A DNA stretch of 64,000 nucleotides from Cytobacillus sp. NCCP-133 (GTDB lineage: Bacteria; Bacillota; Bacilli; Bacillales; Cytobacillaceae). The notes under the pieces were generated by a model. It worked only from the letters and a program-made list of their open reading frames with translations, was not told the origin of the DNA and made no database searches. The stretch is from the NCBI RefSeq assembly GCF_026011715.1, contig NZ_BRVM01000007.1, forward strand, positions 57,678 through 121,677, given 5' to 3'. This document shows, in pieces, positions 1 to 64,000 of the stretch (positions within the stretch are counted from its first letter, which is position 1; each line of letters begins with the position of its first letter). The position numbers and the translations under genes are program-made.

Positions 1-407
1 TGGGGGTTGATATGTCTGTAGTTAAATCCTCCAAATATCTTGCTTCATGGGCTGGTGTTTGTCCCGGAAACAACGAAAGAGCCGGTAAAAAAAACAAACA
101 AAACCACACAAGGAAATAAAGCCTTGAAAACGATGGCTGTCGAATGCGTCCTGGCTACTTCAAGACAAAATAATCGAATTTCGTCCCATAGGAAAAGGAT
201 TAGTAAACGTCAAGGAAAAATGAAAGGGCGCGTTGCTTCCGCCCATTTAATTTTAACAATCGCTTACAACATTTTAAAACAGGTGAACCCTATCAAGAAC
301 TAGGACCAGATTACCTCAAAGAGAAAGAAAAAACTAAAGAATTAAAAATGATCGAATACTTAAAAAGGAAAGGTTATACAACCGCAAATTCACAGGAAAT
401 CGCTTAA
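1..407 (+). pseudogene. Decayed 3' end of an IS110-family transposase
   Basis: The three forward frames read in turn give the C-terminal part of an IS110/IS116/IS902 transposase. Frame 3 from the left edge carries the typical LASWAGVCPGNN segment and stops at 117-119. Frame 1 continues with the GNKALK...RVASAHLILTIAYNIL segment up to a stop at 301-303. A third frame carries the final GEPYQELGPDYL segment and ends with TAA at 405-407. At least two frameshifts are therefore needed, so the element is dead. Its 5' part lies outside the window. IS110 elements have no long terminal inverted repeats and none is visible here. The family call rests on recognised motif order; the exact element cannot be named. 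Confidence 0.8.
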
Positions 408-571
408 ATACTTTTATTGGTGATCAATTATAAAACGACATATCTCCCCTTCAAAAAAAATCAGAAAGTGAAGGGTTTCTTTAGTATCCGAAATAGTTTT
501 TCATACAAAAAGCTCAGAGCGCCTTTCGCTAGACAGTTCTCTAAGTTCAAAAGGATATAAATTCTGATATC

Positions 572-608
572 AAAAAACCCCCCTTCTTCCATTAGGGAAA
601 AGGAGGAT
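572..608 (-). terminator. Terminator of the DUF488 gene
   Basis: Read on the minus strand, a hairpin of about 11 bp (CCTCCTTTTCC with one mismatch and two wobbles, loop CTAAT) is followed by a run of T. It lies just past the stop codon of the DUF488 gene. Confidence 0.65.
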
Positions 609-621
609 TTTATTTTTCCTT

Positions 622-975
622 CTAGTTCAGTTCTTCCAATAATATACGTGCATGGTTATATATTGGATCTTTTGCAGCATATAGCAATGTGACCTTTTTC
701 TCTTCGGATATGCTGCGCAGCTTTTCCAATTTGCGAATCTTTTCGGTATCCGTTCGAAGCTCAATGAGATACTTCACCCGAAATTCGCTGAATAGTTCTG
801 GTTTATGATTAAACGCCTTTCTCAGCTCGCTGCTGGGTGCAATCTCCTTTTCCCATGCTGATAATCGGGCATCCTCTTTTTTTATGCCCCTCGGCCAAAG
901 CCGGTCGATTAAAACACGATAGCCATCATCCACTTCAATTGGATCATAAATCCTCTTTATTATAATTTCTGCCAT
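622..975 (-). CDS. DUF488 (YeaO-like) family protein
   Basis: A 117-residue soluble protein of the DUF488/YeaO family, whose biochemical role is not established. The family signature is clear: RLWPRG at residues 25-30 followed by a charged stretch, and the C-terminal YAAKD at 99-103 followed by NHA. The length is normal for the family. No signal peptide or membrane segment is present. The gene stands alone, with its own terminator downstream and the small divergent gene at 1104 upstream. Homologues are often found near stress or metal genes, but nothing here supports a specific function. Family assignment is firm; function is unknown. Confidence 0.85.
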   Translation of the reverse strand: MAEIIIKRIYDPIEVDDGYRVLIDRLWPRGIKKEDARLSAWEKEIAPSSELRKAFNHKPELFSEFRVKYLIELRTDTEKIRKLEKLRSISEEKKVTLLYAAKDPIYNHARILLEELN

Positions 976-1103
976 CTCCTATTACCTCCAGACCGTTTGA
1001 TATTCATAGATCTTGTTTCTAAATCGTATGTAATTTGCTATTATTTTACTTTTAAGACAAAATACAAATTTTTCTATTTCCAAGAAACGTGAGGTGTTAG
1101 AGT

Positions 1104-1328
1104 GTGACCGGTACAATTGCAGTCGTTATGATCTTCTCAATTCCCATCATCAGCATCCTGACTTTTCATCAGCGAAGACTCGCAAAAATTAAACATAATA
1201 TGATAAAAGATGAAATCACATTAGAAAAATTAAAACAGGAAAACTTCCTGCTTGAGACGGAAAAAATGAAAATAGAACTAGAACAGCTGAAGATTGAGAA
1301 TACCATTGAAAAAACAAATATCATATGA
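1104..1328 (+). CDS. Small membrane-anchored coiled-coil protein
   Basis: A 74-residue protein starting at GTG, chosen because GAGGTG lies 7 nt upstream. Residues about 3-21 form one hydrophobic segment. The rest (about 25-68) is highly charged with a heptad pattern of I/L and E/K, so it is probably a coiled coil facing the cytoplasm. The layout is like that of small PspB-type anchors, but no family motif is recognisable. It ends in front of a bidirectional terminator shared with hemY. I do not recognise the family; the good ribosome binding site and protein-like composition support it as a real gene. Confidence 0.6.
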   Translation: MTGTIAVVMIFSIPIISILTFHQRRLAKIKHNMIKDEITLEKLKQENFLLETEKMKIELEQLKIENTIEKTNII

Positions 1329-1386
1329 AATTCAAATACTCTTTGCTGAAATCCATGGTGAATGAAAAACTCGTTAGCTCAATAGA

Positions 1387-1417
1387 AAATCCCCTTCTTT
1401 GCGGAGGGGATTTTCAC
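1387..1417. terminator. Bidirectional terminator between the 1104 gene and hemY
   Basis: AAAATCCCC (1386-1394) pairs with GGGGATTTT (1406-1414) around an 11-nt loop. U-rich flanks on both strands let it serve both convergent genes. Confidence 0.75.
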
Positions 1418-1418
1418 T

Positions 1419-2804
1419 TTATAGGTTCTCGACAATTTTCCTTGCTGTCATTGACCCGTTGACAATGCAATCCGGTATGCCCACACCATAATAAGAACAG
1501 CCCGCAAGCCATACTCCCGGATAATCCTCAGAAATCTTCTTTTCTAAGGATGCTACTGTTTCGGGGTGGGAAATCAGGTAGTTTGGCATTTGCTCTGTCC
1601 AATTGGTCACCACGCTTGCCGCAGGCTCAGCAGTAATGCCCAAACTTTTTTCGATGTCAGCCAATGCAGCCTGAAGAAGCTCCTCCTCATTCATATCTTT
1701 TAGAGATGAGAAAGCAGGATGGCTGCTTTTATAAAATAACCTTACAAGCAAATTGCCGCTTTTGGATGTGTGCGCCCACTTCCTGCTCGTCCATGTGCAG
1801 GCATTGCATGTTAACTCTTCCGTATTCGCAGTAATGAAGCCTGTTCCATCTTCCGGAAGCTTGCTGTCCGGTAAATCATAAGCAACGTAAATGGAAATAA
1901 GCGAACTATTCTTCAAACGCCTAAACTCTTTCTTCAGTTCATGATCTGCGAATAAGTTTTCCGCTGCATTGTGCGGGATGCTGAGCACAATATGATCCGC
2001 TTCCATGCTTTCTCCATTTGAAAAATTCACTTTATAACGGCCAGCAGCTTTTTCGATTGACACCGCCTGGGTACTTTTTAATATCTCGGCATCACCCAAT
2101 TTTTCTTCGTAAATATTGATAAGCGAATCCAGTCCGTTTTTAAAAGAAAGAAATTTCTTTCCCTCTCCGCTCTGGAATGTCTTTTTATTTTCCTCAAAAC
2201 CTTTAATGATGCTCCCGTACTTTTCTTTATAATCGAACACCTGCGGAAGGGTTGAAGCAATTGTCAGGTCACTTAGATGACCGGAATAAACGCCCGAAAG
2301 CACAGGAGCGATTTGCTTTTGAACCAATTCTTTTCCGAAAAAATGCTCTAAAAATTCGCCGATGGAGTCATTTTTCGTAAAGCTCTCATTTTTTGTGTAA
2401 AGGTCCTTCAGTGCTTCAACTTTCCCTTCTGCTGACACTAAGGTTGACTTTACCAGAGATTCAACACTGGCAGGAATGCCGAATACAGAATCTGCAGGAA
2501 TCAGCTTCAGCCCGCCCTCCGTATAAATATATGATCGGCCAGCAGCATTATAAACGAGCTCCCTTTCCAACCCAAGCTCCTCAATAAAATTCATTTCATT
2601 CGCTTTGCGCGCAACAATGGAATCGGCTCCCGCTTCGATCACAAATTCGCCTTCCCTGACTGTCCGAATTTTCCCTCCAAGCTGATCAGAGGATTCGGCC
2701 AACACCAGCCTTATTTCATACCCATTTTCCTTTTTCCATTTATTCATTTCATACATGGCGGATAGACCTGTTACGCCTCCGCCTATGACCAATACTGTTT
2801 TCAC
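1419..2804 (-). CDS. hemY: Protoporphyrinogen/coproporphyrinogen III oxidase
   Basis: A 461-residue FAD enzyme of haem synthesis. In Gram-positive bacteria this HemY/CgoX protein oxidises coproporphyrinogen III to coproporphyrin III. The N-terminal dinucleotide-binding loop GGGVTG (residues 8-13) is followed by the GGKIRT and EAGADSI blocks typical of the oxidase family. The C-terminal GCSYYGVGIPDCI closes the FAD domain. Length matches the family. The gene is not next to hemE or hemH here, unlike the hemEHY operon of B. subtilis, so it may be a relocated or second copy. It shares a terminator with the opposing small gene. No regulatory site was seen upstream. Confidence 0.9.
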   Translation of the reverse strand: MKTVLVIGGGVTGLSAMYEMNKWKKENGYEIRLVLAESSDQLGGKIRTVREGEFVIEAGADSIVARKANEMNFIEELGLERELVYNAAGRSYIYTEGGLKLIPADSVFGIPASVESLVKSTLVSAEGKVEALKDLYTKNESFTKNDSIGEFLEHFFGKELVQKQIAPVLSGVYSGHLSDLTIASTLPQVFDYKEKYGSIIKGFEENKKTFQSGEGKKFLSFKNGLDSLINIYEEKLGDAEILKSTQAVSIEKAAGRYKVNFSNGESMEADHIVLSIPHNAAENLFADHELKKEFRRLKNSSLISIYVAYDLPDSKLPEDGTGFITANTEELTCNACTWTSRKWAHTSKSGNLLVRLFYKSSHPAFSSLKDMNEEELLQAALADIEKSLGITAEPAASVVTNWTEQMPNYLISHPETVASLEKKISEDYPGVWLAGCSYYGVGIPDCIVNGSMTARKIVENL

Positions 2805-2923
2805 GTATACACACCTCAGTTTACATCCAATTCATACATAAAGTTTACCACAATATAATCCTTTCAAAGAATGTGATGGTTTGTCCAAATGATGAATATA
2901 TTTTTAGGAAGGAGGGAGATTTA

Positions 2924-3286
2924 ATGCAGCATTCATTAGTGGTAATGAACCTGCTTCGTTATTCAGTTTCATATGTTTTTATAGTATCCGGTTTTATGAA
3001 GCTGATCAGTGCAGAATTGAGCAATGCTTTTGTAAATCTCGGTCTTCCATACGCAGAACTTCTCATGCATGTGGTTGCTTTTCTGGAAATTATATGCGGT
3101 GTATTAATTCTTTTTAATAAAAGTGTGAAAAATGCAGTGATTCCGCTGATTGGCATTATGGCTGCAGCCCTGTGCCTGACCAAATTGCCTGCTTTGAACT
3201 CAGGCTATATAGATTTTGCTTTTGATGCCAGGCTGGATGCGGTTATGCTGGTTTTGCTCTTAATTTTATATAAGTGTTCACCATAA
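2924..3286 (+). CDS. DoxX family membrane protein
   Basis: A 120-residue protein with about four hydrophobic segments (roughly residues 8-26, 46-62, 69-88 and 101-117), matching DoxX-type small integral membrane proteins. An upstream in-frame start at 2873 exists, but the strong GGAAGGAGGGAG site directly before ATG 2924 decides the start. DoxX proteins have been linked to quinone or thiol redox partners in the membrane, but no such partner is next door. The gene is divergent from hemY and runs toward the repeat array at 3313. The family call is good; the role is unknown. Confidence 0.75.
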   Translation: MQHSLVVMNLLRYSVSYVFIVSGFMKLISAELSNAFVNLGLPYAELLMHVVAFLEIICGVLILFNKSVKNAVIPLIGIMAAALCLTKLPALNSGYIDFAFDARLDAVMLVLLLILYKCSP

Positions 3287-3312
3287 CAGTAAAATGTTAA
3301 TAGGACGGGAAG

Positions 3313-3433
3313 TGACCGATAAAAAGAAAATTTGACCGATAAAAAGAAAATTTGACCGATATATCGATAAAGTAACCGATATAATTAGAATCTGACCGAT
3401 AAAGATGTGAAAGTGACCGATAAAACTGAAACA
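3313..3433. repeat. Array of six TGACCGATAAA repeats, 20-bp period
   Basis: Copies of TGACCGATA or close variants begin at 3313, 3333, 3353, 3373, 3393 and 3414, giving intervals of 20, 20, 20, 20 and 21 bp. The spacers are A-rich. Copies 1-3 are nearly identical over the whole unit; copies 4-6 have diverged. The array lies between the 3' ends of two convergent genes. It is not coding and has no CRISPR-like unique spacers. See the related arrays near 23.4 and 51.8 kb. Confidence 0.85.
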
Positions 3434-3478
3434 GTACAAAAAACTTCTTTGAAATCCAAGATTTAGCTTAAGACACAG

Positions 3479-3512
3479 AAAAAGCGGAGGGGGTTCATCC
3501 TCTCCGCTTTCT
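3479..3512. terminator. Terminator of the C45 acyltransferase gene
   Basis: AAAGCGGAG pairs with CTCCGCTTT (3481-3510) around a short loop, followed on the minus strand by a T-rich tail. It may also stop transcription through the DoxX gene and the repeat array. Confidence 0.75.
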
Positions 3513-4576
3513 CATTTCCTAAACCAATTTGCATTCTCGTCCATATGCAAAAAAGCAATATCTGTATTGACTTCTCCAGTGATTCGGTCGATTTCTATAT
3601 CCCTGCCATCCAGCCATTGGGCGAAGTCAAATTCAATTGGATCCCTGTCTCCGCCTAGCGAGAACCAGGCTTTCCTTTCTTTTGGCAAGTACGCAGAGGT
3701 ATGGATTGTTCCTGCCCAGCTGCCATATAGGTCAGAAAAAACTCCTTTGTCCGTATCGTTTAAAAGGCAGAACGCTTCACGAGCACTTAAAGGCTGCTTC
3801 TGCCGGCTTTTTATCACATCAAGCCTGCGCATGCTATCCGTTAAATGATTCCTGTTTTCGTGTTTCATGACTTCAAAATGGTTCGTACAAGCGGTTGTTT
3901 GTCTGACCTCCACACCTCTAGGGGAGGTTTCCACCGCAAACGTTTCACCGCTCTTGTCATATACCACATAAGTGAAAGAATGGCGGTGGGGAATTTCCTT
4001 CAGCATATCGGCCGCTTCTCGCACATTTGCACATGACTCCAGTATAAGCCTGCCAATCATACAGCATATAAAACCATCCCCCGGATTTTTCCGGTTCATA
4101 AAGTTATAACCAATTACAAGTCCTTTTTCATTCATGCCATCCATGCGCCCTGTCACACGCTGGCTGGGACCAATGATGGCATGGCCCTGATCTGTTGGCT
4201 GATAAAAGGTATACCTTCCTTCATACGTTTTAGGATGATAATCATAGTTTCGGATCAGGTAACCTTCTCCAGTCATAATGGAACACCCAGACCGGACATA
4301 ATTTAGGCGATATCCGCCAAACTCTTTTAATACCCGTTCCATCGGACATTGGAGTGCTTCCTGAAGACCAAGAAGTTCTTCCCAAATGCCCGGTGCAAAT
4401 CTTGTAATCGCCTCATTAACTTCCTTTTCCTTTATCGAGAACCGAGGCTTTCTTACCTTCCATTGATCCTCACGGTTTTTTACCGATAAAGAATCCTTTA
4501 ACCTTTCTCCTTGCATATATCCAAATTCAAAGTGGGTTCCCCGAAATTGGATAATATCACTATAGATCGTCTTCAA
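3512..4576 (-). CDS. C45-family autoproteolytic acyltransferase/hydrolase
   Basis: A 354-residue protein of the peptidase C45 group (acyl-CoA:6-aminopenicillanate acyltransferase-like Ntn hydrolases). The likely nucleophile is Cys98 in a SGCSIMT context, followed by the GYLIRNYDYHP block that typifies these linear-amide hydrolases. In the family, autocleavage before this cysteine exposes it as the N-terminal nucleophile; here the residue just before it is Gly97. No signal peptide is present, so it is probably cytoplasmic. The natural substrate of bacillar members is not known; a penicillin role should not be assumed. It is monocistronic, with its own terminator. Confidence 0.75.
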   Translation of the reverse strand: MKTIYSDIIQFRGTHFEFGYMQGERLKDSLSVKNREDQWKVRKPRFSIKEKEVNEAITRFAPGIWEELLGLQEALQCPMERVLKEFGGYRLNYVRSGCSIMTGEGYLIRNYDYHPKTYEGRYTFYQPTDQGHAIIGPSQRVTGRMDGMNEKGLVIGYNFMNRKNPGDGFICCMIGRLILESCANVREAADMLKEIPHRHSFTYVVYDKSGETFAVETSPRGVEVRQTTACTNHFEVMKHENRNHLTDSMRRLDVIKSRQKQPLSAREAFCLLNDTDKGVFSDLYGSWAGTIHTSAYLPKERKAWFSLGGDRDPIEFDFAQWLDGRDIEIDRITGEVNTDIAFLHMDENANWFRK

Positions 4577-4695
4577 TTGAATCCCTCTTCTATTACATCT
4601 ATTTCACTAAGAATAAATCAGGCATCAAAGAAAATCCAGCAGACGGACTTCCATAAAAAAAACTGATTCACAGCCACCTGCGAATCAGTTCTTCT

Positions 4696-5415
4696 TTATT
4701 TGTCATCTACAATGATATAAACGGCCTGTACTGGTCCATGCACACCAACAATTAGATTCATTTCAATATCGGCACTATTACTTGGTCCAGAGATAAAATT
4801 CACACAAGATGGAACAGGTTCTCCTTTTTCCACTTTATCATGGACTTGCTTGGCAACCTGGGTCATTCTTGGAACGATTGTACTCTTCGGAATGATGGCA
4901 AAATAAATGACAGGAAGAAGGCTTACAGCACGCCCTTTCCCCTTGTCGCTGAATAAAACAACCGTTCCAGACTCTGCCAATGTAGCATCGCTAAAAGTAA
5001 TGCCTACGTCTGCAGTCGCTGAGAAAGCAAGATTTTCTTCCACGACTTCACAATCCCAAACATGTACGGCAATCTCATCACCACTTAGTTCGCCAGTAAG
5101 ACCAGATAATCCATATTCATCAAAGCGCGGGTCATCCCATGTAACAACCGATTTTCCGCCATACTCCTTAATCAAGTGGGGAATCAGTGAAGGCAATTCA
5201 GCTGAAACTGTTTCATGAACATCCGTATGGATGCGCAGGCATTGCTGCTTAAGCACCTCGACAAGCTCATCGGGGGATGCATCCTTTAATACATCCCATT
5301 GGGGATTATGATTCCAGGCAGGCTTTTCTACTTGGCGGCGGCGGTCCCTTCCCAAATTTTTTGCCAGGTTATCGAGGAAGGAATTGCGATTATACACTTG
5401 GCCAGCTCCCATCAT
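4696..5415 (-). CDS. lutC: L-lactate utilisation protein LutC
   Basis: A 239-residue LUD-domain protein, the third subunit of the LutABC complex that oxidises L-lactate to pyruvate. The LUD fold covers most of the chain, with the ESGTVVLFS block near residue 155 and the C-terminal [19 protein letters not shown] block that is diagnostic of LutC. Its start overlaps the stop of lutB by 4 bp, indicating translational coupling in a lutA-lutB-lutC operon read on the minus strand. Length matches B. subtilis LutC. A hairpin with a T-rich tail lies just past the stop (about 4655-4692). Confidence 0.93.
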
Positions 5416-6839
5416 TTTCCCCTCTCTTTCTTTCTCTTTTTATATAAATCTCTAAATCGGTCTTTCTTAGGTGCCGGGAATTCACGGATTTCCGTCCAGT
5501 TTTTCAGTGGACCCGGGCCATCGGAGATTTTATCATCCTTTGCAAAGGCTCCCAATGCTTTTGGTGCGAGCTTTGATCCGATGTTATACATGGAGGGTGA
5601 TGCTGTTCCCATGCTGAATGCCTTCATGGATAGGTTTTCAAAAATAGGTGCTTTGCCTTCTTTTTCAACGATCTCCTGGCGGTGGCGGAGCAAATGCTCA
5701 TGCAATGGTATTTTCACCGGACATGCTTCCGTACATGCCGCGCATAGTGTTGATGCATACGGCAGCTCCTTATAATCCTCATATCCGCCCAGAAGCGGAG
5801 TCAGAACTGCTCCCACTGGCCCCGGATAGATCGAACCATATGAATGGCCTCCAACATGACGATATACAGGGCATACATTAATGCAGGCTGCACAGCGGAT
5901 ACAATGAAGAATCGACTGAAATGCCGTTCCCAAAATTTTCGAACGGCCATTATCGACAATGACCAGATGGAAATCTTCAGGGCCATCTACTTCTCCTTCT
6001 TGCTTCGGCCCTGTTAAGGCCGTAATGTAGCTTGTCAGTTTCTGCCCAACTGCCGCTCGGGTCAGCATGCTAACAAGAACCTCCATCTCTTCCCATGTCG
6101 GAACAATCCGTTCCATGCCCATGACGGTGATCTGCGTTTTTGGAATAGTCGTAACCATTCTTGCATTTCCTTCATTTGTCACAAGGGAAACCGTACCTGA
6201 CTCAGCGATTGCGAAGTTGCAACCTGTAACTCCTATATCCGCCTGCAAAAACTCTTCACGCAGCTTTTCCCTCGCAAATAGAGCAAGCTCTTCCGGTTTT
6301 TCTGTTTTGTCATAGCCCAATTTATCCCTAAAAACATCGCGAATCTGCTCTTTGTTTTTATGAAGGGCCGGTGCAACAATATGGGATGGAGGATCATGAT
6401 CATCCACTTGCAGAATCCATTCTCCAAGGTCGCTTTCAATCACTTCGCAGCCTGCTTTTTCAAGCGCCTCATTCAGATTGATTTCTTCTGTGACCATGGA
6501 CTTGGATTTAACGACTTTTTTTCCGTTCTTCTTTTTTACCACATTTGTGATATACTCATTTGCTTCTTCTGCAGTCTCAGCAAAGAAAACATGCCCGCCG
6601 CGTTTTGTTACATTCTCGCTTAGCAGTTCCAGGTAATAATCAAGATTCTCAATTGTATGTGCCCGAATTTCCTCGCCAAGCTTGCGCCATTCTTCCCAAT
6701 TGCCCAACTCTTCTGCCGCATTCAGCCGTCCGCTGCGTAAACGCCCCTGGGCAGAGGAAACAGCTCCGCGCATGAACGAGTTGCCTATTCCATCCGAAAC
6801 ACGTTCTTTAAAGGGTTTATCCCCTATTTTCATAGCCAT
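5412..6839 (-). CDS. lutB: L-lactate utilisation iron-sulfur protein LutB
   Basis: A 475-residue iron-sulfur protein of the LutABC lactate oxidase. An N-terminal LUD domain (about residues 70-300, with [15 protein letters not shown] near 210-225) is followed by a ferredoxin-like region. Cluster-binding cysteines are visible at C313, C316, C319 and C323, and at C366, C369 and C373. The C-terminal tail is rich in Lys/Arg. It lies 17 bp after lutA and overlaps lutC by 4 bp. No key residue appears to be missing. Confidence 0.94.
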
Positions 6840-6856
6840 TTGCGCTACTCCCTTCT

Positions 6857-7573
6857 CTACCTGCTGTTAAGTACAGAGGCTATATGCATTACCTTAATCG
6901 GCTTTCCTTTACGATCAATTCGCCCGCCAATATTCATCAAGCATCCACAGTCGGCTCCTATTAGGATATCTGCGCCGGAATCTTCAACACCCTGAACCTT
7001 CTCATCTACCATTTGCTCAGAAATTTCCGTCATTTTCACTGAAAACGCACCGCCAAAACCGCAGCAGTTATAGTTATGTGGGAGCGGTTTCATTTCAAGA
7101 CCTTCGACATTGTTTAATAGCTTCATTGGCGCTTCCTTTACACCCAGTAATCTCGTCATATGACACGAAGTATGATACGTTGCTTTACCATTCAGCTTTG
7201 CCCCTACATCCTCTACTCCTAAAACATCCACGATAAACTGTGTCAGTTCAAATGTCTTATCAGCCAACATCTGGGCTCGCGGTTCCCAGACAGGGTCTCC
7301 TTTAAAAACATGCGGGTATTCCCTGAACATGGTACCGCATGATCCGGAAGGGGTAACCACATAGTCAGAATGCTCAAATACGTTAATCATATGCTTCATG
7401 GATTCCTTTGCTTTATCAACATATCCGCTGTTGTATGCAGGCTGTCCGCAGCAGGTTTGTTTTTCCGGAAAATCGACTTCACATCCCAGATTTTCCAGTA
7501 ATTCCAATGTATCCATTCCAACATCTGTTTGAAAAATATCTATTAAACAAGTTACAAATAATGATACTTTCAT
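6857..7573 (-). CDS. lutA: L-lactate utilisation protein LutA
   Basis: A 238-residue CCG-domain protein, first gene of the lactate operon. Two cysteine-rich motifs typical of glycolate/lactate oxidoreductase subunits are seen: [11 protein letters not shown] in the N-terminal half and CCGFGGAF in the C-terminal half. The start at ATG 7573 gives the [11 protein letters not shown]-terminus seen in B. subtilis LutA. A GTG three codons upstream (7582), with GGAG 9 nt before it, is an alternative. A sigma-A promoter and a LutR-type operator lie about 60-100 bp upstream. Confidence 0.92.
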
Positions 7574-7632
7574 TGGCCTCACCTTTTCTTTCTCCAGGTA
7601 AATTATATTCTGGCTTTGACTTTATTATATAT

Positions 7633-7661
7633 AGTGTAAGCCTTTCCTTCCACTCAGTCAA
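7633..7661 (-). promoter_or_regulatory. Promoter of the lutABC operon
   Basis: On the minus strand TTGACT (7656-7661) and TACACT (7633-7638) are separated by 17 bp, a good sigma-A match. The LutR-type operator abuts the upstream side of the -35 box. Confidence 0.7.
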
Positions 7662-7680
7662 CAGGTCATCTGATGACTTT
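7660..7680. promoter_or_regulatory. LutR-type operator upstream of lutA
   Basis: The dyad GTCATC-T-GATGAC (7665-7677) fits the TCATC-N-GATGA site known for LutR of B. subtilis. The 21-bp block 7660-7680 is identical to the block at 9565-9585 in front of lctP, which argues for one regulator acting on both promoters. Confidence 0.8.
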
Positions 7681-7688
7681 GACTAAAA

Positions 7689-7725
7689 ATAGCAAGCTCT
7701 TTAAATAGGAGCTTGCCATTTTTTT
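7689..7725 (-). terminator. Terminator of lctP
   Basis: GCAAGCTC pairs with GAGCTTGC (7692-7716) around a 9-nt AT-rich loop. It is flanked by T runs on both strands and lies directly after the lctP stop. Confidence 0.75.
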
Positions 7726-9508
7726 AAGCTGTTTTTCGCATCTGTTTAACTTCCATTCTATTTTGCTTCTGTCCTTTGGCAATCAGGGTTACAATGAAGC
7801 CTGCCACGACCGCCAGTATAATCATGCCTATGTTCAACCCTATTCCATTAATGGCTACATAGCCAATCCCGCCTGCAAAAATAACATAGAAAGTCATTGG
7901 AATCAGTGTTTTTCTGATTAAATTTCCTTCCTTGCCAATTAATCCTGCAGATGAAGAAGCTGCAACGACGTTATGTACACAAATCATATTTCCTGCAGCT
8001 CCGCCGACAGCCTGCAAAGCAACAATAGTTGCAGGGGCAGCAAGGATATTATCTGCCACGCCAAATTGGAATAAAGAGAACATCATATTACTGACTGTAT
8101 TGCTTCCTGCTGCGAACGCACCTATTGCCCCAATCGTAGGGGCCGCAAGCGGCCAATAACTTCCGAATACAGTTGAAATGCCCTCTGCCAATGCAAGCGG
8201 CATGCTTGTGAAATCAGCAGCATTTACCCCTGAATTGATAAACACTTGTACCAATGGAACAGCGAAGATCAGAGCAGCCATTGCACTGATAATCGTTTTA
8301 AAAGAGTCTTTCACTGCTCGTCCATAATCTTTTATATTCATCTTGAAAATAAAGATTGATAGAAGGGAGACAACAATAAAGATGACTCCCGGAAGATTAA
8401 GCGGTTTGGATTCAACTGTTATCGCTGTACCGAATACGCTTTCAAACCTGAGCACAAATGCTTGAAGCCAGGCAGAAAACGGCAAGTACTTAACACGTGT
8501 AAGAACCAATAGAACAGCCACTAGCAAGTATGGAAGCCACGCGGCCATAAATGACACTTGTTTTTTGGGATTTTCCGATTCGTCGACTTGAAGTGACCCC
8601 GTCCATGATGGATCCCAATTGCTCTTTTCTTCGAATCCCCAGGTCTTTTCCGGGATGAACAATCCTTTTTTAGCAGCAGGCACAACAATAGCCAAGCCGA
8701 TTAAACCGCCAATCAAAGATGGGAATTCAGGTCCAAGAAGATTTGCTACCAATGCATAAGGAACTGTAAAAGCCAAACCTGCAAAAATAGCAAACTTCCA
8801 AATGGCCAAACCTTCTGCAATCGACTTATTTTTACCGAAGAAGTAAGTCAGCATGGTTACCATAAATAAAGGAATAAATATGCCTATGACTCCGTGAATC
8901 AAGGCAACTTGTCCGCCAATTCCGTTTATATAGGCATCAAATGTCGTTCCTTGTTCAGCAATATAGCTTTGAACCAGCGGAGAATCCTTTAAGCCTGAAT
9001 GAACACCAATTAAAATCGGTGTACCGACAGCACCATAAGAAACCGGGGTTGATTGCAGGATAAGCGCCACCATTACCGCTCCCATCGCTGGAAAACCAAT
9101 CGCCACTAATAGCGGGCCAACAATTGTAGCAGGTGCCCCCCATCCAGCTGCCCCTTCAAGGAAAGATCCAAACAGCCAGCAGACGATAATCGTCTGTACG
9201 CGGCGGTCCGGCGAAATGCTCATAAACCCTTTACGGATTGTAAAAATGGCACCGCTTTCTTTTAATGTGTTCAATAGCAGAATCGCACCGAAAACGATAA
9301 CGCCCACTTCCAGTGCGGTGACAACCCCTTTAAAGCTGGCTGCAGCAACCTGGTTTCCGGGAACCTGCCAGAAAAACATAGCCATAATAATCGTTAATGC
9401 CAGCGATACTGGCATCGCTCTCTTAGCTGGCCATCTTAAAATAACTAAAAATAGAAAGACTGAAACAATAGGCAATGTGGCAATTACAGCCAAAGTACCA
9501 ATACTCAT
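7724..9508 (-). CDS. lctP: L-lactate permease
   Basis: A 594-residue LctP-family transporter, predicted to import L-lactate by proton symport. It has about 12-14 hydrophobic segments along the whole chain. The family block [20 protein letters not shown] is near residues 113-132, and a late [15 protein letters not shown] segment is typical of LldP/LctP. It lies upstream of lutABC on the same strand, but each unit has its own promoter. Both promoters carry the same 21-bp operator, so uptake and oxidation are expected to be induced together. A cre-like site in the lctP promoter suggests glucose repression. Confidence 0.93.
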
Positions 9509-9564
9509 ATTCCTCTACCCCTTTCATGATGTAAGAATTTTCTCCCTTTAGCCACTAATCACAT

Positions 9565-9585
9565 TAACAGGTCATCTGATGACTT
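9565..9585. promoter_or_regulatory. LutR-type operator upstream of lctP
   Basis: GTCATC-T-GATGAC at 9571-9583, inside a 21-bp block identical to 7660-7680. Here it lies downstream of the -10 box of the lctP promoter, a roadblock position, unlike the lutABC promoter where it is upstream of -35. Confidence 0.8.
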
Positions 9586-9598
9586 TAATATAATAAAC

Positions 9599-9627
9599 AG
9601 TATAATTAAAACGCTTTCATATCACAA
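9599..9627 (-). promoter_or_regulatory. lctP promoter with overlapping cre-like site
   Basis: TTGTGA (9622-9627) and TATACT (9599-9604) on the minus strand are 17 bp apart. The spacer holds TGAAAGCGTTTTAA (9606-9619), which fits the CcpA cre consensus TGWAANCGNTNWCA at 13 of 14 positions. Confidence 0.7.
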
Positions 9628-9655
9628 TAGTATTTTCTAAAAATTTTCAAAATAA

Positions 9656-9687
9656 AGCCCAATCGTTCCAACTTACGATTGGGCTCT
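9656..9687 (-). terminator. Terminator of lutR
   Basis: A perfect 11-bp stem AGCCCAATCGT/ACGATTGGGCT with an 8-nt loop, followed on the minus strand by TTTATTTT. Confidence 0.85.
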
Positions 9688-9691
9688 CTTA

Positions 9692-10411
9692 TCAAAATTC
9701 CATTTCCCGGAAATACTTCATTAACACTTCTTCCACGCTATGGAGATGCTCGAGCAGTAGTATTTGTGCCTTCTCACCTTCCCTTTGTTCGATTGCCTCA
9801 TAGATGCTTGAGTGCTCATGTGTCAATCGATCCAAAGTCGATTTCTCCGAATAAAGCCAAAGCCTCCGCGTTTCACGCATTGTAGTGACCATCATTTCTG
9901 AGACATTGTTCATAAGGCTGATCAGCAGGTCATTTTGAGAAGCTTTTGCGATAGCCATGTGAAAGCGAAAATCTGCTTCTTCCCCCAGTTCCTCATCATT
10001 GGCATTCTTCATCTGTTCCAATGCTTCTTTGATTTCAGAAAGCTGATCCTCTGTCCATCTTAACGCGGCAGCATGTACTGCCCCCACCTCAAGAATCCGG
10101 CGGACCTCCAGCAAATTTTTCACATCATCCCTTTTCATTAGGACGGCTATTTGCACTGGAAGCTTGAGCATATTTGAATTGAATTGGCGGACATATGTCC
10201 CTTCCCCCTGATGCATCTCCACTAGTCCCATTGCCCTCAGTGCACTCAAGGCCTCCCGGACCGCTGAACGGCCAACCTGGAAATTTTCCGCGAGCTGCTG
10301 GACAGAATCAAGCTTATCTCCTGGCTTTAGCTCACCTGATTTAATCATATCCATAATGGCCTCAGCCACTTCTTCATATATTTTACGCGGTTTTATTCGT
10401 TTATAATTCAA
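9692..10411 (-). CDS. lutR: Lactate-responsive GntR/FadR-family repressor
   Basis: A 239-residue transcription factor with an N-terminal winged helix of the GntR type (about residues 8-72) and a C-terminal all-helical FCD ligand domain (about 90-220). The wing segment reads LVEMHQGEGTYV. Position next to lctP/lutABC and the two LutR-type dyads in the neighbouring promoters identify it as LutR. It is transcribed by itself on the minus strand and ends at a strong terminator. It probably represses both units and releases DNA when L-lactate is present, as known for B. subtilis LutR. Confidence 0.85.
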   Translation of the reverse strand: MNYKRIKPRKIYEEVAEAIMDMIKSGELKPGDKLDSVQQLAENFQVGRSAVREALSALRAMGLVEMHQGEGTYVRQFNSNMLKLPVQIAVLMKRDDVKNLLEVRRILEVGAVHAAALRWTEDQLSEIKEALEQMKNANDEELGEEADFRFHMAIAKASQNDLLISLMNNVSEMMVTTMRETRRLWLYSEKSTLDRLTHEHSSIYEAIEQREGEKAQILLLEHLHSVEEVLMKYFREMEF

Positions 10412-10506
10412 CTGTATTCACCTCATTATGTATCTACTATGATTGATTCTATAGTAATATTCATGAAGCGACAACGCTAATTTATAAGCGATTCCTTTGA
10501 AGGAAC

Positions 10507-10550
10507 AAAGAGGGTCTACCAAAAGTTTAGCCCTTGGACACCCTCTTTTG
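10507..10550 (-). terminator. Terminator of the gene at 10595
   Basis: AAGAGGGTGTCCAA pairs imperfectly with TTGGTAGACCCTCTT (minus strand), followed by T-rich sequence. Confidence 0.6.
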
Positions 10551-10594
10551 ATAAAACAATAGCTCTGTAACATTGGCCTGATGAGTTAGCCTTT

Positions 10595-11023
10595 TTATGG
10601 ATTCTCCAAGTCTATTTCACTTAATATGCTGATTATTTCCAAATCAATATCCCCATTTATATATCTGCTCCCATTCACTGCACTTTCTGGGAATATTTCT
10701 TTCCTATTGGCGTCATAAGGATTCCAGCCAAAATACCTATACTGTTCAGGAAAAAGTTGATCGAATAATCCTTGCTTCTTATCCAACTCTACTTCTATAA
10801 ACTCCTTCATAAAGACCGTCCAATTTTTTGGCAAAGCCAAAGCTCCATATGAGCGGTTCCAAAGAGAAACTTTTTTCTCCATTTGCACACGCGGATCATA
10901 ATACTCAGCCGTCCCCCCAATATCTCGATAATCCCTTTCTCTTATAAGAAAGAACTTGATATAATCGACAGATTCAAGCGGATCTATATTCCAGACAATA
11001 TGGTATGTCCTACCACCAGCCAT
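10595..11023 (-). CDS. Hypothetical protein
   Basis: A 142-residue soluble, acidic protein that I do not recognise. It is rich in Trp and Tyr (about 6 Trp), with segments such as YHIVWNIDPLESVDYIKFF near the N-terminus and YRYFGWNPYDANRK near residue 96. No signal peptide or membrane segment is present. The start is uncertain: the reading frame opens only a few codons further upstream without another good start, and the ribosome binding site (GAGCGGA) is weak. It has its own terminator. The composition resembles small immunity or phage-associated proteins, but this is only an impression. The gene is flanked by AT-rich DNA. Confidence 0.6.
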   Translation of the reverse strand: MAGGRTYHIVWNIDPLESVDYIKFFLIRERDYRDIGGTAEYYDPRVQMEKKVSLWNRSYGALALPKNWTVFMKEFIEVELDKKQGLFDQLFPEQYRYFGWNPYDANRKEIFPESAVNGSRYINGDIDLEIISILSEIDLENP

Positions 11024-11319
11024 GACACGATTCCGCTCATGGCGGATAAAATGTTAATCAATGAAATCAATCCCCTATTTATGTGAAGTTGTCCTATTAG
11101 AAAACTGCTCTAGTTGATTTTTTCAATCCCATAAAACTTCATGAATCCACCCTATTCACACTCTAACTATCATATAGATCGCTTTATTTATCTTATAAAG
11201 TCATTTAATTCATGTATAAAAAATTTTATTAGTTTTATAGAGTTTGTTATTTATGTTATAGCCATATAGACTACTTTACGGAACAGCATCACAAATAGTT
11301 TCAGTAAAAAACCAATTAG
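11024..11319. other. AT-rich intergenic stretch without recognisable gene
   Basis: No convincing ORF, hairpin or repeat was found between the hypothetical gene at 10595-11023 and the bsaA promoter. A 67-codon open frame at 10883-11086 overlaps the hypothetical gene antisense and looks like a shadow. Confidence 0.5.
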
Positions 11320-11370
11320 TTGCATTAGGACTAAACATCGCCTAAGATTAAATCGTACACAATTTAATTG
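11320..11370 (+). promoter_or_regulatory. bsaA promoter with OhrR-like operator
   Basis: TTGCAT (11320-11325) and TAAGAT (11343-11348) are 17 bp apart. Just downstream the dyad CAATT-T-AATTG (11360-11370) resembles the AATT-rich OhrR operator of B. subtilis. With ohrR as the second gene of the unit, this suggests autoregulation. Confidence 0.55.
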
Positions 11371-11398
11371 AAAATCTATTTATTCAGGAGGATTCCTT

Positions 11399-11875
11399 AT
11401 GACAACTGTTTATGATTTTGAGGTAAAAAAAACAAATGGTGAACTGAAATCTCTGAAAGACTACGAAGGAAAGCCATTGCTTATTGTCAACACTGCAAGC
11501 AAATGCGGATTAACCCCACAATTCAAGGGGCTTCAGGAACTATATGAAAAGTATAAGGACAGCGGCTTAGAGATCCTGGGGTTTCCTTGCGACCAGTTTA
11601 ATAACCAGGAATTTGATAATATTAATGAAACAACAGAATTTTGTCAGATCAACTACGGAGTATCCTTCCCGATTTTTGCGAAAATCGATGTAAATGGAGA
11701 AACTGCTGATCCTTTATTTGTCTATCTAAAAGAACAGAAGAAAGGACTCCTTTCAAAGAACATTAAATGGAATTTCACAAAATTCCTTGTAGACCGCAGC
11801 GGGAATGTGGTTGAACGCTATGCACCAACAACGGAACCTGAGAAAATTGAGTATGATATAAAGAAATTAATGTAA
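11399..11875 (+). CDS. bsaA: Glutathione peroxidase family thiol peroxidase
   Basis: A 158-residue peroxidase of the GPx family (BsaA/YkuU type), which in Bacillus uses thioredoxin or bacillithiol rather than glutathione. The active-site block [11 protein letters not shown] puts the peroxidatic residue at Cys36. The FPCDQF block near residue 65 and the WNFTKFLVD block near 125 supply the Gln and Trp/Asn of the catalytic tetrad. It is a cysteine enzyme: the codon is TGC, in contrast with the TGA-containing peroxiredoxin at 59.4 kb. An AGGAGG site precedes ATG. It is followed after 28 bp by ohrR, so both are probably co-transcribed as a peroxide-response unit. Confidence 0.92.
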
Positions 11876-11903
11876 GTTACTAAAAATTCATTTAGGTGAT
11901 CAT

Positions 11904-12344
11904 ATGAAAGATTTTTTTGTACTCGACAAACAGCTTTGTTTTGCAGTTTATGAAACTGCTGGAGAATTTACCAAACTCTACACAAGCGCCCTCCAGCCCT
12001 TTGGCTTAACTTATCCTCAGTACTTGGTCCTTTTGGCACTCTGGGTAAAAGACGGTATAAGCGCTAAGGAACTCGGGGAAAGACTAAATCTCGGCACCGG
12101 GACACTAACTCCAATGATTACGAGGATGATTTCGAATGGCTGGCTCCGGAAAGAACGTTCCAAAACAGATGAACGGAAAGTCCATGTTTACTTGGAGGAG
12201 AAAGCCCGCCAGCAAAAACAGGCCATCACCCAACAAGTCAGCGAGACCATTCAAACCTGCAATATCGAATTGGAGGAATATGAACAGCTGATGAAACAGC
12301 TAGGGAATTTGCAAAAGAAGTTAAGGGAAAGAGTACCTTATTAA
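11904..12344 (+). CDS. ohrR: Organic-peroxide sensing MarR-family repressor OhrR
   Basis: A 146-residue MarR-type regulator. The N-terminal LDKQLCFAVYE segment carries Cys12, the position of the reactive cysteine that senses organic peroxides in OhrR. The winged helix-turn-helix spans about residues 40-110, with LGTGTLTPMITRM as recognition helix and RSKTDERKVHVYL as wing. It lies directly after a glutathione-peroxidase gene, replacing the usual ohrA partner. No second cysteine typical of two-Cys OhrR is obvious except Cys119, so it is probably a one-Cys type. The terminator overlaps the last codons. Confidence 0.85.
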   Translation: MKDFFVLDKQLCFAVYETAGEFTKLYTSALQPFGLTYPQYLVLLALWVKDGISAKELGERLNLGTGTLTPMITRMISNGWLRKERSKTDERKVHVYLEEKARQQKQAITQQVSETIQTCNIELEEYEQLMKQLGNLQKKLRERVPY

Positions 12345-12361
12345 GGGGGTACTCTTTTTTT
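12330..12361 (+). terminator. Terminator of bsaA-ohrR
   Basis: AGAGTACC pairs with GGTACTCT (12330-12355), followed by seven T. The hairpin includes the ohrR stop codon. Confidence 0.85.
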
Positions 12362-12426
12362 AATCTCCACGTTTAATACTCCCAAAAATAGCCATATTAA
12401 GTATAGATTAAATGGAAGGAGCAAAC

Positions 12427-12690
12427 ATGATGGAATTTTTGCCAAGAGAACAAATTATCAATTTACTGCAGGAACCATTTCAATTATACATAGACAAATA
12501 CGGAATTGACGATATAGGGATTTTTGAGGAGGAAGGCCAAAATAACCAATATTATTTAGGATACACGGTAAAGAAAGCCGGGAAAACATATCATATCCAT
12601 AGCCCTTTCATCAAGGATGATCATGGTGGATTAGCTTCTGCAGAAAATGAGTGGATTCTTGAATCAGATGAACCCAAAGGCGAAGATTGA
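12427..12690 (+). CDS. DUF5634-like small protein
   Basis: An 87-residue acidic protein. The N-terminal EFLPREQIINLLQEPFQ and central YYLGYTVKKAGKTYHIHSPF blocks fit a Bacillaceae-specific family that I believe is DUF5634; the name is from memory and should be checked. Two adjacent ATG codons (12427 and 12430) follow GGAAGGAG at 5 and 8 nt, so the exact first residue is open. An ATG at 12412 lies before this site and is rejected. It is soluble, with no motif that suggests a function. It appears monocistronic. Confidence 0.65.
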   Translation: MMEFLPREQIINLLQEPFQLYIDKYGIDDIGIFEEEGQNNQYYLGYTVKKAGKTYHIHSPFIKDDHGGLASAENEWILESDEPKGED

Positions 12691-12830
12691 AGAGGATACA
12701 GTAATCTGGAACAGGCCTTTCAGGAAATATAATCCTAATAGAATGTTCACACTTGACCTTTTGCACTATATTTATTTTAGAATATTTTGTTTATAATGGA
12801 ATTATATTTATCAAGAAGGAGTGAAAAAGA

Positions 12831-13247
12831 ATGACTGTTAATGCTTATCTTAATTTTAATGGCAATACCCGGGAAGCGGTTGAATTTTATGCTGAGGTTT
12901 TTGAAACAGGGAAGCCTGAAATTATGAGTTTTGGTGACTCTCCTCCAAATCCGGAGTATCCACTTCCTGAGGAAGCAAAAGACTTGGTTATGCACACACG
13001 TCTTAACATATGCGGAAGCAACGTTATGTTTTCAGATACTTTCCCTGGGATGCCGGCAACAGTTGGAAATAACATTAACCTTGCTGTAGTAATTAACGAC
13101 CTGGATGATCTTCAAAAGTATTTTACCAAATTGAAAGAAGGCGGCACTGTAAGTATGGAGCTGCAGGAAACATTTTGGAGTAAGGCCTATGGCCAATTAA
13201 CAGACAAGTTTGGTATTAACTGGATGTTCAGCCACGAAAGTGAATAA
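12831..13247 (+). CDS. VOC family protein (PhnB-like)
   Basis: A 138-residue protein of the vicinal-oxygen-chelate superfamily, PhnB/YjdN subgroup. The N-terminal VNAYLNFNGNTREAVEFY strand-helix and the C-terminal WSKAYGQLTDKFGINWMF are typical, with two beta-alpha-beta-beta-beta units over the chain. A strong site (AGAAGGAG) precedes ATG. Members of this group usually act as unknown small-molecule binding or isomerase-like proteins; metal ligands are not all conserved. It stands alone with a shared terminator. The superfamily call is firm; the substrate is unknown. Confidence 0.8.
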   Translation: MTVNAYLNFNGNTREAVEFYAEVFETGKPEIMSFGDSPPNPEYPLPEEAKDLVMHTRLNICGSNVMFSDTFPGMPATVGNNINLAVVINDLDDLQKYFTKLKEGGTVSMELQETFWSKAYGQLTDKFGINWMFSHESE

Positions 13248-13264
13248 CATACATAGAGAACGCA

Positions 13265-13297
13265 AAAATGGAGGCTTGAATAGAAGGCTCCATTTTG
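13265..13297. terminator. Bidirectional terminator between VOC and AAA ATPase genes
   Basis: AAAATGGAG (13265-13273) pairs with CTCCATTTT (13288-13296) around a 14-nt loop, between convergent genes. Confidence 0.75.
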
Positions 13298-14053
13298 TTA
13301 TTCATTTAACAAATGATGCAGCATTCTTTTTTTATCATCAAAAAATTGTTTCATGATTGTATAATGATTTGTTTCCTCAAGCTTACTTTCTGCTATTCCA
13401 TCTTCGCTGAACTCATAAATAGCCGCATCTGGATAGGCCATAATGACGGGTGAGTGCGTGGCAATGATGAACTGTGAGTGTTCATTGACCAGATCATGAA
13501 TTCTTGTCAGCATAGACATTTGCCTAAGCGGTGAAAGAGCTGCCTCAGGCTCATCCAAAATGTAAATTCCATTGCCTCGAAACCGGTGCAGAAATGTGGA
13601 GAAGAACGCTTCTCCATGTGATTGCTCATGCAGTGAACGGCCTCCAAAAGAATCGATCACTTTTGGAGAAGGCCCTCCTTCGCGGTCCATTTCTTCAATA
13701 TTAGATGCTACATTATAGAAACTCTCTGCTCTCAGAAAAAAACCATCACTTGGCCGATCAATGCCTTTTATGACCTTTAGATGATTCCCCAGCTCGGAAT
13801 GCGAATCAAATGTTGAAAAATTAAAATTGAAAGAGCCGCCTTCTGCATTAAATCCCAATGCAACAGCTACTGCTTCAAGCAACGTCGATTTCCCCATCCC
13901 GTTCTCGCCAATCAGGAAGGTAACCTTGGGGTGAAAAGTCAGCTCCTCCAAGGTCTTTAAACTTGGAAGATTAAAGGGATAGTGATTAAATGAAGGAACA
14001 GCATCTCTTTTCAGGCAAATGCCTCTTACATATTGCGAATTCAGCAGATTCAT
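13298..14053 (-). CDS. AAA family ATPase (ABC-ATPase-like)
   Basis: A 251-residue single-domain ATPase. The Walker A motif GENGMGKST lies near residue 50, a Walker B segment GIYILDEPEAALSP near 165, and the H-loop FIIATHSPVIMAYP near 198. This is the organisation of AAA_15/AAA_21-type proteins related to SMC/RecF and to the ATPases of OLD/retron systems, but no nuclease or toxin partner is adjacent. ATG 14053 is chosen because GAGGTG lies 6 nt before it; a GTG at 14062 would lack a site. No transporter subunit is next to it. Role unknown; DNA repair or stress signalling is only a guess. Confidence 0.8.
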   Translation of the reverse strand: MNLLNSQYVRGICLKRDAVPSFNHYPFNLPSLKTLEELTFHPKVTFLIGENGMGKSTLLEAVAVALGFNAEGGSFNFNFSTFDSHSELGNHLKVIKGIDRPSDGFFLRAESFYNVASNIEEMDREGGPSPKVIDSFGGRSLHEQSHGEAFFSTFLHRFRGNGIYILDEPEAALSPLRQMSMLTRIHDLVNEHSQFIIATHSPVIMAYPDAAIYEFSEDGIAESKLEETNHYTIMKQFFDDKKRMLHHLLNE

Positions 14054-14292
14054 AAAAAACACCTCAAGCTTTTTATTTTATGGCCCGGTTAGGACTAATG
14101 GATTTTTAATTATTGAGATATAGGGCAACTGCAAAGCTCTTACACCTGCCCGCCACCCCTAGAGTATATGCTAAAAAAAGTCAGATGACGATTTTTTCAA
14201 GAACAAACACTAGATTCTACCCTTGCGTTGCTTTCCTTTCCGTTGCTACAGCATAATTTTACCAAAAACAGCCTATATCAGATATCGTTAAT
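14054..14292. other. Intergenic stretch without recognisable gene
   Basis: Between the ATPase gene and the selO terminator no ORF with a ribosome binding site and no repeat was found. The sequence is unremarkable. Confidence 0.5.
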
Positions 14293-14331
14293 CAAAAAAA
14301 GTGCCTGACCTCAGCCCAGACACTTCCTTTT
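14293..14331 (-). terminator. Terminator of selO
   Basis: AAGTGTCTG pairs with CAGGCACTT on the minus strand and is followed by seven T. The stem word resembles the terminator at 16268 (GTGTCTGAC), hinting at a recurrent terminator family in this genome. Confidence 0.75.
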
Positions 14332-14390
14332 TATTCCTTCAACACACCTGACGGTTCAGACGCTTTTTACTAATCATAACCTTCTCCCTC

Positions 14391-15857
14391 TTAGGTTCCG
14401 CAAAAAGTCTGATAAGGAATGCTTGAGGACTCAGGCAATTTACAATATTCTTCTTGATCTTTGGAATACGCATAAGGTTGTGAAAGTACTTCAAGAAGCT
14501 TCTTCAGCACGCTGTAGTCTCCTTTTTCAGCTGCAGCCTCCAGAGCCTCTTCTACCCGGTGGTTTCGAGGAATGACTGAAGGGTTGCTGTTTCTCATCAA
14601 CTTGCTAACGGATTCTTTTGGTACATTCTGCCTGCTTAGCCTATCCTGCCACTGCTCATGCCATTTGGCAAACTCTGCGTCATCAAATATAGGTGCCTCT
14701 TCTATCTTATCCAAGGTTAATGAACGGAAGGTATTTGTATAATCTGCTTTATTCTTCTGCATAATCTTTAGAAGATCTGTAAAAAGGACCTCATCATCTT
14801 TCTCTTCATTAAAGATTCCAAGCTTCGCCCTCATCCCTGCAAGCCAATGCGTTTGGTAAATCTTGTTATACCCCGATATAGCGTCCTGGGCTATTTTCAC
14901 AGCCTCTTCCTGTTCATCATGAAGCAGAGGCAGCAGCGTCTCAGCAAATCTTGCGAGATTCCAGCCTCCAATATATGGCTGATTGCCGTAAGCATATCGG
15001 CCTTCCCGATCAATTGAGCTGAACACGGTTGCCAAATCATATGAATCCATAAATGCGCATGGTCCATAGTCAATCGTTTCTCCGCTTATAGTCATATTAT
15101 CCGTGTTCATGACCCCATGGATAAATCCTGCTAATTGCCACTTCGAAATCAGTGCGGCTTGACGCTTGATTACTTCCTGCAGCAGGGAAAGGTAAGGATT
15201 CTCATCCCCTTCAATTTCGGGGTAATGCCGCTGTATCGTATAATCAGCCAAAATGCGGAGTTCTTCAACAGGTCTCCAATTGGCCGCATATTGAAAGGTA
15301 CCTACGCGTATATGGCTATCAGCAACACGGGTTAAGATCGCACCATGCAGCATGGATTCCCTAATAATAGACTCACCTGTCGCGACCACTGCGAGGCTCC
15401 GAGTTGTAGGAATTCGAAGTGCATGCATCGCTTCGCTAATAATGTATTCACGCAGCATCGGGCCAAGAGCCGCACGTCCGTCTCCACCGCGGGAAAAAGG
15501 CGTTCTGCCGGAGCCCTTCAGCTGAATATCAACCCGATTATCTTCAGGTGTGATGTGTTCTCCAACTAGCATTGCCCGGCCATCCCCAAGCATATTGAAA
15601 TGGCCAAATTGATGCCCTGCATAGGCCTGAGCAAGAGGTGCTGATCCTTCTGGCACATGGTTCCCGGCTAGTATCTCAATCCCTTCCGCCGTTTTAAGGG
15701 CATCTGCATCAAATCCAAGGGTACCTGCGAGTGAATCATTAAGTATAACCAGCTTTGGTGCATCTACAGGATTTGGCTTTACAGTTGAGAAAAACGTGTT
15801 TGGTAAGCGTGCATAGCTGTTGTCAAAATTCCAGCCAATTTCTTTTTTGCTTGTCAT
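14391..15857 (-). CDS. selO: Protein adenylyltransferase SelO (YdiU)
   Basis: A 488-residue pseudokinase-fold enzyme of the SelO/YdiU family, which transfers AMP from ATP to protein Ser/Thr/Tyr residues and responds to oxidative stress. Typical blocks are [17 protein letters not shown] (about residues 79-95), [20 protein letters not shown] (about 111-130), and [20 protein letters not shown] (about 237-256) with the metal-binding Asn/Asp. The C-terminus ends YQTFCGT: the cysteine occupies the position that is selenocysteine in animal SelO, so this copy is the Cys form. No in-frame TGA is present. Monocistronic with its own terminator. Confidence 0.92.
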
Positions 15858-15983
15858 CGTATCCCCTTTTCTGCTTTGACTTTTATTTATTTCAGTTTTG
15901 GTTACATTCTAACATTTATAGCTTCTTTTAATGTCTTCTTCTGCCTATTTATTATACCCCTTTTAAAGGGAGAACCGCTCAAA

Positions 15984-16031
15984 TTAAAAAGATGCCTGTC
16001 CACTAGTGAAGTCCTAGCCGACAGGCATCTA
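15984..16031 (-). terminator. Terminator of the DUF1540 gene
   Basis: GATGCCTGTC (15991-16000) pairs perfectly with GACAGGCATC (16020-16029); on the minus strand it is followed by TTTTTAATTT. Confidence 0.85.
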
Positions 16032-16041
16032 GCCCATATTG

Positions 16042-16197
16042 CTATTCGCTTTGTTCAAATGTTTTACAAGCAGTTTCCTCAACATCTTCCGCTTCTCTGC
16101 CATTCTGGCCAATCACATAAATTGAATCGGCAACACATTTATCTCCTTCTTCCCAATACTTGCAGTTTTCCACGTTACATAAAACTTCTACTTCCAT
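16042..16197 (-). CDS. DUF1540 domain small cysteine protein
   Basis: A 51-residue protein, read on the minus strand. Cysteines at positions 7, 12, 21 and 44 follow the CNVENCKYW...C...ACKTF spacing of DUF1540, a short domain thought to bind a metal. A perfect GGAGGTG lies 7 nt before ATG. The strong terminator just past the stop supports a real short gene. DUF1540 proteins are common in Bacillus and Clostridia, some being sporulation-associated, but their function is unknown. Confidence 0.85.
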   Translation of the reverse strand: MEVEVLCNVENCKYWEEGDKCVADSIYVIGQNGREAEDVEETACKTFEQSE

Positions 16198-16267
16198 TGA
16201 TGGCCACCTCCTTTATGTTTTGTATTCATTACCCCTTATTGCGAGGGAGTAATCACAATTGAACAGA

Positions 16268-16304
16268 AAAAGGCGCTGACCCATTAAAAGTCAGACACCT
16301 TTTA
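16268..16304 (-). terminator. Terminator of the MMPL operon
   Basis: AAGGTGTCTGAC pairs with GTCAGCGCCTT (minus strand, one bulge) and is followed by TTTTTC. Confidence 0.65.
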
Positions 16305-16377
16305 TCTAGCTAGTTCTGGAATGCTTAATAGCAAGAAGCTATGTTAAGAGGATTTTTTATAATTATCTCTTCACCTG

Positions 16378-18183
16378 TTATCTGAATAGATCTAACAATA
16401 GATCCCAAAACCCTTTTTCTTTTACAGGCTTTTCTTTTTTCGTTACCTGTTCTTCTTTTTCAATGCTTTCTGTTTTTATTACGAATTGAACAGAGGAGAC
16501 TGTTTCATTTTTAGAGGAAACAAAAGATACTGGTTTAAAGTCAGATTTATCATATTCCTGAACCATTTCATTGATTTTCTTTTGCATCTGAGCCGGCAAG
16601 TCTTTAGTTTCCTCATGTAATTTATCCGTTCCATTTTGGAGCTCGCCCAATCCTTTTTCTAATTCACTTGTTCCACCAGACAATTCTGTAATACCTGAGT
16701 GCAGTTTATTATAGGATGAGGATAGCTGGCCTACTCCTTCTGTATAACTTACTAATCCTGAATGAAACTGACTGTAATTAGAAGATAAAGAAGTAAGGCC
16801 TTTTTGCAGTTCCCCCAGAGCACTCACATCCATCTCCTTCATCGATTCAGAGAGTTCATTTGCGATTGAAGTCAGCGTTCCGCTCATCCCTCTTACAGAA
16901 TCACTAATTTGGGTTAATGATGGTTCCACTGCATCGAAGGCTTTTTTTACGTTTGAATAGGTCCCTTTTACTTTTTGTGCAGCTGAATAGGATTCAACCA
17001 GCTTATCAAGCACATTGGAATCGGCACCACTCTTATATAATTCAGAGATTTCTTCCTCTGTGATCTGTTGAGCTGGAATTTCATTCATAGCCCCATCTAA
17101 TACACGATACGCGGCCGTGTAATTCTCACGTAAAGCTGATAGTCCATCAGCTGTTTCCGTAAGGCCGTTAGCTAATTGTGTAAGAGCATTTGGCAGTTCG
17201 CTCAAGCTCATTAGGTCCATGTCTGCCGAATTCCCGGAAAGGGAGCCGCTGATTCTCTCAAGTGCTTCCCCAATGGACCGGGAAGCATTAACGACTTGTG
17301 TGGATGAGCCGTTCACCTGATTTATTCCATCTTTATAATTCTGAGAACCCTCACGCAGTGAAGCCGCTCCGTCATTTAATTGGGCTGCACCTTTTTTCAA
17401 ATCAGCAGCACCGTTTTTTAATTCTTTAATTGCATTTGATAAAGCTGACATATCATCAGTCATATTTCCCATTTCGGATGTATCAATTGGCAGGGTAGAT
17501 GGAACAGCTGCGATTTCAATTCCATTAAATTCAAAATCCTCAGCATCTGCTTCTACGCTAAGCCTTTCATCTTGAGCAGGCATAACTGTAAAAGTAATTT
17601 GCTTATTTTTGCCGGCGTTTGCAATCATTCCGCCATTGGCTTCAATGTTGCTGTACTTATTTGGCAGCATTAAAGAAACTTGCAATAAGTAGTTTTCATA
17701 AAATACTGCATCGATGTTCTCATTGGCAACTGTCTGAATGCCGATTTCGACATGCCCCGTTTTTCCCGCAAGATCCAATGGGTCCACTGGCTCTCCATTT
17801 AATCGATAGGAAATATCAATATCCCATGGCAATTCGGAATCATCGTTCAAATTTCCTTGATAATAAAATTTGCCTTCTGGGGCATCAATTCCAATTGTTT
17901 GCCCCTCTTGACTGATTTCCGATAGATCAGTCAAGTTTTTCACACTGCTATATACACCGTAATCTAGAATCTCTCCGGCTTTCGCCACATCCAGCGTATT
18001 CACGACATAAACATTATCTAACTCTCCATCAGCCTTTAACGTTGCGTACACCACTTCATCCTTTGAAGTGAGTTTTCCTTCTATTTTTTCAGCTTCTGAC
18101 ACAGCAGCATAGCTAAGAATTGAAGGCAGGAAGATCATAAGAGCGAGCGCAGCAATGGATACTTGTTTTTTTCTCATCATCAT
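16378..18183 (-). CDS. YhgE/Pip-like coiled-coil protein of an MMPL operon
   Basis: A 601-residue secreted or membrane-tethered protein. Residues 1-27 form a signal peptide. A beta-rich region follows (about 30-235), then repeated short helical units of the LKNGAADLKKGAAQL type (about 250-285 and again about 470-525) as found in YhgE/Pip and MmpL accessory proteins. The C-terminal about 15 residues are hydrophobic and aromatic (FWDLLLDLF). It overlaps the upstream MMPL transporter gene by 4 bp. It probably forms a periplasmic-like or wall-side coiled-coil partner of that transporter. It lacks the multi-TM halves of full YhgE. Role inferred from context. Confidence 0.7.
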   Translation of the reverse strand: MMMRKKQVSIAALALMIFLPSILSYAAVSEAEKIEGKLTSKDEVVYATLKADGELDNVYVVNTLDVAKAGEILDYGVYSSVKNLTDLSEISQEGQTIGIDAPEGKFYYQGNLNDDSELPWDIDISYRLNGEPVDPLDLAGKTGHVEIGIQTVANENIDAVFYENYLLQVSLMLPNKYSNIEANGGMIANAGKNKQITFTVMPAQDERLSVEADAEDFEFNGIEIAAVPSTLPIDTSEMGNMTDDMSALSNAIKELKNGAADLKKGAAQLNDGAASLREGSQNYKDGINQVNGSSTQVVNASRSIGEALERISGSLSGNSADMDLMSLSELPNALTQLANGLTETADGLSALRENYTAAYRVLDGAMNEIPAQQITEEEISELYKSGADSNVLDKLVESYSAAQKVKGTYSNVKKAFDAVEPSLTQISDSVRGMSGTLTSIANELSESMKEMDVSALGELQKGLTSLSSNYSQFHSGLVSYTEGVGQLSSSYNKLHSGITELSGGTSELEKGLGELQNGTDKLHEETKDLPAQMQKKINEMVQEYDKSDFKPVSFVSSKNETVSSVQFVIKTESIEKEEQVTKKEKPVKEKGFWDLLLDLFR

Positions 18184-20237
18184 TTCTCCTCATAAAAATT
18201 TGCTTGATAGGTCGTTTTTTTAATGAGCTTATCAAATACCAATAGCATCGCCGGAAGAACCAAAACGACCATCACAAAAGCAAGCAGAGCCCCTCGGCCA
18301 AGCAATAAGCCGATGGATGATACAACCGGATTTGATGATGTCAGCCATAAAATAAAGCCGACACTGGATAAAATCGCTGCGGATATGGAAATGGAGAAAG
18401 TCTTTTCATCCAATGTTCTCATGATTGCTTTTACAGCAGGCATTTCTTTTCGATGATGATTGTAGGCCTCCGTCAATAAAATAGCATAATCCACCGTTGC
18501 TGCCAGCTGTACCGTACTGATAATTAAATACCCTACAAACACCAGCGAGGTATTCGTAAAATATGGAATTGATAAATTAATCCAGACAGCTGATTGAATG
18601 GTGATGAGCAAGACCAGCGGAATGGAAATCGATTTAAAACTAACCAGAAGCACAATCGCAATCGTAACGACAGTCAAAACGTTCACAATGATATTATCCT
18701 TTGTTACAGTGTTTTTAATATCATACAAAGTAACGCTTTCCCCTAAGCTGAGTGCCAGATCCCCATAATAATATGAAGCCGTTTTTTCTATGTTTTCTAC
18801 AATCGAAAAGGGAATATCCCCTTCCGTTCCCTGATTCGTATTGATGATAATCCGACTGTAGTTTTCAGAGTAGAATTCATCGGTAATGGCTTCATCTAAA
18901 TATTCAGGCGGGATCTCAGACCCAACCCTATTTACATATGCAATGACACTTGTGACATATTCAGCCTCTTCTAATTCCTGAACGAGCTCTGCCTCTTTTG
19001 CCACATCCCCTTTAGGGACTAAAAGAACAATGGGCGTGGTTTCACCAAAAGCCTCTTCGATCATTTTCAAGTCACTTCCGGCACGCGTCTCTTCCGGCTG
19101 TTCACCAATCCCATAAACAAATGAGGTATTGCTCTGTGCCAAAAAGGCCGGAATAAGAATGGCGAACAAAAGGATCAAGCTTGGAGCCTTAAGTTTTACA
19201 ACCTTCTTTCCAATGCCCGTGAAGCTCGGAACAAAGCTTTTATGCTTTGTTTTATCCATCCATTTGTAAAAATAAAGTGTTAAAGCAGGCAAGAATACCA
19301 TGACACTGATAAAACTAAGGACAATTCCCTTTACCAGATTGACCCCAAGATCGGAACCAATTTCAAAGTTCATGAATGTTAGAGCAATAAATCCGAAAAA
19401 CGTTGTTGCCGCACTTGCCGTGATTGCCGGGAATGACTTTTTCATAGCAAGCTGCATGGCTTCTTCAGGACTATTGGCTGTCTTCCGATAATCTGAAAAA
19501 CTATGCAGCAAAAACACTGCATAATCCAGGGAAACGGCCAGCTGCAGGATTGGAGCAACTGACTGGGTGACGAAAGAAACCTCCCCTATAAAAATGTTCG
19601 TTCCTAAGTTAATTAGGACGGAAACACCGATAGCCGTAAGGAAAAAGACCGGTTCTATCCACGAGGTTGTAGAGATGACCAGGATAAAAATAATAATCGG
19701 AACTAACAAGAGACCCGCATTCAACGATTCCTTCCCGGCCATTTTTTGAGAGCTGGCTGTATTGATGGCCTCACCCGCAATCGCACCATTTTCACCAATC
19801 AATTCATAAATGGCATCGGTTATTTTTACTTCATCCCCTGAACGGACACTGATGGAAAACAATGCAGTTTCATCTTTATAGTAGCTTTCTGCCATCTCTT
19901 CATCTGCCACTTCCAGAGGGGTCTTTAAATCAACTACATCATCGAGCCACATCACATCTGATACGCCGTCAATGGCTGACAGCTTCTCTTTATATTCAAG
20001 CGCTTCCTGCAGAGATACATCCGTTATCATGACTCTTGTATCCGGAACAGAACCTGTAAACTCCTTTTCCATGATGGCCATCGCCTGTGTTGACTGAGCA
20101 TCATCTGGCAGATAATCGACCATATTGTAATTGACTGATACAAAAAACTGCGCCACTGTTGAGACTACCGCAATACAGACAAACGCAATCAAAACAGCTT
20201 TCTTATGTTTTATGATCCGTGATGCAATATTTATCAT
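18180..20237 (-). CDS. MMPL/RND-family transporter
   Basis: A 685-residue exporter of the MMPL branch of the RND superfamily. It has two repeats, each with one TM, an extracytoplasmic domain and about five TM segments. TM1 is at about 12-30, the first bundle at about 175-330, TM7 near 352-370 and the second bundle at about 520-670. The PAITASAATTFFGFIALTFM and SISISAAILSSVGFILWL segments match TM4-type helices. Substrates of bacillar members (YdfJ, YerP-like) include lipids or drugs; the substrate here is unknown. The gene is divergent from a TetR regulator, and the intergenic dyad at 20287 suggests control by it. It is co-transcribed with the coiled-coil gene downstream. Confidence 0.87.
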   Translation of the reverse strand: MINIASRIIKHKKAVLIAFVCIAVVSTVAQFFVSVNYNMVDYLPDDAQSTQAMAIMEKEFTGSVPDTRVMITDVSLQEALEYKEKLSAIDGVSDVMWLDDVVDLKTPLEVADEEMAESYYKDETALFSISVRSGDEVKITDAIYELIGENGAIAGEAINTASSQKMAGKESLNAGLLLVPIIIFILVISTTSWIEPVFFLTAIGVSVLINLGTNIFIGEVSFVTQSVAPILQLAVSLDYAVFLLHSFSDYRKTANSPEEAMQLAMKKSFPAITASAATTFFGFIALTFMNFEIGSDLGVNLVKGIVLSFISVMVFLPALTLYFYKWMDKTKHKSFVPSFTGIGKKVVKLKAPSLILLFAILIPAFLAQSNTSFVYGIGEQPEETRAGSDLKMIEEAFGETTPIVLLVPKGDVAKEAELVQELEEAEYVTSVIAYVNRVGSEIPPEYLDEAITDEFYSENYSRIIINTNQGTEGDIPFSIVENIEKTASYYYGDLALSLGESVTLYDIKNTVTKDNIIVNVLTVVTIAIVLLVSFKSISIPLVLLITIQSAVWINLSIPYFTNTSLVFVGYLIISTVQLAATVDYAILLTEAYNHHRKEMPAVKAIMRTLDEKTFSISISAAILSSVGFILWLTSSNPVVSSIGLLLGRGALLAFVMVVLVLPAMLLVFDKLIKKTTYQANFYEEK

Positions 20238-20277
20238 GTTTCATCCTCTCTTGTGTCTATCGCCATTTCACTTTATT

Positions 20278-20307
20278 ATTATATAAAACACGGTGTTGGC
20301 TATTCAA
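20278..20307 (-). promoter_or_regulatory. MMPL operon promoter with TetR-type dyad
   Basis: TTGAAT (20302-20307) and TATAAT (20278-20283) on the minus strand are 18 bp apart. The spacer contains AACAC-C-GTGTT (20287-20297), a candidate operator for the divergently encoded TetR protein. Confidence 0.55.
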
Positions 20308-20403
20308 CAAACAGTTCGATAGAATACGTTCTGTTCACAACAGATTATAATGATTTGTTGTTTATCTATTGAATTACAGAAATAGGAAGGAAGGATCAGG
20401 AAT

Positions 20404-20970
20404 TTGGGTGCCAAATTGGATAGACGCAAAAAATATACACGGATGGTATTAAAAGAAGCTCTCATCATATTATTGGAAGAAAAACAAATTTCAAGCATTA
20501 CAATAAAAGAAATCTGTGAGCAGGCTGATATCAATCGTTCAACATTTTACTCCCATTATTCGAGTCAATACGATCTGCTCCATTCCATAGAAGAAGAGTT
20601 TATCGAGAATATGGTCGCAACACTTAGCCGGTATAATTTTTCAAAAGAAGACGAAGCCTTGCAAATGACAGAAAGAATTTTAGAATATATAGTGGAAAAC
20701 AATGTCATATGCCAAATACTGTTAAGCGAGAATAGCGATATTCACTTTCAAAAAAAAGGCATGATGATCACGAAGGAATTCATATTCAAAAATTGGATTA
20801 CCGACAAACACCTTGAACCAGAAACGTTAGAGTACATAAGTATGTTTGTTGTAAGTGGAAGTATATATGTCATTAAGCATTGGCTCGAAAACAGGATGGA
20901 TAAAACCCCTAAGGAGATGGCTGAGATTATTAATAACTTCGTAAATAGAGGATTGTTAAATATACGGTGA
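20404..20970 (+). CDS. TetR/AcrR family transcriptional regulator
   Basis: A 188-residue regulator. The N-terminal helix-turn-helix is at about residues 8-55, with SITIKEICEQADINRSTFYSHYSSQYDL as the HTH plus the following YDL turn typical of the family. The C-terminal about 130 residues form the ligand and dimer domain. The start is TTG: AGGAAGGAAGGA lies about 8 nt upstream and no ATG is available before the HTH. It is divergent from the MMPL exporter operon, the usual layout of a drug or lipid efflux repressor. It ends before a bidirectional terminator shared with rlmCD. Confidence 0.85.
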   Translation: MGAKLDRRKKYTRMVLKEALIILLEEKQISSITIKEICEQADINRSTFYSHYSSQYDLLHSIEEEFIENMVATLSRYNFSKEDEALQMTERILEYIVENNVICQILLSENSDIHFQKKGMMITKEFIFKNWITDKHLEPETLEYISMFVVSGSIYVIKHWLENRMDKTPKEMAEIINNFVNRGLLNIR

Positions 20971-20975
20971 ACTAT

Positions 20976-21028
20976 AAAAAAATGCCTGGTCCAGTAAGGT
21001 TGTCTTCCATTACTAGACCAAGCGTTTT
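20976..21028. terminator. Bidirectional terminator between tetR and rlmCD
   Basis: A 14-bp stem (GCCTGGTCCAGTAA against TTACTAGACCAAGC, two wobbles on the minus strand) with T runs on both sides. Confidence 0.8.
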
Positions 21029-22413
21029 TATGCCTGCTTCAAAACCAACTCTGTCACACTCTCCACATGCGCTGTTTGAGGAAACATATCCACAGGCTGG
21101 ATCCCTTTTACTTTATATTTCGAGCTAAGGACAGAAATATCCTTCGCCAATGTTGATGGGTTGCAGGATACATAGACAACTTTCTTTGGCTGTACTTTTA
21201 AAATTGTTTTTAATAACTGCTGATCAAGGCCTGTTCTTGGCGGATCGACAATAATGACGTCTGGTTCCCAGCCTTCTTTTGTCCACTTTGGAAGCCATTC
21301 TTCTGCTTTGCCGACCACATATTTGGCATGCTTTATTCCATGGCGGACAGCGTTTTTCTTCGCATCTTCTATGGATTCGCGAATGATGTCCATGCCGCGA
21401 ATTTCAGCTGCCTGGTCTGCCACCCATAAACCAATCGTTCCGACTCCGCAATAGGCGTCAGCTACTTTTTCTTTTCCCGTCAATGCAGCTGCTCTTTTTA
21501 CCTCATTATAAAGCTTCACTGTTTGTTCAGGATTCAGCTGAAAAAATGTCCGGGCAGATAGTTCAAATTGCAGATCTCCAAGCGTTTCCTGAATAAAGTC
21601 GCTGCCCTCAAGATTCAAGGTTTCGTGACCAAAAATAAGGGAGGTTTTTTCTCCATTTACATTTTGGATGATTGATTTTACTTCAGGGAGCTCGCTCTTG
21701 ATTCTTTCAATGATCATATCCTTCTTGGGAAGTTCTTTTTGCGTAGTAATCAGCACAATTTGAAGCTCGCCTGTCTGAATTCCAACCCGGGCAACGATCG
21801 TTCTAACAAGCCCTTTTCGGGTTCTTTCATTATAGATTGGAATTCTCAAATCCTGAAGAATTCGTTTCACTGTTTCTGTTGCCTTTGTTGTTTGCGGATG
21901 CTGAACAGCACAATGCTCGATGTTAATCAAGCGGTGTGAGTTCATGCCATATAATCCTGCAAGGACCTTTCCATCTTTTTGGCCGACCTGGAACTGGCTC
22001 TTATTCCGATAGTTCCACGGATCGTCCATGCCGATTGTTTCTTTTATATTCAGCTTTTCAGGATTCAGTTTCGTATGACGCTCCAAAGCTTGGAAAATGA
22101 TATCCCGCTTTTCCATAAGCTGTCGGTCATAGCGAAGGTGCTGAAGCTGGCAGCCTCCGCATTCGTGATAAACCGGACATGGCGGCTGGACGCGGTATTC
22201 CGATTTTTTGCGGATTTTCTTTATTTTCGCTTCAGAAAACTTGGGATTAACCTTCGTTGCCTCTGCCACAATCTCCTCGCCAGGAAGCGCTCCCGGAACA
22301 AAGACGACTTGCCGTTTAAAATAACCAACACCCTCGCCATTGATGCCAAGCCTCTTAATCGTCAGAGGAAAGGTCTGCTTTAGTTGTAATTTAGCTGTTT
22401 GCTCTTGTTTCAT
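21028..22413 (-). CDS. rlmCD: 23S rRNA (uracil-C5)-methyltransferase RlmCD
   Basis: A 461-residue RNA methyltransferase. Residues about 10-70 form a TRAM RNA-binding domain. Cysteines in [15 protein letters not shown] (about 80-94) are placed to bind an iron-sulfur cluster. The SAM-binding Rossmann domain covers the C-terminal half ([14 protein letters not shown] near 315-328, VDPPRTGLD near 395). The catalytic cysteine lies in [12 protein letters not shown]. In B. subtilis the orthologue YefA (RlmCD) makes both m5U747 and m5U1939 in 23S rRNA using SAM. Length and motif order are normal. It lies close to alkA but has its own start context. Confidence 0.9.
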
Positions 22414-22432
22414 GGTACTTCATCACTCCAAG

Positions 22433-23314
22433 TTACTCTATGCTTCTCCATAAGTAGAGGGATGCATAGCTTAAATAAGGATCCCAGCTCTTCGAGAATT
22501 TCTCCATATCCTCTCGAGTCGGTTTTTCCTCTAATTGATATAGTTTCTTTAAGGCATTTTGAATGCCTATGTCTGCGACAGGGAAAAGATTTGGCCTGCC
22601 GAGCCCGAACATCAGGAAATTTTGCACAGTCCACGGTCCGACACCGCGCAATTTGATTAGTTTATCATAAATCTCTTCATCCGTAAGGCTTTTTAGCTCT
22701 TTAAAGTCCAAATTTCCAGATGCTGCTTCTTTTGCAATGCCAATGACATACTCAGCCTTCCGTCCGCTGAACTGCAGCTCTCGAAGATTTTCTACCGTAA
22801 GTGCCGCCACTGTTTCCGGAAGCGGGTAGAACCAGGCTCCTTCTTCTTGAAAGCCGTATGTTTTAACGAAACGCTCTGTCAATGTATGGGCAAAAGCAAG
22901 ATTTAGCTGCTGATGGATGATGCATTTAAGGAGGCAGCCGTATGGATCAAAGTCCAAAACGACCGGTGTCCCATAGTGCTCATCGAAAATAGGCTTTAAA
23001 TCCGTATTTTGGAAGTACTGATGAATTGTCTCTAGCGGAAAATGCCATTGAAAAATTTCCGTTAATCGTTCAGCCGCTTTTTCTTTATATGGCCCCTCTG
23101 TTCCCTCTATTAAAAATTCAGGCTCTTCAGTCGTTCCAATGGCTTTCACTTGCGCCACAACTGGTGTGCCGTCCAACAGAAGCGGCACCTTTACCGACCT
23201 TTTGTCAGAATCCACCCGATTAAGCGGATCTATCGATAGTCTTTCGAGTACGAGATCAAAATTATAAGGTCCTTCTACTTGCATCTTTTCCAAGAAGAAT
23301 CCGTCCTTTATCAT
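22433..23314 (-). CDS. DNA-3-methyladenine glycosylase (AlkA type)
   Basis: A 293-residue base-excision repair glycosylase of the HhH-GPD superfamily. The AlkA N-terminal beta domain covers about 1-100. The helix-hairpin-helix KLRGVGPWTVQNF is at about 221-233 and the catalytic aspartate is Asp248 in LFPVADIG. It removes alkylated purines such as 3-methyladenine. The CIIHQQLNLAFAHTLTERFV block (131-150) is typical of the AlkA/YfjP line. It lies 19 bp upstream of rlmCD on the same strand and may be co-transcribed with it. Upstream is the second repeat array. Confidence 0.87.
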   Translation of the reverse strand: MIKDGFFLEKMQVEGPYNFDLVLERLSIDPLNRVDSDKRSVKVPLLLDGTPVVAQVKAIGTTEEPEFLIEGTEGPYKEKAAERLTEIFQWHFPLETIHQYFQNTDLKPIFDEHYGTPVVLDFDPYGCLLKCIIHQQLNLAFAHTLTERFVKTYGFQEEGAWFYPLPETVAALTVENLRELQFSGRKAEYVIGIAKEAASGNLDFKELKSLTDEEIYDKLIKLRGVGPWTVQNFLMFGLGRPNLFPVADIGIQNALKKLYQLEEKPTREDMEKFSKSWDPYLSYASLYLWRSIE

Positions 23315-23372
23315 TTTCCCCGATTATAGCATTTTTCGTTCGGTTATTACTAAAAATGACGCATGATAAATG

Positions 23373-23402
23373 AAAATAGACCCTGACAAGTGGGTCTATT
23401 TC
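23373..23402 (-). terminator. Hairpin terminator in the pdaA-alkA gap
   Basis: AAATAGACCC pairs with GGGTCTATTT (10 bp, 8-nt loop), followed by TTCATTTATC on the minus strand. Together with the repeat array it separates pdaA from alkA. Confidence 0.65.
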
Positions 23403-23427
23403 TAAATTTTGATAGGATTTTTTCATT

Positions 23428-23562
23428 TACCGGCCAAAATTGTAAATTTACCGGCCGATACGGGAAAAATACCGGCCAAATTTCTCCTTTTACCGGCCAA
23501 ACTCCACCTAACGCACGGACTAATTAATTTTATCGAATAAGATCTGATCTTTATCGGCCAAA
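23428..23562. repeat. Array of TACCGGCCAAA repeats, 21-bp period
   Basis: Copies of TACCGGCC begin at 23428, 23449, 23470 and 23491 (period 21). Degenerate copies follow at 23531 (TATCGAATA) and 23552 (TATCGGCCAAA), which keep the same phase within one base. The array fills the gap between the pdaA stop and the terminator upstream of alkA. The core word contains the GGCC palindrome and differs from the other two arrays in the window. Confidence 0.85.
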
Positions 23563-23573
23563 CCAAGACCCAA

Positions 23574-24365
23574 TCAGTAAAGCATCCGCTCTTCAAGCGC
23601 CTGTTCCCATGTCAAATCATCAAGGCTTTTGAAATTATAGCCGCGCTTCTTCAAATCCTGAATGGCTTTTTCCAATGCATCAGCATTATCCTTGGAAACA
23701 GTGTGCAAAAGCAGGATACAGCCCGGATGGATTTGGCGCATAATATTGTCATAAGAGTACTGCCAGCCTTTTTGCCGGTCTGTATTCCAATCAACAAAAG
23801 CCAGTGACCAAAATACATGGGTATAGCCTTCTTTTTTTGCAAGAGCTAAAGTCCGCTCGCTAAAAATCCCGCGGGGCGGGCGCAAATATGCCATCTGCTT
23901 AATTCCCGTCAAATTTTCAGTTTCAGCACGAACCATCTCAAGCTCTTTTATAAATTTTTCATCACTCACTCTTGTCATATCCGGATGATGCCAGGAATGA
24001 TTGCCAATGATATGGCCTTCTGCCGCCATTCTCTTAACGAGGTCTGGGGCACTTTTCAAATAATGGCCTGTTACAAAAAAGGCCGCAGGAACGTTTTCCT
24101 TTTTTAGAACGTCTAAAATTTGTCCCGTATAGCCGTTTTCATAGCCGTTATCAAACGTTAAATAAATATCCTTTTTGCTTGTATCCCCTTTATAATACGA
24201 GCCATGCCTTTCAAGCAAGGCATCAAGCGGCTTGCCTGCTTCAGCCGGCACCTCATCCTTTGCTTTTTTAAACCCCCAATGAATCGGGGAATTACCATAG
24301 TTCGCGTAAGCTGTTCCAGAAAAAAACAGGAAAATAAGACTCAGGACGATGGATAGTTTTTTCAT
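23574..24365 (-). CDS. pdaA: Delta-lactam-biosynthetic de-N-acetylase PdaA
   Basis: A 263-residue secreted polysaccharide deacetylase, the same length as B. subtilis PdaA. Residues 1-21 are a signal peptide (hydrophobic core, AYA cleavage). The NodB domain has TFDNGYENG (Asp72, with Asn where most NodB enzymes have a second Asp, a PdaA hallmark), GNHSWHHPD with His123 and His127, and YLRPPRG with the conserved Arg. PdaA removes the acetyl group from muramic acid as a step toward muramic-delta-lactam in spore cortex, so the gene indicates a spore-former. Monocistronic. Confidence 0.93.
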   Translation of the reverse strand: MKKLSIVLSLIFLFFSGTAYANYGNSPIHWGFKKAKDEVPAEAGKPLDALLERHGSYYKGDTSKKDIYLTFDNGYENGYTGQILDVLKKENVPAAFFVTGHYLKSAPDLVKRMAAEGHIIGNHSWHHPDMTRVSDEKFIKELEMVRAETENLTGIKQMAYLRPPRGIFSERTLALAKKEGYTHVFWSLAFVDWNTDRQKGWQYSYDNIMRQIHPGCILLLHTVSKDNADALEKAIQDLKKRGYNFKSLDDLTWEQALEERMLY

Positions 24366-24446
24366 CTGAGCTCCTCCAATATTTTTTTCTTAGTGTTTGT
24401 GAATGGGATAAAAACATTCGCAGGCCCGGTTGGCAATAAATTGCAC

Positions 24447-24478
24447 AAAAAAGAGAGACCTGTCAAAGTCCCTCTAGG
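24447..24478 (-). terminator. Terminator of the fumarase gene
   Basis: AGAGGGAC pairs with GTCTCTCT (one mismatch), followed by six T on the minus strand. Confidence 0.7.
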
Positions 24479-24486
24479 AATGTTTA

Positions 24487-26040
24487 TTAAAATACACGCT
24501 CTTTGAATTGAGCCAATTTTTCACGCGACGATTTATCTACATCTTTATGAAGGCTGTTGCCGTGTGAGTCCATTGTGACAACCGCAGTAAAGCCTTCAAC
24601 CTTTAAGTGCCACATTGCTTCAGGGACGCCGAATTCCATTAGGTCTACGCCTTCAACAGACTTGATGCAATCTGCATAGTATTGAGCTGCACCGCCGATC
24701 GCATTCAGGTAAACCCCGCCATGCTCATGAAGGGCTGTCAATGTTTTCGGTCCCATTCCGCCTTTTCCAATTACAGCGCGAATGCCGAATTTCTTCATGA
24801 TATCGCCCTGATAAGGCTCCTCACGGATACTTGTAGTTGGGCCGGCTGCTTTCACATGCCACTTGCCTTCCTCGTCTTTCATCATAACCGGGCCACAGTG
24901 GTAAATAACCTGCCCGTTCAGATCAACAGGAGCATCATGTTCCATCAAATGGTGATGGATGGCGTCACGGCCTGTATACATCATGCCGTTTATTTGCACC
25001 ACATCTCCTACCTTCAGGCAGCGGATCTGTTCTTCAGTAATCGGTGCCTGCAATGTAACGATATTGGTTTTTTCTTCTGTCTCCACTGCTGCTGCTGTTT
25101 CTAATTCAGCTTCTGTTGCACCAAAGTCGATATGTTCGCCTTCCTGGTACATCCACTCATTGATTTTGCCTGTTTCCATGCTGATCGAAACGCCAAGACG
25201 GCGGAACGCCCAGCAATTGTAGGCAACTGATACGAAGAAACTTGCAGGGATACGGTTCATTACGCCAACTTTACAACCTAGAAGCGTTGTTTCCCCGCCA
25301 AATCCCATTGTTCCGATTCCAAGTTCATTGGCATTCTCCATCACATAATCCTCTAGCTTACGCAGATCCTCATTAGGATTGACATCCTCTACAGAACGGA
25401 ATAGCTGTTCTTTTGCCAGGTCATATCCGGAAGAACGGTCTCCGCCGATGCCAACTCCAATAAAGCCGGCACTGCAGCCTTGTCCTTGTGCCTGATACAC
25501 AGAGTGCATGATGCATTTGCGGATGCCATCGAGGTCGCGGCCAGCGCGGCCAAGCCCTTCCAGCTCACAAGGAAGGCTATACTGGATATTTTTATTTTCA
25601 CAGCCGCCGCCTTTTAAAATCAGTCGAGCGTCAATGTAATCTTTTTCCCATTGTTCAAATTTCATAACAGGCGTACCAAAACCAAGGTTGTCCCCGCTGT
25701 TTGCGCCAGTCAAGGAATCAACCGAATTCGGGCGGAGTTTTCCGTCCTTTGTTGCCTGTGCAATGGCATTTTTGATTGCTTCCTTCATCACTAGCTGATT
25801 TGCTCCAACGGGTGTCTTAATTTTAAATGTCGGCAAACCTGTATCCTGGCAAATCGGCGACACATTATCGTCAGCCATCTTAATGTTATTTGTAATCGTT
25901 GCTAAGCTCATTGCCGCTCTCGTACCAGCGCTTTCTTTTTCCTTTGCTGCCTTGATTGCCCGGCGGACGTCGCGCGGTAGATTTGTGGATGTTTCAACAA
26001 TCAGCTGATACATGCTTTCCTGAAATTTGTCAATATTCAT
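24487..26040 (-). CDS. fumA: Class I (iron-sulfur) fumarate hydratase
   Basis: A 517-residue class I fumarase that hydrates fumarate to L-malate in the TCA cycle. The chain joins the alpha (about 1-290) and beta (about 320-517) domains in one polypeptide. A cluster cysteine is Cys64 in SPICQDTGLPTF. Others are in GGGCENKN (about Cys166) and GQGCSAGF (about Cys205), giving the three ligands of an oxygen-sensitive 4Fe-4S cluster. The GIRAVIGKGGMG and GGAAQYYAD blocks mark the beta domain. Bacillus subtilis relies on class II FumC (CitG), so this is an alternative enzyme type. Monocistronic. Confidence 0.92.
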   Translation of the reverse strand: MNIDKFQESMYQLIVETSTNLPRDVRRAIKAAKEKESAGTRAAMSLATITNNIKMADDNVSPICQDTGLPTFKIKTPVGANQLVMKEAIKNAIAQATKDGKLRPNSVDSLTGANSGDNLGFGTPVMKFEQWEKDYIDARLILKGGGCENKNIQYSLPCELEGLGRAGRDLDGIRKCIMHSVYQAQGQGCSAGFIGVGIGGDRSSGYDLAKEQLFRSVEDVNPNEDLRKLEDYVMENANELGIGTMGFGGETTLLGCKVGVMNRIPASFFVSVAYNCWAFRRLGVSISMETGKINEWMYQEGEHIDFGATEAELETAAAVETEEKTNIVTLQAPITEEQIRCLKVGDVVQINGMMYTGRDAIHHHLMEHDAPVDLNGQVIYHCGPVMMKDEEGKWHVKAAGPTTSIREEPYQGDIMKKFGIRAVIGKGGMGPKTLTALHEHGGVYLNAIGGAAQYYADCIKSVEGVDLMEFGVPEAMWHLKVEGFTAVVTMDSHGNSLHKDVDKSSREKLAQFKERVF

Positions 26041-26213
26041 TGCTCTAGTCCCCTTCCCTTTGCTCCCTATATTGATCTAATCTATTATGAATTTCACTAT
26101 TATTTATCGTCTACCATTATACTCCTATCCGAAAAGTATTTAAAGACCCACCTTGCACTCGTTTACAGGATTAAAGAGGAAACTTCGTGCTGCTGAGTAT
26201 AAGTTGGTAAAAG

Positions 26214-26241
26214 CAAAAAAGAGCCACATAAGGCTCTTTTA
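26214..26241 (-). terminator. Terminator of the SE1561 family gene
   Basis: AAAAGAGCC pairs with GGCTCTTTT (26217-26240) with a 6-nt loop and a T run on the minus strand; the last codons lie in the stem. Confidence 0.8.
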
Positions 26242-26424
26242 GATATCGCGGTTATTGAATTCACGGCATTTGGATTCGAGGTCATCAATCATTTCGATTA
26301 AACGATCAATGTCTTCGAGTTCTGTATCTTCAGGCTCAATGGCTTCCAGTACATCCAGGAACATATTTAAGCGCTGCTTTAAAAAAATCACTTGTGAATT
26401 CTTATCTTGAATCGGACTGCCCAA
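26239..26424 (-). CDS. SE1561 family protein
   Basis: A 61-residue acidic helical protein of the Firmicutes-specific SE1561 family. The conserved pattern NSQVIFLKQRLNMFLDVLEAIEP followed by an ED-rich second helix is clear. The start is TTG at 26424: AAAGGAG lies about 8-9 nt before it and no ATG precedes the conserved block. No function is known. It is probably soluble and could form a helical hairpin. It has its own terminator. Confidence 0.8.
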   Translation of the reverse strand: MGSPIQDKNSQVIFLKQRLNMFLDVLEAIEPEDTELEDIDRLIEMIDDLESKCREFNNRDI

Positions 26425-26602
26425 AACGTTCTCTCCTTTCGTCTCGACTACATCCTACATAAAATTCGATATTTCGGCAAATTCATATTTGTATTTAATA
26501 TACCCACCTTTCCCCCGCTCAATATCTCTTTTTAAAAAAATGGCATCGGTTTTCCATCCGCTAGTTAAAGGAATAGGAATCATATGAAGAGGAGGAATAA
26601 AG

Positions 26603-27091
26603 ATGTTTTCCTCAAATTGGCAGGATATTGGACGAGTCCTTTTAATAGGATTGCTCAGCTATGTTTTTCTTGTCCTGTTTCTTCGAATAGCAGGAAAACG
26701 CACATTATCTAAAATGAATGCTTTTGATTTAGTTGTTACCGTTGCGCTTGGCTCCACCCTAGCCACCATTCTTCTTAATAAGAAAGTATCCCTTGCTGAG
26801 GGGCTGACTGCATTCGCCCTTCTGATTGGACTGCAGTATATAGTTGCCTGGCTTTCGATTCGTTCATCCAAATTCAGTGAATTAATTAAGTCCAATCCTG
26901 ACCTGCTATATTATAAAGGAAAGTTTATAAAAGCTTCGTTAAAGAAGAATCGTGTATTAGAAGTGGAGGTATTGCAGACAGCTCGTGCTCAGGGCATCTC
27001 TTCCTTAGATGACGTTAAAGCGGTAGTTCTTGAAACCGATGGAAATATCTCTGTATTAACAAAAGCAGCTCTAGCACTCTTTCAAATATAA
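26603..27091 (+). CDS. DUF421 (YetF-like) membrane protein
   Basis: A 162-residue protein with three TM segments (about 8-28, 38-58 and 66-86) and a C-terminal cytoplasmic YetF domain (about 88-160). The RIAGKRTLSKMNAFDLVVTVALGSTLAT block is the DUF421 hallmark. It is shorter than full YetF (about 230 residues), lacking the second C-terminal half, as is common for the short YdfR/YrbG-type members. It may take part in spore germination or membrane stress, as reported for related YetF proteins, but this is inference. The AGAGGAGG site precedes ATG. It ends at a shared terminator. Confidence 0.82.
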   Translation: MFSSNWQDIGRVLLIGLLSYVFLVLFLRIAGKRTLSKMNAFDLVVTVALGSTLATILLNKKVSLAEGLTAFALLIGLQYIVAWLSIRSSKFSELIKSNPDLLYYKGKFIKASLKKNRVLEVEVLQTARAQGISSLDDVKAVVLETDGNISVLTKAALALFQI

Positions 27092-27098
27092 GCAAAGA

Positions 27099-27134
27099 GA
27101 AAAGCTGACGCCAAATGGCATCAGCTCACTTTTA
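27099..27134. terminator. Bidirectional terminator between DUF421 gene and ggt
   Basis: AAAGCTGACGCC pairs with GGCATCAGCT (one mismatch, AAAT loop) between convergent genes. Confidence 0.75.
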
Positions 27135-28830
27135 TTTGATCTTCTGTAATGCCTGCTGCTTTTCCTTCACGGCTGGAATCCGCTGCCCCATATAGGCGGC
27201 CTTTTTCATGGTCGATCTGAATGGCCTGTACATTGCCGATGCGGCTTGGTTTATCCCCGAATTCAAATCCTTTCGACTCCATTTCCCCTTTCGCCTCCAT
27301 GCTGATTCCGGGCTCCCATTCAATGAGCGGGCCTGCGCTGGCAAAAATCCTAGGCTCCTCAATTGCTTCTTTTAAATTCATTTTATGGTCAATTATGTTA
27401 ATAATAGTCTGAAAAACGGAACCGATGATCGTAGGGCCTCCTGGGGATCCTAATGTGAGAATGGGTTTATCATCCTTAAATAAAATTGTTGGGCTTTTAC
27501 AGCTCACTGGCCTTTTATCAGGCTGCGCTTCATTAATTCCGCCTGGATTGGCATCAAAATCGGTTAGCTCATTGTTTAGCAGGAATCCGTATCCTTTCAC
27601 CATAATCCCGGATCCAAACGGATGTTCAACCGTGGATGTACATGCGGCAATATTGCCCCATTGATCAACAACAGTGAAATGGGTGGTTTCGCTTTTCTCT
27701 AAATCATCCGGCTGCCGAATGACCTGATTCGGCTTCCCATCCTGGTATTTCCACGGGTTTCCAAAATCTATGGCATCATTTCTCCGTTCAAAATTAATAG
27801 CTCTTACTCTCTCAGCGATATAGTCATCATGGAGCAGCCCTTCGATGGGGAGACTGGAACATTCTGGATCTCCCGAATAAGCAATTTTATCAGAAAAAGC
27901 CAATCTCATTGCTTCGGTAATCAGAAAGTATTTCTCCCAAGACCGTGCATCATATTGGCTTAAATCGAAGGTCTCAAGAATCTTTAGAACCTGGATTACA
28001 GTCAAGCCGCCTGCACTTGGAGGAGCAGATGAAGCAATTTTATAGCCTTTGTAATCTCCCCAGATTGGCTCGTCAATCGTCAGCCTGCAATTTTTCAGAT
28101 CTTCTAGGGTCATAATCCCGCCCTCTTCCTTCAGATTTGAAACAATCGCCTCTGCAATTTCACCTTCATAAAAAGCGGATATTCCTTCTTTTTGCAATAT
28201 CCTGAACGTTTTGGCAAGGTGTTCCTTTACAAGCGTATCTCCTTCTTTAAGAGACTTTCCTTCGGGAAAATAAAAGGCTTTTGCCTCCTTGCCCAATCGG
28301 TATTGAAAGTTTTGAAGAGCTTCTTCAAGCACCCAGTTTACTTTGAAACCCTTCTCTGCAGCGTCGATAGCCGGCTGAATCAAGTCAGCTAATGTCTTTG
28401 ACCCATGTTCATTTATAGCTTTATCCATAACTTTCAGGATTCCCGGTATCCCTACAGCCGTCCCATGGGTAGAACGCTTACGGAAGTCAACTACTTCTCC
28501 TTTCTCGTCCAAGAACATTTCGGGGTGCACACCCTTTGGAGCTCTTGTATGTCCATCATATATTTTTACATCTTTCTTTTTATTATCATAGACCATTAAA
28601 AATCCGCTTCCGCCGATGCCTGTCATCATTGGTTCCACGACATTTAAGGCGAATTGGATGGCTGCTGCTGCATCGACTGCATTCCCGCCTTCCTTTAGTA
28701 CCTTTTCGCCAATATCGGTTGCGGCCCAATGCGGACTTACAACCATACCTTTTGTTCCAACCGCCGTTTCCCTATCATAAGACTGCTTTTCCAAATCCCT
28801 TGATAATGATTTTCCTCGTCTATAACCCAT
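27121..28830 (-). CDS. ggt: Gamma-glutamyltransferase family protein (YwrD-like)
   Basis: A 569-residue Ntn hydrolase of the gamma-glutamyltransferase family. The self-processing nucleophile is Thr383 in SETTHFTVVDQWGN, which would become the N-terminus of the small subunit. The substrate-binding GSPGGPTI block lies near residue 470. No signal peptide is present, so it resembles cytoplasmic YwrD rather than the secreted Ggt of B. subtilis. The likely role is breakdown of gamma-glutamyl peptides or an unknown amide, since Bacillus uses bacillithiol rather than glutathione. GGAGG lies 10 nt before ATG. Monocistronic. Confidence 0.87.
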   Translation of the reverse strand: MGYRRGKSLSRDLEKQSYDRETAVGTKGMVVSPHWAATDIGEKVLKEGGNAVDAAAAIQFALNVVEPMMTGIGGSGFLMVYDNKKKDVKIYDGHTRAPKGVHPEMFLDEKGEVVDFRKRSTHGTAVGIPGILKVMDKAINEHGSKTLADLIQPAIDAAEKGFKVNWVLEEALQNFQYRLGKEAKAFYFPEGKSLKEGDTLVKEHLAKTFRILQKEGISAFYEGEIAEAIVSNLKEEGGIMTLEDLKNCRLTIDEPIWGDYKGYKIASSAPPSAGGLTVIQVLKILETFDLSQYDARSWEKYFLITEAMRLAFSDKIAYSGDPECSSLPIEGLLHDDYIAERVRAINFERRNDAIDFGNPWKYQDGKPNQVIRQPDDLEKSETTHFTVVDQWGNIAACTSTVEHPFGSGIMVKGYGFLLNNELTDFDANPGGINEAQPDKRPVSCKSPTILFKDDKPILTLGSPGGPTIIGSVFQTIINIIDHKMNLKEAIEEPRIFASAGPLIEWEPGISMEAKGEMESKGFEFGDKPSRIGNVQAIQIDHEKGRLYGAADSSREGKAAGITEDQIKVS

Positions 28831-28950
28831 AAGCTTATAACCTCCAATGATTGTCCTTTCTCTATAGTTAAGGATTACCCCCCTCTTCTATTTATGAAAC
28901 AACCATCATTAGGAAGAGGAACCAATGCATTATTATTGACCTATCCTCTC

Positions 28951-28986
28951 AAAAAAATCCTCTGCTGCAAGCGGCAGAGGATTTTG
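28951..28986 (-). terminator. Terminator of the YtxH-like gene at 28998
   Basis: AAAATCCTCTGC pairs with GCAGAGGATTTT (12 bp) and is followed by seven T on the minus strand. Confidence 0.85.
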
Positions 28987-28997
28987 CTATTTCTTTA

Positions 28998-29651
28998 TTA
29001 AAGATTGTGGCTGTTCTTTTGAGTTTCAGGGCTATAGATTACAGCACTTTCATCTCGTTCAACTGGGAAGGCAGAATCTGTGCTGTTCATTGAACCTGTA
29101 GTCTGGCCTGAAGAGAAGCCCGAATTTGAGCCAGAGTTAGGGGAGGTCCCGCTGTTTTCCACAGGGTTATCCATTAGCTCTGATCCTGCTTCTTTCACTT
29201 TAGATCCGATTTCAGCCAATTCACTTTTTGCTTCCTTAGCTGTTGACATGGCTTCGTTTGACACTTCTTTTACCATATCCATGTTGCCAAAAACATCCTC
29301 ATTGACACGCTGATATAGGTTTTGAGCGTCTTTAATTGCATCCTTTAAAGTGTTTGAAGCGTTTTTAAACTGGTTAATTACATTTTCCTTCACGTCGCCA
29401 GGATTCTCTTTTACTTCGGAAATTAAGTTAGCTGAAGTATCTTTTAGATCCATCGCTTTAGTTTTTACTTTTGTTCTTGTTTGTGTATCAAGCATTGCTA
29501 ATGCGCCTCCAATGATTCCGCCAAGAACAATTCCTTTCATCAGCTTGCTGTTTTGCCCATTGCCTGTATCCATTGCATTCATATCCTGTTCATAGTTTGA
29601 GCCCATCGCATTTGTTGTGTTTGCTGTATTATAAGCAGTATTCTGTTCCAT
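28998..29651 (-). CDS. YtxH domain general-stress-type protein
   Basis: A 217-residue protein. After a polar Asn/Thr-rich N-terminus, residues about 38-56 form the glycine-rich hydrophobic segment GIVLGGIIGGALAML of YtxH proteins. A long amphipathic, LEA-like helical region follows (about 60-150), and the C-terminal about 60 residues are Ser/Gly/Asn-rich. YtxH-like proteins in Bacillus belong to the sigma-B stress regulon, and a sigma-B-like promoter is visible upstream (29698-29722). It is much longer than typical YtxH because of both low-complexity ends. AGAGGAGGA precedes ATG. Confidence 0.75.
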   Translation of the reverse strand: MEQNTAYNTANTTNAMGSNYEQDMNAMDTGNGQNSKLMKGIVLGGIIGGALAMLDTQTRTKVKTKAMDLKDTSANLISEVKENPGDVKENVINQFKNASNTLKDAIKDAQNLYQRVNEDVFGNMDMVKEVSNEAMSTAKEAKSELAEIGSKVKEAGSELMDNPVENSGTSPNSGSNSGFSSGQTTGSMNSTDSAFPVERDESAVIYSPETQKNSHNL

Positions 29652-29697
29652 AGTGAATCCTCCTCTTTTAATTTAATGTTCGTTTGTTATTGTTTTA

Positions 29698-29722
29698 ATT
29701 CCCGCACATAAAAGAAATAAAC
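29698..29722 (-). promoter_or_regulatory. Candidate sigma-B promoter of the YtxH-like gene
   Basis: GTTTAT (29717-29722) and GGGAAT (29698-29703) on the minus strand are 13 bp apart, close to the sigma-B consensus GTTTAA-N13-GGGTAT. Confidence 0.6.
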
Positions 29723-29754
29723 TTTCCAAGTCCATTTTTAGTCCAATCTATCGA

Positions 29755-29783
29755 TTGACAATGAAGCATAAAGATTAAATAAT
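29755..29783 (+). promoter_or_regulatory. Promoter of yfkAB
   Basis: TTGACA (29755-29760) and AATAAT (29778-29783) are 17 bp apart, 31 bp before the start codon. Confidence 0.65.
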
Positions 29784-29814
29784 GACAAAGGACTTAGTTT
29801 AAAAGGAGAATTCT

Positions 29815-30930
29815 ATGATTACTAACCTTTCACCCATTACACCGGAGCATGATCCATGGGAAGCTTATCTTGACATAGACGAGCATGGAAAAATGCTATT
29901 ATCAAATATTGAATTTACGACTACGGTTTTATGCAATATGCGCTGCGAACATTGCGCAGTGGGCTATACCTTACAGCCAAAGGATCCTGATGCTTTGCCA
30001 ATTGAGCTTATGTTGCAAAGGATGGAAGAGATTCCACATTTGAGATCCTTAAGCATAACGGGCGGTGAACCCATGCTATCCAAAAAGTCAGTGGAAAAGT
30101 ATGTCGTGCCTCTGATGCGCTACGCCCGCAGCAGGGGTGTCAGAACCCAGATCAATTCGAATTTAACCCTGGAATTAAACCGTTACGAAGAGATTATTCC
30201 ATATTTGGATGTTCTTCATATTTCACATAATTGGGGAACAGAAGAAGATTTTCTTGAAGGCGGATTCGCCATGATGGAGAGAAAGCCTGCAATCGAACAC
30301 CGACAAAAACTTTTTAAGCGGATGATCGCGAATAGCCGGGAACTCGTTAAGGCTGGGGTCATGGTCTCTGCTGAAACCATGCTGAATAAAAGGACCTTGC
30401 CCCATCTAAAAAAAATACATAAACAAATTACGGAAGAAATGAAGTGCCAGCGCCATGAGGTCCACCCGATGTACCCTTCAGATTTTGCTTCTTCCTTGGA
30501 AACACTGTCTCTTGAAGAAATGAGATCGGCGATCCATCACCTATTGGATATAAGAAAGGAAGAAACCTGGATGCTTTTCGGCACCCTTCCATTCTACGCA
30601 TGCAGCAGTAATGAAGCTGATTTGCAGCTTTTAAAAAGATTGCATAATTCTAAAAATGTAACCGTCAGAAACGATCCTGATGGCCGCTCACGCTTAAATG
30701 TCAATATTTTCACAGGCGATGTGATTGTCACTGACTTTGGCGATACCCCGCCACTTGGAAATATTAAAAGCGATCAGCTTGAAGAAATCTATAAGAAGTG
30801 GTCGGAAACTCAATTGGCTGATTCATTGAATTGCCATTGTGCAGGGGTACGGTGCCTTGGACCAAATGTGCTTGTAAAAAACAGCTACTACAAGGACGCT
30901 GATTTTAAGAAGCTGTCTTCAAATATTTAA
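29815..30930 (+). CDS. yfkAB: Radical SAM / CxCxxxxC motif protein YfkAB
   Basis: A 371-residue radical SAM protein. The cluster motif CNMRCEHC places the three 4Fe-4S ligands at Cys40, Cys44 and Cys47. A GGEP motif (SITGGEPML, about residues 80-88) contacts SAM. The C-terminal extension contains NCHCAGVRCLGPN, a second cysteine-rich patch that may bind an auxiliary cluster. The reaction is not known. In B. subtilis the gene starts the yfk region, and the neighbours here (yfkD, chaA/yfkE) keep that order. Length is normal. The AAAGGAG site precedes ATG. Confidence 0.87.
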   Translation: MITNLSPITPEHDPWEAYLDIDEHGKMLLSNIEFTTTVLCNMRCEHCAVGYTLQPKDPDALPIELMLQRMEEIPHLRSLSITGGEPMLSKKSVEKYVVPLMRYARSRGVRTQINSNLTLELNRYEEIIPYLDVLHISHNWGTEEDFLEGGFAMMERKPAIEHRQKLFKRMIANSRELVKAGVMVSAETMLNKRTLPHLKKIHKQITEEMKCQRHEVHPMYPSDFASSLETLSLEEMRSAIHHLLDIRKEETWMLFGTLPFYACSSNEADLQLLKRLHNSKNVTVRNDPDGRSRLNVNIFTGDVIVTDFGDTPPLGNIKSDQLEEIYKKWSETQLADSLNCHCAGVRCLGPNVLVKNSYYKDADFKKLSSNI

Positions 30931-30969
30931 AAGAAGTCAGCCAGCCTTAGGGGCTGGCTGACTTCTTTA
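30930..30969. terminator. Bidirectional terminator between yfkAB and yfkD
   Basis: A 16-bp stem, AAGAAGTCAGCCAGCC and its complement with a short loop, followed by T-rich sequence. It is among the strongest terminators in the window. Confidence 0.9.
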
Positions 30970-30990
30970 TTGTACGGCAAATTCGCCTTT

Positions 30991-31812
30991 CTATCTTGGG
31001 CGTTCTGAAACTAAAAACCCGAATGTGACATGGTCCTGAATCGGAATCCATGCGCCTATTCCCTGTGAAGTCACATTTTTAATCACAATACTTCTTTTGT
31101 TGCCTTTGAGCATTAAATAAACTTCCCCATATGTTACTTTTCCTTTTTCATTAATAGCCGGGGCATATCCGTAAAGATAGCCTAATCGTTTTGAAGGGAT
31201 ATTATAAATATGATCCTTTTTTGTCCCTGCACCAACAATCGTCTCAAAAGCGAGAGGAAGTCCCGATTTTTCCATTGCTTTCAGAAGCATCATTTTTTTT
31301 ACATCTTCAGCATTAGGCACCTTTGCAGTTAGCCCGCCGCGGACAACCTTTTGTGCTTCCTGCACATAGTGAATCTGGTATGGCGCTTTTCCTCCGCGAT
31401 TATCAAAATAATTCGTGTTAATCTTTTGATATTCCCAGTTTGGAGAGGTTTCAGATGACTCGTAGTTAAGCGGCCATTGTCCCAAATAGACGATTGCCCT
31501 GTACCCGATTGCGAACGGAGTGCTGCTGACCGATGTTTCATTTAGCATCCGGATTAATTCCGGATTTTCAATTTTCACCTTCGAGGAGTCTATCAGCTGC
31601 TGTGCCAATTCGCTAGGCTGAAGGGTTGGCATATCCTGTGTTGGATTTGGATAGGTATTTTCTTTTGTGACATTCAGCACCGAATTCGGAATGGCGATTG
31701 ATTTCTGCGGCTGTTTTGCAGGTTTTTCAGCCCCTTGTTGCCCATGGGCAGCCGGATGGAATGACAGCATTAAGATAAGGCCTAAAAAAAGAATGCTAAC
31801 GTATTTTTTCAT
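30991..31812 (-). CDS. yfkD: YfkD family secreted protein
   Basis: A 273-residue exported protein of the Bacillus YfkD family. Residues 1-24 are a signal peptide ending near AHGQQ. The rest is soluble, with the conserved PIAIGYRAIVYLGQWPLNYES-like centre and a C-terminal GAWIPIQDHVTFGF block. ATG 31812 is chosen because AAGGAG lies 8 nt upstream; a longer frame from 31830 would start inside that site. No enzymatic motif is visible. The convergent yfkAB gene shares a terminator. Function unknown. Confidence 0.8.
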   Translation of the reverse strand: MKKYVSILFLGLILMLSFHPAAHGQQGAEKPAKQPQKSIAIPNSVLNVTKENTYPNPTQDMPTLQPSELAQQLIDSSKVKIENPELIRMLNETSVSSTPFAIGYRAIVYLGQWPLNYESSETSPNWEYQKINTNYFDNRGGKAPYQIHYVQEAQKVVRGGLTAKVPNAEDVKKMMLLKAMEKSGLPLAFETIVGAGTKKDHIYNIPSKRLGYLYGYAPAINEKGKVTYGEVYLMLKGNKRSIVIKNVTSQGIGAWIPIQDHVTFGFLVSERPR

Positions 31813-31973
31813 GTGTCTTACTCCTTTCAACTCACAAGCTTTTTAGGTTTGTTCATAGTTTTTTCAGAGAAAAGGGATATTATCCAGCGGTTCATAAATA
31901 AATAAGCCCTGCATTGAATAGCTTTATTGCAGTAATATTTTTCATTTGTAATAATTTTGTAAAAATCAGAATA

Positions 31974-32002
31974 TTTACAAATATCAAATAATGTGTTATT
32001 AT
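31974..32002 (+). promoter_or_regulatory. Promoter of an orphan transcription unit
   Basis: TTTACA (31974-31979) and TATTAT (31997-32002) are 17 bp apart on the plus strand, pointing into a region without any long ORF that ends at the terminator at 32210-32250. Confidence 0.6.
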
Positions 32003-32008
32003 TAACTT

Positions 32009-32250
32009 ACTCTCAAGAAAAGGAGGGCAGATGAAGTCAGCCACTTTATCATAAAGGAGGATGAACCCGTTTTTTGTTAAGTCATCAGCAAGTTAGGTTA
32101 AGTGATCAAAACTCAACATGAAGGTTGGTGATCAATGCCTTAAAGCGAACAGAATCCAAATCCTCTAAAAACATATACCCTTATGAAAAAAGTACTTAAA
32201 TACCAAATATAAAAACCGGCTCTGAGATTATTTCAGAGCCGGTTTGTTTG
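32009..32250 (+). ncRNA. Candidate small RNA or micro-ORF transcript
   Basis: Between a good sigma-A promoter and a strong terminator lies a stretch of about 240 nt with no long ORF on this strand. It contains two AAGGAGG words about 30 nt apart. One is 5 nt before a 7-codon ORF (32030-32053); the second overlaps that ORF's stop region. It also contains repeated words (GTTAAGTCATCA, GTTAAGTGATCA, GTTGGTGATCA). A 23-codon ORF starts at GTG 32127. It could be a regulatory RNA, a leader-peptide RNA, or a decayed gene. No known RNA family is recognised. Confidence 0.4.
32210..32250. terminator. Bidirectional terminator at the chaA 3' end
   Basis: AAACCGGCTCTGA pairs with TCAGAGCCGGTTT (13 bp), flanked by GTTTGTTT on the plus strand. 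It serves the orphan plus-strand unit and chaA. Confidence 0.85.
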
Positions 32251-32292
32251 TTTAACGGGATATTATATTTTAATTAGAATTTCATATTTTAA

Positions 32293-33354
32293 TTAAAGTA
32301 GATAGAAGCCTATTCCCATGATCACATAAGCAGCCAGCAATGTTGCACCTTCAAACCAGTTTGTTTCTCCGTCATTTGAGATGACAATCATCAGTAATAC
32401 TGCAGTAACCATTGAAATTAATTCAGGCAATGTAAAGACCAAAGGCATCGCTGTTGGAAAAATTAAAGAAATCAACACCAATACTGGCGCTACAAACATC
32501 GCAACTTGCAAAGTAGAGCCAATGGCGATTTCGACTGCAATATCCATTTTATTTTTAAAAGCCATAATAATTGCAGATGCATGTTCTGCTGCATTCCCGA
32601 CAATCGCTACGATTACAACACCAATGAATAGCTCCGTCCATCCAAATGCTTCCCCAACTGCTTCAAAGGTATGGACAAGATTTTCAGATACATAAGCAAC
32701 AGCAATTGTCGAGATGGCAAGAACAGCAATCGCTTTTCCCTTGCTCCATTCCGGTTCTTCATCCTCATGATGGCTGGCACTTTCCTCTTTATGCTGATAC
32801 ACACCTCGATGCGTCACGAGCTTGAAGAATAAGGCTGCTAAGTATAAGGCAATCAATATGACAGAGATGCCAATACTGAAGGTAATGGTTTTCGCTTCGT
32901 CCATTGTCATCGCAAACACTTCCGGAATGACAAAGGCAACGATCACTCCGAACATGAGAAGACCGGAATTATGCCTGGCATCATATACATTGAAGGATTG
33001 GGTCTTAAATTTCACTCCTCCAATAAAGAAAGATAATCCTGCAACCAAGAGCAAGTTTCCCAGCACGGAACCTGTTAATGAGGCAAGGACAACACTGATA
33101 AGACCGGCTTTTAAAGCAAAAATTGAGATAATTAGTTCCACGGCGTTTCCAAATGTAGCATTAAGCAATCCCCCAATTCGGGGTCCTGCTACAATTGCAA
33201 GACTTTCAGTCGCCCTTCCCATATAGCTGGCCAGCGCAATAATGGTGATGCAATAGATAATAAACAGCAGTATATTGGACCAATGCATCAGCGTACCAAT
33301 AACTGACAAGGGTACCCCAGAAAAAGCCAGCACCATGAAGATTTTATTTGTCAT
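32293..33354 (-). CDS. chaA: Calcium/proton exchanger (CAX, YfkE type)
   Basis: A 353-residue cation/H+ antiporter of the CaCA superfamily. It has 11 hydrophobic segments in two inverted halves. The two alpha-repeat signatures are GNAVELIISIFALKAG (about residues 68-83) and GNAAEHASAIIMAFKNK (about 251-267), each with the conserved acidic residue that binds Ca2+. An acidic His/Glu-rich loop near residues 190-205 separates the halves. B. subtilis YfkE (ChaA) exports Ca2+, and the position next to yfkD matches that genome. Monocistronic; it probably exports Ca2+ in exchange for protons. Confidence 0.9.
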   Translation of the reverse strand: MTNKIFMVLAFSGVPLSVIGTLMHWSNILLFIIYCITIIALASYMGRATESLAIVAGPRIGGLLNATFGNAVELIISIFALKAGLISVVLASLTGSVLGNLLLVAGLSFFIGGVKFKTQSFNVYDARHNSGLLMFGVIVAFVIPEVFAMTMDEAKTITFSIGISVILIALYLAALFFKLVTHRGVYQHKEESASHHEDEEPEWSKGKAIAVLAISTIAVAYVSENLVHTFEAVGEAFGWTELFIGVVIVAIVGNAAEHASAIIMAFKNKMDIAVEIAIGSTLQVAMFVAPVLVLISLIFPTAMPLVFTLPELISMVTAVLLMIVISNDGETNWFEGATLLAAYVIMGIGFYLL

Positions 33355-33523
33355 ATGATCTTCTCCTTTTTATTATGTTTAACCTTCAATTATTTTCATA
33401 TGTAGTTATATTCTGATATTTCTAATTAAATATGTAGAAACTGTTCTTCTTCATTAACCTTTTTCAAATAAATTAAACCTATACATTAAAAATGATTTGC
33501 TTATTTTCTATAATTATCCATAG

Positions 33524-33554
33524 AAAAAGCTGCCGTTTTCAGACAGCAGCTTAT
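33524..33554 (-). terminator. Terminator of the acyl-CoA dehydrogenase gene
   Basis: AAGCTGC pairs with GCAGCTT around a 12-nt loop, followed on the minus strand by TTTTTC. Confidence 0.65.
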
Positions 33555-33560
33555 CTCTTC

Positions 33561-34703
33561 TTATTCGATGGCATGTTTAGCCAGCACTTGGATTGTCATA
33601 TCATCCATTGGCGGATTATGAAGACCTGCACGGACATCCCGGTAGTAGCGCTGCAGCGGATTTTTTTCAGAAAGGCTTCTGGCACCGACTACCCTCATGG
33701 CTAAATCCACAACGGAAATTGCTGCATTTGTAACAGCAAACTTAACCGCACCCAATTCCGGCTGCATGATGCTTCTCGCCAGCTCATCTGCTTCATCCCA
33801 TTGTTTTGCAACGGAATACAGAAAATGGCGCGCTCTCATCAGCTCCAATTCCATCTCACCGATTTTTTGCTGGACATTTGGCAAATCAATGATGGCTCCA
33901 TTAATGCTATTAGGTGAATACTTTTTTGCAAAATCAATCGCGTAGGTTTGGGCCGCCTGTGCAATGCCGAGATAACACGCAGGGATATGAAGCAGCCACC
34001 CGGCAGCTCCTTTTTGTCCAGGCTCAAAAATCTCAACAAGGGCCTCTTCTTTTACCCTTGCGTTTTTCAAAATTAGATCATGGCTCCCTGTGCCTCTCAT
34101 CGCTATACTATCCCAGGTTTCTTCAATCTCCACTCCTTCTGCAGTTCGGGGTATCAGGAAATTCCCAATTTGGCCATTATCCGCAATCGTAGCGCTCACG
34201 TTAAAGTAATCAAGAACAGGAGCCATTGTCGTAAACGTTTTCCGCCCATTGAGGACCCAGTTATGTCCATCTCTTACTGCACTTGTAACAGGTTTCCCAC
34301 CTCTTGTCGGACTGCCCGTTTGAGGTTCTGTAGCACAGTTGTTCATTAATGCCCCATTCTTTACTTTTTCACAAAGGTTTTTATAGATTGATTCCTTCCA
34401 GCTGTTTTTCTCGCCAAGACTCTTCATAATGCCCATATGCCAGCCAATAGATAAAGCGGTAGATCCATCACCTTCTGCCATTTTTTCCTGCAGGCGAATA
34501 AATTCATATAGAGAAAGTCCTTCTCCTCCATTTCGCTTTGGAATGGTTAAAGAAGTATATCCAGCCTCTTTCAGATCTTTGATATTCTCATAGGGGAATT
34601 GGCCCTCTTCATGCTTCCCTGCAGCCCTTGTTAAAAATTTTCGGGAAAGCTCCTCCATTATTTCAAGTCGTTTTTGGATCGTTTTCACTTCCTGGAACTT
34701 CAT
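33561..34703 (-). CDS. Acyl-CoA dehydrogenase family protein (YdbM-like)
   Basis: A 380-residue flavoenzyme of the acyl-CoA dehydrogenase family. An N-terminal helical domain (about 1-110), a middle beta domain (NGRKTFTTMAPVLDYFNVSA near 155-174) and a C-terminal helical domain (about 225-375) are in the usual order. The closest bacillar relative is YdbM. Members of this branch are sometimes flavin-dependent monooxygenases acting on sulfur compounds (DszC/SfnC-like), so beta-oxidation is not certain; the usual catalytic Glu is not obvious. No fatty-acid genes are adjacent. Monocistronic, inserted in the yfk region relative to B. subtilis. Confidence 0.8.
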   Translation of the reverse strand: MKFQEVKTIQKRLEIMEELSRKFLTRAAGKHEEGQFPYENIKDLKEAGYTSLTIPKRNGGEGLSLYEFIRLQEKMAEGDGSTALSIGWHMGIMKSLGEKNSWKESIYKNLCEKVKNGALMNNCATEPQTGSPTRGGKPVTSAVRDGHNWVLNGRKTFTTMAPVLDYFNVSATIADNGQIGNFLIPRTAEGVEIEETWDSIAMRGTGSHDLILKNARVKEEALVEIFEPGQKGAAGWLLHIPACYLGIAQAAQTYAIDFAKKYSPNSINGAIIDLPNVQQKIGEMELELMRARHFLYSVAKQWDEADELARSIMQPELGAVKFAVTNAAISVVDLAMRVVGARSLSEKNPLQRYYRDVRAGLHNPPMDDMTIQVLAKHAIE

Positions 34704-34903
34704 TTACCTGAGCACCCCATTCCTTCTTAATTCTTATTGTTTTTATCGGATTTATTATACAGGATTCTTATAAAATGGTTCTAGCATGACGTCCTTTTTG
34801 TCAAAAACAGGCGGGAACGCGCAGATGAAAATGGCAGAACTGAAAGGAGAATAAACGATGAGTGATTTAAAAAAGAATATGGCAGAAGAGAATCGAACGA
34901 TAG

Positions 34904-34936
34904 AAAAAAAGGAAGAGGCGCCTCTTCCTTTTTTCA
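34904..34936 (-). terminator. Palindromic terminator of the OsmC gene
   Basis: The perfect palindrome GGAAGAGGCGCCTCTTCC (34911-34928) is flanked by A and T runs on both sides, so it can stop transcription in both directions. Confidence 0.8.
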
Positions 34937-35320
34937 TAAGATCAGTTCAAATGTTTCAATAACGTCAATGCTTCCTTCTACAGAGCGGACCATTGAGCAG
35001 TTTTTCCTCGTCAATTCAAGAGCTTTATGGAGTTTTGCTTCGTTTAAATCGTTGCCTTTAATTAAAAAGTGGATATGAACCTTTTCAACCCGGTCTGCAA
35101 TGTCCGGATTTCTTTCCACACGCGTTTTAATCTGGATATCCTCAAAATCCATTCGCATCTTTTTCATGATTTTGCGAAGAACTCCTCCGCTGCACACGGC
35201 CAATGAGGCAACAAGCAGCTGAAATGGCCTGAACCCATATTCCTCGTCTCCCGCCACATCAAGACGCCCAAATGGCAGCTCAGTATAAAACCCTGCTTCT
35301 TCTTTCATTTTAAAATCCAT
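34934..35320 (-). CDS. OsmC family protein
   Basis: A 128-residue OsmC/Ohr-fold protein. The conserved GFRPFQLLVASLAVCSGGVLRKIM block (about residues 29-52) carries the first cysteine, and LTRKNCSMVRS near the C-terminus carries the second, in the usual OsmC positions for peroxide reduction. ATG 35320 is chosen because AAGGGG lies 8 nt before it; a longer frame to 35380 has no site. The position between an acyl-CoA dehydrogenase and an MFS gene gives no functional hint. A thiol-dependent peroxidase is the likely role. Confidence 0.82.
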   Translation of the reverse strand: MDFKMKEEAGFYTELPFGRLDVAGDEEYGFRPFQLLVASLAVCSGGVLRKIMKKMRMDFEDIQIKTRVERNPDIADRVEKVHIHFLIKGNDLNEAKLHKALELTRKNCSMVRSVEGSIDVIETFELIL

Positions 35321-35502
35321 GGTATTCGCCCCTTTTACGTTATATATATTTAGAGAGTACACTATTTTACCAGCAAACAAAACTAATTTGCCGCTTCATT
35401 TCGTTTTATCTCTATTATATTTCACTTGCCAAGATTCCTTATTCCCGATACCATCATTTAGGAACCATTTTTTAGTGACTCTCAGAAAAAGAGGTTTTAA
35501 TT

Positions 35503-36681
35503 ATGAATAAAGAAACGATGCGTTTTTGGATTCTCATCAGCATTGTTGCCATTTCAGGCTTCAGCCAGGGAATGCTGCTTCCATTAATCGCCATTATTTT
35601 TGAAAGTGACGGCATTTCTTCCAGCTTAAATGGATTGAATGCAACTGGGTTATATATTGGGATTCTGCTAATCTCTCCATTTATGGAATATCCATTGAGA
35701 AAATACGGTTATAAACCGGTGATTATTCTGGGCGGGCTTTTAGTAGTCCTTTCGCTCATTCTTTTTCCGCTTTGGAAATCCTTTTGGTTTTGGTTTCTAT
35801 TGCGGCTTCTGATTGGAATTGGCGACCATGCTTTGCACTTTGGAACCCAAACATGGATAACGTCCTTTTCACCAGAGAATAAGCGCGGCCGCAATATTTC
35901 CTTGTATGGCTTATTCTTTGGTGCAGGTTTTGCAGCCGGGCCTTTAATGGCACCTCTTGTTAAAATTAATGAGACCCTGCCGTTTATCATTTCTTCCATC
36001 CTATGTCTGATTGCCTGGCTGTTTTTATTTACTTTGAAAAATGACTATCCAGAGCAATCCATTGAAATCAATTCGTTCAAGGAAACGATGAAGCGTTTTT
36101 CAAAAGCTTCCAAATATGGGTGGGTTGCCTTTTTGCCGGCATTAGGCTACGGATTTCTGGAAGCATCATTGAATGCCAGCTTTCCTATATACGGCCTGCG
36201 GATTGGGATGGATGTCTCGAACGTTTCTCTTCTTTTGACTTCATTTGCAATCGGCGGAATTGTATTCCAGCTGCCGCTCGGAATCATGAGTGACAAATAT
36301 GGAAGACGGAATATTTTAATGGGGGTCCTGTTTATCGGGTTTATCAGCTTTGTGGCTGCAAGCTTGCTGGAAGAGTCGGTGATAGCATTAACCGTCTGCC
36401 TGTTTATTGCAGGAATGGTGGTCGGCTCCACTTTTTCTCTTGGCATCACCTATATGACAGACTTAATGCCGAAAAACCTGCTCCCAACCGGGAATTTGCT
36501 CTGCGGCGTTGCTTTCAGTGTAGGGAGCCTGATTGGCCCTTATTTCGGCGGCCTGTTCATTCAATTTTTCAAATCGATCAGCTTTTTCAATATCATCAGT
36601 GTGATGCTTTTGATTATATTCCTTGTTGTCACACTTTTCGGCAATAAACAGCCGGTTTGTGAAAAAAGCCAGTCATTTTAA
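35503..36681 (+). CDS. MFS transporter (YfkF-like)
   Basis: A 392-residue major facilitator protein with 12 hydrophobic segments. The loop 2-3 signature region (EYPLRKYGYKPVI, about residues 65-77) and the loop 8-9 repeat (GIMSDKYGRRNILMG, about 262-276) are present. A sugar- or drug-type substrate cannot be decided. The gene position within the yfk region agrees with yfkF of B. subtilis. The upstream ribosome site is weak (AAAAAGAGG), but the start is at the conserved N-terminal amphipathic segment. It ends at a good terminator. Confidence 0.82.
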   Translation: MNKETMRFWILISIVAISGFSQGMLLPLIAIIFESDGISSSLNGLNATGLYIGILLISPFMEYPLRKYGYKPVIILGGLLVVLSLILFPLWKSFWFWFLLRLLIGIGDHALHFGTQTWITSFSPENKRGRNISLYGLFFGAGFAAGPLMAPLVKINETLPFIISSILCLIAWLFLFTLKNDYPEQSIEINSFKETMKRFSKASKYGWVAFLPALGYGFLEASLNASFPIYGLRIGMDVSNVSLLLTSFAIGGIVFQLPLGIMSDKYGRRNILMGVLFIGFISFVAASLLEESVIALTVCLFIAGMVVGSTFSLGITYMTDLMPKNLLPTGNLLCGVAFSVGSLIGPYFGGLFIQFFKSISFFNIISVMLLIIFLVVTLFGNKQPVCEKSQSF

Positions 36682-36682
36682 G

Positions 36683-36711
36683 GGGATCTCGTATTGAGAT
36701 CCTTTTTTTAA
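36683..36711 (+). terminator. Terminator of the MFS gene
   Basis: GGATCTC pairs with GAGATCC (36684-36702), followed by seven T. Confidence 0.85.
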
Positions 36712-36756
36712 GGCTCTTTTCTCATAAATTGTTGCTTTAGCCTAAAATCTATGCCC

Positions 36757-36883
36757 GTTGATTTCCACTTCAGGCACTCGCTTTCCACGGGGCTGCCGGG
36801 AGCCTCCTCGACGCTCTGCGTCTGTGGGGTCTCCCTTGGAACGCTACTCCCGTAGGAGTCTAGCGCCTTCCGCTACAATCAAC
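36757..36883. repeat. 127-bp GC-rich dispersed Bacillaceae repeat with terminal inverted repeats
   Basis: The ends GTTGATT (36757-36763) and AATCAAC (36877-36883) are inverted copies. Further inward they pair imperfectly (TCAGGCAC against GCGCCTT). The interior is clearly richer in GC than its surroundings and holds nested hairpins such as GACGC-TCT-GCGTC and CTCC-CGTA-GGAG. I recognise this as a repeat seen in many Bacillus-type genomes between genes. It has no coding capacity, so it is MITE-like or a structured RNA. It occupies part of the 640-bp gap upstream of zosA. Confidence 0.75.
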
Positions 36884-37139
36884 TCAGCGATTAAACTTAG
36901 TTGGATCAATGGAGGAGAACGCCAATTTGAATGGTCAGAGTGCGATCAAAGCCCAGATGGCAAGGTCATGTCCTCACTGTAGGATGAAATCTTAAACACC
37001 CTTAAAGAAAATAACACCTACAAAACCCTTGCCCCTTCCATAGGAAAATACGAATAATTGTCAAAATTCTTATGGACTGTTTACCTTTTCAATTCATAGA
37101 TTATATAGTAAGATAAAGATAATAGAATACAATATTTGC

Positions 37140-37158
37140 ATAATGCCTATTGCATTAT
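37140..37158. promoter_or_regulatory. Inverted repeat upstream of zosA
   Basis: ATAATGC-CTATT-GCATTAT is a perfect 7-5-7 dyad. Its AT-rich form resembles metal or peroxide regulator operators of the Fur family, but it does not match the PerR or Zur boxes exactly. Confidence 0.5.
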
Positions 37159-37177
37159 CAAATGAAACCGGTTTGTC

Positions 37178-37217
37178 ATGCTGTCACCTTCAAGGTGGCA
37201 GCTTTCGTCATTTTTTA
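37178..37217 (+). terminator. Terminator-like hairpin in the zosA leader
   Basis: GCTGTCACC pairs with GGTGGCAGC (one wobble), followed by TTTCGTCATTTTTT. It lies about 100 bp before the zosA start codon and may act as an attenuator or simply end upstream transcription. Confidence 0.55.
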
Positions 37218-37319
37218 GGGGTAATGAGTGTGATTATTCTTCTCAATAAGATCTTTTGAGAAAAGTACCGGAAAATTCAAAATTCACATAAACACTATTC
37301 ATTTTCAGGAGGAGAATGC

Positions 37320-39239
37320 ATGAGTACGGAGGCAAAAGCTTTACTAAAAAGCAATACACATGATCAAAACTTATTGGAGAAAATAAAACCGCATGCCGAA
37401 TTAGCCGCAGCTATTTTCAGCGGTTTCCTGATCCTGGCGGGCTGGCTGCTTGACCGCAGCGATCAGGAAACCGCATCGATTGCTGCTTATTTGCTTGCTT
37501 TTATCATTGGCGGTTTTGCAAAGGCAAAAGAAGGTATTGAGGAAACCATTGAAAATAAAGAACTAAATGTTGAGATGCTGATGATTTTTGCAGCAATTGG
37601 ATCTGCCATTATCGGCTACTGGACAGAAGGAGCCATTTTGATTTTCATTTTTGCGGTCAGTGGCGCACTTGAAACTTATACAATGAATAAAAGCCATAAG
37701 GAAATCTCATCTCTTATGGAAATGCAGCCTGAAGAGGCACTTCGAATAGCAGATGGAACTAAGGAACGCGTCCATGTGTCAGAACTGGCCATTGGAGACC
37801 ACATTTTAGTTAAACCCGGTGAAAGAGTTCCTTCTGATGGAATCATTGTTAAAGGACATTCATCTTTGGACGAAGCTGCCATTACAGGTGAATCGCTCCC
37901 TGTATCCAAAGGTGCAGATGAACAGGTGTTTGCCGGCACAGTGAACTTAAATGGCTCCATTACAGTTGAAATTACAAAACCAAATAATGAAACGCTTTTT
38001 CAAAAGATTATCGAGCTTGTTCAATCAGCACAAAGTGAAAAATCCCCTTCCCAGCTATTTATTGAAAAATTTGAAGGAACATATGTAAAAATTGTTCTTG
38101 CCGCTGTAGTGCTCATGATGTTCCTTCCTCACTTCCTTTTAGGGTGGAGCTGGACCGAAACCTTTTACCGTGCGATGATTCTGCTTGTAGTCGCGTCCCC
38201 GTGCGCTCTTGTGGCTTCCATCATGCCCGCAACTTTAGCGGCCATTTCAAATGGAGCTAGGCACGGAATTCTTTTTAAAGGCGGCGTGCACCTTGAAAAC
38301 TTAAGCCACCTAAATGCAATAGCTTTTGATAAAACAGGTACGCTCACAAAAGGGAAGCCTGAAGTAACAAATGTGGTCGTTAAGGATGGTCATAATACAG
38401 ATGAAGTTTTGCTGAAAGCAGCTTCCATTGAGAGCCACTCAAACCACCCGCTTGCAAATGCGATTGTTAAATATGCGAAAAATACGCTATCTCATCCACT
38501 TATCCATCCTGAGAGCATTGAAGATGTTACCGGCTTTGGAGTTAAAGCCTTAGTCAACCAGGATGAATGGAAAATCGGCAAAGCTGCTTTCGTTGGAAAA
38601 GCTGAAGCAAAAGCATTTGCAGACGGAGCTGCAGACCGAATGGCCAGCGAAGGAAAAACTGTTGTTTTTATAGCGAAAAATGATGAAGTAATTGGCCTGA
38701 TTTCCTTAAAGGATGTTGTTCGCGAGGAAACGAAGCATGCGATTGATCAGCTGAAAAGGCAGGGGATCTATACTATTATGCTGACAGGAGACAGCCAAAC
38801 TACTGCAACAGCCATTGCCAGTGAAAGCCATGTAAATGATTATATTGCTGAGTGCTTGCCTGAAAATAAAGTTGATCATCTAAAAAAACTAAAGGAAAAG
38901 TATACGAATGTTGCAATGGTTGGCGACGGCATTAACGACGCTCCGGCCCTCGCGACGGCGAATGTCGGGATAGCTATGGGGGAAGGAACGGATGTTGCCC
39001 TGGAAACAGCTGATGTGGTTCTGATGAAAAATGATCTTCCTAAAATTGCGGAAGCCATTGATCTTTCAAGCCGAATGAATAGAATCATTAAACAAAATGT
39101 AATCTTCTCCATTACAGTGATCATGTTCTTAATCGCATCCAACTTCCTGCAAATACTGGACCTTCCTTATGGTGTCATCGGACATGAGGGATCGACCATA
39201 TTAGTTATTTTAAATAGCTTAAGACTGTTAAGATCATGA
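37320..39239 (+). CDS. zosA: P1B-type metal-transporting ATPase (ZosA-like)
   Basis: A 639-residue heavy-metal P-type ATPase without an N-terminal metal-binding domain. Motifs: TGES at 189-192 (actuator), SPC at 293-295 in the metal-binding TM helix, DKTGTLTKG with the phosphorylated Asp337, HP (SHPLANA, about 416-422), and MVGDGINDAP near 535. The N-terminus and overall sequence are close to B. subtilis ZosA (YkvW), a Zn2+ importer of the PerR regulon. The SPC motif also fits Zn/Cd exporters, so direction of transport is not proven. The upstream dyad and hairpin suggest metal or peroxide control. The AGGAGGAG site precedes ATG. Confidence 0.85.
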   Translation: MSTEAKALLKSNTHDQNLLEKIKPHAELAAAIFSGFLILAGWLLDRSDQETASIAAYLLAFIIGGFAKAKEGIEETIENKELNVEMLMIFAAIGSAIIGYWTEGAILIFIFAVSGALETYTMNKSHKEISSLMEMQPEEALRIADGTKERVHVSELAIGDHILVKPGERVPSDGIIVKGHSSLDEAAITGESLPVSKGADEQVFAGTVNLNGSITVEITKPNNETLFQKIIELVQSAQSEKSPSQLFIEKFEGTYVKIVLAAVVLMMFLPHFLLGWSWTETFYRAMILLVVASPCALVASIMPATLAAISNGARHGILFKGGVHLENLSHLNAIAFDKTGTLTKGKPEVTNVVVKDGHNTDEVLLKAASIESHSNHPLANAIVKYAKNTLSHPLIHPESIEDVTGFGVKALVNQDEWKIGKAAFVGKAEAKAFADGAADRMASEGKTVVFIAKNDEVIGLISLKDVVREETKHAIDQLKRQGIYTIMLTGDSQTTATAIASESHVNDYIAECLPENKVDHLKKLKEKYTNVAMVGDGINDAPALATANVGIAMGEGTDVALETADVVLMKNDLPKIAEAIDLSSRMNRIIKQNVIFSITVIMFLIASNFLQILDLPYGVIGHEGSTILVILNSLRLLRS

Positions 39240-39275
39240 GAAAAGCCTAGGAATTTAATCCCAGGCTTTTTCTTT
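39240..39275. terminator. Bidirectional terminator after zosA
   Basis: AAAAGCCTAGG pairs with CCCAGGCTTTT (one mismatch, 8-nt loop), followed by TTCTTTTT. Confidence 0.8.
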
Positions 39276-39380
39276 TTAGTGATAGCCGTTCTGTCCGTTA
39301 GCAGAACCCGATGTTTTTTGTTTTGGTTTGTTTTTGCCCTTTTGTTTGGTGCCGCCATCTTTTTTTGTATGTTTTGTCAT
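39276..39380 (-). CDS. Small Lys/Gly/Asn-rich hydrophilic protein
   Basis: A 34-residue protein read on the minus strand. It is highly basic (about nine Lys), with Gly/Asn/Ser in the second half and no hydrophobic core. GGAGG lies 7 nt before ATG and the stop adjoins the shared terminator. Short Lys/Gln-rich proteins like this are common in spore-formers, some being minor small acid-soluble spore proteins, but I do not recognise a specific Ssp family. It would be missed by size cut-offs. Confidence 0.6.
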   Translation of the reverse strand: MTKHTKKDGGTKQKGKNKPKQKTSGSANGQNGYH

Positions 39381-39467
39381 GATGAAGCCTCCTTTTAAAA
39401 AATAATTCCCCCATCTATATTGTGCAGCTAGAGAAGCTTTTTTAAGAAGGAAACTGCAGGAATTTTG

Positions 39468-40292
39468 TCAGCAATCCTCTTTTTTGTACTTCGCATTGAT
39501 GGCATTGATTTCCCCGCCAAGAATAATGATAATGCCTGAAATGTAAAACCAGATCATCAGGACAATAATCGCCCCGATGCTTCCATATGTAGCGGAGAAA
39601 TTTCCAAAGCTGCTGACATAGTAAGAAAAAGCGAGTGAAGACAGCACCCATCCGACTGTAGCAAAAATCGCTCCTGGCACCGCACTGATACAGGTCAGCT
39701 TCTTATTGGGTGCAATCCAATAAAGACCAGTAAACACAATAAACAGGATGAGCGGGCTGACAAGCCAGCGCAGCATGCTCCATACGGCCAGGAATTGACC
39801 GGACAACCCAAAGTGAGAAAATAAAAACAGGCCGATTTGCCTTCCGAATACAGGGAGAAGCAAAGCCAGCACAAACACAAATATCATGGCAAAGGTCAGC
39901 AGTATGGCCATGCCTCGGGCTATTATGAACGGCCTGCTCTCTTTTACATCATATGCCTTATTAAAAGCACGAACTACGGCGTTAATGCCATTTGAAGCAG
40001 ACCAAATAGTTGCGATAATCCCGAAGGATAACAGCTTCCCATTTTTCTGCGTCATTTCATAAATATTTGTTTCAATCAGTTTCATCGTCTCGCCCGGGGC
40101 AAAATCGCGAATAACATTTAGAATGTCTTCTGTTGTAATCGGCAGATAAGGAAGCAATGTCACTAAAAAAATTAATAAAGGAAAAAGAGAGAGCAGGAAG
40201 AAATACGCCAATTGGGCAGCAAGACCCAATACATCATCTTCCTCCACTCTCCTCCATAAGTTTGGAATCAGAGTCGAAATAGCTCGTCCCAT
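39468..40292 (-). CDS. yfkH: YihY/virulence factor BrkB family membrane protein (YfkH)
   Basis: A 274-residue integral membrane protein with six TM segments. Family blocks include AAQLAYFFLLSLFPLLIFLV (about residues 24-43), the IWSASNGINAVVRAFNKAYDV segment near 115-135, and AIIVLMIWFYISGIIIILGGEINA near the C-terminus. These are typical of YihY/BrkB proteins, once annotated as RNase BN in error. The function is not established; a permease role is suspected. It lies in the B. subtilis yfk order (YfkH). It follows the YtxH-like gene at 40313 by 20 bp and is probably co-transcribed with it. Confidence 0.88.
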   Translation of the reverse strand: MGRAISTLIPNLWRRVEEDDVLGLAAQLAYFFLLSLFPLLIFLVTLLPYLPITTEDILNVIRDFAPGETMKLIETNIYEMTQKNGKLLSFGIIATIWSASNGINAVVRAFNKAYDVKESRPFIIARGMAILLTFAMIFVFVLALLLPVFGRQIGLFLFSHFGLSGQFLAVWSMLRWLVSPLILFIVFTGLYWIAPNKKLTCISAVPGAIFATVGWVLSSLAFSYYVSSFGNFSATYGSIGAIIVLMIWFYISGIIIILGGEINAINAKYKKEDC

Positions 40293-40312
40293 TCCAACAC
40301 CTCACTTGAATT

Positions 40313-40693
40313 TTAATGCGGAACCCGAACCGTTTCTTCATCAGATTCATTTGGCATACCGCCTGATCCGTTCGGCTTGATGTCAGCAAATGCCTGCTTT
40401 GTATTCTGGACAATTTCTGTTACCTCTGGTGCCATCTCTTTTAGGTCTTCCACAGTTCCCGTGATAAAAGCAACATCCTCACTGACTTGCTCTATAGCTG
40501 TCCGAACTTTATTGGATACTTCCTGTACCTGAGTAACAGCTTCCTTTGGATGCTTTAAATAGTAGCCCACATCACTTGATGTTTTTTTGACGTTTGCACT
40601 TACCGTTTCTCTTGTCGGCCTGTCCAATAGGCTCAATGCCCCTCCTGCAATCGCTCCATACAATACACCTTTCCAAAACAATGATTTCCCCAT
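40313..40693 (-). CDS. YtxH domain-containing protein
   Basis: A 126-residue protein with a short hydrophobic N-terminal segment (KGVLYGAIAGGALSLLD, about residues 8-24) of the YtxH type, followed by a long amphipathic helix (about 30-110) and an acidic tail. It is predicted to sit in the membrane with a LEA-like cytoplasmic helix. GGAG precedes ATG. A sigma-B-like promoter is seen upstream (40741-40766), so it and the downstream yfkH are probably general-stress genes. It is a paralogue in type of the protein at 28998. Confidence 0.78.
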   Translation of the reverse strand: MGKSLFWKGVLYGAIAGGALSLLDRPTRETVSANVKKTSSDVGYYLKHPKEAVTQVQEVSNKVRTAIEQVSEDVAFITGTVEDLKEMAPEVTEIVQNTKQAFADIKPNGSGGMPNESDEETVRVPH

Positions 40694-40740
40694 ATTTTAT
40701 TTCTCCTTTACCAAAATTATTATATAAAATTTGATTCTTT

Positions 40741-40766
40741 TTTCCCTTTTTTTCAAAAAGCGAAAC
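40741..40766 (-). promoter_or_regulatory. Candidate sigma-B promoter of the YtxH-yfkH unit
   Basis: GTTTCG (40761-40766) and GGGAAA (40741-40746) on the minus strand are 14 bp apart, a moderate sigma-B match. Confidence 0.45.
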
Positions 40767-40989
40767 CTATCTCATCTGTAAATAAATTCATATTGCCAAG
40801 TATTATATGCCTCCCCTATATTTTCTACTAATTTCCATGGGTCATGCAACCCTAAATTCAGTTGACATTTAACTGATAACATGGAAAGATGAATAGAAAA
40901 GCGGAAGGCGAGTGCTTACAGCGGAAGATCAACACTAAAGTGTAAAGCTTAAAATCGTTTTTAGATACATAACAGGAGAGGTGTCCGGC

Positions 40990-41217
40990 ATGAATAATTT
41001 ATCCGAAAAATCGATTGCAAATGTGGAGTTCATGATCGAAGGAATTAAAGAAAAATTAAAGGTACTAAATTTGGGAGCTATAAAGCCATCCCATTTCGAT
41101 GAGGAAATGTATGAAGAATTAAAAGACATCTATGACCTAGTTATGAAAAAAGATTCCTTTAGCCCAAATGAAATGCAGGCTTTGGTAGAAGAATTAGGGA
41201 ATTTGAGGAAAAAGTAA
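40990..41217 (+). CDS. yfkK: DUF1128 family protein YfkK
   Basis: A 75-residue helical protein of the DUF1128/YfkK family. The conserved NVEFMIEGIKEKLKVLNLGAI and SPNEMQALVEELGNLRK blocks are clear. ATG 40990 is chosen with GAGGTG 5 nt before it; the in-frame GTG at 40981 has no spacing to the AGGAGAG site. It is soluble, with no known activity. Its place next to yfkM keeps the yfk order. A terminator follows directly. Confidence 0.85.
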   Translation: MNNLSEKSIANVEFMIEGIKEKLKVLNLGAIKPSHFDEEMYEELKDIYDLVMKKDSFSPNEMQALVEELGNLRKK

Positions 41218-41219
41218 TG

Positions 41220-41250
41220 GAAAGCAGCCAAGATTATGGCTGCTTTTTTG
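41220..41250 (+). terminator. Terminator of yfkK
   Basis: AAAGCAGCC pairs with GGCTGCTTT with an 8-nt loop, followed by T residues. Confidence 0.85.
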
Positions 41251-41311
41251 CTTAATATAGACTGCCTTGCTTACCGGTGATAGGCGCTTGGGCTAGACAC
41301 TTCTAGAAGTT

Positions 41312-41349
41312 AAAAAATCCCTCTGCCACCACATGCAGAGGGATTTGAT
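41312..41349 (-). terminator. Terminator of yfkM
   Basis: AAATCCCTCTGC pairs with GCAGAGGGATTT (12 bp), with a T run on the minus strand. Confidence 0.85.
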
Positions 41350-41357
41350 TACATTCA

Positions 41358-41870
41358 TTATAATAATTTTAAAGCTTCACGACTAAATGCGGGGATATCA
41401 TCCGGCTGGCGGCTAGTAACGAGCTGGTTTTGACACACGACAACTTCTTTATCTTCATAATTCGCTCCAGCGTATTCCATATCGACTTTGATGGATTTGT
41501 AGCCAGTCGCTTTGCGACCTTCAAGGGTTTTTGCTGTCAGAAGCAGCTGTGGTCCGTGGCAAATGGCAAATACCGGTTTCTTTTCGTCCATGAAAGATTT
41601 GGCAAACTGTACAAATCGATCATCAGCACGAAGCTGGTCCGGGGAAAAGCCGCCTGGCAGGAATAAAGCATCAAAGTCCTGCGGTTTCACATGATCAATG
41701 CTTTCATCGATTTGAACTGTAGCTTTACCCTGTTTGCCTTTCACAGATTTGCCTTGTTCCTTCTCAATCGTAACCACTTCATGCCCTGCTTCCTTAAAGG
41801 ATTGGGCAGGATCAGTGTATTCCGCATCTTCAAACATATCGGTAATTAAGCATGCGATTTTTTTACTCAT
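41358..41870 (-). CDS. yfkM: DJ-1/PfpI family general stress protein YfkM
   Basis: A 170-residue protein of the DJ-1/PfpI superfamily. The nucleophile-elbow cysteine lies in PVFAICHGPQLLL (about residue 101), after the FDALFLPGGFSPDQLR block, with Glu of the N-terminal part as expected partner. Related proteins act as deglycases or chaperones in stress. ATG 41870 is chosen because AAAGGAG lies 9 nt before it; an ATG three codons upstream would abut the site. A near-perfect sigma-B promoter (41911-41935) agrees with the known sigma-B control of B. subtilis yfkM. Confidence 0.88.
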   Translation of the reverse strand: MSKKIACLITDMFEDAEYTDPAQSFKEAGHEVVTIEKEQGKSVKGKQGKATVQIDESIDHVKPQDFDALFLPGGFSPDQLRADDRFVQFAKSFMDEKKPVFAICHGPQLLLTAKTLEGRKATGYKSIKVDMEYAGANYEDKEVVVCQNQLVTSRQPDDIPAFSREALKLL

Positions 41871-41910
41871 ATAGAACATCTCCTTTGAAAAAAATCTTCA
41901 CATAAGGAGA

Positions 41911-41935
41911 TTTCCCTTAAGGGACTTTATTAAAC
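41911..41935 (-). promoter_or_regulatory. Sigma-B promoter of yfkM
   Basis: GTTTAA (41930-41935) and GGGAAA (41911-41916) on the minus strand are 13 bp apart; the -35 box is a perfect match. Confidence 0.75.
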
Positions 41936-41954
41936 GTAAAATACCTTTTTATTC

Positions 41955-42680
41955 TTAAAAAACCTCGCTGTCCATTCTTCTCGCAAAATTGACAAACCTG
42001 AATTTATCAGGCCTGTGTCTGGATTCTGTGTATTGAAAAAGTGTGGCATCGTCAAAATAGATATAGTTTTTCACAACTACTATTGCATGAAAACCTTCCA
42101 TATCCAGCAGCTTTCGATCCTCTGCTGTCGGGTCCTCGACTGTGAATTCTTTTTTGGCAAAGCTGATTTTTTTGCCCAGCTCTCCTTCAATGTAAGCAAA
42201 AATAGAGCTTTGGCATATTTCTTTAGTTAAACCAGGGACATATTTTTCAATAAGATAATCTTTGTCTAATATAATTCGTTCATCCTCTATTTTTCGCACA
42301 CGATAGACCTTCCACATTTTTTCATTTTTATCTATATGAAGATGCTTCATTTTTTCAGCGTCAGGCTGAATTAAGGAAAATTCATCGACAATTGTTTCCG
42401 CCCGCTGCCCCATTTTTCCAGCCAATTCCTTGAAGCTGACCAAGCCTGAAATGGGGAACTGCAGCTTCTTCAAATCTAAAACCAGCGAACCTTTGCCGCG
42501 GATTTTTTGGATAAATCCATTTTGAGCAAGCAAATTCAAGGCCTTTCGTATGGTTTCTCTCGAAGTCGAGTACATTTCGGTCAATTCATTTTCTGAAGGC
42601 AGAATGGATCTGGCAGGATACTTGCCCTCCTGGATTTGCTTAGCCAGCTCTTCATATATTACTAAGTATTTATTTCTCAT
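41955..42680 (-). CDS. treR: Trehalose operon repressor TreR-like (GntR/UTRA)
   Basis: A 241-residue GntR-family regulator. The winged helix is at about residues 6-70 (SENELTEMYSTSRETIRKAL as HTH core, KIRGKGSLV as wing), with a UTRA ligand domain at about 90-235. The segments QFPISGLVSFKELA and ILDKDYLIEKYVPGLTKEIC match B. subtilis TreR, which binds trehalose-6-phosphate and represses treP-treA. No treP or treA is in the window, although in B. subtilis they adjoin treR at this position. Either the genes moved or were lost, or the protein now controls something else. Ribosome site is weak. Confidence 0.8.
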   Translation of the reverse strand: MRNKYLVIYEELAKQIQEGKYPARSILPSENELTEMYSTSRETIRKALNLLAQNGFIQKIRGKGSLVLDLKKLQFPISGLVSFKELAGKMGQRAETIVDEFSLIQPDAEKMKHLHIDKNEKMWKVYRVRKIEDERIILDKDYLIEKYVPGLTKEICQSSIFAYIEGELGKKISFAKKEFTVEDPTAEDRKLLDMEGFHAIVVVKNYIYFDDATLFQYTESRHRPDKFRFVNFARRMDSEVF

Positions 42681-42739
42681 TATCGATCACCACTTAGTCT
42701 TTTTATCCCATTTTACCATTAATACCACTGGCTTTCATT

Positions 42740-43132
42740 TTACTTATTGGAGAGTTGAATAAAATACCATCCGCCTTCGGTCACAACAGGCTTGAAGATT
42801 ATCACTTTCATTTTTATATCCTTTGCCAATCGGCTGATATCCTCCTCTGTCGGGGTTGGATATAAATTCTCAAAAGCTGAGAAGAAGCTGTTGAAAACAC
42901 TGGAGAACGCTGCTCCTTTTTTCGAATGGAGAATAGACGTGATGGTCGTAATGGAACCATTTCGGCTCAGCCAGCTCTTCAAGCGGGATAAATAGCTGCT
43001 TTTTAAAAGGCAAAACCATTGGATATGCTGATACTACAGCACTTGGGAAAATTTGATAGAACACTGGTGCAAAAAAAGGAGTATGATTAGGAGAGTCACC
43101 TATATTTATTAAATCCTGTATAATAGATTAGA
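42740..43132 (-). pseudogene. Frameshifted remnant of an unknown gene
   Basis: On the minus strand an open frame from about 43132 reads through HTPFFAPVFYQIFPSAVV and a HYDHHVYSPFEK segment. At an A6 run near 42930 the sense continues only in another frame with GAAFSSVFNSFFSAFENL and ends at the TAA at 42742. One extra A would restore the frame. No proper start codon is available at the 5' end, so the N-terminus also seems lost. The merged protein would have about 130 residues; I do not recognise the family. A sequencing error at the homopolymer is possible. Two partial ORFs (43064-42870 and 42982-42740) are the pieces. Confidence 0.45.
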
Positions 43133-43190
43133 TAGAGTTGTTTTTCAATTAAAAAACAATCATATATAGTACTACACATGGAGGCATTCT

Positions 43191-44249
43191 ATGAGAGAAA
43201 TAACTGTAGAACAATATATTCAAATGGATAACGCAGTTCCCGTTGATGTCAGATCTCCAATCGAATTTGAGGCATGCAGCATTCCAGGAGCTGTAAATGT
43301 TCCGCTTTTCAGCAATGAAGAACGGGTAGAAATCGGTACTTTGTATAAAAAAGAAGGTTCAGATGCGGCAAAATGGAGAGCAATGGAGATCGTTTCACCT
43401 AAGATTCCTTCTATGCTCAAAAAAATTCGGGATCTGAAAGAAAAAGGCCTCCAGCCAGTTATTTACTGCTGGCGCGGCGGAATGCGAAGCAAAGCAGTCA
43501 CTACTTTTATCTCATATGCTGGCGTTTCAATCCCCCGTTTAATTGGAGGCTACAGAGCGTACCGTCAATACATTCTGGAAAACACACCAGACCTGATCCC
43601 TGAAAAAGCTGTGGTTCTGCATGGAATGACAGGCGTTGGAAAAACTGACGTATTGAAAGTATTAAGCGAAAAAGGCTATCCTGTCATTGATCTTGAAGAA
43701 ATGGCCGGCCACCGCGGATCGATCTTCGGCTCTTTCGGAATGGGAGACGGCAGCACGCAGAAAACGTTTGATGCCTTGCTATATGAAGCTCTATCTGTGG
43801 TAAAAGGATCACCGTACATCATTATGGAAGCCGAAAGCAAGCGAATCGGCAAGGCCGTCCAGCCTGATAAATTGCTGGATACAAAAAGAACAGGGATCCA
43901 TATTGATATGTTTGCAAGCATAGAATCCCGTGTTCAGCGCATCTTGCGCGATTATGTTGAACCTTATCAAGCAGAGGAATGGTTCAAACCAAAAGTAATT
44001 GAGAGTCTAGTATTTATCAAAAAAAGGCTTAAAGACCAGGAAATTCGCACCCTGCTTGATGAGGCTATTGAAAAAGAAAACTATGAGCTGTTTATCAAAC
44101 TTTTGTTAGAGCATTATTACGATCCCCGCTATGCATTCAAGCAGCACGATTACGAAGGGGAATTCCATCATGTGAATGCGGATGATGTTGCGGCAGCTGC
44201 TGAAGAAGTGATTAAATTTATTGAAAACCAAAACGCTCCCGTCGTTTGA
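43191..44249 (+). CDS. mnmH: tRNA 2-selenouridine/geranyl-2-thiouridine synthase
   Basis: A 352-residue enzyme (MnmH, SelU, YbbB). An N-terminal rhodanese domain (about 1-125) carries the catalytic cysteine Cys93 in YCWRGGMRSKA. A P-loop domain follows with GMTGVGKT at 145-152. It exchanges sulfur for selenium in the wobble 2-thiouridine of tRNA Lys/Glu/Gln via a geranylated intermediate, using selenophosphate from SelD. Its presence suggests that the host handles selenophosphate, in line with the TGA-containing peroxiredoxin at 59.4 kb. No selD is in the window. Length is normal. GGAGG lies before ATG. Terminator downstream. Confidence 0.92.
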   Translation: MREITVEQYIQMDNAVPVDVRSPIEFEACSIPGAVNVPLFSNEERVEIGTLYKKEGSDAAKWRAMEIVSPKIPSMLKKIRDLKEKGLQPVIYCWRGGMRSKAVTTFISYAGVSIPRLIGGYRAYRQYILENTPDLIPEKAVVLHGMTGVGKTDVLKVLSEKGYPVIDLEEMAGHRGSIFGSFGMGDGSTQKTFDALLYEALSVVKGSPYIIMEAESKRIGKAVQPDKLLDTKRTGIHIDMFASIESRVQRILRDYVEPYQAEEWFKPKVIESLVFIKKRLKDQEIRTLLDEAIEKENYELFIKLLLEHYYDPRYAFKQHDYEGEFHHVNADDVAAAAEEVIKFIENQNAPVV

Positions 44250-44265
44250 CGTGGAGCGTTTTTTA
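44229..44265 (+). terminator. Terminator of mnmH
   Basis: AACGCTCC pairs with GGAGCGTT, enclosing a second short stem CGTC/GACG, followed by six T. Confidence 0.85.
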
Positions 44266-44351
44266 TAAATCGGGACAAAAGGATTGTTTAGAAATTTGTA
44301 ATAACTAACTATTTAAATTGGTTAACACTGTGGTATGATGATAATGATATT

Positions 44352-44364
44352 GAACAAAATGTTC
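44352..44364. promoter_or_regulatory. GAAC-N5-GTTC dyad upstream of sinR
   Basis: GAAC (44352-44355) and GTTC (44361-44364) flank five A/T bases, about 30 bp upstream of a TATAAT box (44394-44399). The same GAAC-N5-GTTC dyad lies in the promoter of the second sinR-like gene (48457-48469). Probably an autoregulatory site for a SinR-type protein. Confidence 0.55.
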
Positions 44365-44433
44365 TTAATATAGAATCCATCTAAAGATTTTGATATAATG
44401 ATGATACATACAATAATAAGGTGTGTGAGAACA

Positions 44434-44754
44434 ATGATCGGTGATCGTGTAAAAAAACTTCGCCAAGAAAAGAAAATGTCCATGTCCGAGCTTGCTGAAC
44501 AAGCTGGAGTGGCCAAATCTTATTTAAGCTCCCTTGAGCGTAATCTTCAGACAAACCCATCTATTCAATTCCTTGAAAAAATTGCAGGCGTATTGAATGT
44601 CCCAGTTGATCATTTAATCCACGAGCAAATCAACAGGGACGAGCTTGATTCTGAATGGATGAAGATTGTGAAGGAAGCGATGGAGTCAGGGGTTTCTAAA
44701 GAGCAATTTAAGGAGTTCTTGGATTTTAATAAGTGGAGAAGCGGACAGAAATAA
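44434..44754 (+). CDS. sinR: Biofilm master repressor SinR
   Basis: A 106-residue XRE-family repressor. Residues 1-65 form the helix-turn-helix domain (AEQAGVAKSYLSSLERNLQTNPSIQFLEK is almost the B. subtilis SinR sequence). Residues about 70-101 form the SinI-like dimerisation domain (ELDSEWMKIVKEAMESGVSKEQFKEFLDF). ATG 44434 gives the conserved MIG start; AAGGTG lies upstream. It is convergent with sinI, whereas B. subtilis has sinI-sinR in tandem. It is expected to repress the sipW-tasA operon through GTTCTTT boxes and to be neutralised by SinI. Confidence 0.9.
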   Translation: MIGDRVKKLRQEKKMSMSELAEQAGVAKSYLSSLERNLQTNPSIQFLEKIAGVLNVPVDHLIHEQINRDELDSEWMKIVKEAMESGVSKEQFKEFLDFNKWRSGQK

Positions 44755-44851
44755 TTGATAGGCCTGCAACACGTCTTATTTTTTTCGGACAAAAATAAAA
44801 AGCATTTCTATTTAGAGACTTCTCTAAAAGAAACACTTAGAAGCAGCAGAA

Positions 44852-44998
44852 TTAAGCTTTTATCAGAACCTCTTTGGCTCCATTATTATGTAGAAACTTG
44901 CGAATTTCTTCTTTCTCCAGGCCTAAGTTTTTTGCTTTCATAATTAACTGCAGCCATTCCATGTCAATTCCTTCGACCTTTACACTCGGTTCTGCCAA
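44852..44998 (-). CDS. sinI: SinR antagonist SinI
   Basis: A 48-residue protein too short for most gene finders, read on the minus strand. Residues about 9-40 (VEGIDMEWLQLIMKAKNLGL, then EKEEIRKFL) match the SinI helix-hairpin that pairs with the C-terminal domain of SinR and removes it from DNA. The start is TTG at 44998, with GGGGGG 7 nt before it; the internal ATG (Met13) would remove little of the SinI core. It is preceded by a c-di-GMP-I riboswitch and, further upstream, a 0A box, so expression should depend on c-di-GMP and Spo0A. It is convergent with sinR, and no terminator is obvious between them. Confidence 0.85.
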   Translation of the reverse strand: MAEPSVKVEGIDMEWLQLIMKAKNLGLEKEEIRKFLHNNGAKEVLIKA

Positions 44999-45029
44999 AA
45001 CTTTTCCCCCCAGGATACGTTTCGTATTC

Positions 45030-45115
45030 CAGGCAATCCAGCCATCTTAGTATCACCTCATACCTTAGACCTGTGACTTTGCGTCCTCACCTTTCAATGA
45101 GTTTGCCTTTTTCTG
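45030..45115 (-). ncRNA. Cyclic di-GMP-I (GEMM) riboswitch upstream of sinI
   Basis: On the minus strand the GEMM hallmarks appear in order. GGCAA (45102-45106), which pairs with TTGCC (45032-45036) as P1, is followed by a hairpin with a GAAA tetraloop (CTCATT/GGTGAG). Then come the invariant GGACGCAAAG, CACAGG and CTAAGG receptor words, and a second hairpin with ATGGCTGG. This is the order and wording of c-di-GMP-I aptamers in Bacillus. Between the aptamer and the sinI start lies a hairpin GGAATACG-AAA-CGTATCC and the G6 ribosome site, a possible translational switch. On or off polarity cannot be read from sequence. Confidence 0.9.
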
Positions 45116-45140
45116 TGACTTTTTGCACAAGAAATATTTA

Positions 45141-45162
45141 CCATAGATGTATTCTACTATGG
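45141..45162. promoter_or_regulatory. Inverted repeat upstream of the sinI riboswitch
   Basis: CCATAG and CTATGG are separated by 10 bp, close to the expected sinI transcription start. It may be an operator or part of the leader fold. Confidence 0.4.
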
Positions 45163-45192
45163 CAGTATTGCTAATTCTGTCTTAATTTGTAA

Positions 45193-45229
45193 ATTAAATT
45201 AATTATTTTAATATTAAATTAATTTAATA
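45193..45229. repeat. AT-only palindromic direct repeat next to the 0A box
   Basis: The word ATTAAATTAATT occurs twice, about 20 bp apart, within a stretch without G or C. The region is self-complementary. It lies between the 0A box and the sinI leader. Confidence 0.5.
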
Positions 45230-45237
45230 TTCGACAA
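45230..45237 (-). promoter_or_regulatory. Spo0A box (0A box) upstream of sinI
   Basis: TTGTCGAA on the minus strand is a perfect core 0A box, about 115 bp upstream of the riboswitch. In B. subtilis sinI is a direct target of Spo0A~P. Confidence 0.6.
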
Positions 45238-45293
45238 ACTCTGTATTCCCGGTGCAGTTTTTCCTAGTGTTTTTATTAGTCGCTTACAGGTTT

Positions 45294-45566
45294 TCAAAGC
45301 ATATTGTTCTTTCTAGTCGAACTCCTTTTTGAGTAGTATGTAAGACCCACTCTTTTCCTATAATTATTGCTGATTTGTTTTAATTTTATTGAATAGGTGT
45401 GCGGGGTTCTGCTTTTTTTATATGTGATATGGACAGGTTCCCTAGTCATTGCATCCAAAAATATTTCATTGGTCAAGTCATGCCCGCAAACCGGGCACAG
45501 CCACTCACTTGTTTCACTGCTGCTGAAAGAAGGATTATGGCATTTAGTGCAGTTTTTTTGATACAT
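45294..45566 (-). CDS. Small zinc-ribbon protein
   Basis: A 90-residue protein with two CxxC pairs, CTKC near residue 6 and CPVC near residue 24, in the spacing of a zinc ribbon. The remainder is basic (many Lys/Arg/Tyr), so it might bind nucleic acid. ATG 45566 is preferred because the zinc ribbon begins there and AGGCGGTG lies before it. The longer frame to 45710 overlaps the neighbouring gene and encodes only hydrophobic noise. I do not recognise a family. It lies 44 bp after the DUF5658 gene. Confidence 0.5.
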   Translation of the reverse strand: MYQKNCTKCHNPSFSSSETSEWLCPVCGHDLTNEIFLDAMTREPVHITYKKSRTPHTYSIKLKQISNNYRKRVGLTYYSKRSSTRKNNML

Positions 45567-45609
45567 GGGACACCGCCTGCTCTTTATAATAATATTGATA
45601 ATATATTTC

Positions 45610-45927
45610 TTAGTTAAACAGTTGATTAGTGCTTTCAACAAATAATGAAATAATCCAAACAGAATGCAGCATACATACCATTGAATATATAATAGAAACT
45701 CCTGCTGCAAAAAGCTTCACTTTAGATTCGGCAGAGATAAATATTGATAAAATGATCAGTAATCCAGAAAGAATAAATTTAAGCGAAAGGAATAAAAAAG
45801 GATGCAGATCATAAAGATTACGCATTAGCGGATTGCTTTCTTCTATAATATTAAAGTGGAGTCCAATTGCAGTAAGGAATCCGTCCAGTAAATTTAATAA
45901 GGCAAGATAGTAAAGCAGTTTTTTCAT
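45610..45927 (-). CDS. DUF5658 family membrane protein
   Basis: A 105-residue protein with three hydrophobic segments (about 5-23, 46-64 and 70-95). The LNLLDGFLTAIGL N-terminal motif and ESNPLMRNLY loop match DUF5658, a family of small Firmicutes membrane proteins of unknown function. GTGGTGATC precedes ATG. It is the first of a short unit with the zinc-ribbon gene, downstream of the matrix operon but separated from it by a terminator. Nothing ties it to biofilm formation except position. Confidence 0.72.
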   Translation of the reverse strand: MKKLLYYLALLNLLDGFLTAIGLHFNIIEESNPLMRNLYDLHPFLFLSLKFILSGLLIILSIFISAESKVKLFAAGVSIIYSMVCMLHSVWIISLFVESTNQLFN

Positions 45928-45975
45928 GTGATCACCACTTTTTGGAGAAGGTGAGCCTTAATGTGTATAAATAAA

Positions 45976-46012
45976 AATTAAGGCCAAGAAGTTTTTATTC
46001 TCCTGGCCTTGT
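45976..46012 (-). terminator. Terminator of the sipW-tasA-LPNTA operon
   Basis: AAGGCCAGGAG pairs with CTTCTTGGCCTT (one bulge) and is followed on the minus strand by AATTTTTATTTAT. Confidence 0.7.
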
Positions 46013-46915
46013 TTACCGTTCACTTCTTATCCTTCTATAAAATAAAAGGATTAATACACTTCCAGCACCCAACAATAATCCACCGATTAACAGAATGTTA
46101 TACGTATTGGTAGCAGTGTTTGGGAGGAGTTTTTCGGTCATTTCAGGAATTATTACAATGTTATCTTTAGGGTTATCAGGCTTAGCACCTTCGTCGTTAG
46201 ATCCATCTGAAGGTTCTTCTTCACCTGGGGGATCTCCATCACCTGGGGGATCTCCATCACCTGGAGGATCTCCATCACCTGGAGGATCTCCGTCACCTGG
46301 TGGGTCTCCGTCACCTGGTGGGTCTCCGTCACCTGGTGGGTCTCCGTCACCTGGTGGGTCTCCGTCACCTGGAGGATCTCCATCACCTGGAGGATCTCCG
46401 TCACCTGGTGGGTCTCCGTCACCTGGTGGGTCAGATGGATCAGTTAATGCCTCAGCAAGAAATATTAATTCTACCTCAGCAGAAGAATCCTGAAAGGCGT
46501 TTCCCAGATCGTAAGGCATTGAAATTTGAAAGAGTAACTGTTCAGATCTGCCCTTTGCCAGCTTCCTTGGAGTAAAACCCTCAAAATTTTTTAACTTTCC
46601 TTCGAATAGAATGTTCGAATCTTTCTTAACTAATAAGTCAAGCTCTTCGAAAAGACCTTTTACAGACTTTTTCTTTCCAATTTGAGCTGTGTACTTAAAA
46701 TCCTGTTTTCCCTGGTTAAGGACGATTATATCGCGTGGCATCCAGTCGCCGGGTTTGAGGTTGCCTACTTCGAAAAAGTAACCGTTAGGGTTAGTGTTAA
46801 TATCTAGTTCTTTTTCTTCTGCTTTTGCAGTCTTATCATTAAGAATTAGAAAAAATAGTAAACATACTAAAATAGAGACTTTTAATGGTCTTGCCAATAA
46901 ACTTATTGATATCAT
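46013..46915 (-). CDS. LPNTA-anchored TasA-like surface protein with (DPPGDG)n stalk
   Basis: A 300-residue cell-wall protein. Residues 1-32 are a signal peptide. Residues about 35-155 form a beta-rich domain that resembles TasA/camelysin modules (FFEVGNLKPGDWMPRDIIVLNQG, with a late EVELIFLAEA strand). Residues about 160-235 are a stalk of DPPGDG repeats. LPNTA at 264-268 is followed by a 20-residue hydrophobic segment and RRIRSER: a sorting signal of the kind used by class D sortases. The class D sortase at 48859 is the natural partner. It is the last gene of the sipW-tasA operon and may anchor TasA fibres to the wall, a TapA-like role. That role is inference. Confidence 0.85.
   Translation of the reverse strand: MISISLLARPLKVSILVCLLFFLILNDKTAKAEEKELDINTNPNGYFFEVGNLKPGDWMPRDIIVLNQGKQDFKYTAQIGKKKSVKGLFEELDLLVKKDSNILFEGKLKNFEGFTPRKLAKGRSEQLLFQISMPYDLGNAFQDSSAEVELIFLAEALTDPSDPPGDGDPPGDGDPPGDGDPPGDGDPPGDGDPPGDGDPPGDGDPPGDGDPPGDGDPPGDGDPPGDGDPPGEEEPSDGSNDEGAKPDNPKDNIVIIPEMTEKLLPNTATNTYNILLIGGLLLGAGSVLILLFYRRIRSER
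46222..46437. repeat. Coding minisatellite: 12 units of 18 bp (DPPGDG)
   Basis: Units begin every 18 bp from 46222 to 46420. Four sequence variants differ at two wobble positions and occur in plus-strand order A A B C D D D D B C D D, so a block B-C-D-D was duplicated. All frames on both strands are open through it, which creates shadow ORFs. The repeat number is expected to vary between strains. Confidence 0.95.
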
Positions 46916-46949
46916 GGCATTACCTCACAAATTATATTAGACAAGAGGT

Positions 46950-46975
46950 GGGGAAATCCCCCCACCCCTCGTTTT
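46950..46975 (-). promoter_or_regulatory. GC-rich hairpin between tasA and the LPNTA gene
   Basis: GAGGGGTGGGG pairs with CCCCACCTC on the minus strand around GGATTT. The T run needed for termination is weak (TTGTCTAATATAATTT), so it may be a partial terminator or an mRNA-processing signal setting the ratio of the two fibre proteins. Confidence 0.55.
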
Positions 46976-46984
46976 ACAGAGTTA

Positions 46985-47578
46985 TTATTTTGCTTCTCCA
47001 GCGCCTTGCTTTCCTTCGAATGTCCATTTAAGTTCCAAAGAGTCGCCTTGATATTCGTTTTGATCAGAATTGTTTTCTACAAACTCATATTGAACATAGA
47101 GTTTATCAGAAGTCCCGGCAGCTAAGTTTCCACCTCGTTCTGCAAAGAACTGACTCCAGAAATTCCCTTCAATTACATCAGGGCTCATATTTTGCAAATC
47201 ATATAACGTTGTTGAAAAAATAGGCGCATCTATTTTGTCTGCATTGATTAAGAAATTAACTCGAATATGTTTACCAAAGTCTTCAGTATTATCACCATTT
47301 GCATCTGTTACTGTATAACTTGTTGATAAATCAATAGTTGCTATGTCTAGGATTCCTCCGTTAACTAGATCAAAGCTACGAAGCATAGTATCGCCTGGCT
47401 TTATGTTGTCAACATCAATGATTGTCGTTGGATCAGCACTTAAATCCAATGTTCCAGCTGTAAAGGTAGCATTTGCTTCTGCAGTGTCACTAAAGTATGC
47501 AAAAGTCCCCCCACCAACTAATGAAATTCCTAATGCTGCAGATGCAATTCCCATTCCTAGTTTCTTTTTTAAATTCAT
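46985..47578 (-). CDS. tasA: TasA/CalY (camelysin) family matrix fibre protein
   Basis: A 197-residue secreted protein of the TasA/CalY family (peptidase M73 camelysin in databases). Residues 1-27 are a SipW-type signal peptide ending in TFAYFSDTAEA, followed by FTAGTLDLSADPTT and NIKPGDTMLRSFDLVNGG, both hallmarks of TasA/CalY. It is shorter than B. subtilis TasA (261) and near B. cereus CalY (197). Such proteins form the main fibres of the biofilm matrix after SipW cleavage. ATG 47578 follows GGAGG at 8 nt; the frame upstream to 47677 is an artefact. It lies 82 bp after sipW. Confidence 0.92.
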   Translation of the reverse strand: MNLKKKLGMGIASAALGISLVGGGTFAYFSDTAEANATFTAGTLDLSADPTTIIDVDNIKPGDTMLRSFDLVNGGILDIATIDLSTSYTVTDANGDNTEDFGKHIRVNFLINADKIDAPIFSTTLYDLQNMSPDVIEGNFWSQFFAERGGNLAAGTSDKLYVQYEFVENNSDQNEYQGDSLELKWTFEGKQGAGEAK

Positions 47579-47660
47579 TCCTTTTTCCTCCTCTACCCCA
47601 TTCGGGTATGTATAATTTTTTATATTGACCCTTGTATTTCTACAAGGAGTGCAACCAAAG

Positions 47661-48251
47661 TTAAGCGGTTTTTTCATTTGAATCTGTTTTCTTATTTTTA
47701 GAATCCAGTTCTCTTAATCCCTGCATGATACTAAATGCCGAGTATGCAAGAAGCAGAACTCCCGGACCAATCAGCAGAATCGCTCCGCCTTCTTTTGATT
47801 GAGCAAAATCTATAAAATACCCCACATATGGAATCGTGAAACCAGAGTAAACGGCTCTTACATTTTCAGAAAGCACAGGATCCATGTCGGCTGATTTGTT
47901 GTTATCCCCTTTTGTTTCATACATGACATGTTCGCCGCTTGTTGTGACACCAGTAATACGGTGGGTGATCAACTTCTTTTCATCGGCTTGGAAAGTGATG
48001 ATGTCTCCTTTTTTCAAGCCTTTACTTTGGGATGATTCAACTGGTTTAACTGCAATGACAGATCCTGTCATGAAAGTTGGCTCCATCGAACCTGATAGCA
48101 CGGTTTTAAGCTGGTAACCAAATGCCTGAGGTTCTCCGCCAGATGCTTTAGATGAAACAACGAGCACCGCCATAATGATTAAATTGATAAACAAAATTGC
48201 TGTAATCAAATTGCTAATAATCTTTCTTGCTGTTTTCCAGCTAAATTTCAA
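47661..48251 (-). CDS. sipW: ER-type signal peptidase I SipW
   Basis: A 196-residue signal peptidase of the archaeal/ER type. TM1 is at about 14-33 and TM2 at about 165-183. The catalytic Ser55 lies in VLSGSMEPTF and the base His97 in KLITHRITGV replaces the Lys of bacterial type I enzymes. GDNNKSADMDPV carries the conserved Asp residues. SipW processes TasA-type pre-proteins, and here it is the first gene of the operon with tasA and the LPNTA protein. The promoter region is shared with the divergent sinR-like gene and filled with SinR-type boxes. TTG or ATG start: the ATG-like M at 48251 follows GGAAGGTGACAGTGAAT. Confidence 0.9.
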   Translation of the reverse strand: MKFSWKTARKIISNLITAILFINLIIMAVLVVSSKASGGEPQAFGYQLKTVLSGSMEPTFMTGSVIAVKPVESSQSKGLKKGDIITFQADEKKLITHRITGVTTSGEHVMYETKGDNNKSADMDPVLSENVRAVYSGFTIPYVGYFIDFAQSKEGGAILLIGPGVLLLAYSAFSIMQGLRELDSKNKKTDSNEKTA

Positions 48252-48285
48252 TTCACTGTCACCTTCCTTTAAAAGAAAGATTACT

Positions 48286-48292
48286 GTTCTTT
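48286..48292 (+). promoter_or_regulatory. SinR box 1 (sipW leader)
   Basis: GTTCTTT matches the SinR consensus GTTCTYT. It lies downstream of the sipW -10 box and 22 bp (two helical turns) from box 2 in direct orientation. Confidence 0.6.
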
Positions 48293-48307
48293 CTTTCTAT
48301 ATATTTT

Positions 48308-48314
48308 GTTCTTT
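48308..48314 (+). promoter_or_regulatory. SinR box 2 (sipW leader)
   Basis: A second GTTCTTT, in phase with box 1, close to the sipW transcription start. Confidence 0.6.
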
Positions 48315-48333
48315 TTACAGAACCAATAAGTCG

Positions 48334-48362
48334 AGTATAGTCCATCCTTCTTATTTTGAAAA
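48334..48362 (-). promoter_or_regulatory. Candidate sipW promoter
   Basis: TTTTCA (48357-48362) and TATACT (48334-48339) on the minus strand are 17 bp apart, flanked on both sides by SinR-type boxes. Confidence 0.5.
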
Positions 48363-48390
48363 ATTCAAAATTCAGCCGTTTTTTCGTTTT

Positions 48391-48411
48391 AAAGAACTCT
48401 TTTCGTTCTTT
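48391..48411. promoter_or_regulatory. SinR inverted-repeat operator AAAGAAC-N7-GTTCTTT
   Basis: A perfect 7-7-7 inverted pair of SinR consensus boxes between the divergent sipW and sinR-like promoters; it can serve both. Confidence 0.7.
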
Positions 48412-48456
48412 TTCTAGGAATACCTCAAGAATTCTCACTATTTTGTATTTTTTATT

Positions 48457-48477
48457 GAACGTCTTGTTCGTTATAAT
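48457..48477 (+). promoter_or_regulatory. GAAC-N5-GTTC dyad and -10 box of the second sinR-like gene
   Basis: GAAC (48457-48460) and GTTC (48466-48469) lie directly upstream of TATAAT (48472-48477), a position expected to block RNA polymerase. Confidence 0.6.
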
Positions 48478-48517
48478 GAAATTATCTTTATATTAATTGT
48501 TAAGGAGTTTTATGCCT

Positions 48518-48862
48518 ATGATAGGTAGCCGGATTAAAGGCTTAAGGATCAAGAAGGGATACTCAATTAATGAGCTTTCTGAAAAAGCTGAGGTATCCAA
48601 ATCGTATTTGAGCTACATTGAGAGAGGCATACAAGAGAATCCATCATTGCAGGTTTTATCACGGATTGCCAAGACGCTGGATGCTAATCTTGAAGATTTA
48701 TTGGAAGAAGATCAAGAAATGATTACTGACTTGTCAAACTTAGACGAGGAATGGGTTTCACTGGTCACAGAAGCGATTAGGCAAGGAATAACGAAAGAGG
48801 ATTTTGCTTATTACCTGGAGTTTATTAAATTCAAGAAAATGAAAGGAGGAAAAGGTAATTGA
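48518..48862 (+). CDS. SinR/SlrR-like XRE regulator
   Basis: A 114-residue regulator, the second SinR-type protein of the locus. Residues 1-65 are an XRE helix-turn-helix (KKGYSINELSEKAEVSKSYLSYIERG), closer in wording to SlrR than the protein at 44434. Residues about 75-105 (LDEEWVSLVTEAIRQGITKEDFAYYLEF) form a SinI-like dimerisation module, so hetero-dimers with SinR or SinI are possible. It lacks the C-terminal extension of SlrR. ATG 48518 gives the MIG start; ATG 48512 is an alternative (AAGGAG is 10 and 4 nt away). Its stop overlaps the sortase start by 4 bp. A second, diverged copy of the locus regulator. Confidence 0.83.
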   Translation: MIGSRIKGLRIKKGYSINELSEKAEVSKSYLSYIERGIQENPSLQVLSRIAKTLDANLEDLLEEDQEMITDLSNLDEEWVSLVTEAIRQGITKEDFAYYLEFIKFKKMKGGKGN

Positions 48863-49470
48863 AGGTTAGAGGCCGTTTTTTACTTTTAGCAGCCTCCTTC
48901 CTTATTTTCATTGGAGGCGGATTGGTACTTTTCTCACTTCAGGAAATGTATGCTCAGGAAAAGAAAACGAAAGATTCTTTAGCTGAAGCACACGAGCTGG
49001 TTCAGCAGAAAGTAAAAAAAGATGGAAGTAATGTTCTTCAAAATGAACAGCCGGTTGATGTATCTTTTAAAAAAGGTGAGGCAATTGGTATCTTAAAAAT
49101 TCCCCGCCTGGAAGCAGAGCTCCCTATTATAGAAGGAACCGACGAAGATGAATTGGAAAAAGGCGTGGGCCATTACTCTACTACGGTTTTTCCCGGACAG
49201 CCGAATCAGATTTTGTTATCGGGGCACAGGGATACCGTTTTCCGCAGTCTTGGCGAACTGGAAATTGACGACCTTTTTCAAGTCAGCATGCCTTACGGAG
49301 AGTATACATATGAAATAACAGATTCAGAGATTGTGGATGCTGATGATACCACCGTTATTCGTTCTACCGCTCCCCATGAAATTCTCACCGTCTCCACCTG
49401 CTATCCCTTCTCTTATGTGGGCGATGCGCCTTACCGCTATATCCTGAACGCTAAAAGAATACAAAACTGA
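48859..49470 (+). CDS. Class D sortase
   Basis: A 203-residue membrane-anchored sortase. TM at residues about 7-27 (N-terminal, type II), then a linker, then the catalytic barrel (about 72-200) with His123 in SGHRDTVF, Cys181 in STCYPF and Arg193 in APYRYIL. Gene start is TTG with AAAGGAGG 9 nt upstream and a 4-bp overlap with the regulator. Class D enzymes typically use LPNTA-type signals, exactly the motif of the surface protein at 46013. Sortase and substrate are in divergent operons sharing one control region. Confidence 0.88.
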   Translation: MKVRGRFLLLAASFLIFIGGGLVLFSLQEMYAQEKKTKDSLAEAHELVQQKVKKDGSNVLQNEQPVDVSFKKGEAIGILKIPRLEAELPIIEGTDEDELEKGVGHYSTTVFPGQPNQILLSGHRDTVFRSLGELEIDDLFQVSMPYGEYTYEITDSEIVDADDTTVIRSTAPHEILTVSTCYPFSYVGDAPYRYILNAKRIQN

Positions 49471-49471
49471 T

Positions 49472-49507
49472 GGGCCCTTTCTCTAAGAGAGTGCCCTTTT
49501 TTCTTTC
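49472..49507 (+). terminator. Terminator of the sinR-like/sortase operon
   Basis: GGGCCCTTTCTC pairs imperfectly with GAGAGTGCCC and is followed by six T. Confidence 0.65.
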
Positions 49508-49585
49508 TATGGACTAACACCCCTCCCCTCGCACTGAACCTGTACATATGCTTTACTAAAAGGATTTTTTAAAGGGGCGGGCACA

Positions 49586-49654
49586 TTGATAAATTTTTTA
49601 AGGTTACTCCTTTACTTAGGTATCTTAATCACAATTATTTTTCTATCAAACTAA
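49586..49654 (+). CDS. Putative 22-residue hydrophobic micropeptide
   Basis: A TTG-started ORF with GGGGCGGG upstream encodes a 22-residue peptide that is almost entirely one transmembrane helix (LLLYLGILITIIFL). It lies directly before a strong bidirectional terminator. There is no known family; it may be a type I toxin-like or membrane micropeptide, or chance. Confidence 0.3.
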   Translation: MINFLRLLLYLGILITIIFLSN

Positions 49655-49684
49655 AAAGCCAGGCTCATTAGCCTGGCTTTTCTT
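49652..49684. terminator. Bidirectional terminator next to psuG
   Basis: AAAGCCAGGCT pairs with AGCCTGGCTTT (11 bp, CATT loop) with T runs on both sides. Confidence 0.85.
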
Positions 49685-49685
49685 C

Positions 49686-50597
49686 TTACTTATTCAAACT
49701 AACCGCAATTCTCGAACCTACTTCTGCATTATGTTTCACCAATGCAATGTTCGCAGTCAGACTCGTACCTTCTGTTAATTCCTTTACCTTTCCAAGAAGG
49801 AATGGGGTTACTTTTTTACCAGCGATATTGTTTTCTTTCGCTTCTTTTAGGGCTGTTTCAATAACCCCTGTAATAAACGCTTCTTCCAGCGCATCTTCTT
49901 CAGGAATCGGGTTGGCAATCACAACGCCGCCTTTTAGGCCAAGTTCCCATTTCGCCCGAATCATTTCTGCCGCTTCCTCGGCACTGTCCACCCTGTAATT
50001 CACGTTAAAAGGGCTTGTGCGAGTATAGAACGCCGGCAGTACATCTGTTTCGAATCCAACGACCGGCACACCATGCGTTTCTAAATATTCCAGAGTCAGT
50101 CCAATATCCAGGATGGATTTCGCTCCTGCACAGACGACGGCTACATTTGTTTGCGCAAGTTCCTGAAGGTCCGCGGAGATATCCATCGTTGTTTCTGCTT
50201 CGCGGTGTACGCCGCCAATTCCGCCTGTTACGAACACTTCAACGCCAGCAAGTTCCGCACAGATCATGGTTGCTGCTACAGTTGTGGCGCCATTTTTCTT
50301 TTTCGCTACCAAATACGGAAGGTCCCGTCGGCTTGCTTTTTCAACGTCCTTGCTTTGCGCCAGGAATTCCAGCTCATCGTCTGATAAGCCAATTTTGATT
50401 TTTCCATTTAAAATTGCAATCGTTGCAGGCACAGCGCCATTTTTGCGGATAATATCTTCGACCTCTTTGGCGGTCCGGACATTTTGCGGGTACGGCATGC
50501 CATGTGAGATAATCGTTGATTCAAGCGCTACAATCGGTTTATTCGCTTTCTTTGCTTCCAAAACTTCTGCTGAGTACTCCAGCCAATTTTCTAACAT
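49686..50597 (-). CDS. psuG: Pseudouridine-5'-phosphate glycosidase
   Basis: A 303-residue enzyme that splits the C-C glycosidic bond of pseudouridine 5'-phosphate to uracil and ribose 5-phosphate. Family blocks: [16 protein letters not shown] (about residues 24-39), [28 protein letters not shown] (about 105-132) with the catalytic Lys region before it, and [19 protein letters not shown] near 157-175. Length is typical. It follows psuK by 15 bp and is probably in the same operon, a two-gene pseudouridine salvage pathway. Confidence 0.93.
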
Positions 50598-50612
50598 GAT
50601 GTCACATTCTCC

Positions 50613-51710
50613 TTAGTTAAAGTATTTTTTATATGTTTCCTGCAGGCGTGTGTTATTTAAGTTCGGATTAACGGTTTCCATGGACTGCAGTGCCAGCATG
50701 GAGCAGGACATTCCGATTTTGCAGGCATCTTCAGTGCCTAGGCCTTTAAGGTGGGCGAAGATTATTCCGGAAACAAGCGAGTCACCTGCACCCGTCACAT
50801 CGGCAATTTTCACCTTTGGCGGCAGCAGCACACCCGCTTCTCCTTCTTTTGTAAAATAGATCAGTCCTTTATCACCCCTGCTGATCACGACCTTTTCCAC
50901 TCCTTTTTTCATGATCTTTTCTGCTGCTTTGAAAAAATCTCCTTCACTGCTGATATCCAATGCCGTTAAAGCTTCTGCTTCATCTTTATTGGCGATCAGC
51001 CAGGTCACCCCACCCAAGTTCTTAGGCAGATTTTTTATTTTTGGAGCAGATACAGGTGTGATGCAAAGCGGAATATTTTCTTCATAACATCTTGAAATGA
51101 TCTGCCTTAACACTTCAGGAGGGTAATTGGTGTCCAGAATGACCATTTCGGAAGAGGCAAGATAGCCCCACTTCTTTTCAATGAAATCCCTGGTAACGTT
51201 TTCATAAATGGTCATATCTGCAAGCGCCACTGCCATTTCCCCTTCATGGTCAAGTACCGCGGTGTACGTTCCGGTTGTTGAACCCAGCAAGGACTGTGAA
51301 GGTGTGATATCAGCAAAGGCTTTTGTATATTCAAGGAGCCAATCCCCTTCTGGATCATCCCCAACTACTGTCATCAGACCGGCGTCACATCCAAGTCTCC
51401 CAAGGTTTTCAGCAATGTTGCGGGCAACTCCCCCGCAGGATTGTGAGCTTTCAGCGGGATTAGAGGTTTCGTACTGAAGCTGACCTGTCGTTTGTATTTT
51501 TCTGTCCACATTAGCACCGCCAACGCAAACTACTTCTTTCTTCATGGGAAGGACGTACGCTCTTCCTAAAATTTTTCCCTGTTTTGTAAGTGAAGAGATA
51601 TATCCAGCTACAGCCGACCTGGAAAGGCCCGTCTTTTCAGCCAGCTCATATTGTGCAATAAATGGATCCTCTTTAATCAGCTGCAAAATCAATAACTCTT
51701 TATCATTCAT
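50613..51710 (-). CDS. psuK: Winged-helix PfkB-family (pseudouridine) kinase
   Basis: A 365-residue protein with an N-terminal winged-helix domain of about 55 residues (LQLIKEDPFIAQYELAEKTGLSRSAVAGYIS) fused to a PfkB sugar kinase. The kinase has GGANVDRKIQTTGQL near residue 68 and the C-terminal DVTGAGDSLVSGIIFAHL with the catalytic Asp near residue 315. By its position before psuG it phosphorylates pseudouridine. The DNA-binding domain may let the kinase regulate its own operon. The fusion is known in this subfamily. Confidence 0.87.
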   Translation of the reverse strand: MNDKELLILQLIKEDPFIAQYELAEKTGLSRSAVAGYISSLTKQGKILGRAYVLPMKKEVVCVGGANVDRKIQTTGQLQYETSNPAESSQSCGGVARNIAENLGRLGCDAGLMTVVGDDPEGDWLLEYTKAFADITPSQSLLGSTTGTYTAVLDHEGEMAVALADMTIYENVTRDFIEKKWGYLASSEMVILDTNYPPEVLRQIISRCYEENIPLCITPVSAPKIKNLPKNLGGVTWLIANKDEAEALTALDISSEGDFFKAAEKIMKKGVEKVVISRGDKGLIYFTKEGEAGVLLPPKVKIADVTGAGDSLVSGIIFAHLKGLGTEDACKIGMSCSMLALQSMETVNPNLNNTRLQETYKKYFN

Positions 51711-51812
51711 AATTGATCAGCCCTGTCTTTTAAACTTTTGTTTATATTATAAACTTTTGTTTATCCGTAGCGCAAGGGTTATTTTTCTGAAAAGTATGTA
51801 TGTTACTGCTTA

Positions 51813-51933
51813 TTCGATGATTTTGAGGATTTATTCGCTAAATTTAATAGTTTATTCGCTAGTTTGAATGATTTGTTCGCTAAATTTATTATTTATTCGC
51901 TAGTTTGAATGATTTCTTCGCTAAGTTCACAAT
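51813..51933. repeat. Array of TTATTCGCTAAATTT repeats, 21-bp period
   Basis: The core TTCG occurs at 51813, 51834, 51855, 51876, 51896 and 51917, intervals 21, 21, 21, 20 and 21 bp. Two unit types alternate (TTCGCTAAATT and TTCGCTAGTTTGAATG). The array lies in the gap between the AGCS symporter stop and the psuK start. It has the same period and copy number as the arrays at 3313 and 23428 but a different core. Confidence 0.88.
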
Positions 51934-51959
51934 TAGGAGCAAAAATTCAGCACTCTAAT

Positions 51960-51992
51960 AAAAATCTCCCGCCATAAGACGGGAGATTTCTA
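51960..51992 (-). terminator. Terminator of the AGCS gene
   Basis: AAATCTCCCG pairs with CGGGAGATTT (51962-51989), followed by T-rich sequence on the minus strand. Confidence 0.85.
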
Positions 51993-51993
51993 A

Positions 51994-53379
51994 TCAAGCT
52001 ACATGATCATCCTTTTTAATATCTTTTAAATAATACTTTTCAGATGTGAAGAATTGATTCTTCAACTGCTTCACTTCTTTACTTAGAAGCAAGACAGCAA
52101 CAATATTCGGTATCAAAATCATCGCAAGAGCCAAATCAAGGAATTGCCAGATTGTTTTCGCTGCCCCAACGGACCCAAGGACGATGGCAGCAATATAGAC
52201 AACCTTGATGGCTTTGCCGGCAAAAGAACCAAACAGGAACTCAGCCATTTTGGAGCCATAAAAGACTACGACGATGATGGTTGAGATGACAAAGAAGATT
52301 AGTGAAATGGCAACCAACACACCGCCGAAAGTGCCAAAATACTCCGTAAATGCTGCTGCAGTCAAGGCTGATGGGTCGTCCAATGCTCCTTCCCTAATCC
52401 AAACGCCTGATGATAATACGACAAATGCAGTAGCTGTGCACACAATCAGTGTATCAACGACGATTCCGACAATTGCCCAGAAACCCTGCCTTACCGGGTG
52501 GTCCGTTGTTGCTGCGGCATGGGCAATTGGCGCTGTCCCCAATCCTGCCTCATTGGAATATAATCCTCGTGCAAATCCCCAGCGGATGATTTCGCCAATA
52601 GCCGCACCGGCAAATCCGCCTATCGCAGACATTGGCTGAAACGCATAAGTGAAGATTAATTCCAACACTTCAGGAAGCTTAGATATATTCAAGAATAATA
52701 TAATCAAAGCACTGCCCACATAGATAAGGGCCATGAATGGAACAATAACTTCAGTTACTTTTCCGATGCGTTTTATGCCGCCAAACACGACTAGCGACAC
52801 TAGAACAGCAACAGCAATCCCCGTATAAAACCCATTAATGCTGAAGGTTTCGCCGACAGCTGCGGCTACTGCATTCCCCTGGACCATGATGCTTGGAATC
52901 AATTCAATCATGAGCGCAAAAGCGAAAATGACTCCGAGCCACTTCATATTGAGCCCTTTTGTCATGTAATACATCGGACCGCCGACATATTCGCCCTCTT
53001 CATTTTTCTCACGGTACTTTACAGCCAGTACACTTTCCGAGAATTTGATCGCCATTCCAATCAAAGCGATTACCCACATCCAGAACACAGCACCTGGTCC
53101 GCCAAACATGATTGCAGCCGGCACGCCCACAATATTTGCTGCCCCGATGGTGGATGAAAGGGCTGATGTCAAAGCCTGCAGTGGTGTAACCGTCCCTTTT
53201 CCTTTCGGCTTTTTAAAAATGCTTCCGAATGTTTGCTTAAATATATATACAGGATAACGGAATTGAAAGAACCCCAGCAAGAATGTCAGGTATAAGCCCG
53301 TCCCTGCTAATAATAGGATGATGGGATACCCCCATAGCCACCCTGATATATTTCCAACAATTTCTAATAATTTATCCAA
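51994..53379 (-). CDS. Alanine/glycine:cation symporter family protein
   Basis: A 461-residue AGCS-family sodium- or proton-coupled amino-acid transporter with about 11 TM segments. The family signature GGPGAVFWMWVIALIGMAIKF (about residues 88-108) and the FARGLYSNEAGLGTAPIAHAAA block (about 269-290) are clear. Related Bacillus genes are alsT, yrbD and glnT; the exact substrate (Ala, Gly or Gln) cannot be told. It ends at a terminator. No glycine riboswitch was found upstream, but a structured repeat lies there. Confidence 0.9.
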   Translation of the reverse strand: MDKLLEIVGNISGWLWGYPIILLLAGTGLYLTFLLGFFQFRYPVYIFKQTFGSIFKKPKGKGTVTPLQALTSALSSTIGAANIVGVPAAIMFGGPGAVFWMWVIALIGMAIKFSESVLAVKYREKNEEGEYVGGPMYYMTKGLNMKWLGVIFAFALMIELIPSIMVQGNAVAAAVGETFSINGFYTGIAVAVLVSLVVFGGIKRIGKVTEVIVPFMALIYVGSALIILFLNISKLPEVLELIFTYAFQPMSAIGGFAGAAIGEIIRWGFARGLYSNEAGLGTAPIAHAAATTDHPVRQGFWAIVGIVVDTLIVCTATAFVVLSSGVWIREGALDDPSALTAAAFTEYFGTFGGVLVAISLIFFVISTIIVVVFYGSKMAEFLFGSFAGKAIKVVYIAAIVLGSVGAAKTIWQFLDLALAMILIPNIVAVLLLSKEVKQLKNQFFTSEKYYLKDIKKDDHVA

Positions 53380-53395
53380 AATTTTTCCCCCTTCT

Positions 53396-53645
53396 AGAAA
53401 TGCGAAAGTGCCCTTTCAAATGCACTTCAACTAAAAACCGCCACGTCCTCCCAAAAGCATACGCTTTTGGTCGTGCGATGTATCGCTGCCGGAGCATTCC
53501 TTGTCCTGTGGCGACCGTTGAAGTCAGCACATCCTGCACATCCTGTGCAAGCCCGACAAGCATAAAACGAATCACTCCAGAAATCCTGATTTCTGGAGTG
53601 ATTTGGCTTATGACCTCGAGGGTCCAGGCACTGAAGCTGAACAAC
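53396..53645. repeat. About 250-bp structured dispersed repeat element A
   Basis: A gene-free stretch between the symporter and marR with strong hairpins: AATCACTCCAGAAAT (53570-53584) and its perfect 15-nt complement (53589-53603) around CCTG, and CCAAAAGC-ATAC-GCTTTTGG near 53452-53471. I recognise parts (GCCCGACAAGCATAA, GACCTCGAGGGTCCAGGCACTGAAGCTG region) as a dispersed Bacillus repeat. It shares GCCACGTCCT, GAAGTCAGCACATCCTG-like words and the end TGAAGCT with element B at 58117. Non-coding; small ORFs through it are shadows. Confidence 0.65.
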
Positions 53646-53750
53646 AATTATTGAATGACACAGCTGTTCCTATTGCTTCTTTTCCCCTTTATTTGTCAGT
53701 TAAACATTTAGTTAGTTATTAGATGAATAATCAATTTCCGAGTGAAGAGT

Positions 53751-53793
53751 TAGACATTTTCTGCATAATCATGTATAGTTAGCTAGGTAACTA
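53751..53793 (+). promoter_or_regulatory. marR promoter and self-operator
   Basis: TAGACA (53751-53756) and TATAGT (53774-53779) are 17 bp apart. The dyad TAGTTA-GCTAGG-TAACTA (53776-53793) overlaps the -10 box, a typical MarR autoregulatory layout. Confidence 0.7.
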
Positions 53794-53811
53794 TTTTAAG
53801 AGGGTGAGCCA

Positions 53812-54240
53812 ATGTATTTGAATCAAAGCGAGCTTTTTCATTCCATAAATCAATTCACGAGGCATTTTTCCAAAGTACTTAATGAAAGTCTTGTACCGCT
53901 TGGTTTGTATGCGGCGCAATGGTCCATCATCTACCGGCTTAAAACAGGCGGGCCGAGTACCCAAAAAGAACTTTCTTCCTACCTTGGAGTCGAAGCGCCA
54001 ACGATGACGCGGACATTGGCGCGGCTGGAGAAATCCGGTTGGATCACAAGAACAGCCGGCCAGGATAAACGCGAAAAGAAAATCTCATTAACCGACAAAG
54101 CCATAAAAGAATATGACAATTGGCTTCATGCCGTCCGCTCAAGTGAAAGCCACGTACTAAAAAACATCACCCAAGAAGATATCGACACCATGATTCAATT
54201 CATGTCAAAAATGAGAGAAAATATGGTACCAGGCACCTAA
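53812..54240 (+). CDS. MarR family transcriptional regulator
   Basis: A 142-residue winged-helix repressor. The recognition region KELSSYLGVEAPTMTRTLARLEKSGWI (about residues 52-78) and wing DKREKKISLTDKA (about 84-96) are typical. It lacks the conserved N-terminal Cys of OhrR, so it is not a peroxide sensor of that kind. It is followed by an MFS exporter, with a 20-bp perfect hairpin over its stop codon. The upstream dyad suggests that it represses both genes and responds to a drug-like ligand. Confidence 0.87.
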   Translation: MYLNQSELFHSINQFTRHFSKVLNESLVPLGLYAAQWSIIYRLKTGGPSTQKELSSYLGVEAPTMTRTLARLEKSGWITRTAGQDKREKKISLTDKAIKEYDNWLHAVRSSESHVLKNITQEDIDTMIQFMSKMRENMVPGT

Positions 54241-54275
54241 ACCAGTTGAGTAAAGTGGTTTAGGTGCCTGGTACC
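54225..54275. repeat. 20-bp perfect inverted repeat between marR and the MFS gene
   Basis: GGTACCAGGCACCTAAACCA (54225-54244) and its exact complement (54256-54275) around an 11-nt loop. The marR stop codon is inside the first arm. There is no T run, so it is not a normal terminator. The word GGTGCCTGGTACC is a dispersed motif in Bacillus-type genomes. Confidence 0.85.
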
Positions 54276-54293
54276 GATTGTAAGGAGGACAAC

Positions 54294-55490
54294 ATGAAGA
54301 AACAGCCATTATGGACGAAAGATTTTTTGAGTATTTCTGTTACTAGTTTTTTCTTATTTATGGGTTTTTATGTTTTGCTGACTACCCTTCCCCTTTATAT
54401 ATTGGATGACTTGAATGGGGATGAGAAACAGGTTGGGCTGATTATTTCCGTATTCCTGATTGCGGCCGTAATCAGCAGGCCTTTCACAGGAAAATGGATT
54501 GATGAGCTTGGACGCAGAAAGATTTTACTATCTTCCTTGATCGTGTTTGCCGTTTCATCCCTTCTTTATTTCTGGGCTGACGCAATGCCTGCCCTGCTTG
54601 CATTGCGATTTCTGCATGGGATTGGATTTGGGATGGCGACTACGGCTACTGGTGCCATTGTTGCTGATATTGTGCCGAATGAACGCAGAGGCGAGGGGCT
54701 GGGCTATTATGCAATGTTCATGAATTTGGCCATGGTCATCGGTCCATTTGCAGGCTTGACGATTGTGCAATACGCAAGCTTCTCATGGATTTTTGGATTA
54801 TGTACAGTCTTATCTTTCATTGCTATAGGATTGGGTGTTTTTGTAAAAATGCCGCAAAGAGCTGAAAGCGCCGTTAAACACCCAAAATTTACGCTGTCCA
54901 GCTTGTTTGAAAAAAATGCAATACCTGTGGCGATTGCAGCAGGAATCCTGGCATTCGCTTACTCAGGAATCCTTTCCTTTATTTCTGTTTATGCGAAAGA
55001 GCTAGACCTGCTTGAGGCTGCCAGTTTCTTCTTTGTCGTATATGCGGCGTTTATTATCATGTCACGTCCATTTACAGGCCGCTGGTTTGATACTTACGGA
55101 GAAAATAAGATCGTTTACCCTGCTTTTATCCTTTTTGCTGCCGGTTTGTTATTGCTTAGCCAGGCAAATAATACCTTTTTATTCCTGCTCTCCGGAGCGA
55201 TCATTGGACTGGGCTACGGTACCATTGTTCCCAGCCTCCAAACCGTTGCAATCAAACAAGCGGACCCAGCAAAACGGGGCCTTGCAACTTCGACCTTTTT
55301 CACACTGTTTGATACAGGAATTGGCTTAGGATCTTATGTGCTTGGAATCCTTGCAGTCCAAACCGGATTTTCCTCCCTTTATTTCATGCTTGCCGGAGTC
55401 GCACTGTTCGGCCTGCTTGTCTACTATATGCTTCACGGAAAAAAGACAGAGCCCAAAACCGTACACAAACAAGCGGATATGCCGCTGTAA
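54294..55490 (+). CDS. MFS efflux transporter
   Basis: A 398-residue major facilitator with 12 TM segments. The loop 2-3 signature GKWIDELGRRKILL (about residues 65-78) and the motif C-like LRFLHGIGFGMATTATGAIVADIVP block (about 103-127) are those of drug:H+ antiporters (DHA1 type). ATG 54294 is used because AAGGAGG lies 5 nt before it; the frame open to 54264 starts in the hairpin. It is paired with the MarR gene upstream and is probably derepressed by a toxic compound. Confidence 0.86.
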   Translation: MKKQPLWTKDFLSISVTSFFLFMGFYVLLTTLPLYILDDLNGDEKQVGLIISVFLIAAVISRPFTGKWIDELGRRKILLSSLIVFAVSSLLYFWADAMPALLALRFLHGIGFGMATTATGAIVADIVPNERRGEGLGYYAMFMNLAMVIGPFAGLTIVQYASFSWIFGLCTVLSFIAIGLGVFVKMPQRAESAVKHPKFTLSSLFEKNAIPVAIAAGILAFAYSGILSFISVYAKELDLLEAASFFFVVYAAFIIMSRPFTGRWFDTYGENKIVYPAFILFAAGLLLLSQANNTFLFLLSGAIIGLGYGTIVPSLQTVAIKQADPAKRGLATSTFFTLFDTGIGLGSYVLGILAVQTGFSSLYFMLAGVALFGLLVYYMLHGKKTEPKTVHKQADMPL

Positions 55491-55503
55491 ATTCAATTGT
55501 TTT

Positions 55504-55532
55504 TAAAGGAGCCCTTTGCGGCTCTTTTTCTT
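55504..55532 (+). terminator. Terminator of the marR-MFS unit
   Basis: AAAGGAGCC pairs with GGCTCTTTT with a 6-nt loop and a T run. Confidence 0.8.
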
Positions 55533-55637
55533 TGTCAATATATAAATGTGTATATTTTCTGAATATTATTTGTCCTTTCATGAAAAATAACATAAAATGT
55601 AATTAATAGGCAAACCATTTCAAAGGGGGCTATTTGA

Positions 55638-55754
55638 ATGACGCTAATTCATATTTTGAACTTTTCTATCCCAATTGCTTGTGTCTTTCTTTTTGGCGTT
55701 ATGGTTGATCGCATGTGTAAACCAGAGGCATCTGAACAAGAAGCAAATGAGTAA
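55638..55754 (+). CDS. Small single-TM protein
   Basis: A 38-residue protein with AAAGGGGG 8 nt before ATG. Residues about 6-25 form one hydrophobic helix and the C-terminus is acidic. I do not recognise it. Its last codons overlap a second short ORF (ATG 55748). Confidence 0.5.
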   Translation: MTLIHILNFSIPIACVFLFGVMVDRMCKPEASEQEANE

Positions 55755-56028
55755 AGAATTGATATTTGCAAAGTTGCTGGATATCAGCGCTTTTTTTGTG
55801 TTTTTAATATTCTTTTTTAGAGATTCAACTAGGCTGGCAATAATTTATTTGCAAATCCGCCTGCTTGCATTCCACATTTACCTCTCCTACAAAAAAGAAA
55901 CCAGCCCGCCTAAGGCTGATTTCCCGCTCTTGGCAATATTAAAATTTCAACCCGCCTGTTTTTTGCTCTGCCTTCCTTTATTTTGTTATCGGAAACCGGC
56001 TGGAATTCCCCAAATCCCTTTGCGCTGA
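55748..56028 (+). CDS. Possible small membrane protein overlapping motB
   Basis: A 93-codon frame that begins inside the previous ORF (ATGAGTAA overlap), with two hydrophobic segments (about 9-25 and 30-46). Its 3' third runs antisense into the motB end and through its terminator, so at least that part is doubtful. It could be a coupled partner of the 38-residue protein or a shadow. Confidence 0.25.
55890..55923 (-). terminator. Terminator of motAB
   Basis: AAATCAGCC pairs with GGGCTGGTTT (one wobble), followed by CTTTTTT on the minus strand; it begins within the last motB codons. Confidence 0.7.
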
Positions 56029-56707
56029 ACCAGCGCGGATCCAGTTTTTCGTTATGAAGGATAATCTTCATAAAGTTGACTGCCCGCATCACACTCAGTT
56101 CCCAGTTTGATTCAAAGCTGGAATTTCTGATTGGCACATTGTCAGTATGCCCGCTGATGATAATATTTCGCGGAGGATCCATGACGAGAAGCTCTGCAAT
56201 TTCAGTCGCAATCTTTAAGTCTTCTGTCCGAACATCTGCACTCCCTGAGCTAAACAGGACATTATCCCGAATCGACACCAGCAGTCCTTCAGTGGTTAAA
56301 GACGTTTCCAGCTTTTCAGCCAGATTCTTATTCTCAATAAATGCATCCACTTTTTCCTGAAGGGCAGCCAATTCTTCTTGATCCGCAGCCTGTTTTAGCT
56401 GCTCTTTCTCCAGTTTATCAAGCGCAGCATATTCTTCGGGCTCTTCACTCGGCTTATCCGATACAGCATCCGTTGATTGCATTTGGCCTTCAGGCATGGG
56501 GCTGGGAAATTCGAGGACACCTGTTCCGCCAGTAAAAACATCATTGAATGCTTTCGATAGCTTTTGGAACTTTTGTGCGTCTACAGAACTCATGGCAAAC
56601 AGGACAATAAAAAGAGCAAGCAGCAGGGTTAAAAGATCAGCATATGGCAAAAGCCAGGACTCATCCATATGTTCCTCATGATGCTGCTTCTTTTTCCGCC
56701 TACTCAT
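55910..56707 (-). CDS. motB: Flagellar motor protein MotB
   Basis: A 265-residue stator subunit. One TM helix (about 20-40, with the proton-accepting Asp in PYADLLTLLLALFIVLFAM at about position 24), a plug/linker region (about 50-130), and a C-terminal OmpA-like peptidoglycan-binding domain (about 135-262; ISGHTDNVPIRN and NRRVEILIL). The aspartate plus the absence of a polar Na+ signature suggests a proton motor, but that is not certain. Its start overlaps the motA stop by 8 bp. Confidence 0.93.
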   Translation of the reverse strand: MSRRKKKQHHEEHMDESWLLPYADLLTLLLALFIVLFAMSSVDAQKFQKLSKAFNDVFTGGTGVLEFPSPMPEGQMQSTDAVSDKPSEEPEEYAALDKLEKEQLKQAADQEELAALQEKVDAFIENKNLAEKLETSLTTEGLLVSIRDNVLFSSGSADVRTEDLKIATEIAELLVMDPPRNIIISGHTDNVPIRNSSFESNWELSVMRAVNFMKIILHNEKLDPRWFSAKGFGEFQPVSDNKIKEGRAKNRRVEILILPRAGNQP

Positions 56708-57503
56708 CCTTTGTCACGCTGCTTTCTTCAAGGAACATTCTCCGTTCACCGGCTGGAAGATAGGAAGCAAGCTTTTGTTCAATCACCCTTGGTGCTTCTC
56801 CCTCAAGAATAGACAGGATTCCTTCAATCATCAAGCTCTTCAGCTTGGCTTCCTGCTTTGATTTCCTTTTCAGCTTATTGGCAAAAGGATGCCACAGCAC
56901 ATATCCCGTAAAGATTCCCAGCAGCGTCGCTACGAAAGCTGCACTAATGGCATGTCCCAAGCTGGTTGTATCATTCATATTCCCCAATGCTGCAATCAGC
57001 CCAATAACGGCACCAAGAACACCCAGGGAAGGGGCATAGGTGCCTGCCTGGGAAAATATCAAGGCTCCTGATTGGTGCCGTTCTTCCATGGCTTCGATTT
57101 CTTCGCTTAAAACATCCCGGATGTAATCAGCACTTTGACCGTCAACGGCCAATGACAATCCGCTTTTTAAAAAACGATCTTCGATTTCATTGGTTTTGAC
57201 TTCAAGGGCCAGCAGCCCTTCTTTTCTTGCCAGCTGGGCCCAGTCTGAAAACATTCGAATCATTTCAGCAGAATCCAAAAGTTTTTCTTCTTTAAATAAG
57301 ACCCTAAATAATTTGGGCACCCTTTTTATTTCACTAGTCGGAAAAGCAATGGATACGGCCGCAGCTGTACCTAAAATAATAATCAGAATCGCTGCAGGGT
57401 TAAGGAGAACAGAAAGACTTACCCCTTTATAGATCATCCCGGCTCCGACTGCTATGATCCCTAAAATAACTCCTATTATCGTTGTTTTATCCATCCGCGC
57501 CAC
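56700..57503 (-). CDS. motA: Flagellar motor protein MotA
   Basis: A 267-residue stator subunit with four TM segments (about 8-24, 32-52, 148-168, 180-202). A large cytoplasmic loop carries charged residues that contact FliG. The conserved APSLGVLGAVIGLIAALGNM block (about 154-173) and GIFTGYVLWHPFANKLK (about 197-213) with the conserved prolines are present. It forms an A5B2 complex with MotB. First gene of a two-gene unit away from other flagellar genes, as in B. subtilis. Confidence 0.94.
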   Translation of the reverse strand: MARMDKTTIIGVILGIIAVGAGMIYKGVSLSVLLNPAAILIIILGTAAAVSIAFPTSEIKRVPKLFRVLFKEEKLLDSAEMIRMFSDWAQLARKEGLLALEVKTNEIEDRFLKSGLSLAVDGQSADYIRDVLSEEIEAMEERHQSGALIFSQAGTYAPSLGVLGAVIGLIAALGNMNDTTSLGHAISAAFVATLLGIFTGYVLWHPFANKLKRKSKQEAKLKSLMIEGILSILEGEAPRVIEQKLASYLPAGERRMFLEESSVTKDE

Positions 57504-57602
57504 ACCTATCTATGTAGTGTAAAATCCACCCTATCTATTATTAATTTCGGATACTTTTAACAGTTCTTTAGGAAATTTTTCTTAGATGTTTTTAAAATGC
57601 CA

Positions 57603-57628
57603 AAGGACAGGGAATTCCCCCTGTCCCA
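57603..57628 (-). terminator. Terminator of the Arg/Asp-rich protein gene
   Basis: GGACAGGG pairs with CCCTGTCC (57605-57626) with a 6-nt loop and TTTGGCATTTT on the minus strand. Confidence 0.75.
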
Positions 57629-57638
57629 AATCAAGCGA

Positions 57639-58016
57639 TTAGAACCAGCGGCAGCCGCAGAATCCTCTGTGTCTTCTGCGGTCATCCTCTGCCCCGCGTC
57701 TGCGTCGGCAGCCTCTTCCAGAACCGGCTAAATCCCTATTAAACCATAGATCTCCAGCACCAGCTACTCTGTCACGATGATGCCTTCTGCGATCATCTTC
57801 TGCTCCGCCAACTTTATCTCCACATCCGCAATGTCTTCCTCGTCTGTCCTTAACACCTGCAATATCGTCATCACGGTGATGTTTTCTGCGTCTGTCTTCA
57901 GCACCAGCTACATCATCGCGTCGTCTATCATCTTCTTCTCTGACAATGACTCTGTCAGCACGAATTTCTACTTCATCTGCATTAATCTCAAATCGTCTTC
58001 TCCAATCTCTAGACAT
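57639..58016 (-). CDS. Arg/Asp/His-rich low-complexity protein
   Basis: A 125-residue protein made of degenerate repeats such as AGAEDRRRKHHRDDD and GAEDDRRRHHRD, with a few Cys/Gly (HCGCG, GFCGCRWF). The N-terminal about 30 residues (INADEVEIRADRVIVREEDD) are less repetitive. AAAGGGGG lies 7 nt before ATG 58016; the frame upstream has no site. Alternating basic and acidic low-complexity sequence is seen in spore-coat or exosporium proteins, and this host makes spores, but the link is inference. The CDS has strong codon repetition, so copy-number change is likely. Confidence 0.6.
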   Translation of the reverse strand: MSRDWRRRFEINADEVEIRADRVIVREEDDRRRDDVAGAEDRRRKHHRDDDIAGVKDRRGRHCGCGDKVGGAEDDRRRHHRDRVAGAGDLWFNRDLAGSGRGCRRRRGAEDDRRRHRGFCGCRWF

Positions 58017-58116
58017 TCCAATACCCCCTTTCTTTCTTGATACTATAGAATATGTACACAAACTGTTTTCCGCATGGACAAATCCCCATTCTGTTTGAAT
58101 TTGTGCATGTCAAATA

Positions 58117-58302
58117 AGAAATGCGCAATCGCCTTGCCCACGAAGGAACGCAGACTAAGAACGCCACGTCCTGTGGCAACGTCTGCATGACCCCATCCTG
58201 GTGGCCTCAAGCGGGCCTCACGGAAAGGCGTTCTTTGCCTTTTTGAGAGGACCGACGTGTGACTTCAGGGAGGCAGTCGCTGAAGCTAGACAGTTATCGA
58301 CG
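58117..58302. repeat. About 190-bp structured dispersed repeat element B
   Basis: GC-rich intergenic block with long-range pairing: GCAGAC (58150-58155) with GTCTGC (58181-58186), and AAGAACGCC (58157-58165) with GGCGTTCTT (58227-58235). The second pair starts inside the first stem's loop, so the two would form a pseudoknot. CCAC-GTCCT-GTGG is another hairpin. The block has the same wording as repeats I recall from other Bacillus genomes (CCTGTGGCAACGTCTGC, GGCCTCAAGCGGGCCTCACG) and ends with GCTGAAGCTAGACAGTTATCG. Non-coding. Confidence 0.7.
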
Positions 58303-58328
58303 TTCAAAAATTTATCTTATCTTTTAAA

Positions 58329-58366
58329 TCAAAAAAACTTCTTTCCTGGTTAGGAGAGAAGTTGTT
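58329..58366 (-). terminator. Terminator of the STAS-domain gene
   Basis: AACTTCTCTCCT pairs with AGGAAAGAAGTT (one mismatch), followed by seven T on the minus strand. Confidence 0.8.
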
Positions 58367-58373
58367 AAGTCAG

Positions 58374-58835
58374 CTATATTTTTTGAAATACAAGTTTGTT
58401 GATTTTCATCAGATGCATTAAAGCCGCCTGGAAAGTTGCATGTGTTTCTGCATTCAGCTCAATGCCAGACAGGACAATTTCCTTTATCAGCTGCGGGGTC
58501 ATGCCAACAAAATAAGGTTTTACCCCCATTAGATTAATCGATTCAGTCAAATTTTTGATTTGCTGGCCTAATTCTACCAGGCACATTCTCTCAATTCGAT
58601 CAATTGTAATATCGGTAAAATCAATAATGGCGAATTCGACATCATGGTCCTTAATATAATTCAGGATCTTGACTGTAATCTTTTCAAACCTTTCTGCCAT
58701 CAGAAGGCCTGTAATAGGCACCAAAATCGTTTTGGGGACAATGGATGGAATAATTGGGGCAGTCATATCGGCAATTGCTGCTTCGTATTCCTCCACCCTT
58801 CTCTCCAGAGTTTTTATATACTCATCTTTATTCAT
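58374..58835 (-). CDS. STAS domain protein (RsbR/RsbS-like)
   Basis: A 153-residue protein with a short N-terminal coiled coil (about 1-25) and a STAS domain (about 30-145; PKTILVPITGLLMAERFEKIT and FAIIDFTDITIDR). It resembles the C-terminal half of RsbR co-antagonists of the stressosome. The Ser/Thr phosphosite in the usual DxSG context is replaced by FTDIT, so phosphorylation may be altered or lost. GAGGAGA precedes ATG. A second RsbR-type protein is at 62207. It may take part in sigma-B signalling. Confidence 0.78.
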   Translation of the reverse strand: MNKDEYIKTLERRVEEYEAAIADMTAPIIPSIVPKTILVPITGLLMAERFEKITVKILNYIKDHDVEFAIIDFTDITIDRIERMCLVELGQQIKNLTESINLMGVKPYFVGMTPQLIKEIVLSGIELNAETHATFQAALMHLMKINKLVFQKI

Positions 58836-58896
58836 AGAAGCTTCTCCTCGATCGTTAGTCCAATTTCAGGGTGGGGGAACTTATTTAGAATCCGGA

Positions 58897-59271
58897 CTAG
58901 AATAATTTATTGTTTATTTTCTCTTCGTAATTTTTAAAAATGGATGAATTCGTATTTTGCCTTCTTTTTGACATTATGCTATTAAACCGAAGCATTTTTT
59001 CATTCAGCTTCTGCTGAAGTTCTTTCTTCTCTTCACTGTTATTGCACTTTTTAATTAAGTCTTCGATCGTTAGCATTTCTTGCTTCATTTGGCTTTCTTC
59101 CTCAGTATAGCCTGCATTTTTCAGAATACGGTATGCCATCCTCAGATTTTCCGGCACTGATGCTAAATCATCGAAAGGCATTGGTTTGCCGTAGCCGGGC
59201 AAGTTTTCAAATTCTCCATTCTTGTATGCCCTTTTAATCCGGTCCTCCGAAATAATGGTAAACAAGTCCAT
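58897..59271 (-). CDS. DUF1992 domain-containing protein
   Basis: A 124-residue protein of DUF1992 (DnaJ homologue subfamily C member 28 family). The signature EDRIKRAYKNGEFENLPGYGKPM lies at about residues 9-31, followed by a helical region with RMAYRILKNAGYTEEE. There is no J-domain. Function in bacteria is unknown. GGGGGAACTGAACG precedes ATG. Monocistronic. Confidence 0.87.
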   Translation of the reverse strand: MDLFTIISEDRIKRAYKNGEFENLPGYGKPMPFDDLASVPENLRMAYRILKNAGYTEEESQMKQEMLTIEDLIKKCNNSEEKKELQQKLNEKMLRFNSIMSKRRQNTNSSIFKNYEEKINNKLF

Positions 59272-59361
59272 ACGTTCAGTTCCCCCTTTACATAGTTTGT
59301 TTCCTCTAATTATATAGATTAGACGCTGTTAATTAAAGTAATTATATGTTAGGGCTATGCG

Positions 59362-59389
59362 GAAAAAGAGGAAGCTCTTACTTCCTCCG
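59362..59389 (-). terminator. Terminator of the selenoprotein peroxiredoxin gene
   Basis: GAGGAAG pairs with CTTCCTC (59368-59387), followed by TTTTTCC on the minus strand. Confidence 0.8.
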
Positions 59390-59390
59390 T

Positions 59391-59978
59391 CTATATTTTC
59401 CCTATTAAATTCGGATCCCGGATGACTCCCGGCTGACCCGGCTGCCAATTTGCAGGCACTCCCTGCCCTGTCTGCTGCGCAAATTGAACTCCCTGCAGGA
59501 TTCTAACATGTTCATGAAGGTTACGTCCAACTTCCCCAGGATAAATTAATTTTGCAGCGATCACTCCATTTGGATCAATAAAAACAGAAGCTCTTACAGC
59601 TGCACCCGACTTTTCATCAAGTACCCGGTAGGCTCTGCTGATGCCATGTGTTCGATCGCTCACCATTGGATAGTTTACTTTTTTTAATGAAGGAGATGTT
59701 TCCTTAAATACTTTATGAGCGTATACACTATCCGTGCTAATGGACATCACTTCACAATTAAGTGCTTTTAAATATGGCTGAACAGCGGCGACCGCCGCCA
59801 ATTCTGTTGGTCAGACAAAGGTAAAGTCGCTTGGATAAAAAAAAAGCAATACCCATTTTCCCTTATAATTCTCCAGATTCACTTTCTTTATTTGGCTGTC
59901 TATAATGGCATCCGCTATGAATATGGGAGCACGATCTCCTCGTCCGGCACAAAAACCGGCCTCACTTTGCCCATTCAT
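59391..59978 (-). CDS. Selenoprotein peroxiredoxin (AhpC/Prx family, in-frame TGA = Sec56)
   Basis: A 195-residue peroxiredoxin if codon 56 (TGA, 59811-59813) is read as selenocysteine. The frame from ATG 59978 (GGGAGGG 8 nt upstream) gives a thioredoxin-fold start with [28 protein letters not shown], then U, then [12 protein letters not shown]. Sec56 is exactly at the peroxidatic position (usual FTFVCPTE). The rest is an intact AhpC-like chain with [20 protein letters not shown] and a C-terminal PANWQPGQ where a resolving cysteine is absent. A SECIS-like hairpin follows the TGA. A conventional gene finder would report only codons after the TGA, from about 59801. It probably reduces peroxides with thioredoxin-type donors. 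Confidence 0.88.
59771..59813 (-). promoter_or_regulatory. Bacterial SECIS element
   Basis: Directly after the UGA on the mRNA comes a 17-nt lead, then the apical loop GGUC closed by CGGC/GCCG, with an outer stem AACAG/CUGUU and an AAUUGG bulge. E. coli fdhF has the same GGUC loop about 18 nt after its UGA. The loop G and U are the SelB contacts. Confidence 0.8.
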
Positions 59979-60141
59979 TCACGATTCCCTCCCTTCAGCC
60001 TTCCTCTTCTGCTTTATATAAATATGCACATGAAGGAAAATATGAACGTAAAAAGAATGAAATTAGCTTCCATACATAGTCCTTAACCGCAGGGGAAAAA
60101 TAGTAAAAGATCGCAATTCTACTGAAGAAAGGGGCATGATC

Positions 60142-60330
60142 ATGTCACGTGGAGTACATTTCAACCATAAAAGAAAGCATCATCCAGGGAACTTCCCAGA
60201 ACTTACAATGGTAGAACAGCATACAACCGAAGCACAAGAAGACGAGGAATTAATTGTAACCCAGGAATCATTTAAAAACCGTTTTGAAGAAGATGAAGCA
60301 AAAGAGCTTGAGGATCGTGCAAAAGAATAA
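60142..60330 (+). CDS. Small charged hypothetical protein
   Basis: A 62-residue hydrophilic protein with a basic His/Lys-rich N-terminus (HFNHKRKHHPGNFPEL) and an acidic helical C-terminus (EEDEAKELEDRAKE). ATG 60142 follows AAAGGGG by 7 nt; an ATG two codons upstream is closer to the site. There is no known family to my knowledge. It has a good terminator. Short charged proteins of this kind are frequent in Bacillaceae and sometimes spore-associated, but nothing here proves it. Confidence 0.65.
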   Translation: MSRGVHFNHKRKHHPGNFPELTMVEQHTTEAQEDEELIVTQESFKNRFEEDEAKELEDRAKE

Positions 60331-60334
60331 GATT

Positions 60335-60368
60335 TAGGGTCTGAATCACTTCAGACCCATTTTTTTAT
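60335..60368. terminator. Bidirectional terminator next to hutH
   Basis: GGGTCTGAA pairs with TTCAGACCC (60337-60358) with a 4-nt loop and T runs. Confidence 0.85.
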
Positions 60369-61858
60369 ATTGCTTCAATATCAATATTTTTAAGCCAGAA
60401 TGCACAAGCTTCAATGTCTTTCGAAAAAATACGGTCTTTTGTAATGGAAGACACAATTTTTCGGGCCTCATCATAGAATTTTTTCGTTTTATCTGCCATT
60501 TTATCTGGCCCTCTGTGTTCAGCAGCCTGCAATGCGCAAATCAATTCAATGGCCAGGACTTTGTTTACATTCTGGATAATCTGATAAGCATGCCTTGAAC
60601 CAATTGTCCCCATACTTACATGATCCTCCTGATTAGCAGAAGATGGGATGGAGTCCACACTAGCAGGATGGGCAAGCGTCTTATTTTCGGAAACAAGAGA
60701 GGCTGCAACATACTGCATAATCATAGCGCCTGATTGCAGGCCTGGCTCAGGGCTTAAAAATGGCGGCAGATCACTAAGCTGGGGATTTACAAGCCTTTCG
60801 ATCCGGCGCTCTGAAATATTAGCAAGCTCCGCAACAGCAATTTTCATAAAATCCATTGCGAGTGCGATTGGCTGCCCGTGGAAATTCCCTCCCGAAATAA
60901 CGCTTTCTCCGTTATCAAAAATAAGGGGATTATCTGTTGCTGCATTCATCTCAATTTCAAGCTTTTCTTTTACATAATCAAGCGCCTGCCAGGAAGCACC
61001 ATGCACTTGAGGAATACAGCGGATGGAATAGGCATCCTGAACGCGAATTTCTCCCTGCCTGGTAATCAGGCTGCTTCCTGAGAGGTACTCCCGCACTCTC
61101 CTTGCAGTATCCACCTGCTGCTTATAGCCTCTTGCCTGATGGACATTTTCATCAAAGGCATCGATAATACCGTTCAGACCTTCCATTGTCACAGCGGCAA
61201 TCAACTCACTTTGATAAGCCAATCTTTCTGCTTCAAGATAGGCGACCACACCCATTGCCGTCATAGCCTGCGTGCCGTTGATCAGGGCCAGGCCTTCCTT
61301 GGCTTCCAGTACTAAAGGTGAAATCCCTTCCTCCTCCAGCACTTCTATAGCTGGTTTCCTTTCCCCTTTGTAAAATACCTCTCCCTCACCAAGCAGCACG
61401 AGTGCCAAATGGGAAAGGGGCGCCAAATCGCCGCTTGCTCCCAGCGAACCCTGCTGAGGAATGACCGGATGGATATTTTTATTAACCAGTTCAAGCAATG
61501 TTTCAATTAACACCGGGCGAACTCCTGAGAACCCTTTTAATAATGCGTTGGCTCTTAAAAGCAGCATCGCCCGGGATACAGATTCAGGAAATGATTCTCC
61601 AACTCCGCATGCATGAGAGCGGATCAAATTTAACTGAAGGTCCTGAACATCTCCCTGGTCAATCCGCACATCGCTGAATTTTCCAAATCCTGTATTGATG
61701 CCATAAACCACTTTTTCTTCACTGACAATCTTCTTAACGGCTGTATGGCTGTTTTTTACACTTTTCATACTCTCTTCAGAGGCAGCAACTCTTTCTCCTT
61801 CAAATAAAACTCTTTTAATTTCATTCAGCGTAAGCTGGTTTCCGTTCAAGGTAACCAT
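60365..61858 (-). CDS. hutH: Histidine ammonia-lyase
   Basis: A 497-residue enzyme that deaminates L-histidine to urocanate, first step of histidine breakdown. The MIO cofactor forms from Ala141-Ser142-Gly143 in [26 protein letters not shown] (about 52-62), [11 protein letters not shown] and [10 protein letters not shown] are conserved. The start is set at ATG 61858 (MVTLNG as in B. subtilis, GGGAGGG 8 nt upstream). An in-frame ATG at 61912 also has a perfect GGAGG site and would add 18 residues. No other hut gene is in the window after it. A terminator hairpin in the leader suggests attenuation. Confidence 0.93.
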
Positions 61859-61946
61859 TTTATTTTCCCTCCCATACATTAAAGTCATCGCAGATCCTGT
61901 TAAATTTTCCATTTCATATCCTCCCCGGTACATTAGCGAGATAAAG

Positions 61947-61991
61947 AAAAGGCTGTATCTCAAACAAGGGTTTGAAATACAGCCTTTTTAA
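61947..61991 (-). terminator. Leader terminator upstream of hutH
   Basis: A 19-bp stem with one mismatch, AAAAGGCTGTAT...CAAAC against its complement, 4-nt loop, followed by TTTTCTTTA on the minus strand. It lies between the hutH promoter and start codon, so it must be bypassed for expression. Confidence 0.75.
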
Positions 61992-62069
61992 AAGATTTAT
62001 TCGCAGTGTGATTTTGTTGGTACTTCATCATCATCAGTCCAATATCAATATATTTTCAGAATATAATTA

Positions 62070-62099
62070 ATTTTATGTGTCAAAGTGGATATTTGTCAA
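62070..62099 (-). promoter_or_regulatory. hutH promoter
   Basis: TTGACA (62094-62099) and TAAAAT (62070-62075) on the minus strand are 18 bp apart. The transcript would reach the leader terminator after about 75 nt. Confidence 0.65.
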
Positions 62100-62169
62100 T
62101 CACTTTTTTACCATATTTTAACATATTAGAATGGTAGAATGGTAATACAGTAAAGGATTTTTACAAAAA

Positions 62170-62200
62170 GAAAAAGCCGGCACGCGCATCCAGCTTCTTA
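62170..62200 (-). terminator. Terminator of the RsbR-like gene
   Basis: AGCTGG pairs with CCGGCT (one wobble) around a 9-nt loop, followed by TTTTTC on the minus strand. Confidence 0.55.
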
Positions 62201-62206
62201 CAAATC

Positions 62207-63058
62207 CTATTCTTCCTTTTCAAAGCCTTTTCTTTTAAAAGCATGTTTTAATGTACTATACGTATCAATGCCGGTGAAATCCAAACCAAGCTGGATGGAA
62301 GTCTGGGCAACCTCAGGCCGAATGCCTGAAATGGTTGATTTTACACCCAGCAGCTTTAACCCGGCGGTTAATGAGAATATTTGATGGGCAACCATTGTAT
62401 CAATTATGGGAACTCCCGATAAATCAATGAAAAGATGCTCAATATTTTCCTTCGCGCATTTTTGGGGTATTTGTTCAAGAAGCTTTTGGGCCCGCTCTGT
62501 GTCGATATTGCCAATCAGCGGCAAAACTGCAGTCGAATCTTTAATAGGAATAACCGGTGCCCCCAGCTCGTTAATTAGATTTTGCTGGGCTACAAGCCTT
62601 CTATTTGTTAGGTTATAATATTTCTCCGTAAACTTATTGATGAGTTTATCGAAAGCTGAATTAATAATCGAGCTCCACTTTAATACATCGGCTGTTGTCA
62701 CTTGATCCTGATTTTCTTTGATATACATCTGTACAAATTCCCAGAACGTTTCCCTGACATGGCTTAATGCTTCTAGGACTTCGAAAATGGGCGTATTAGA
62801 ATCAATTCTGCTTTCAGCAACAGTACTGGACCACTTTTCCATATTCTCTTTGAACACATCTTCGTCCTCAAGCAAAATTGTAGAAACTGTGTAATTAGTA
62901 AAGGCGTTTTGCTCCCTCAGCAAGTTCTCATATGCCGGGTCTGCATCTGCAGAGTAAATGGAATTTCTCTGCTTCTCTCTTGTTAAAAGCCACTTATCCG
63001 TTATGTTTTTTGAATTTGCTTGAATAAAGTCATATAGCTTTTTGTTTTTTGAATCCAT
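62207..63058 (-). CDS. RsbR-type stressosome/STAS protein
   Basis: A 283-residue protein with an N-terminal helical sensor domain (about 1-155, globin-like RsbR fold) and a C-terminal STAS domain (about 165-280). The STAS phosphosite region FIDLSGVPIIDTMVAHQIF carries Ser and Thr in the standard RsbR positions, and GIRPEVAQTSIQLGLDF is typical. AAGGTG lies before ATG 63058; the frame upstream to 63121 lacks a site. RsbR paralogues form the 1.8-MDa stressosome that activates sigma-B. The sigma-B-like promoters in the yfk region fit this system. Isolated gene with terminator. Confidence 0.85.
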   Translation of the reverse strand: MDSKNKKLYDFIQANSKNITDKWLLTREKQRNSIYSADADPAYENLLREQNAFTNYTVSTILLEDEDVFKENMEKWSSTVAESRIDSNTPIFEVLEALSHVRETFWEFVQMYIKENQDQVTTADVLKWSSIINSAFDKLINKFTEKYYNLTNRRLVAQQNLINELGAPVIPIKDSTAVLPLIGNIDTERAQKLLEQIPQKCAKENIEHLFIDLSGVPIIDTMVAHQIFSLTAGLKLLGVKSTISGIRPEVAQTSIQLGLDFTGIDTYSTLKHAFKRKGFEKEE

Positions 63059-63285
63059 GATTTCACCTTGTCTTTCCATTTGTAAAGATACTGTATGTAC
63101 CATTGTAGAATGAATGGTCAATAAATTGGAAGCAATACACCTTATAACTTTCTCATTCCTTATCTTTTTAAAACAGCAGGCTGTTTATATAAGATAGCCC
63201 CCTTATTACAAATTTTGAAGCTTTTCCGCTATACTGAGTAAGGATAGAAAAGGATTAAGAATTGCCTTAATTGAAAGGAGTTACT

Positions 63286-64000
63286 ATGAAATCAATTGTT
63301 CTTGCAGAAAAACCCAGCGTTGCACGTGAAATTGCAAGAGTGCTGGGCTGCCGGCAATCACATAAAAGCTATATCGAAGGCGATAAATATGTCGTGACTT
63401 GGGCTCTTGGCCATTTAATCGAGTTAAAGATGCCTGAGCACTATGACAGCAAATATAAAACATGGAAGCTCGAGGACCTGCCAATCATTCCTGACCAAAT
63501 GGGATTGAAGGTGATGAAGCAGACTAGCCACCAATATAGGGCCATCGAAAATCTGGCAAAGAGACAAGATATTAAAGAAATGATTATTGCGACGGACGCC
63601 GGACGGGAAGGTGAGCTTGTCGCGCGGTGGATACTGGATAAAATCCGCTGGAGAAAACCCATTAAGCGATTATGGATTTCCTCCGTTACAGACCGTGCCA
63701 TTCGCGATGGATTTAAAACGTTAAAACCCGGGAAACATTTTGATGACTTGTATGAATCCGCAGTCTGCCGTGCAGAGGCTGACTGGCTCATCGGCCTGAA
63801 TGTCACAAGGGCGCTTACAACGAAATATAAGGATCCTCTTTCCGCTGGAAGGGTGCAGACTCCGACTCTCGCACTCATTATGGAAAGGGAAAAAAGGATT
63901 CAAAAATTTGTTCCTAAAGAATACTGGACCATACACGGCCTGATAGGTCCCCTTCAGGCTGATTGGGAAAACAACGGGGAAAAGCGCCTTTTTTCAAAAG
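63286..64000 (+). CDS. topB: DNA topoisomerase III (partial)
   Basis: The first 238 residues of a type IA topoisomerase; the frame is open to the window end. The TOPRIM domain (about 1-150) begins MKSIVLAEKPSVAREIARVL and has the acidic motif IATDAGREGELVARW near residues 102-116. LSAGRVQTPTLALIMEREK (about 186-204) leads into the domain that holds the catalytic Tyr, which lies outside the window. GAAAGGAG precedes ATG. TopB decatenates replication intermediates. Strong family match; only truncated by the window edge. Confidence 0.93.
   Translation, partial: MKSIVLAEKPSVAREIARVLGCRQSHKSYIEGDKYVVTWALGHLIELKMPEHYDSKYKTWKLEDLPIIPDQMGLKVMKQTSHQYRAIENLAKRQDIKEMIIATDAGREGELVARWILDKIRWRKPIKRLWISSVTDRAIRDGFKTLKPGKHFDDLYESAVCRAEADWLIGLNVTRALTTKYKDPLSAGRVQTPTLALIMEREKRIQKFVPKEYWTIHGLIGPLQADWENNGEKRLFSK

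Follow-up and report, generated by a model that had tools for sequence, protein, structure and literature searches.

The window analyzed here, a stretch of 64,000 nucleotides from Cytobacillus sp. NCCP-133, contains what reads as one peroxiredoxin gene interrupted by an in-frame TGA codon, raising the question of whether its host decodes this codon as selenocysteine (Sec). Based on sequence and comparative analyses, this gene is almost certainly a true SECIS-decoded bacterial selenoprotein, with Sec at residue 56 of a peroxiredoxin of the Prx1/AhpC fold. The following features are central to this reading.

59391 to 59978, minus strand: predicted gene for a Sec-peroxiredoxin of 195 residues (U56), running from an ATG to a TAG (translation with TGA as U; Pfam AhpC-TSA)
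59811 to 59813, minus strand: TGA, predicted to be read as Sec, at the peroxidatic position (fetched family matches; alignment to the catalytic Cys of solved peroxiredoxins)
59780 to 59804, minus strand: SECIS-like hairpin with apical stem GCGGC/GCCGC and GGUC loop (59785-59798) and a weaker lower stem (RNA fold, pair counts, fourfold-site constraint)
59987 to 59993, minus strand: Shine-Dalgarno-like GGGAGGG ahead of the ATG (sequence; GGAG in relatives)
60014 to 60049, minus strand: conserved upstream motif, GCATAnnTATATA with GTTCA upstream of it, a promoter candidate (upstream alignment within the genus)

A peroxiredoxin reading frame with a conserved TGA codon

The gene extends from an ATG at 59978-59976 to a final TAG at 59393-59391; its strand was absent from the original prediction. 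The 195-residue translation (MNGQ...FTFV-U-PTEL...IGKI) has a single interruption, the TGA at 59813-59811, corresponding to residue 56. The original prediction held that one continuous peroxiredoxin is encoded on both sides of the TGA and that the TGA replaces its peroxidatic Cys, and both claims hold. The Pfam domain AhpC-TSA matches residues 14-142, a region spanning the TGA, with 120.3 bits (cut-off 26), and two alignments place the TGA opposite the peroxidatic Cys of peroxiredoxins with solved structures. Moreover, the residues of the Pxxx(T)xx(C/U) motif and the conserved Arg are present as P49, T53, U56 and R129. An AlphaFold2 model based on an alignment of 38 sequences has a mean pLDDT of 91.4 and a pTM of 0.87, with residues 1-5 below 50, and a predicted helix begins at residue 55. 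All 50 PDB structure matches listed belong to the peroxiredoxin family. U was entered as C in the Pfam, alignment, AlphaFold2 and structure-match programs.

Ahead of the gene, GGGAGGG is present at 59993-59987, and GGAG occurs at the same place in all 11 upstream rows of relatives listed from an alignment of 18. The start codon differs among these relatives, and the ATG is a putative start. As anticipated for gene calling from about 59801, the mechanical open reading frame starts at a TTG at 59801, comprises 136 amino acids and loses the active site. The existence of this frame is what speaks for the TGA as a real stop, with the downstream part forming a separate small protein devoid of an active site. 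We consider this scenario very improbable because the stretches on either side of the TGA are conserved together as a single peroxiredoxin, because GGAG precedes the upstream start, and because carriers of the gene possess SelB, barring three fragmentary assemblies described below.

TGA is also one base change away from either Cys codon, and a nonsense mutation or sequencing error (TGC/TGT to TGA) could have broken a Cys peroxiredoxin. The homologues make this barely credible. In a search of 193 genomes of the family, in which a strong match was defined as at least 210 bits, 99 strong matches were found in 96 genomes. The search output reports a TGA inside all 99, and a frame of at least 186 residues stays open around it in these matches. 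Among them, the 75 that were fetched (L016-L045, L078-L122) all have TGA at the Sec codon, giving 93 of 93 together with 16 named loci (L046-L061), L123 and the window gene; 14 of these 16 named loci are identical to a copy from the genome set across the hairpin and every residue downstream. The named-locus set comprises 32 loci, and L066-L068, L070-L075 and L077 are left out of the Sec-codon counts. Seven of the 99 matches have an extra stop near the match end, which in the four fetched (L094, L114, L116, L118) represents a shorter protein end. After the 99, the next-best family match scores 136 bits, and, among the matches listed below this score, none has a stop inside except a TGA-bearing PrxU-type protein in genome G007. 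In a search of 398 genomes of the phylum, 27 of the 28 loci fetched from beyond the family have TGA and one (L154) has TGC. Six more distant named loci (L062-L065, L069, L076) have TGC or TGT, and L013 gave no match when the Sec codon was read. Among the matches listed in the family and phylum searches, full-length Cys homologues reach 47% identity at most (in G432), and there is no Cys replacement among close homologues; L076 is a 48-residue Cys fragment with 50% identity. Instead of the TGC or TGT at 59811-59813 that a local error would imply, TGA is kept in homologues that are 55-90% identical. The Bacillaceae clade is in the Sec form in every copy read.

Selenocysteine machinery and the SECIS-like hairpin

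The original prediction named its own refuting result, a lack of selA, selB or selC, and suggested a search for selD as well; the host genome (4.31 Mb in 62 contigs, completeness 99.96%) encodes all four. The tRNA-Sec scores 58.3 bits in Rfam (gathering score 47) and has a UCA anticodon (TCA by ARAGORN), while the other 20 tRNA-Sec matches in that search fall below the cut-off. As this cut-off was likewise exceeded in 5 of 14 control genomes, the anticodon matters. SelA matches with 471.6 bits in a frame of 507 residues, with E. coli and M. jannaschii as the matching controls; a second SelA match scores 73.4 bits. The SelB wing domain matches with 60.4 bits in a frame of 626 residues, and E. 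coli was the only control matching. SelD (L012/L127; 422.3 bits) has one in-frame TGA, in GUGCK, and is itself a candidate selenoprotein. By contrast, none of the nine FdhA matches in the host has a TGA and one has a TAA; the two above the cut-off (L157, L158) have no in-frame stop, although they reside in a Sec-decoding genome. Sec-FdhA is thus ruled out as the explanation of the Sec trait in this host, which must rest on other proteins. According to the available text of a 2006 survey, each selenoproteome includes FdhA or SelD (PMC1794560), and the host SelD fits this rule.

Across the family, SelB is present in 170 of 193 genomes, i.e., in 93 of 96 carriers of the gene versus 77 of 97 non-carriers (Fisher p 2e-4, an indicative value as the genomes are related). 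The three carriers in which SelB was not found are fragmentary assemblies (G078 and G189, each 66% complete, and G145, 94% complete in 720 contigs), and none of the other 20 SelB-less genomes has a Sec-peroxiredoxin gene at 210 bits or more. Because 77 of the 97 non-carriers have SelB, the gene is not what maintains the Sec trait in the family.

A hairpin with a GGUC loop, which the original prediction placed at SECIS distance, does follow the TGA. Starting at the TGA, 42 bases fold with −12.6 kcal/mol into a structure of 10 pairs and a GGUC loop after 6 unpaired bases, and the GGUC loop is present in 66 of 69 distinct hairpins of the Bacillaceae clade. In 77 distinct coding sequences, 29 fourfold columns are near-invariant, and the five of them with the lowest entropy at the third base are codons 61-65 (0.24-0.99 bits versus 1.04-1.96 for the others). 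This pattern suggests constraint on these codons beyond the demand of the protein itself and supports the hairpin more strongly than covariation does. In the 60 sequences used for pair counts, the middle apical pair is G-C in 28, A-U in 27 and G-U in 5, and is broken in none; paired cells amount to 94.8% versus 92.0% in shuffles. The covariation score is 0.287 versus 0.226 ± 0.010 in shuffles, with 0 of 500 as high, and drops to at most 0.124 when the pairing is slid. Shuffles are not exceeded in pairs with two-sided changes (2; equalled or passed in 148 of 500) or in further pair types (9; equalled or passed in 499 of 500), and RNAalifold retains 7 pairs, one with a two-sided change. The apical-pair covariation mostly tracks clades, with 7 changes on the tree amounting to 2-3 independent pairs, for which an underpowered sign test is not significant. 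An Rfam search of 59385-60000 gave no match at E up to 1, and in the host genome a covariance model built from the hairpin hit this gene alone, recovering neither a selD element nor any second SECIS. This hairpin just downstream of the TGA is predicted to bind SelB.

UGA read-through exists in bacteria, and the codon could be read as another amino acid, e.g., Trp, with no use of selenium; this is scarcely plausible given that tRNA-Sec(UCA), SelA, SelB and SelD are present, that the position aligns with a catalytic Cys rather than a Trp, and that the hairpin is under constraint. Decoding of the UGA as Sec, as originally proposed for this host, is strongly supported by comparative evidence.

Locus, proposed catalytic cycle and significance

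In the window, the gene is flanked by a gene at 58897-59271, which we take to be DUF1992-like, and by a small gene at 60136-60330, followed by a gene that, from its sequence, is presumably hutH. Matches to these three are found in 20 of 20 same-genus stretches fetched (L016-L035, L016 being the window's own). The DUF1992-like gene was sought in sixteen same-genus genomes that lack the Sec-peroxiredoxin gene at this site; it is present in nine, and the other seven are uninformative. In the nine, the two neighbors lie 89-174 bases apart, measured between match edges, versus 864 in the window, and there is no peroxiredoxin match between them at E 1e-3; in one of them (G050), the first neighbor gene is cut by a stop. 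Because the neighbors are close together with no peroxiredoxin match in nine of nine, the gene appears to be present or absent as a unit at this site. Two records with this locus, L048 (Paenibacillus sp. FSL R5-0490) and L052 (Pseudomonas sp. ISL-84), have ∼90% identity and the same neighbors, and their organism names look wrong.

Other copies are sited elsewhere. A second Sec-peroxiredoxin clade of 22 rows (SH-aLRT 97; L086, L088-L091, L093, L095, L096, L098, L099, L101-L103, L106-L108, L110, L111, L113, L114, L116, L117) lacks the neighbors of the window locus. G051 and G191 each have one copy of the window-locus type and one of the second clade, while G094 has one copy of the window-locus type together with L104 from a third small group.

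Upstream of the gene, GCATAnnTATATA is present in 10 and GTTCA in 9 of the 11 upstream rows listed from an alignment of 18. The motif at 60014-60049 was absent among the matches listed by a sigma-70 scan; as a candidate promoter, GTTCA...GCATAnnTATATA resembles sporulation sigma promoters. An upstream PerR box was considered and rejected, the best sites in 18 rows having 3-6 mismatches of 14.

All 77 coding sequences keep T53 and R129; at the P49 position of the PxxxTxxC/U motif, 56 of 77 have P. The position of the canonical resolving Cys, i.e., the Cys of GEVCP, aligns with V174 in the window gene and is V in 62, T in 8, I in 3, L in 2 and A in 2 of the 77 sequences, and Cys in none. The protein is accordingly not a typical 2-Cys peroxiredoxin or AhpC with a C-terminal resolving Cys. 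In 72 of 92 rows, a Cys is present in the N-terminal segment (C10 in the window gene). From these residues, the enzyme probably works as a one-Sec peroxiredoxin. We suggest that SelB with Sec-tRNA-Sec(UCA) would bind the GGUC-loop hairpin behind the UGA and insert Sec at residue 56, and that T53 and R129 would hold the selenolate as it reduces a hydroperoxide and becomes a selenenic acid. Because the canonical resolving Cys is absent, regeneration may depend on an outside thiol, e.g., thioredoxin or bacillithiol; alternatively, the N-terminal Cys may serve this purpose in members that have one. The proposed reductant, expression and role of the protein are putative.

Combining these elements, we tentatively entertain a broader scenario, which we regard as rather unlikely as a whole, in which approximately half of the genomes of a spore-forming family encode an obligately selenium-dependent, Sec-only subfamily devoid of a resolving Cys that acts in selenium-limited peroxide defense and is possibly expressed during sporulation, the latter because of the conserved upstream motif. 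If this scenario were true, selenium supply would limit peroxide defense in these Bacillaceae. Members of the family are mostly aerobic or facultative. That one Bacillaceae family has a Sec-peroxiredoxin in 96 of its 193 genomes searched contrasts with the available text of a 2026 review, according to which aerobic bacteria seldom keep selenoproteins owing to the cost of Sec in an oxidative setting (PMC13188914).

Relation to known peroxiredoxins

Neither Sec-peroxiredoxins nor selenoproteins of the Bacillales are new as a kind. In the texts accessible to us, the first description of PrxU is attributed to work on Eubacterium acidaminophilum (Soehling 2001, cited in PMC9312934 and PMC13188914), a 2016 survey counts 91 Sec-peroxiredoxins in 78 organisms (PMC5029168), and the 2006 survey lists three selenoproteins of three unnamed families for the Bacillales (PMC1794560). 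In the literature searched, no paper turned up on selenoproteins of Cytobacillus or Bacillus firmus or on selenoprotein peroxiredoxins of Bacillaceae, and the accessible portions of PMC9312934, PMC5029168, PMC13188914, PMC1794560, PMC2398784 and PMC7409299 do not describe the present clade; an earlier listing in survey supplements is possible. What the analysis adds is the extent of the Bacillaceae clade, its Sec-only state, its clean presence or absence, and its place outside the curated PrxU model.

The label PrxU in the original prediction is right as to kinship but not as to membership. In a quick tree of 107 rows, with SH-aLRT values but no bootstrap, with long branches and with an outgroup that does not fall on one side of a branch, 75 Bacillaceae rows group together with eight Sec forms of other Bacillota (SH-aLRT 97), apart from 18 NF040737-type PrxU rows (SH-aLRT 97). 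On the PrxU equivalog model NF040737, the window gene scores 173 bits, below the cut-off of 270, as do other clade members (159-180 bits for the window gene, L017, L093 and L109) and the sister-group members L130 and L131 (182 and 190 bits). Thus, the Bacillaceae clade is kin to clostridial PrxU but separate from it and outside the curated model. Because the clade scores below this model and the mechanical frame starts after the Sec codon, annotation of these genes is likely truncated or missing.

PrxU proteins have the same peroxiredoxin fold and a TxxU motif, and those of L123, L138, L141 and L153 likewise have no Cys where the canonical resolving one would lie. They differ in scoring 346-388 bits on NF040737 and in having a Cys at position 46, which is found in 0 of 77 sequences of the Bacillaceae clade; among non-family rows, 17 of 34 have a Cys at this position, of which six or seven are Cys peroxiredoxins (seven with L154). 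L123 itself (1465-2085, minus strand; 387.6 bits) is a clostridial-type PrxU gene with TGA in G007, a genome of the same family in which the family search gave no strong match of the Bacillaceae Sec clade; horizontal transfer is a possible origin.

The host's own AhpC has the same fold and catalytic motif and is 38% identical to the Sec-peroxiredoxin. It has Cys at both places (FVCPTE, GEVCPAKW), where the Sec-peroxiredoxin has Sec and Val, and the latter scores 159 on the AhpC model TIGR03137, below the cut-off of 272. In Sulfobacillus thermotolerans, likewise a member of the Bacillota, a protein named as a Sec-containing PrxU is raised in ore-grown cells according to the part of the report available, which was read as a sign of oxidative stress; the table of that report lists a thioredoxin peroxidase of 178 residues (PMC7409299). 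A further comparison is with the other Bacillota Sec-peroxiredoxins (L129-L131, L133-L136, L150), which come from other families and form the sister group in the tree. Their TGA falls at the same codon, and they are 42-54% identical to the window protein; their hairpin loops are CGUG in six of eight, AGUU in one and GGUC in one, whereas GGUC prevails in the Bacillaceae clade.
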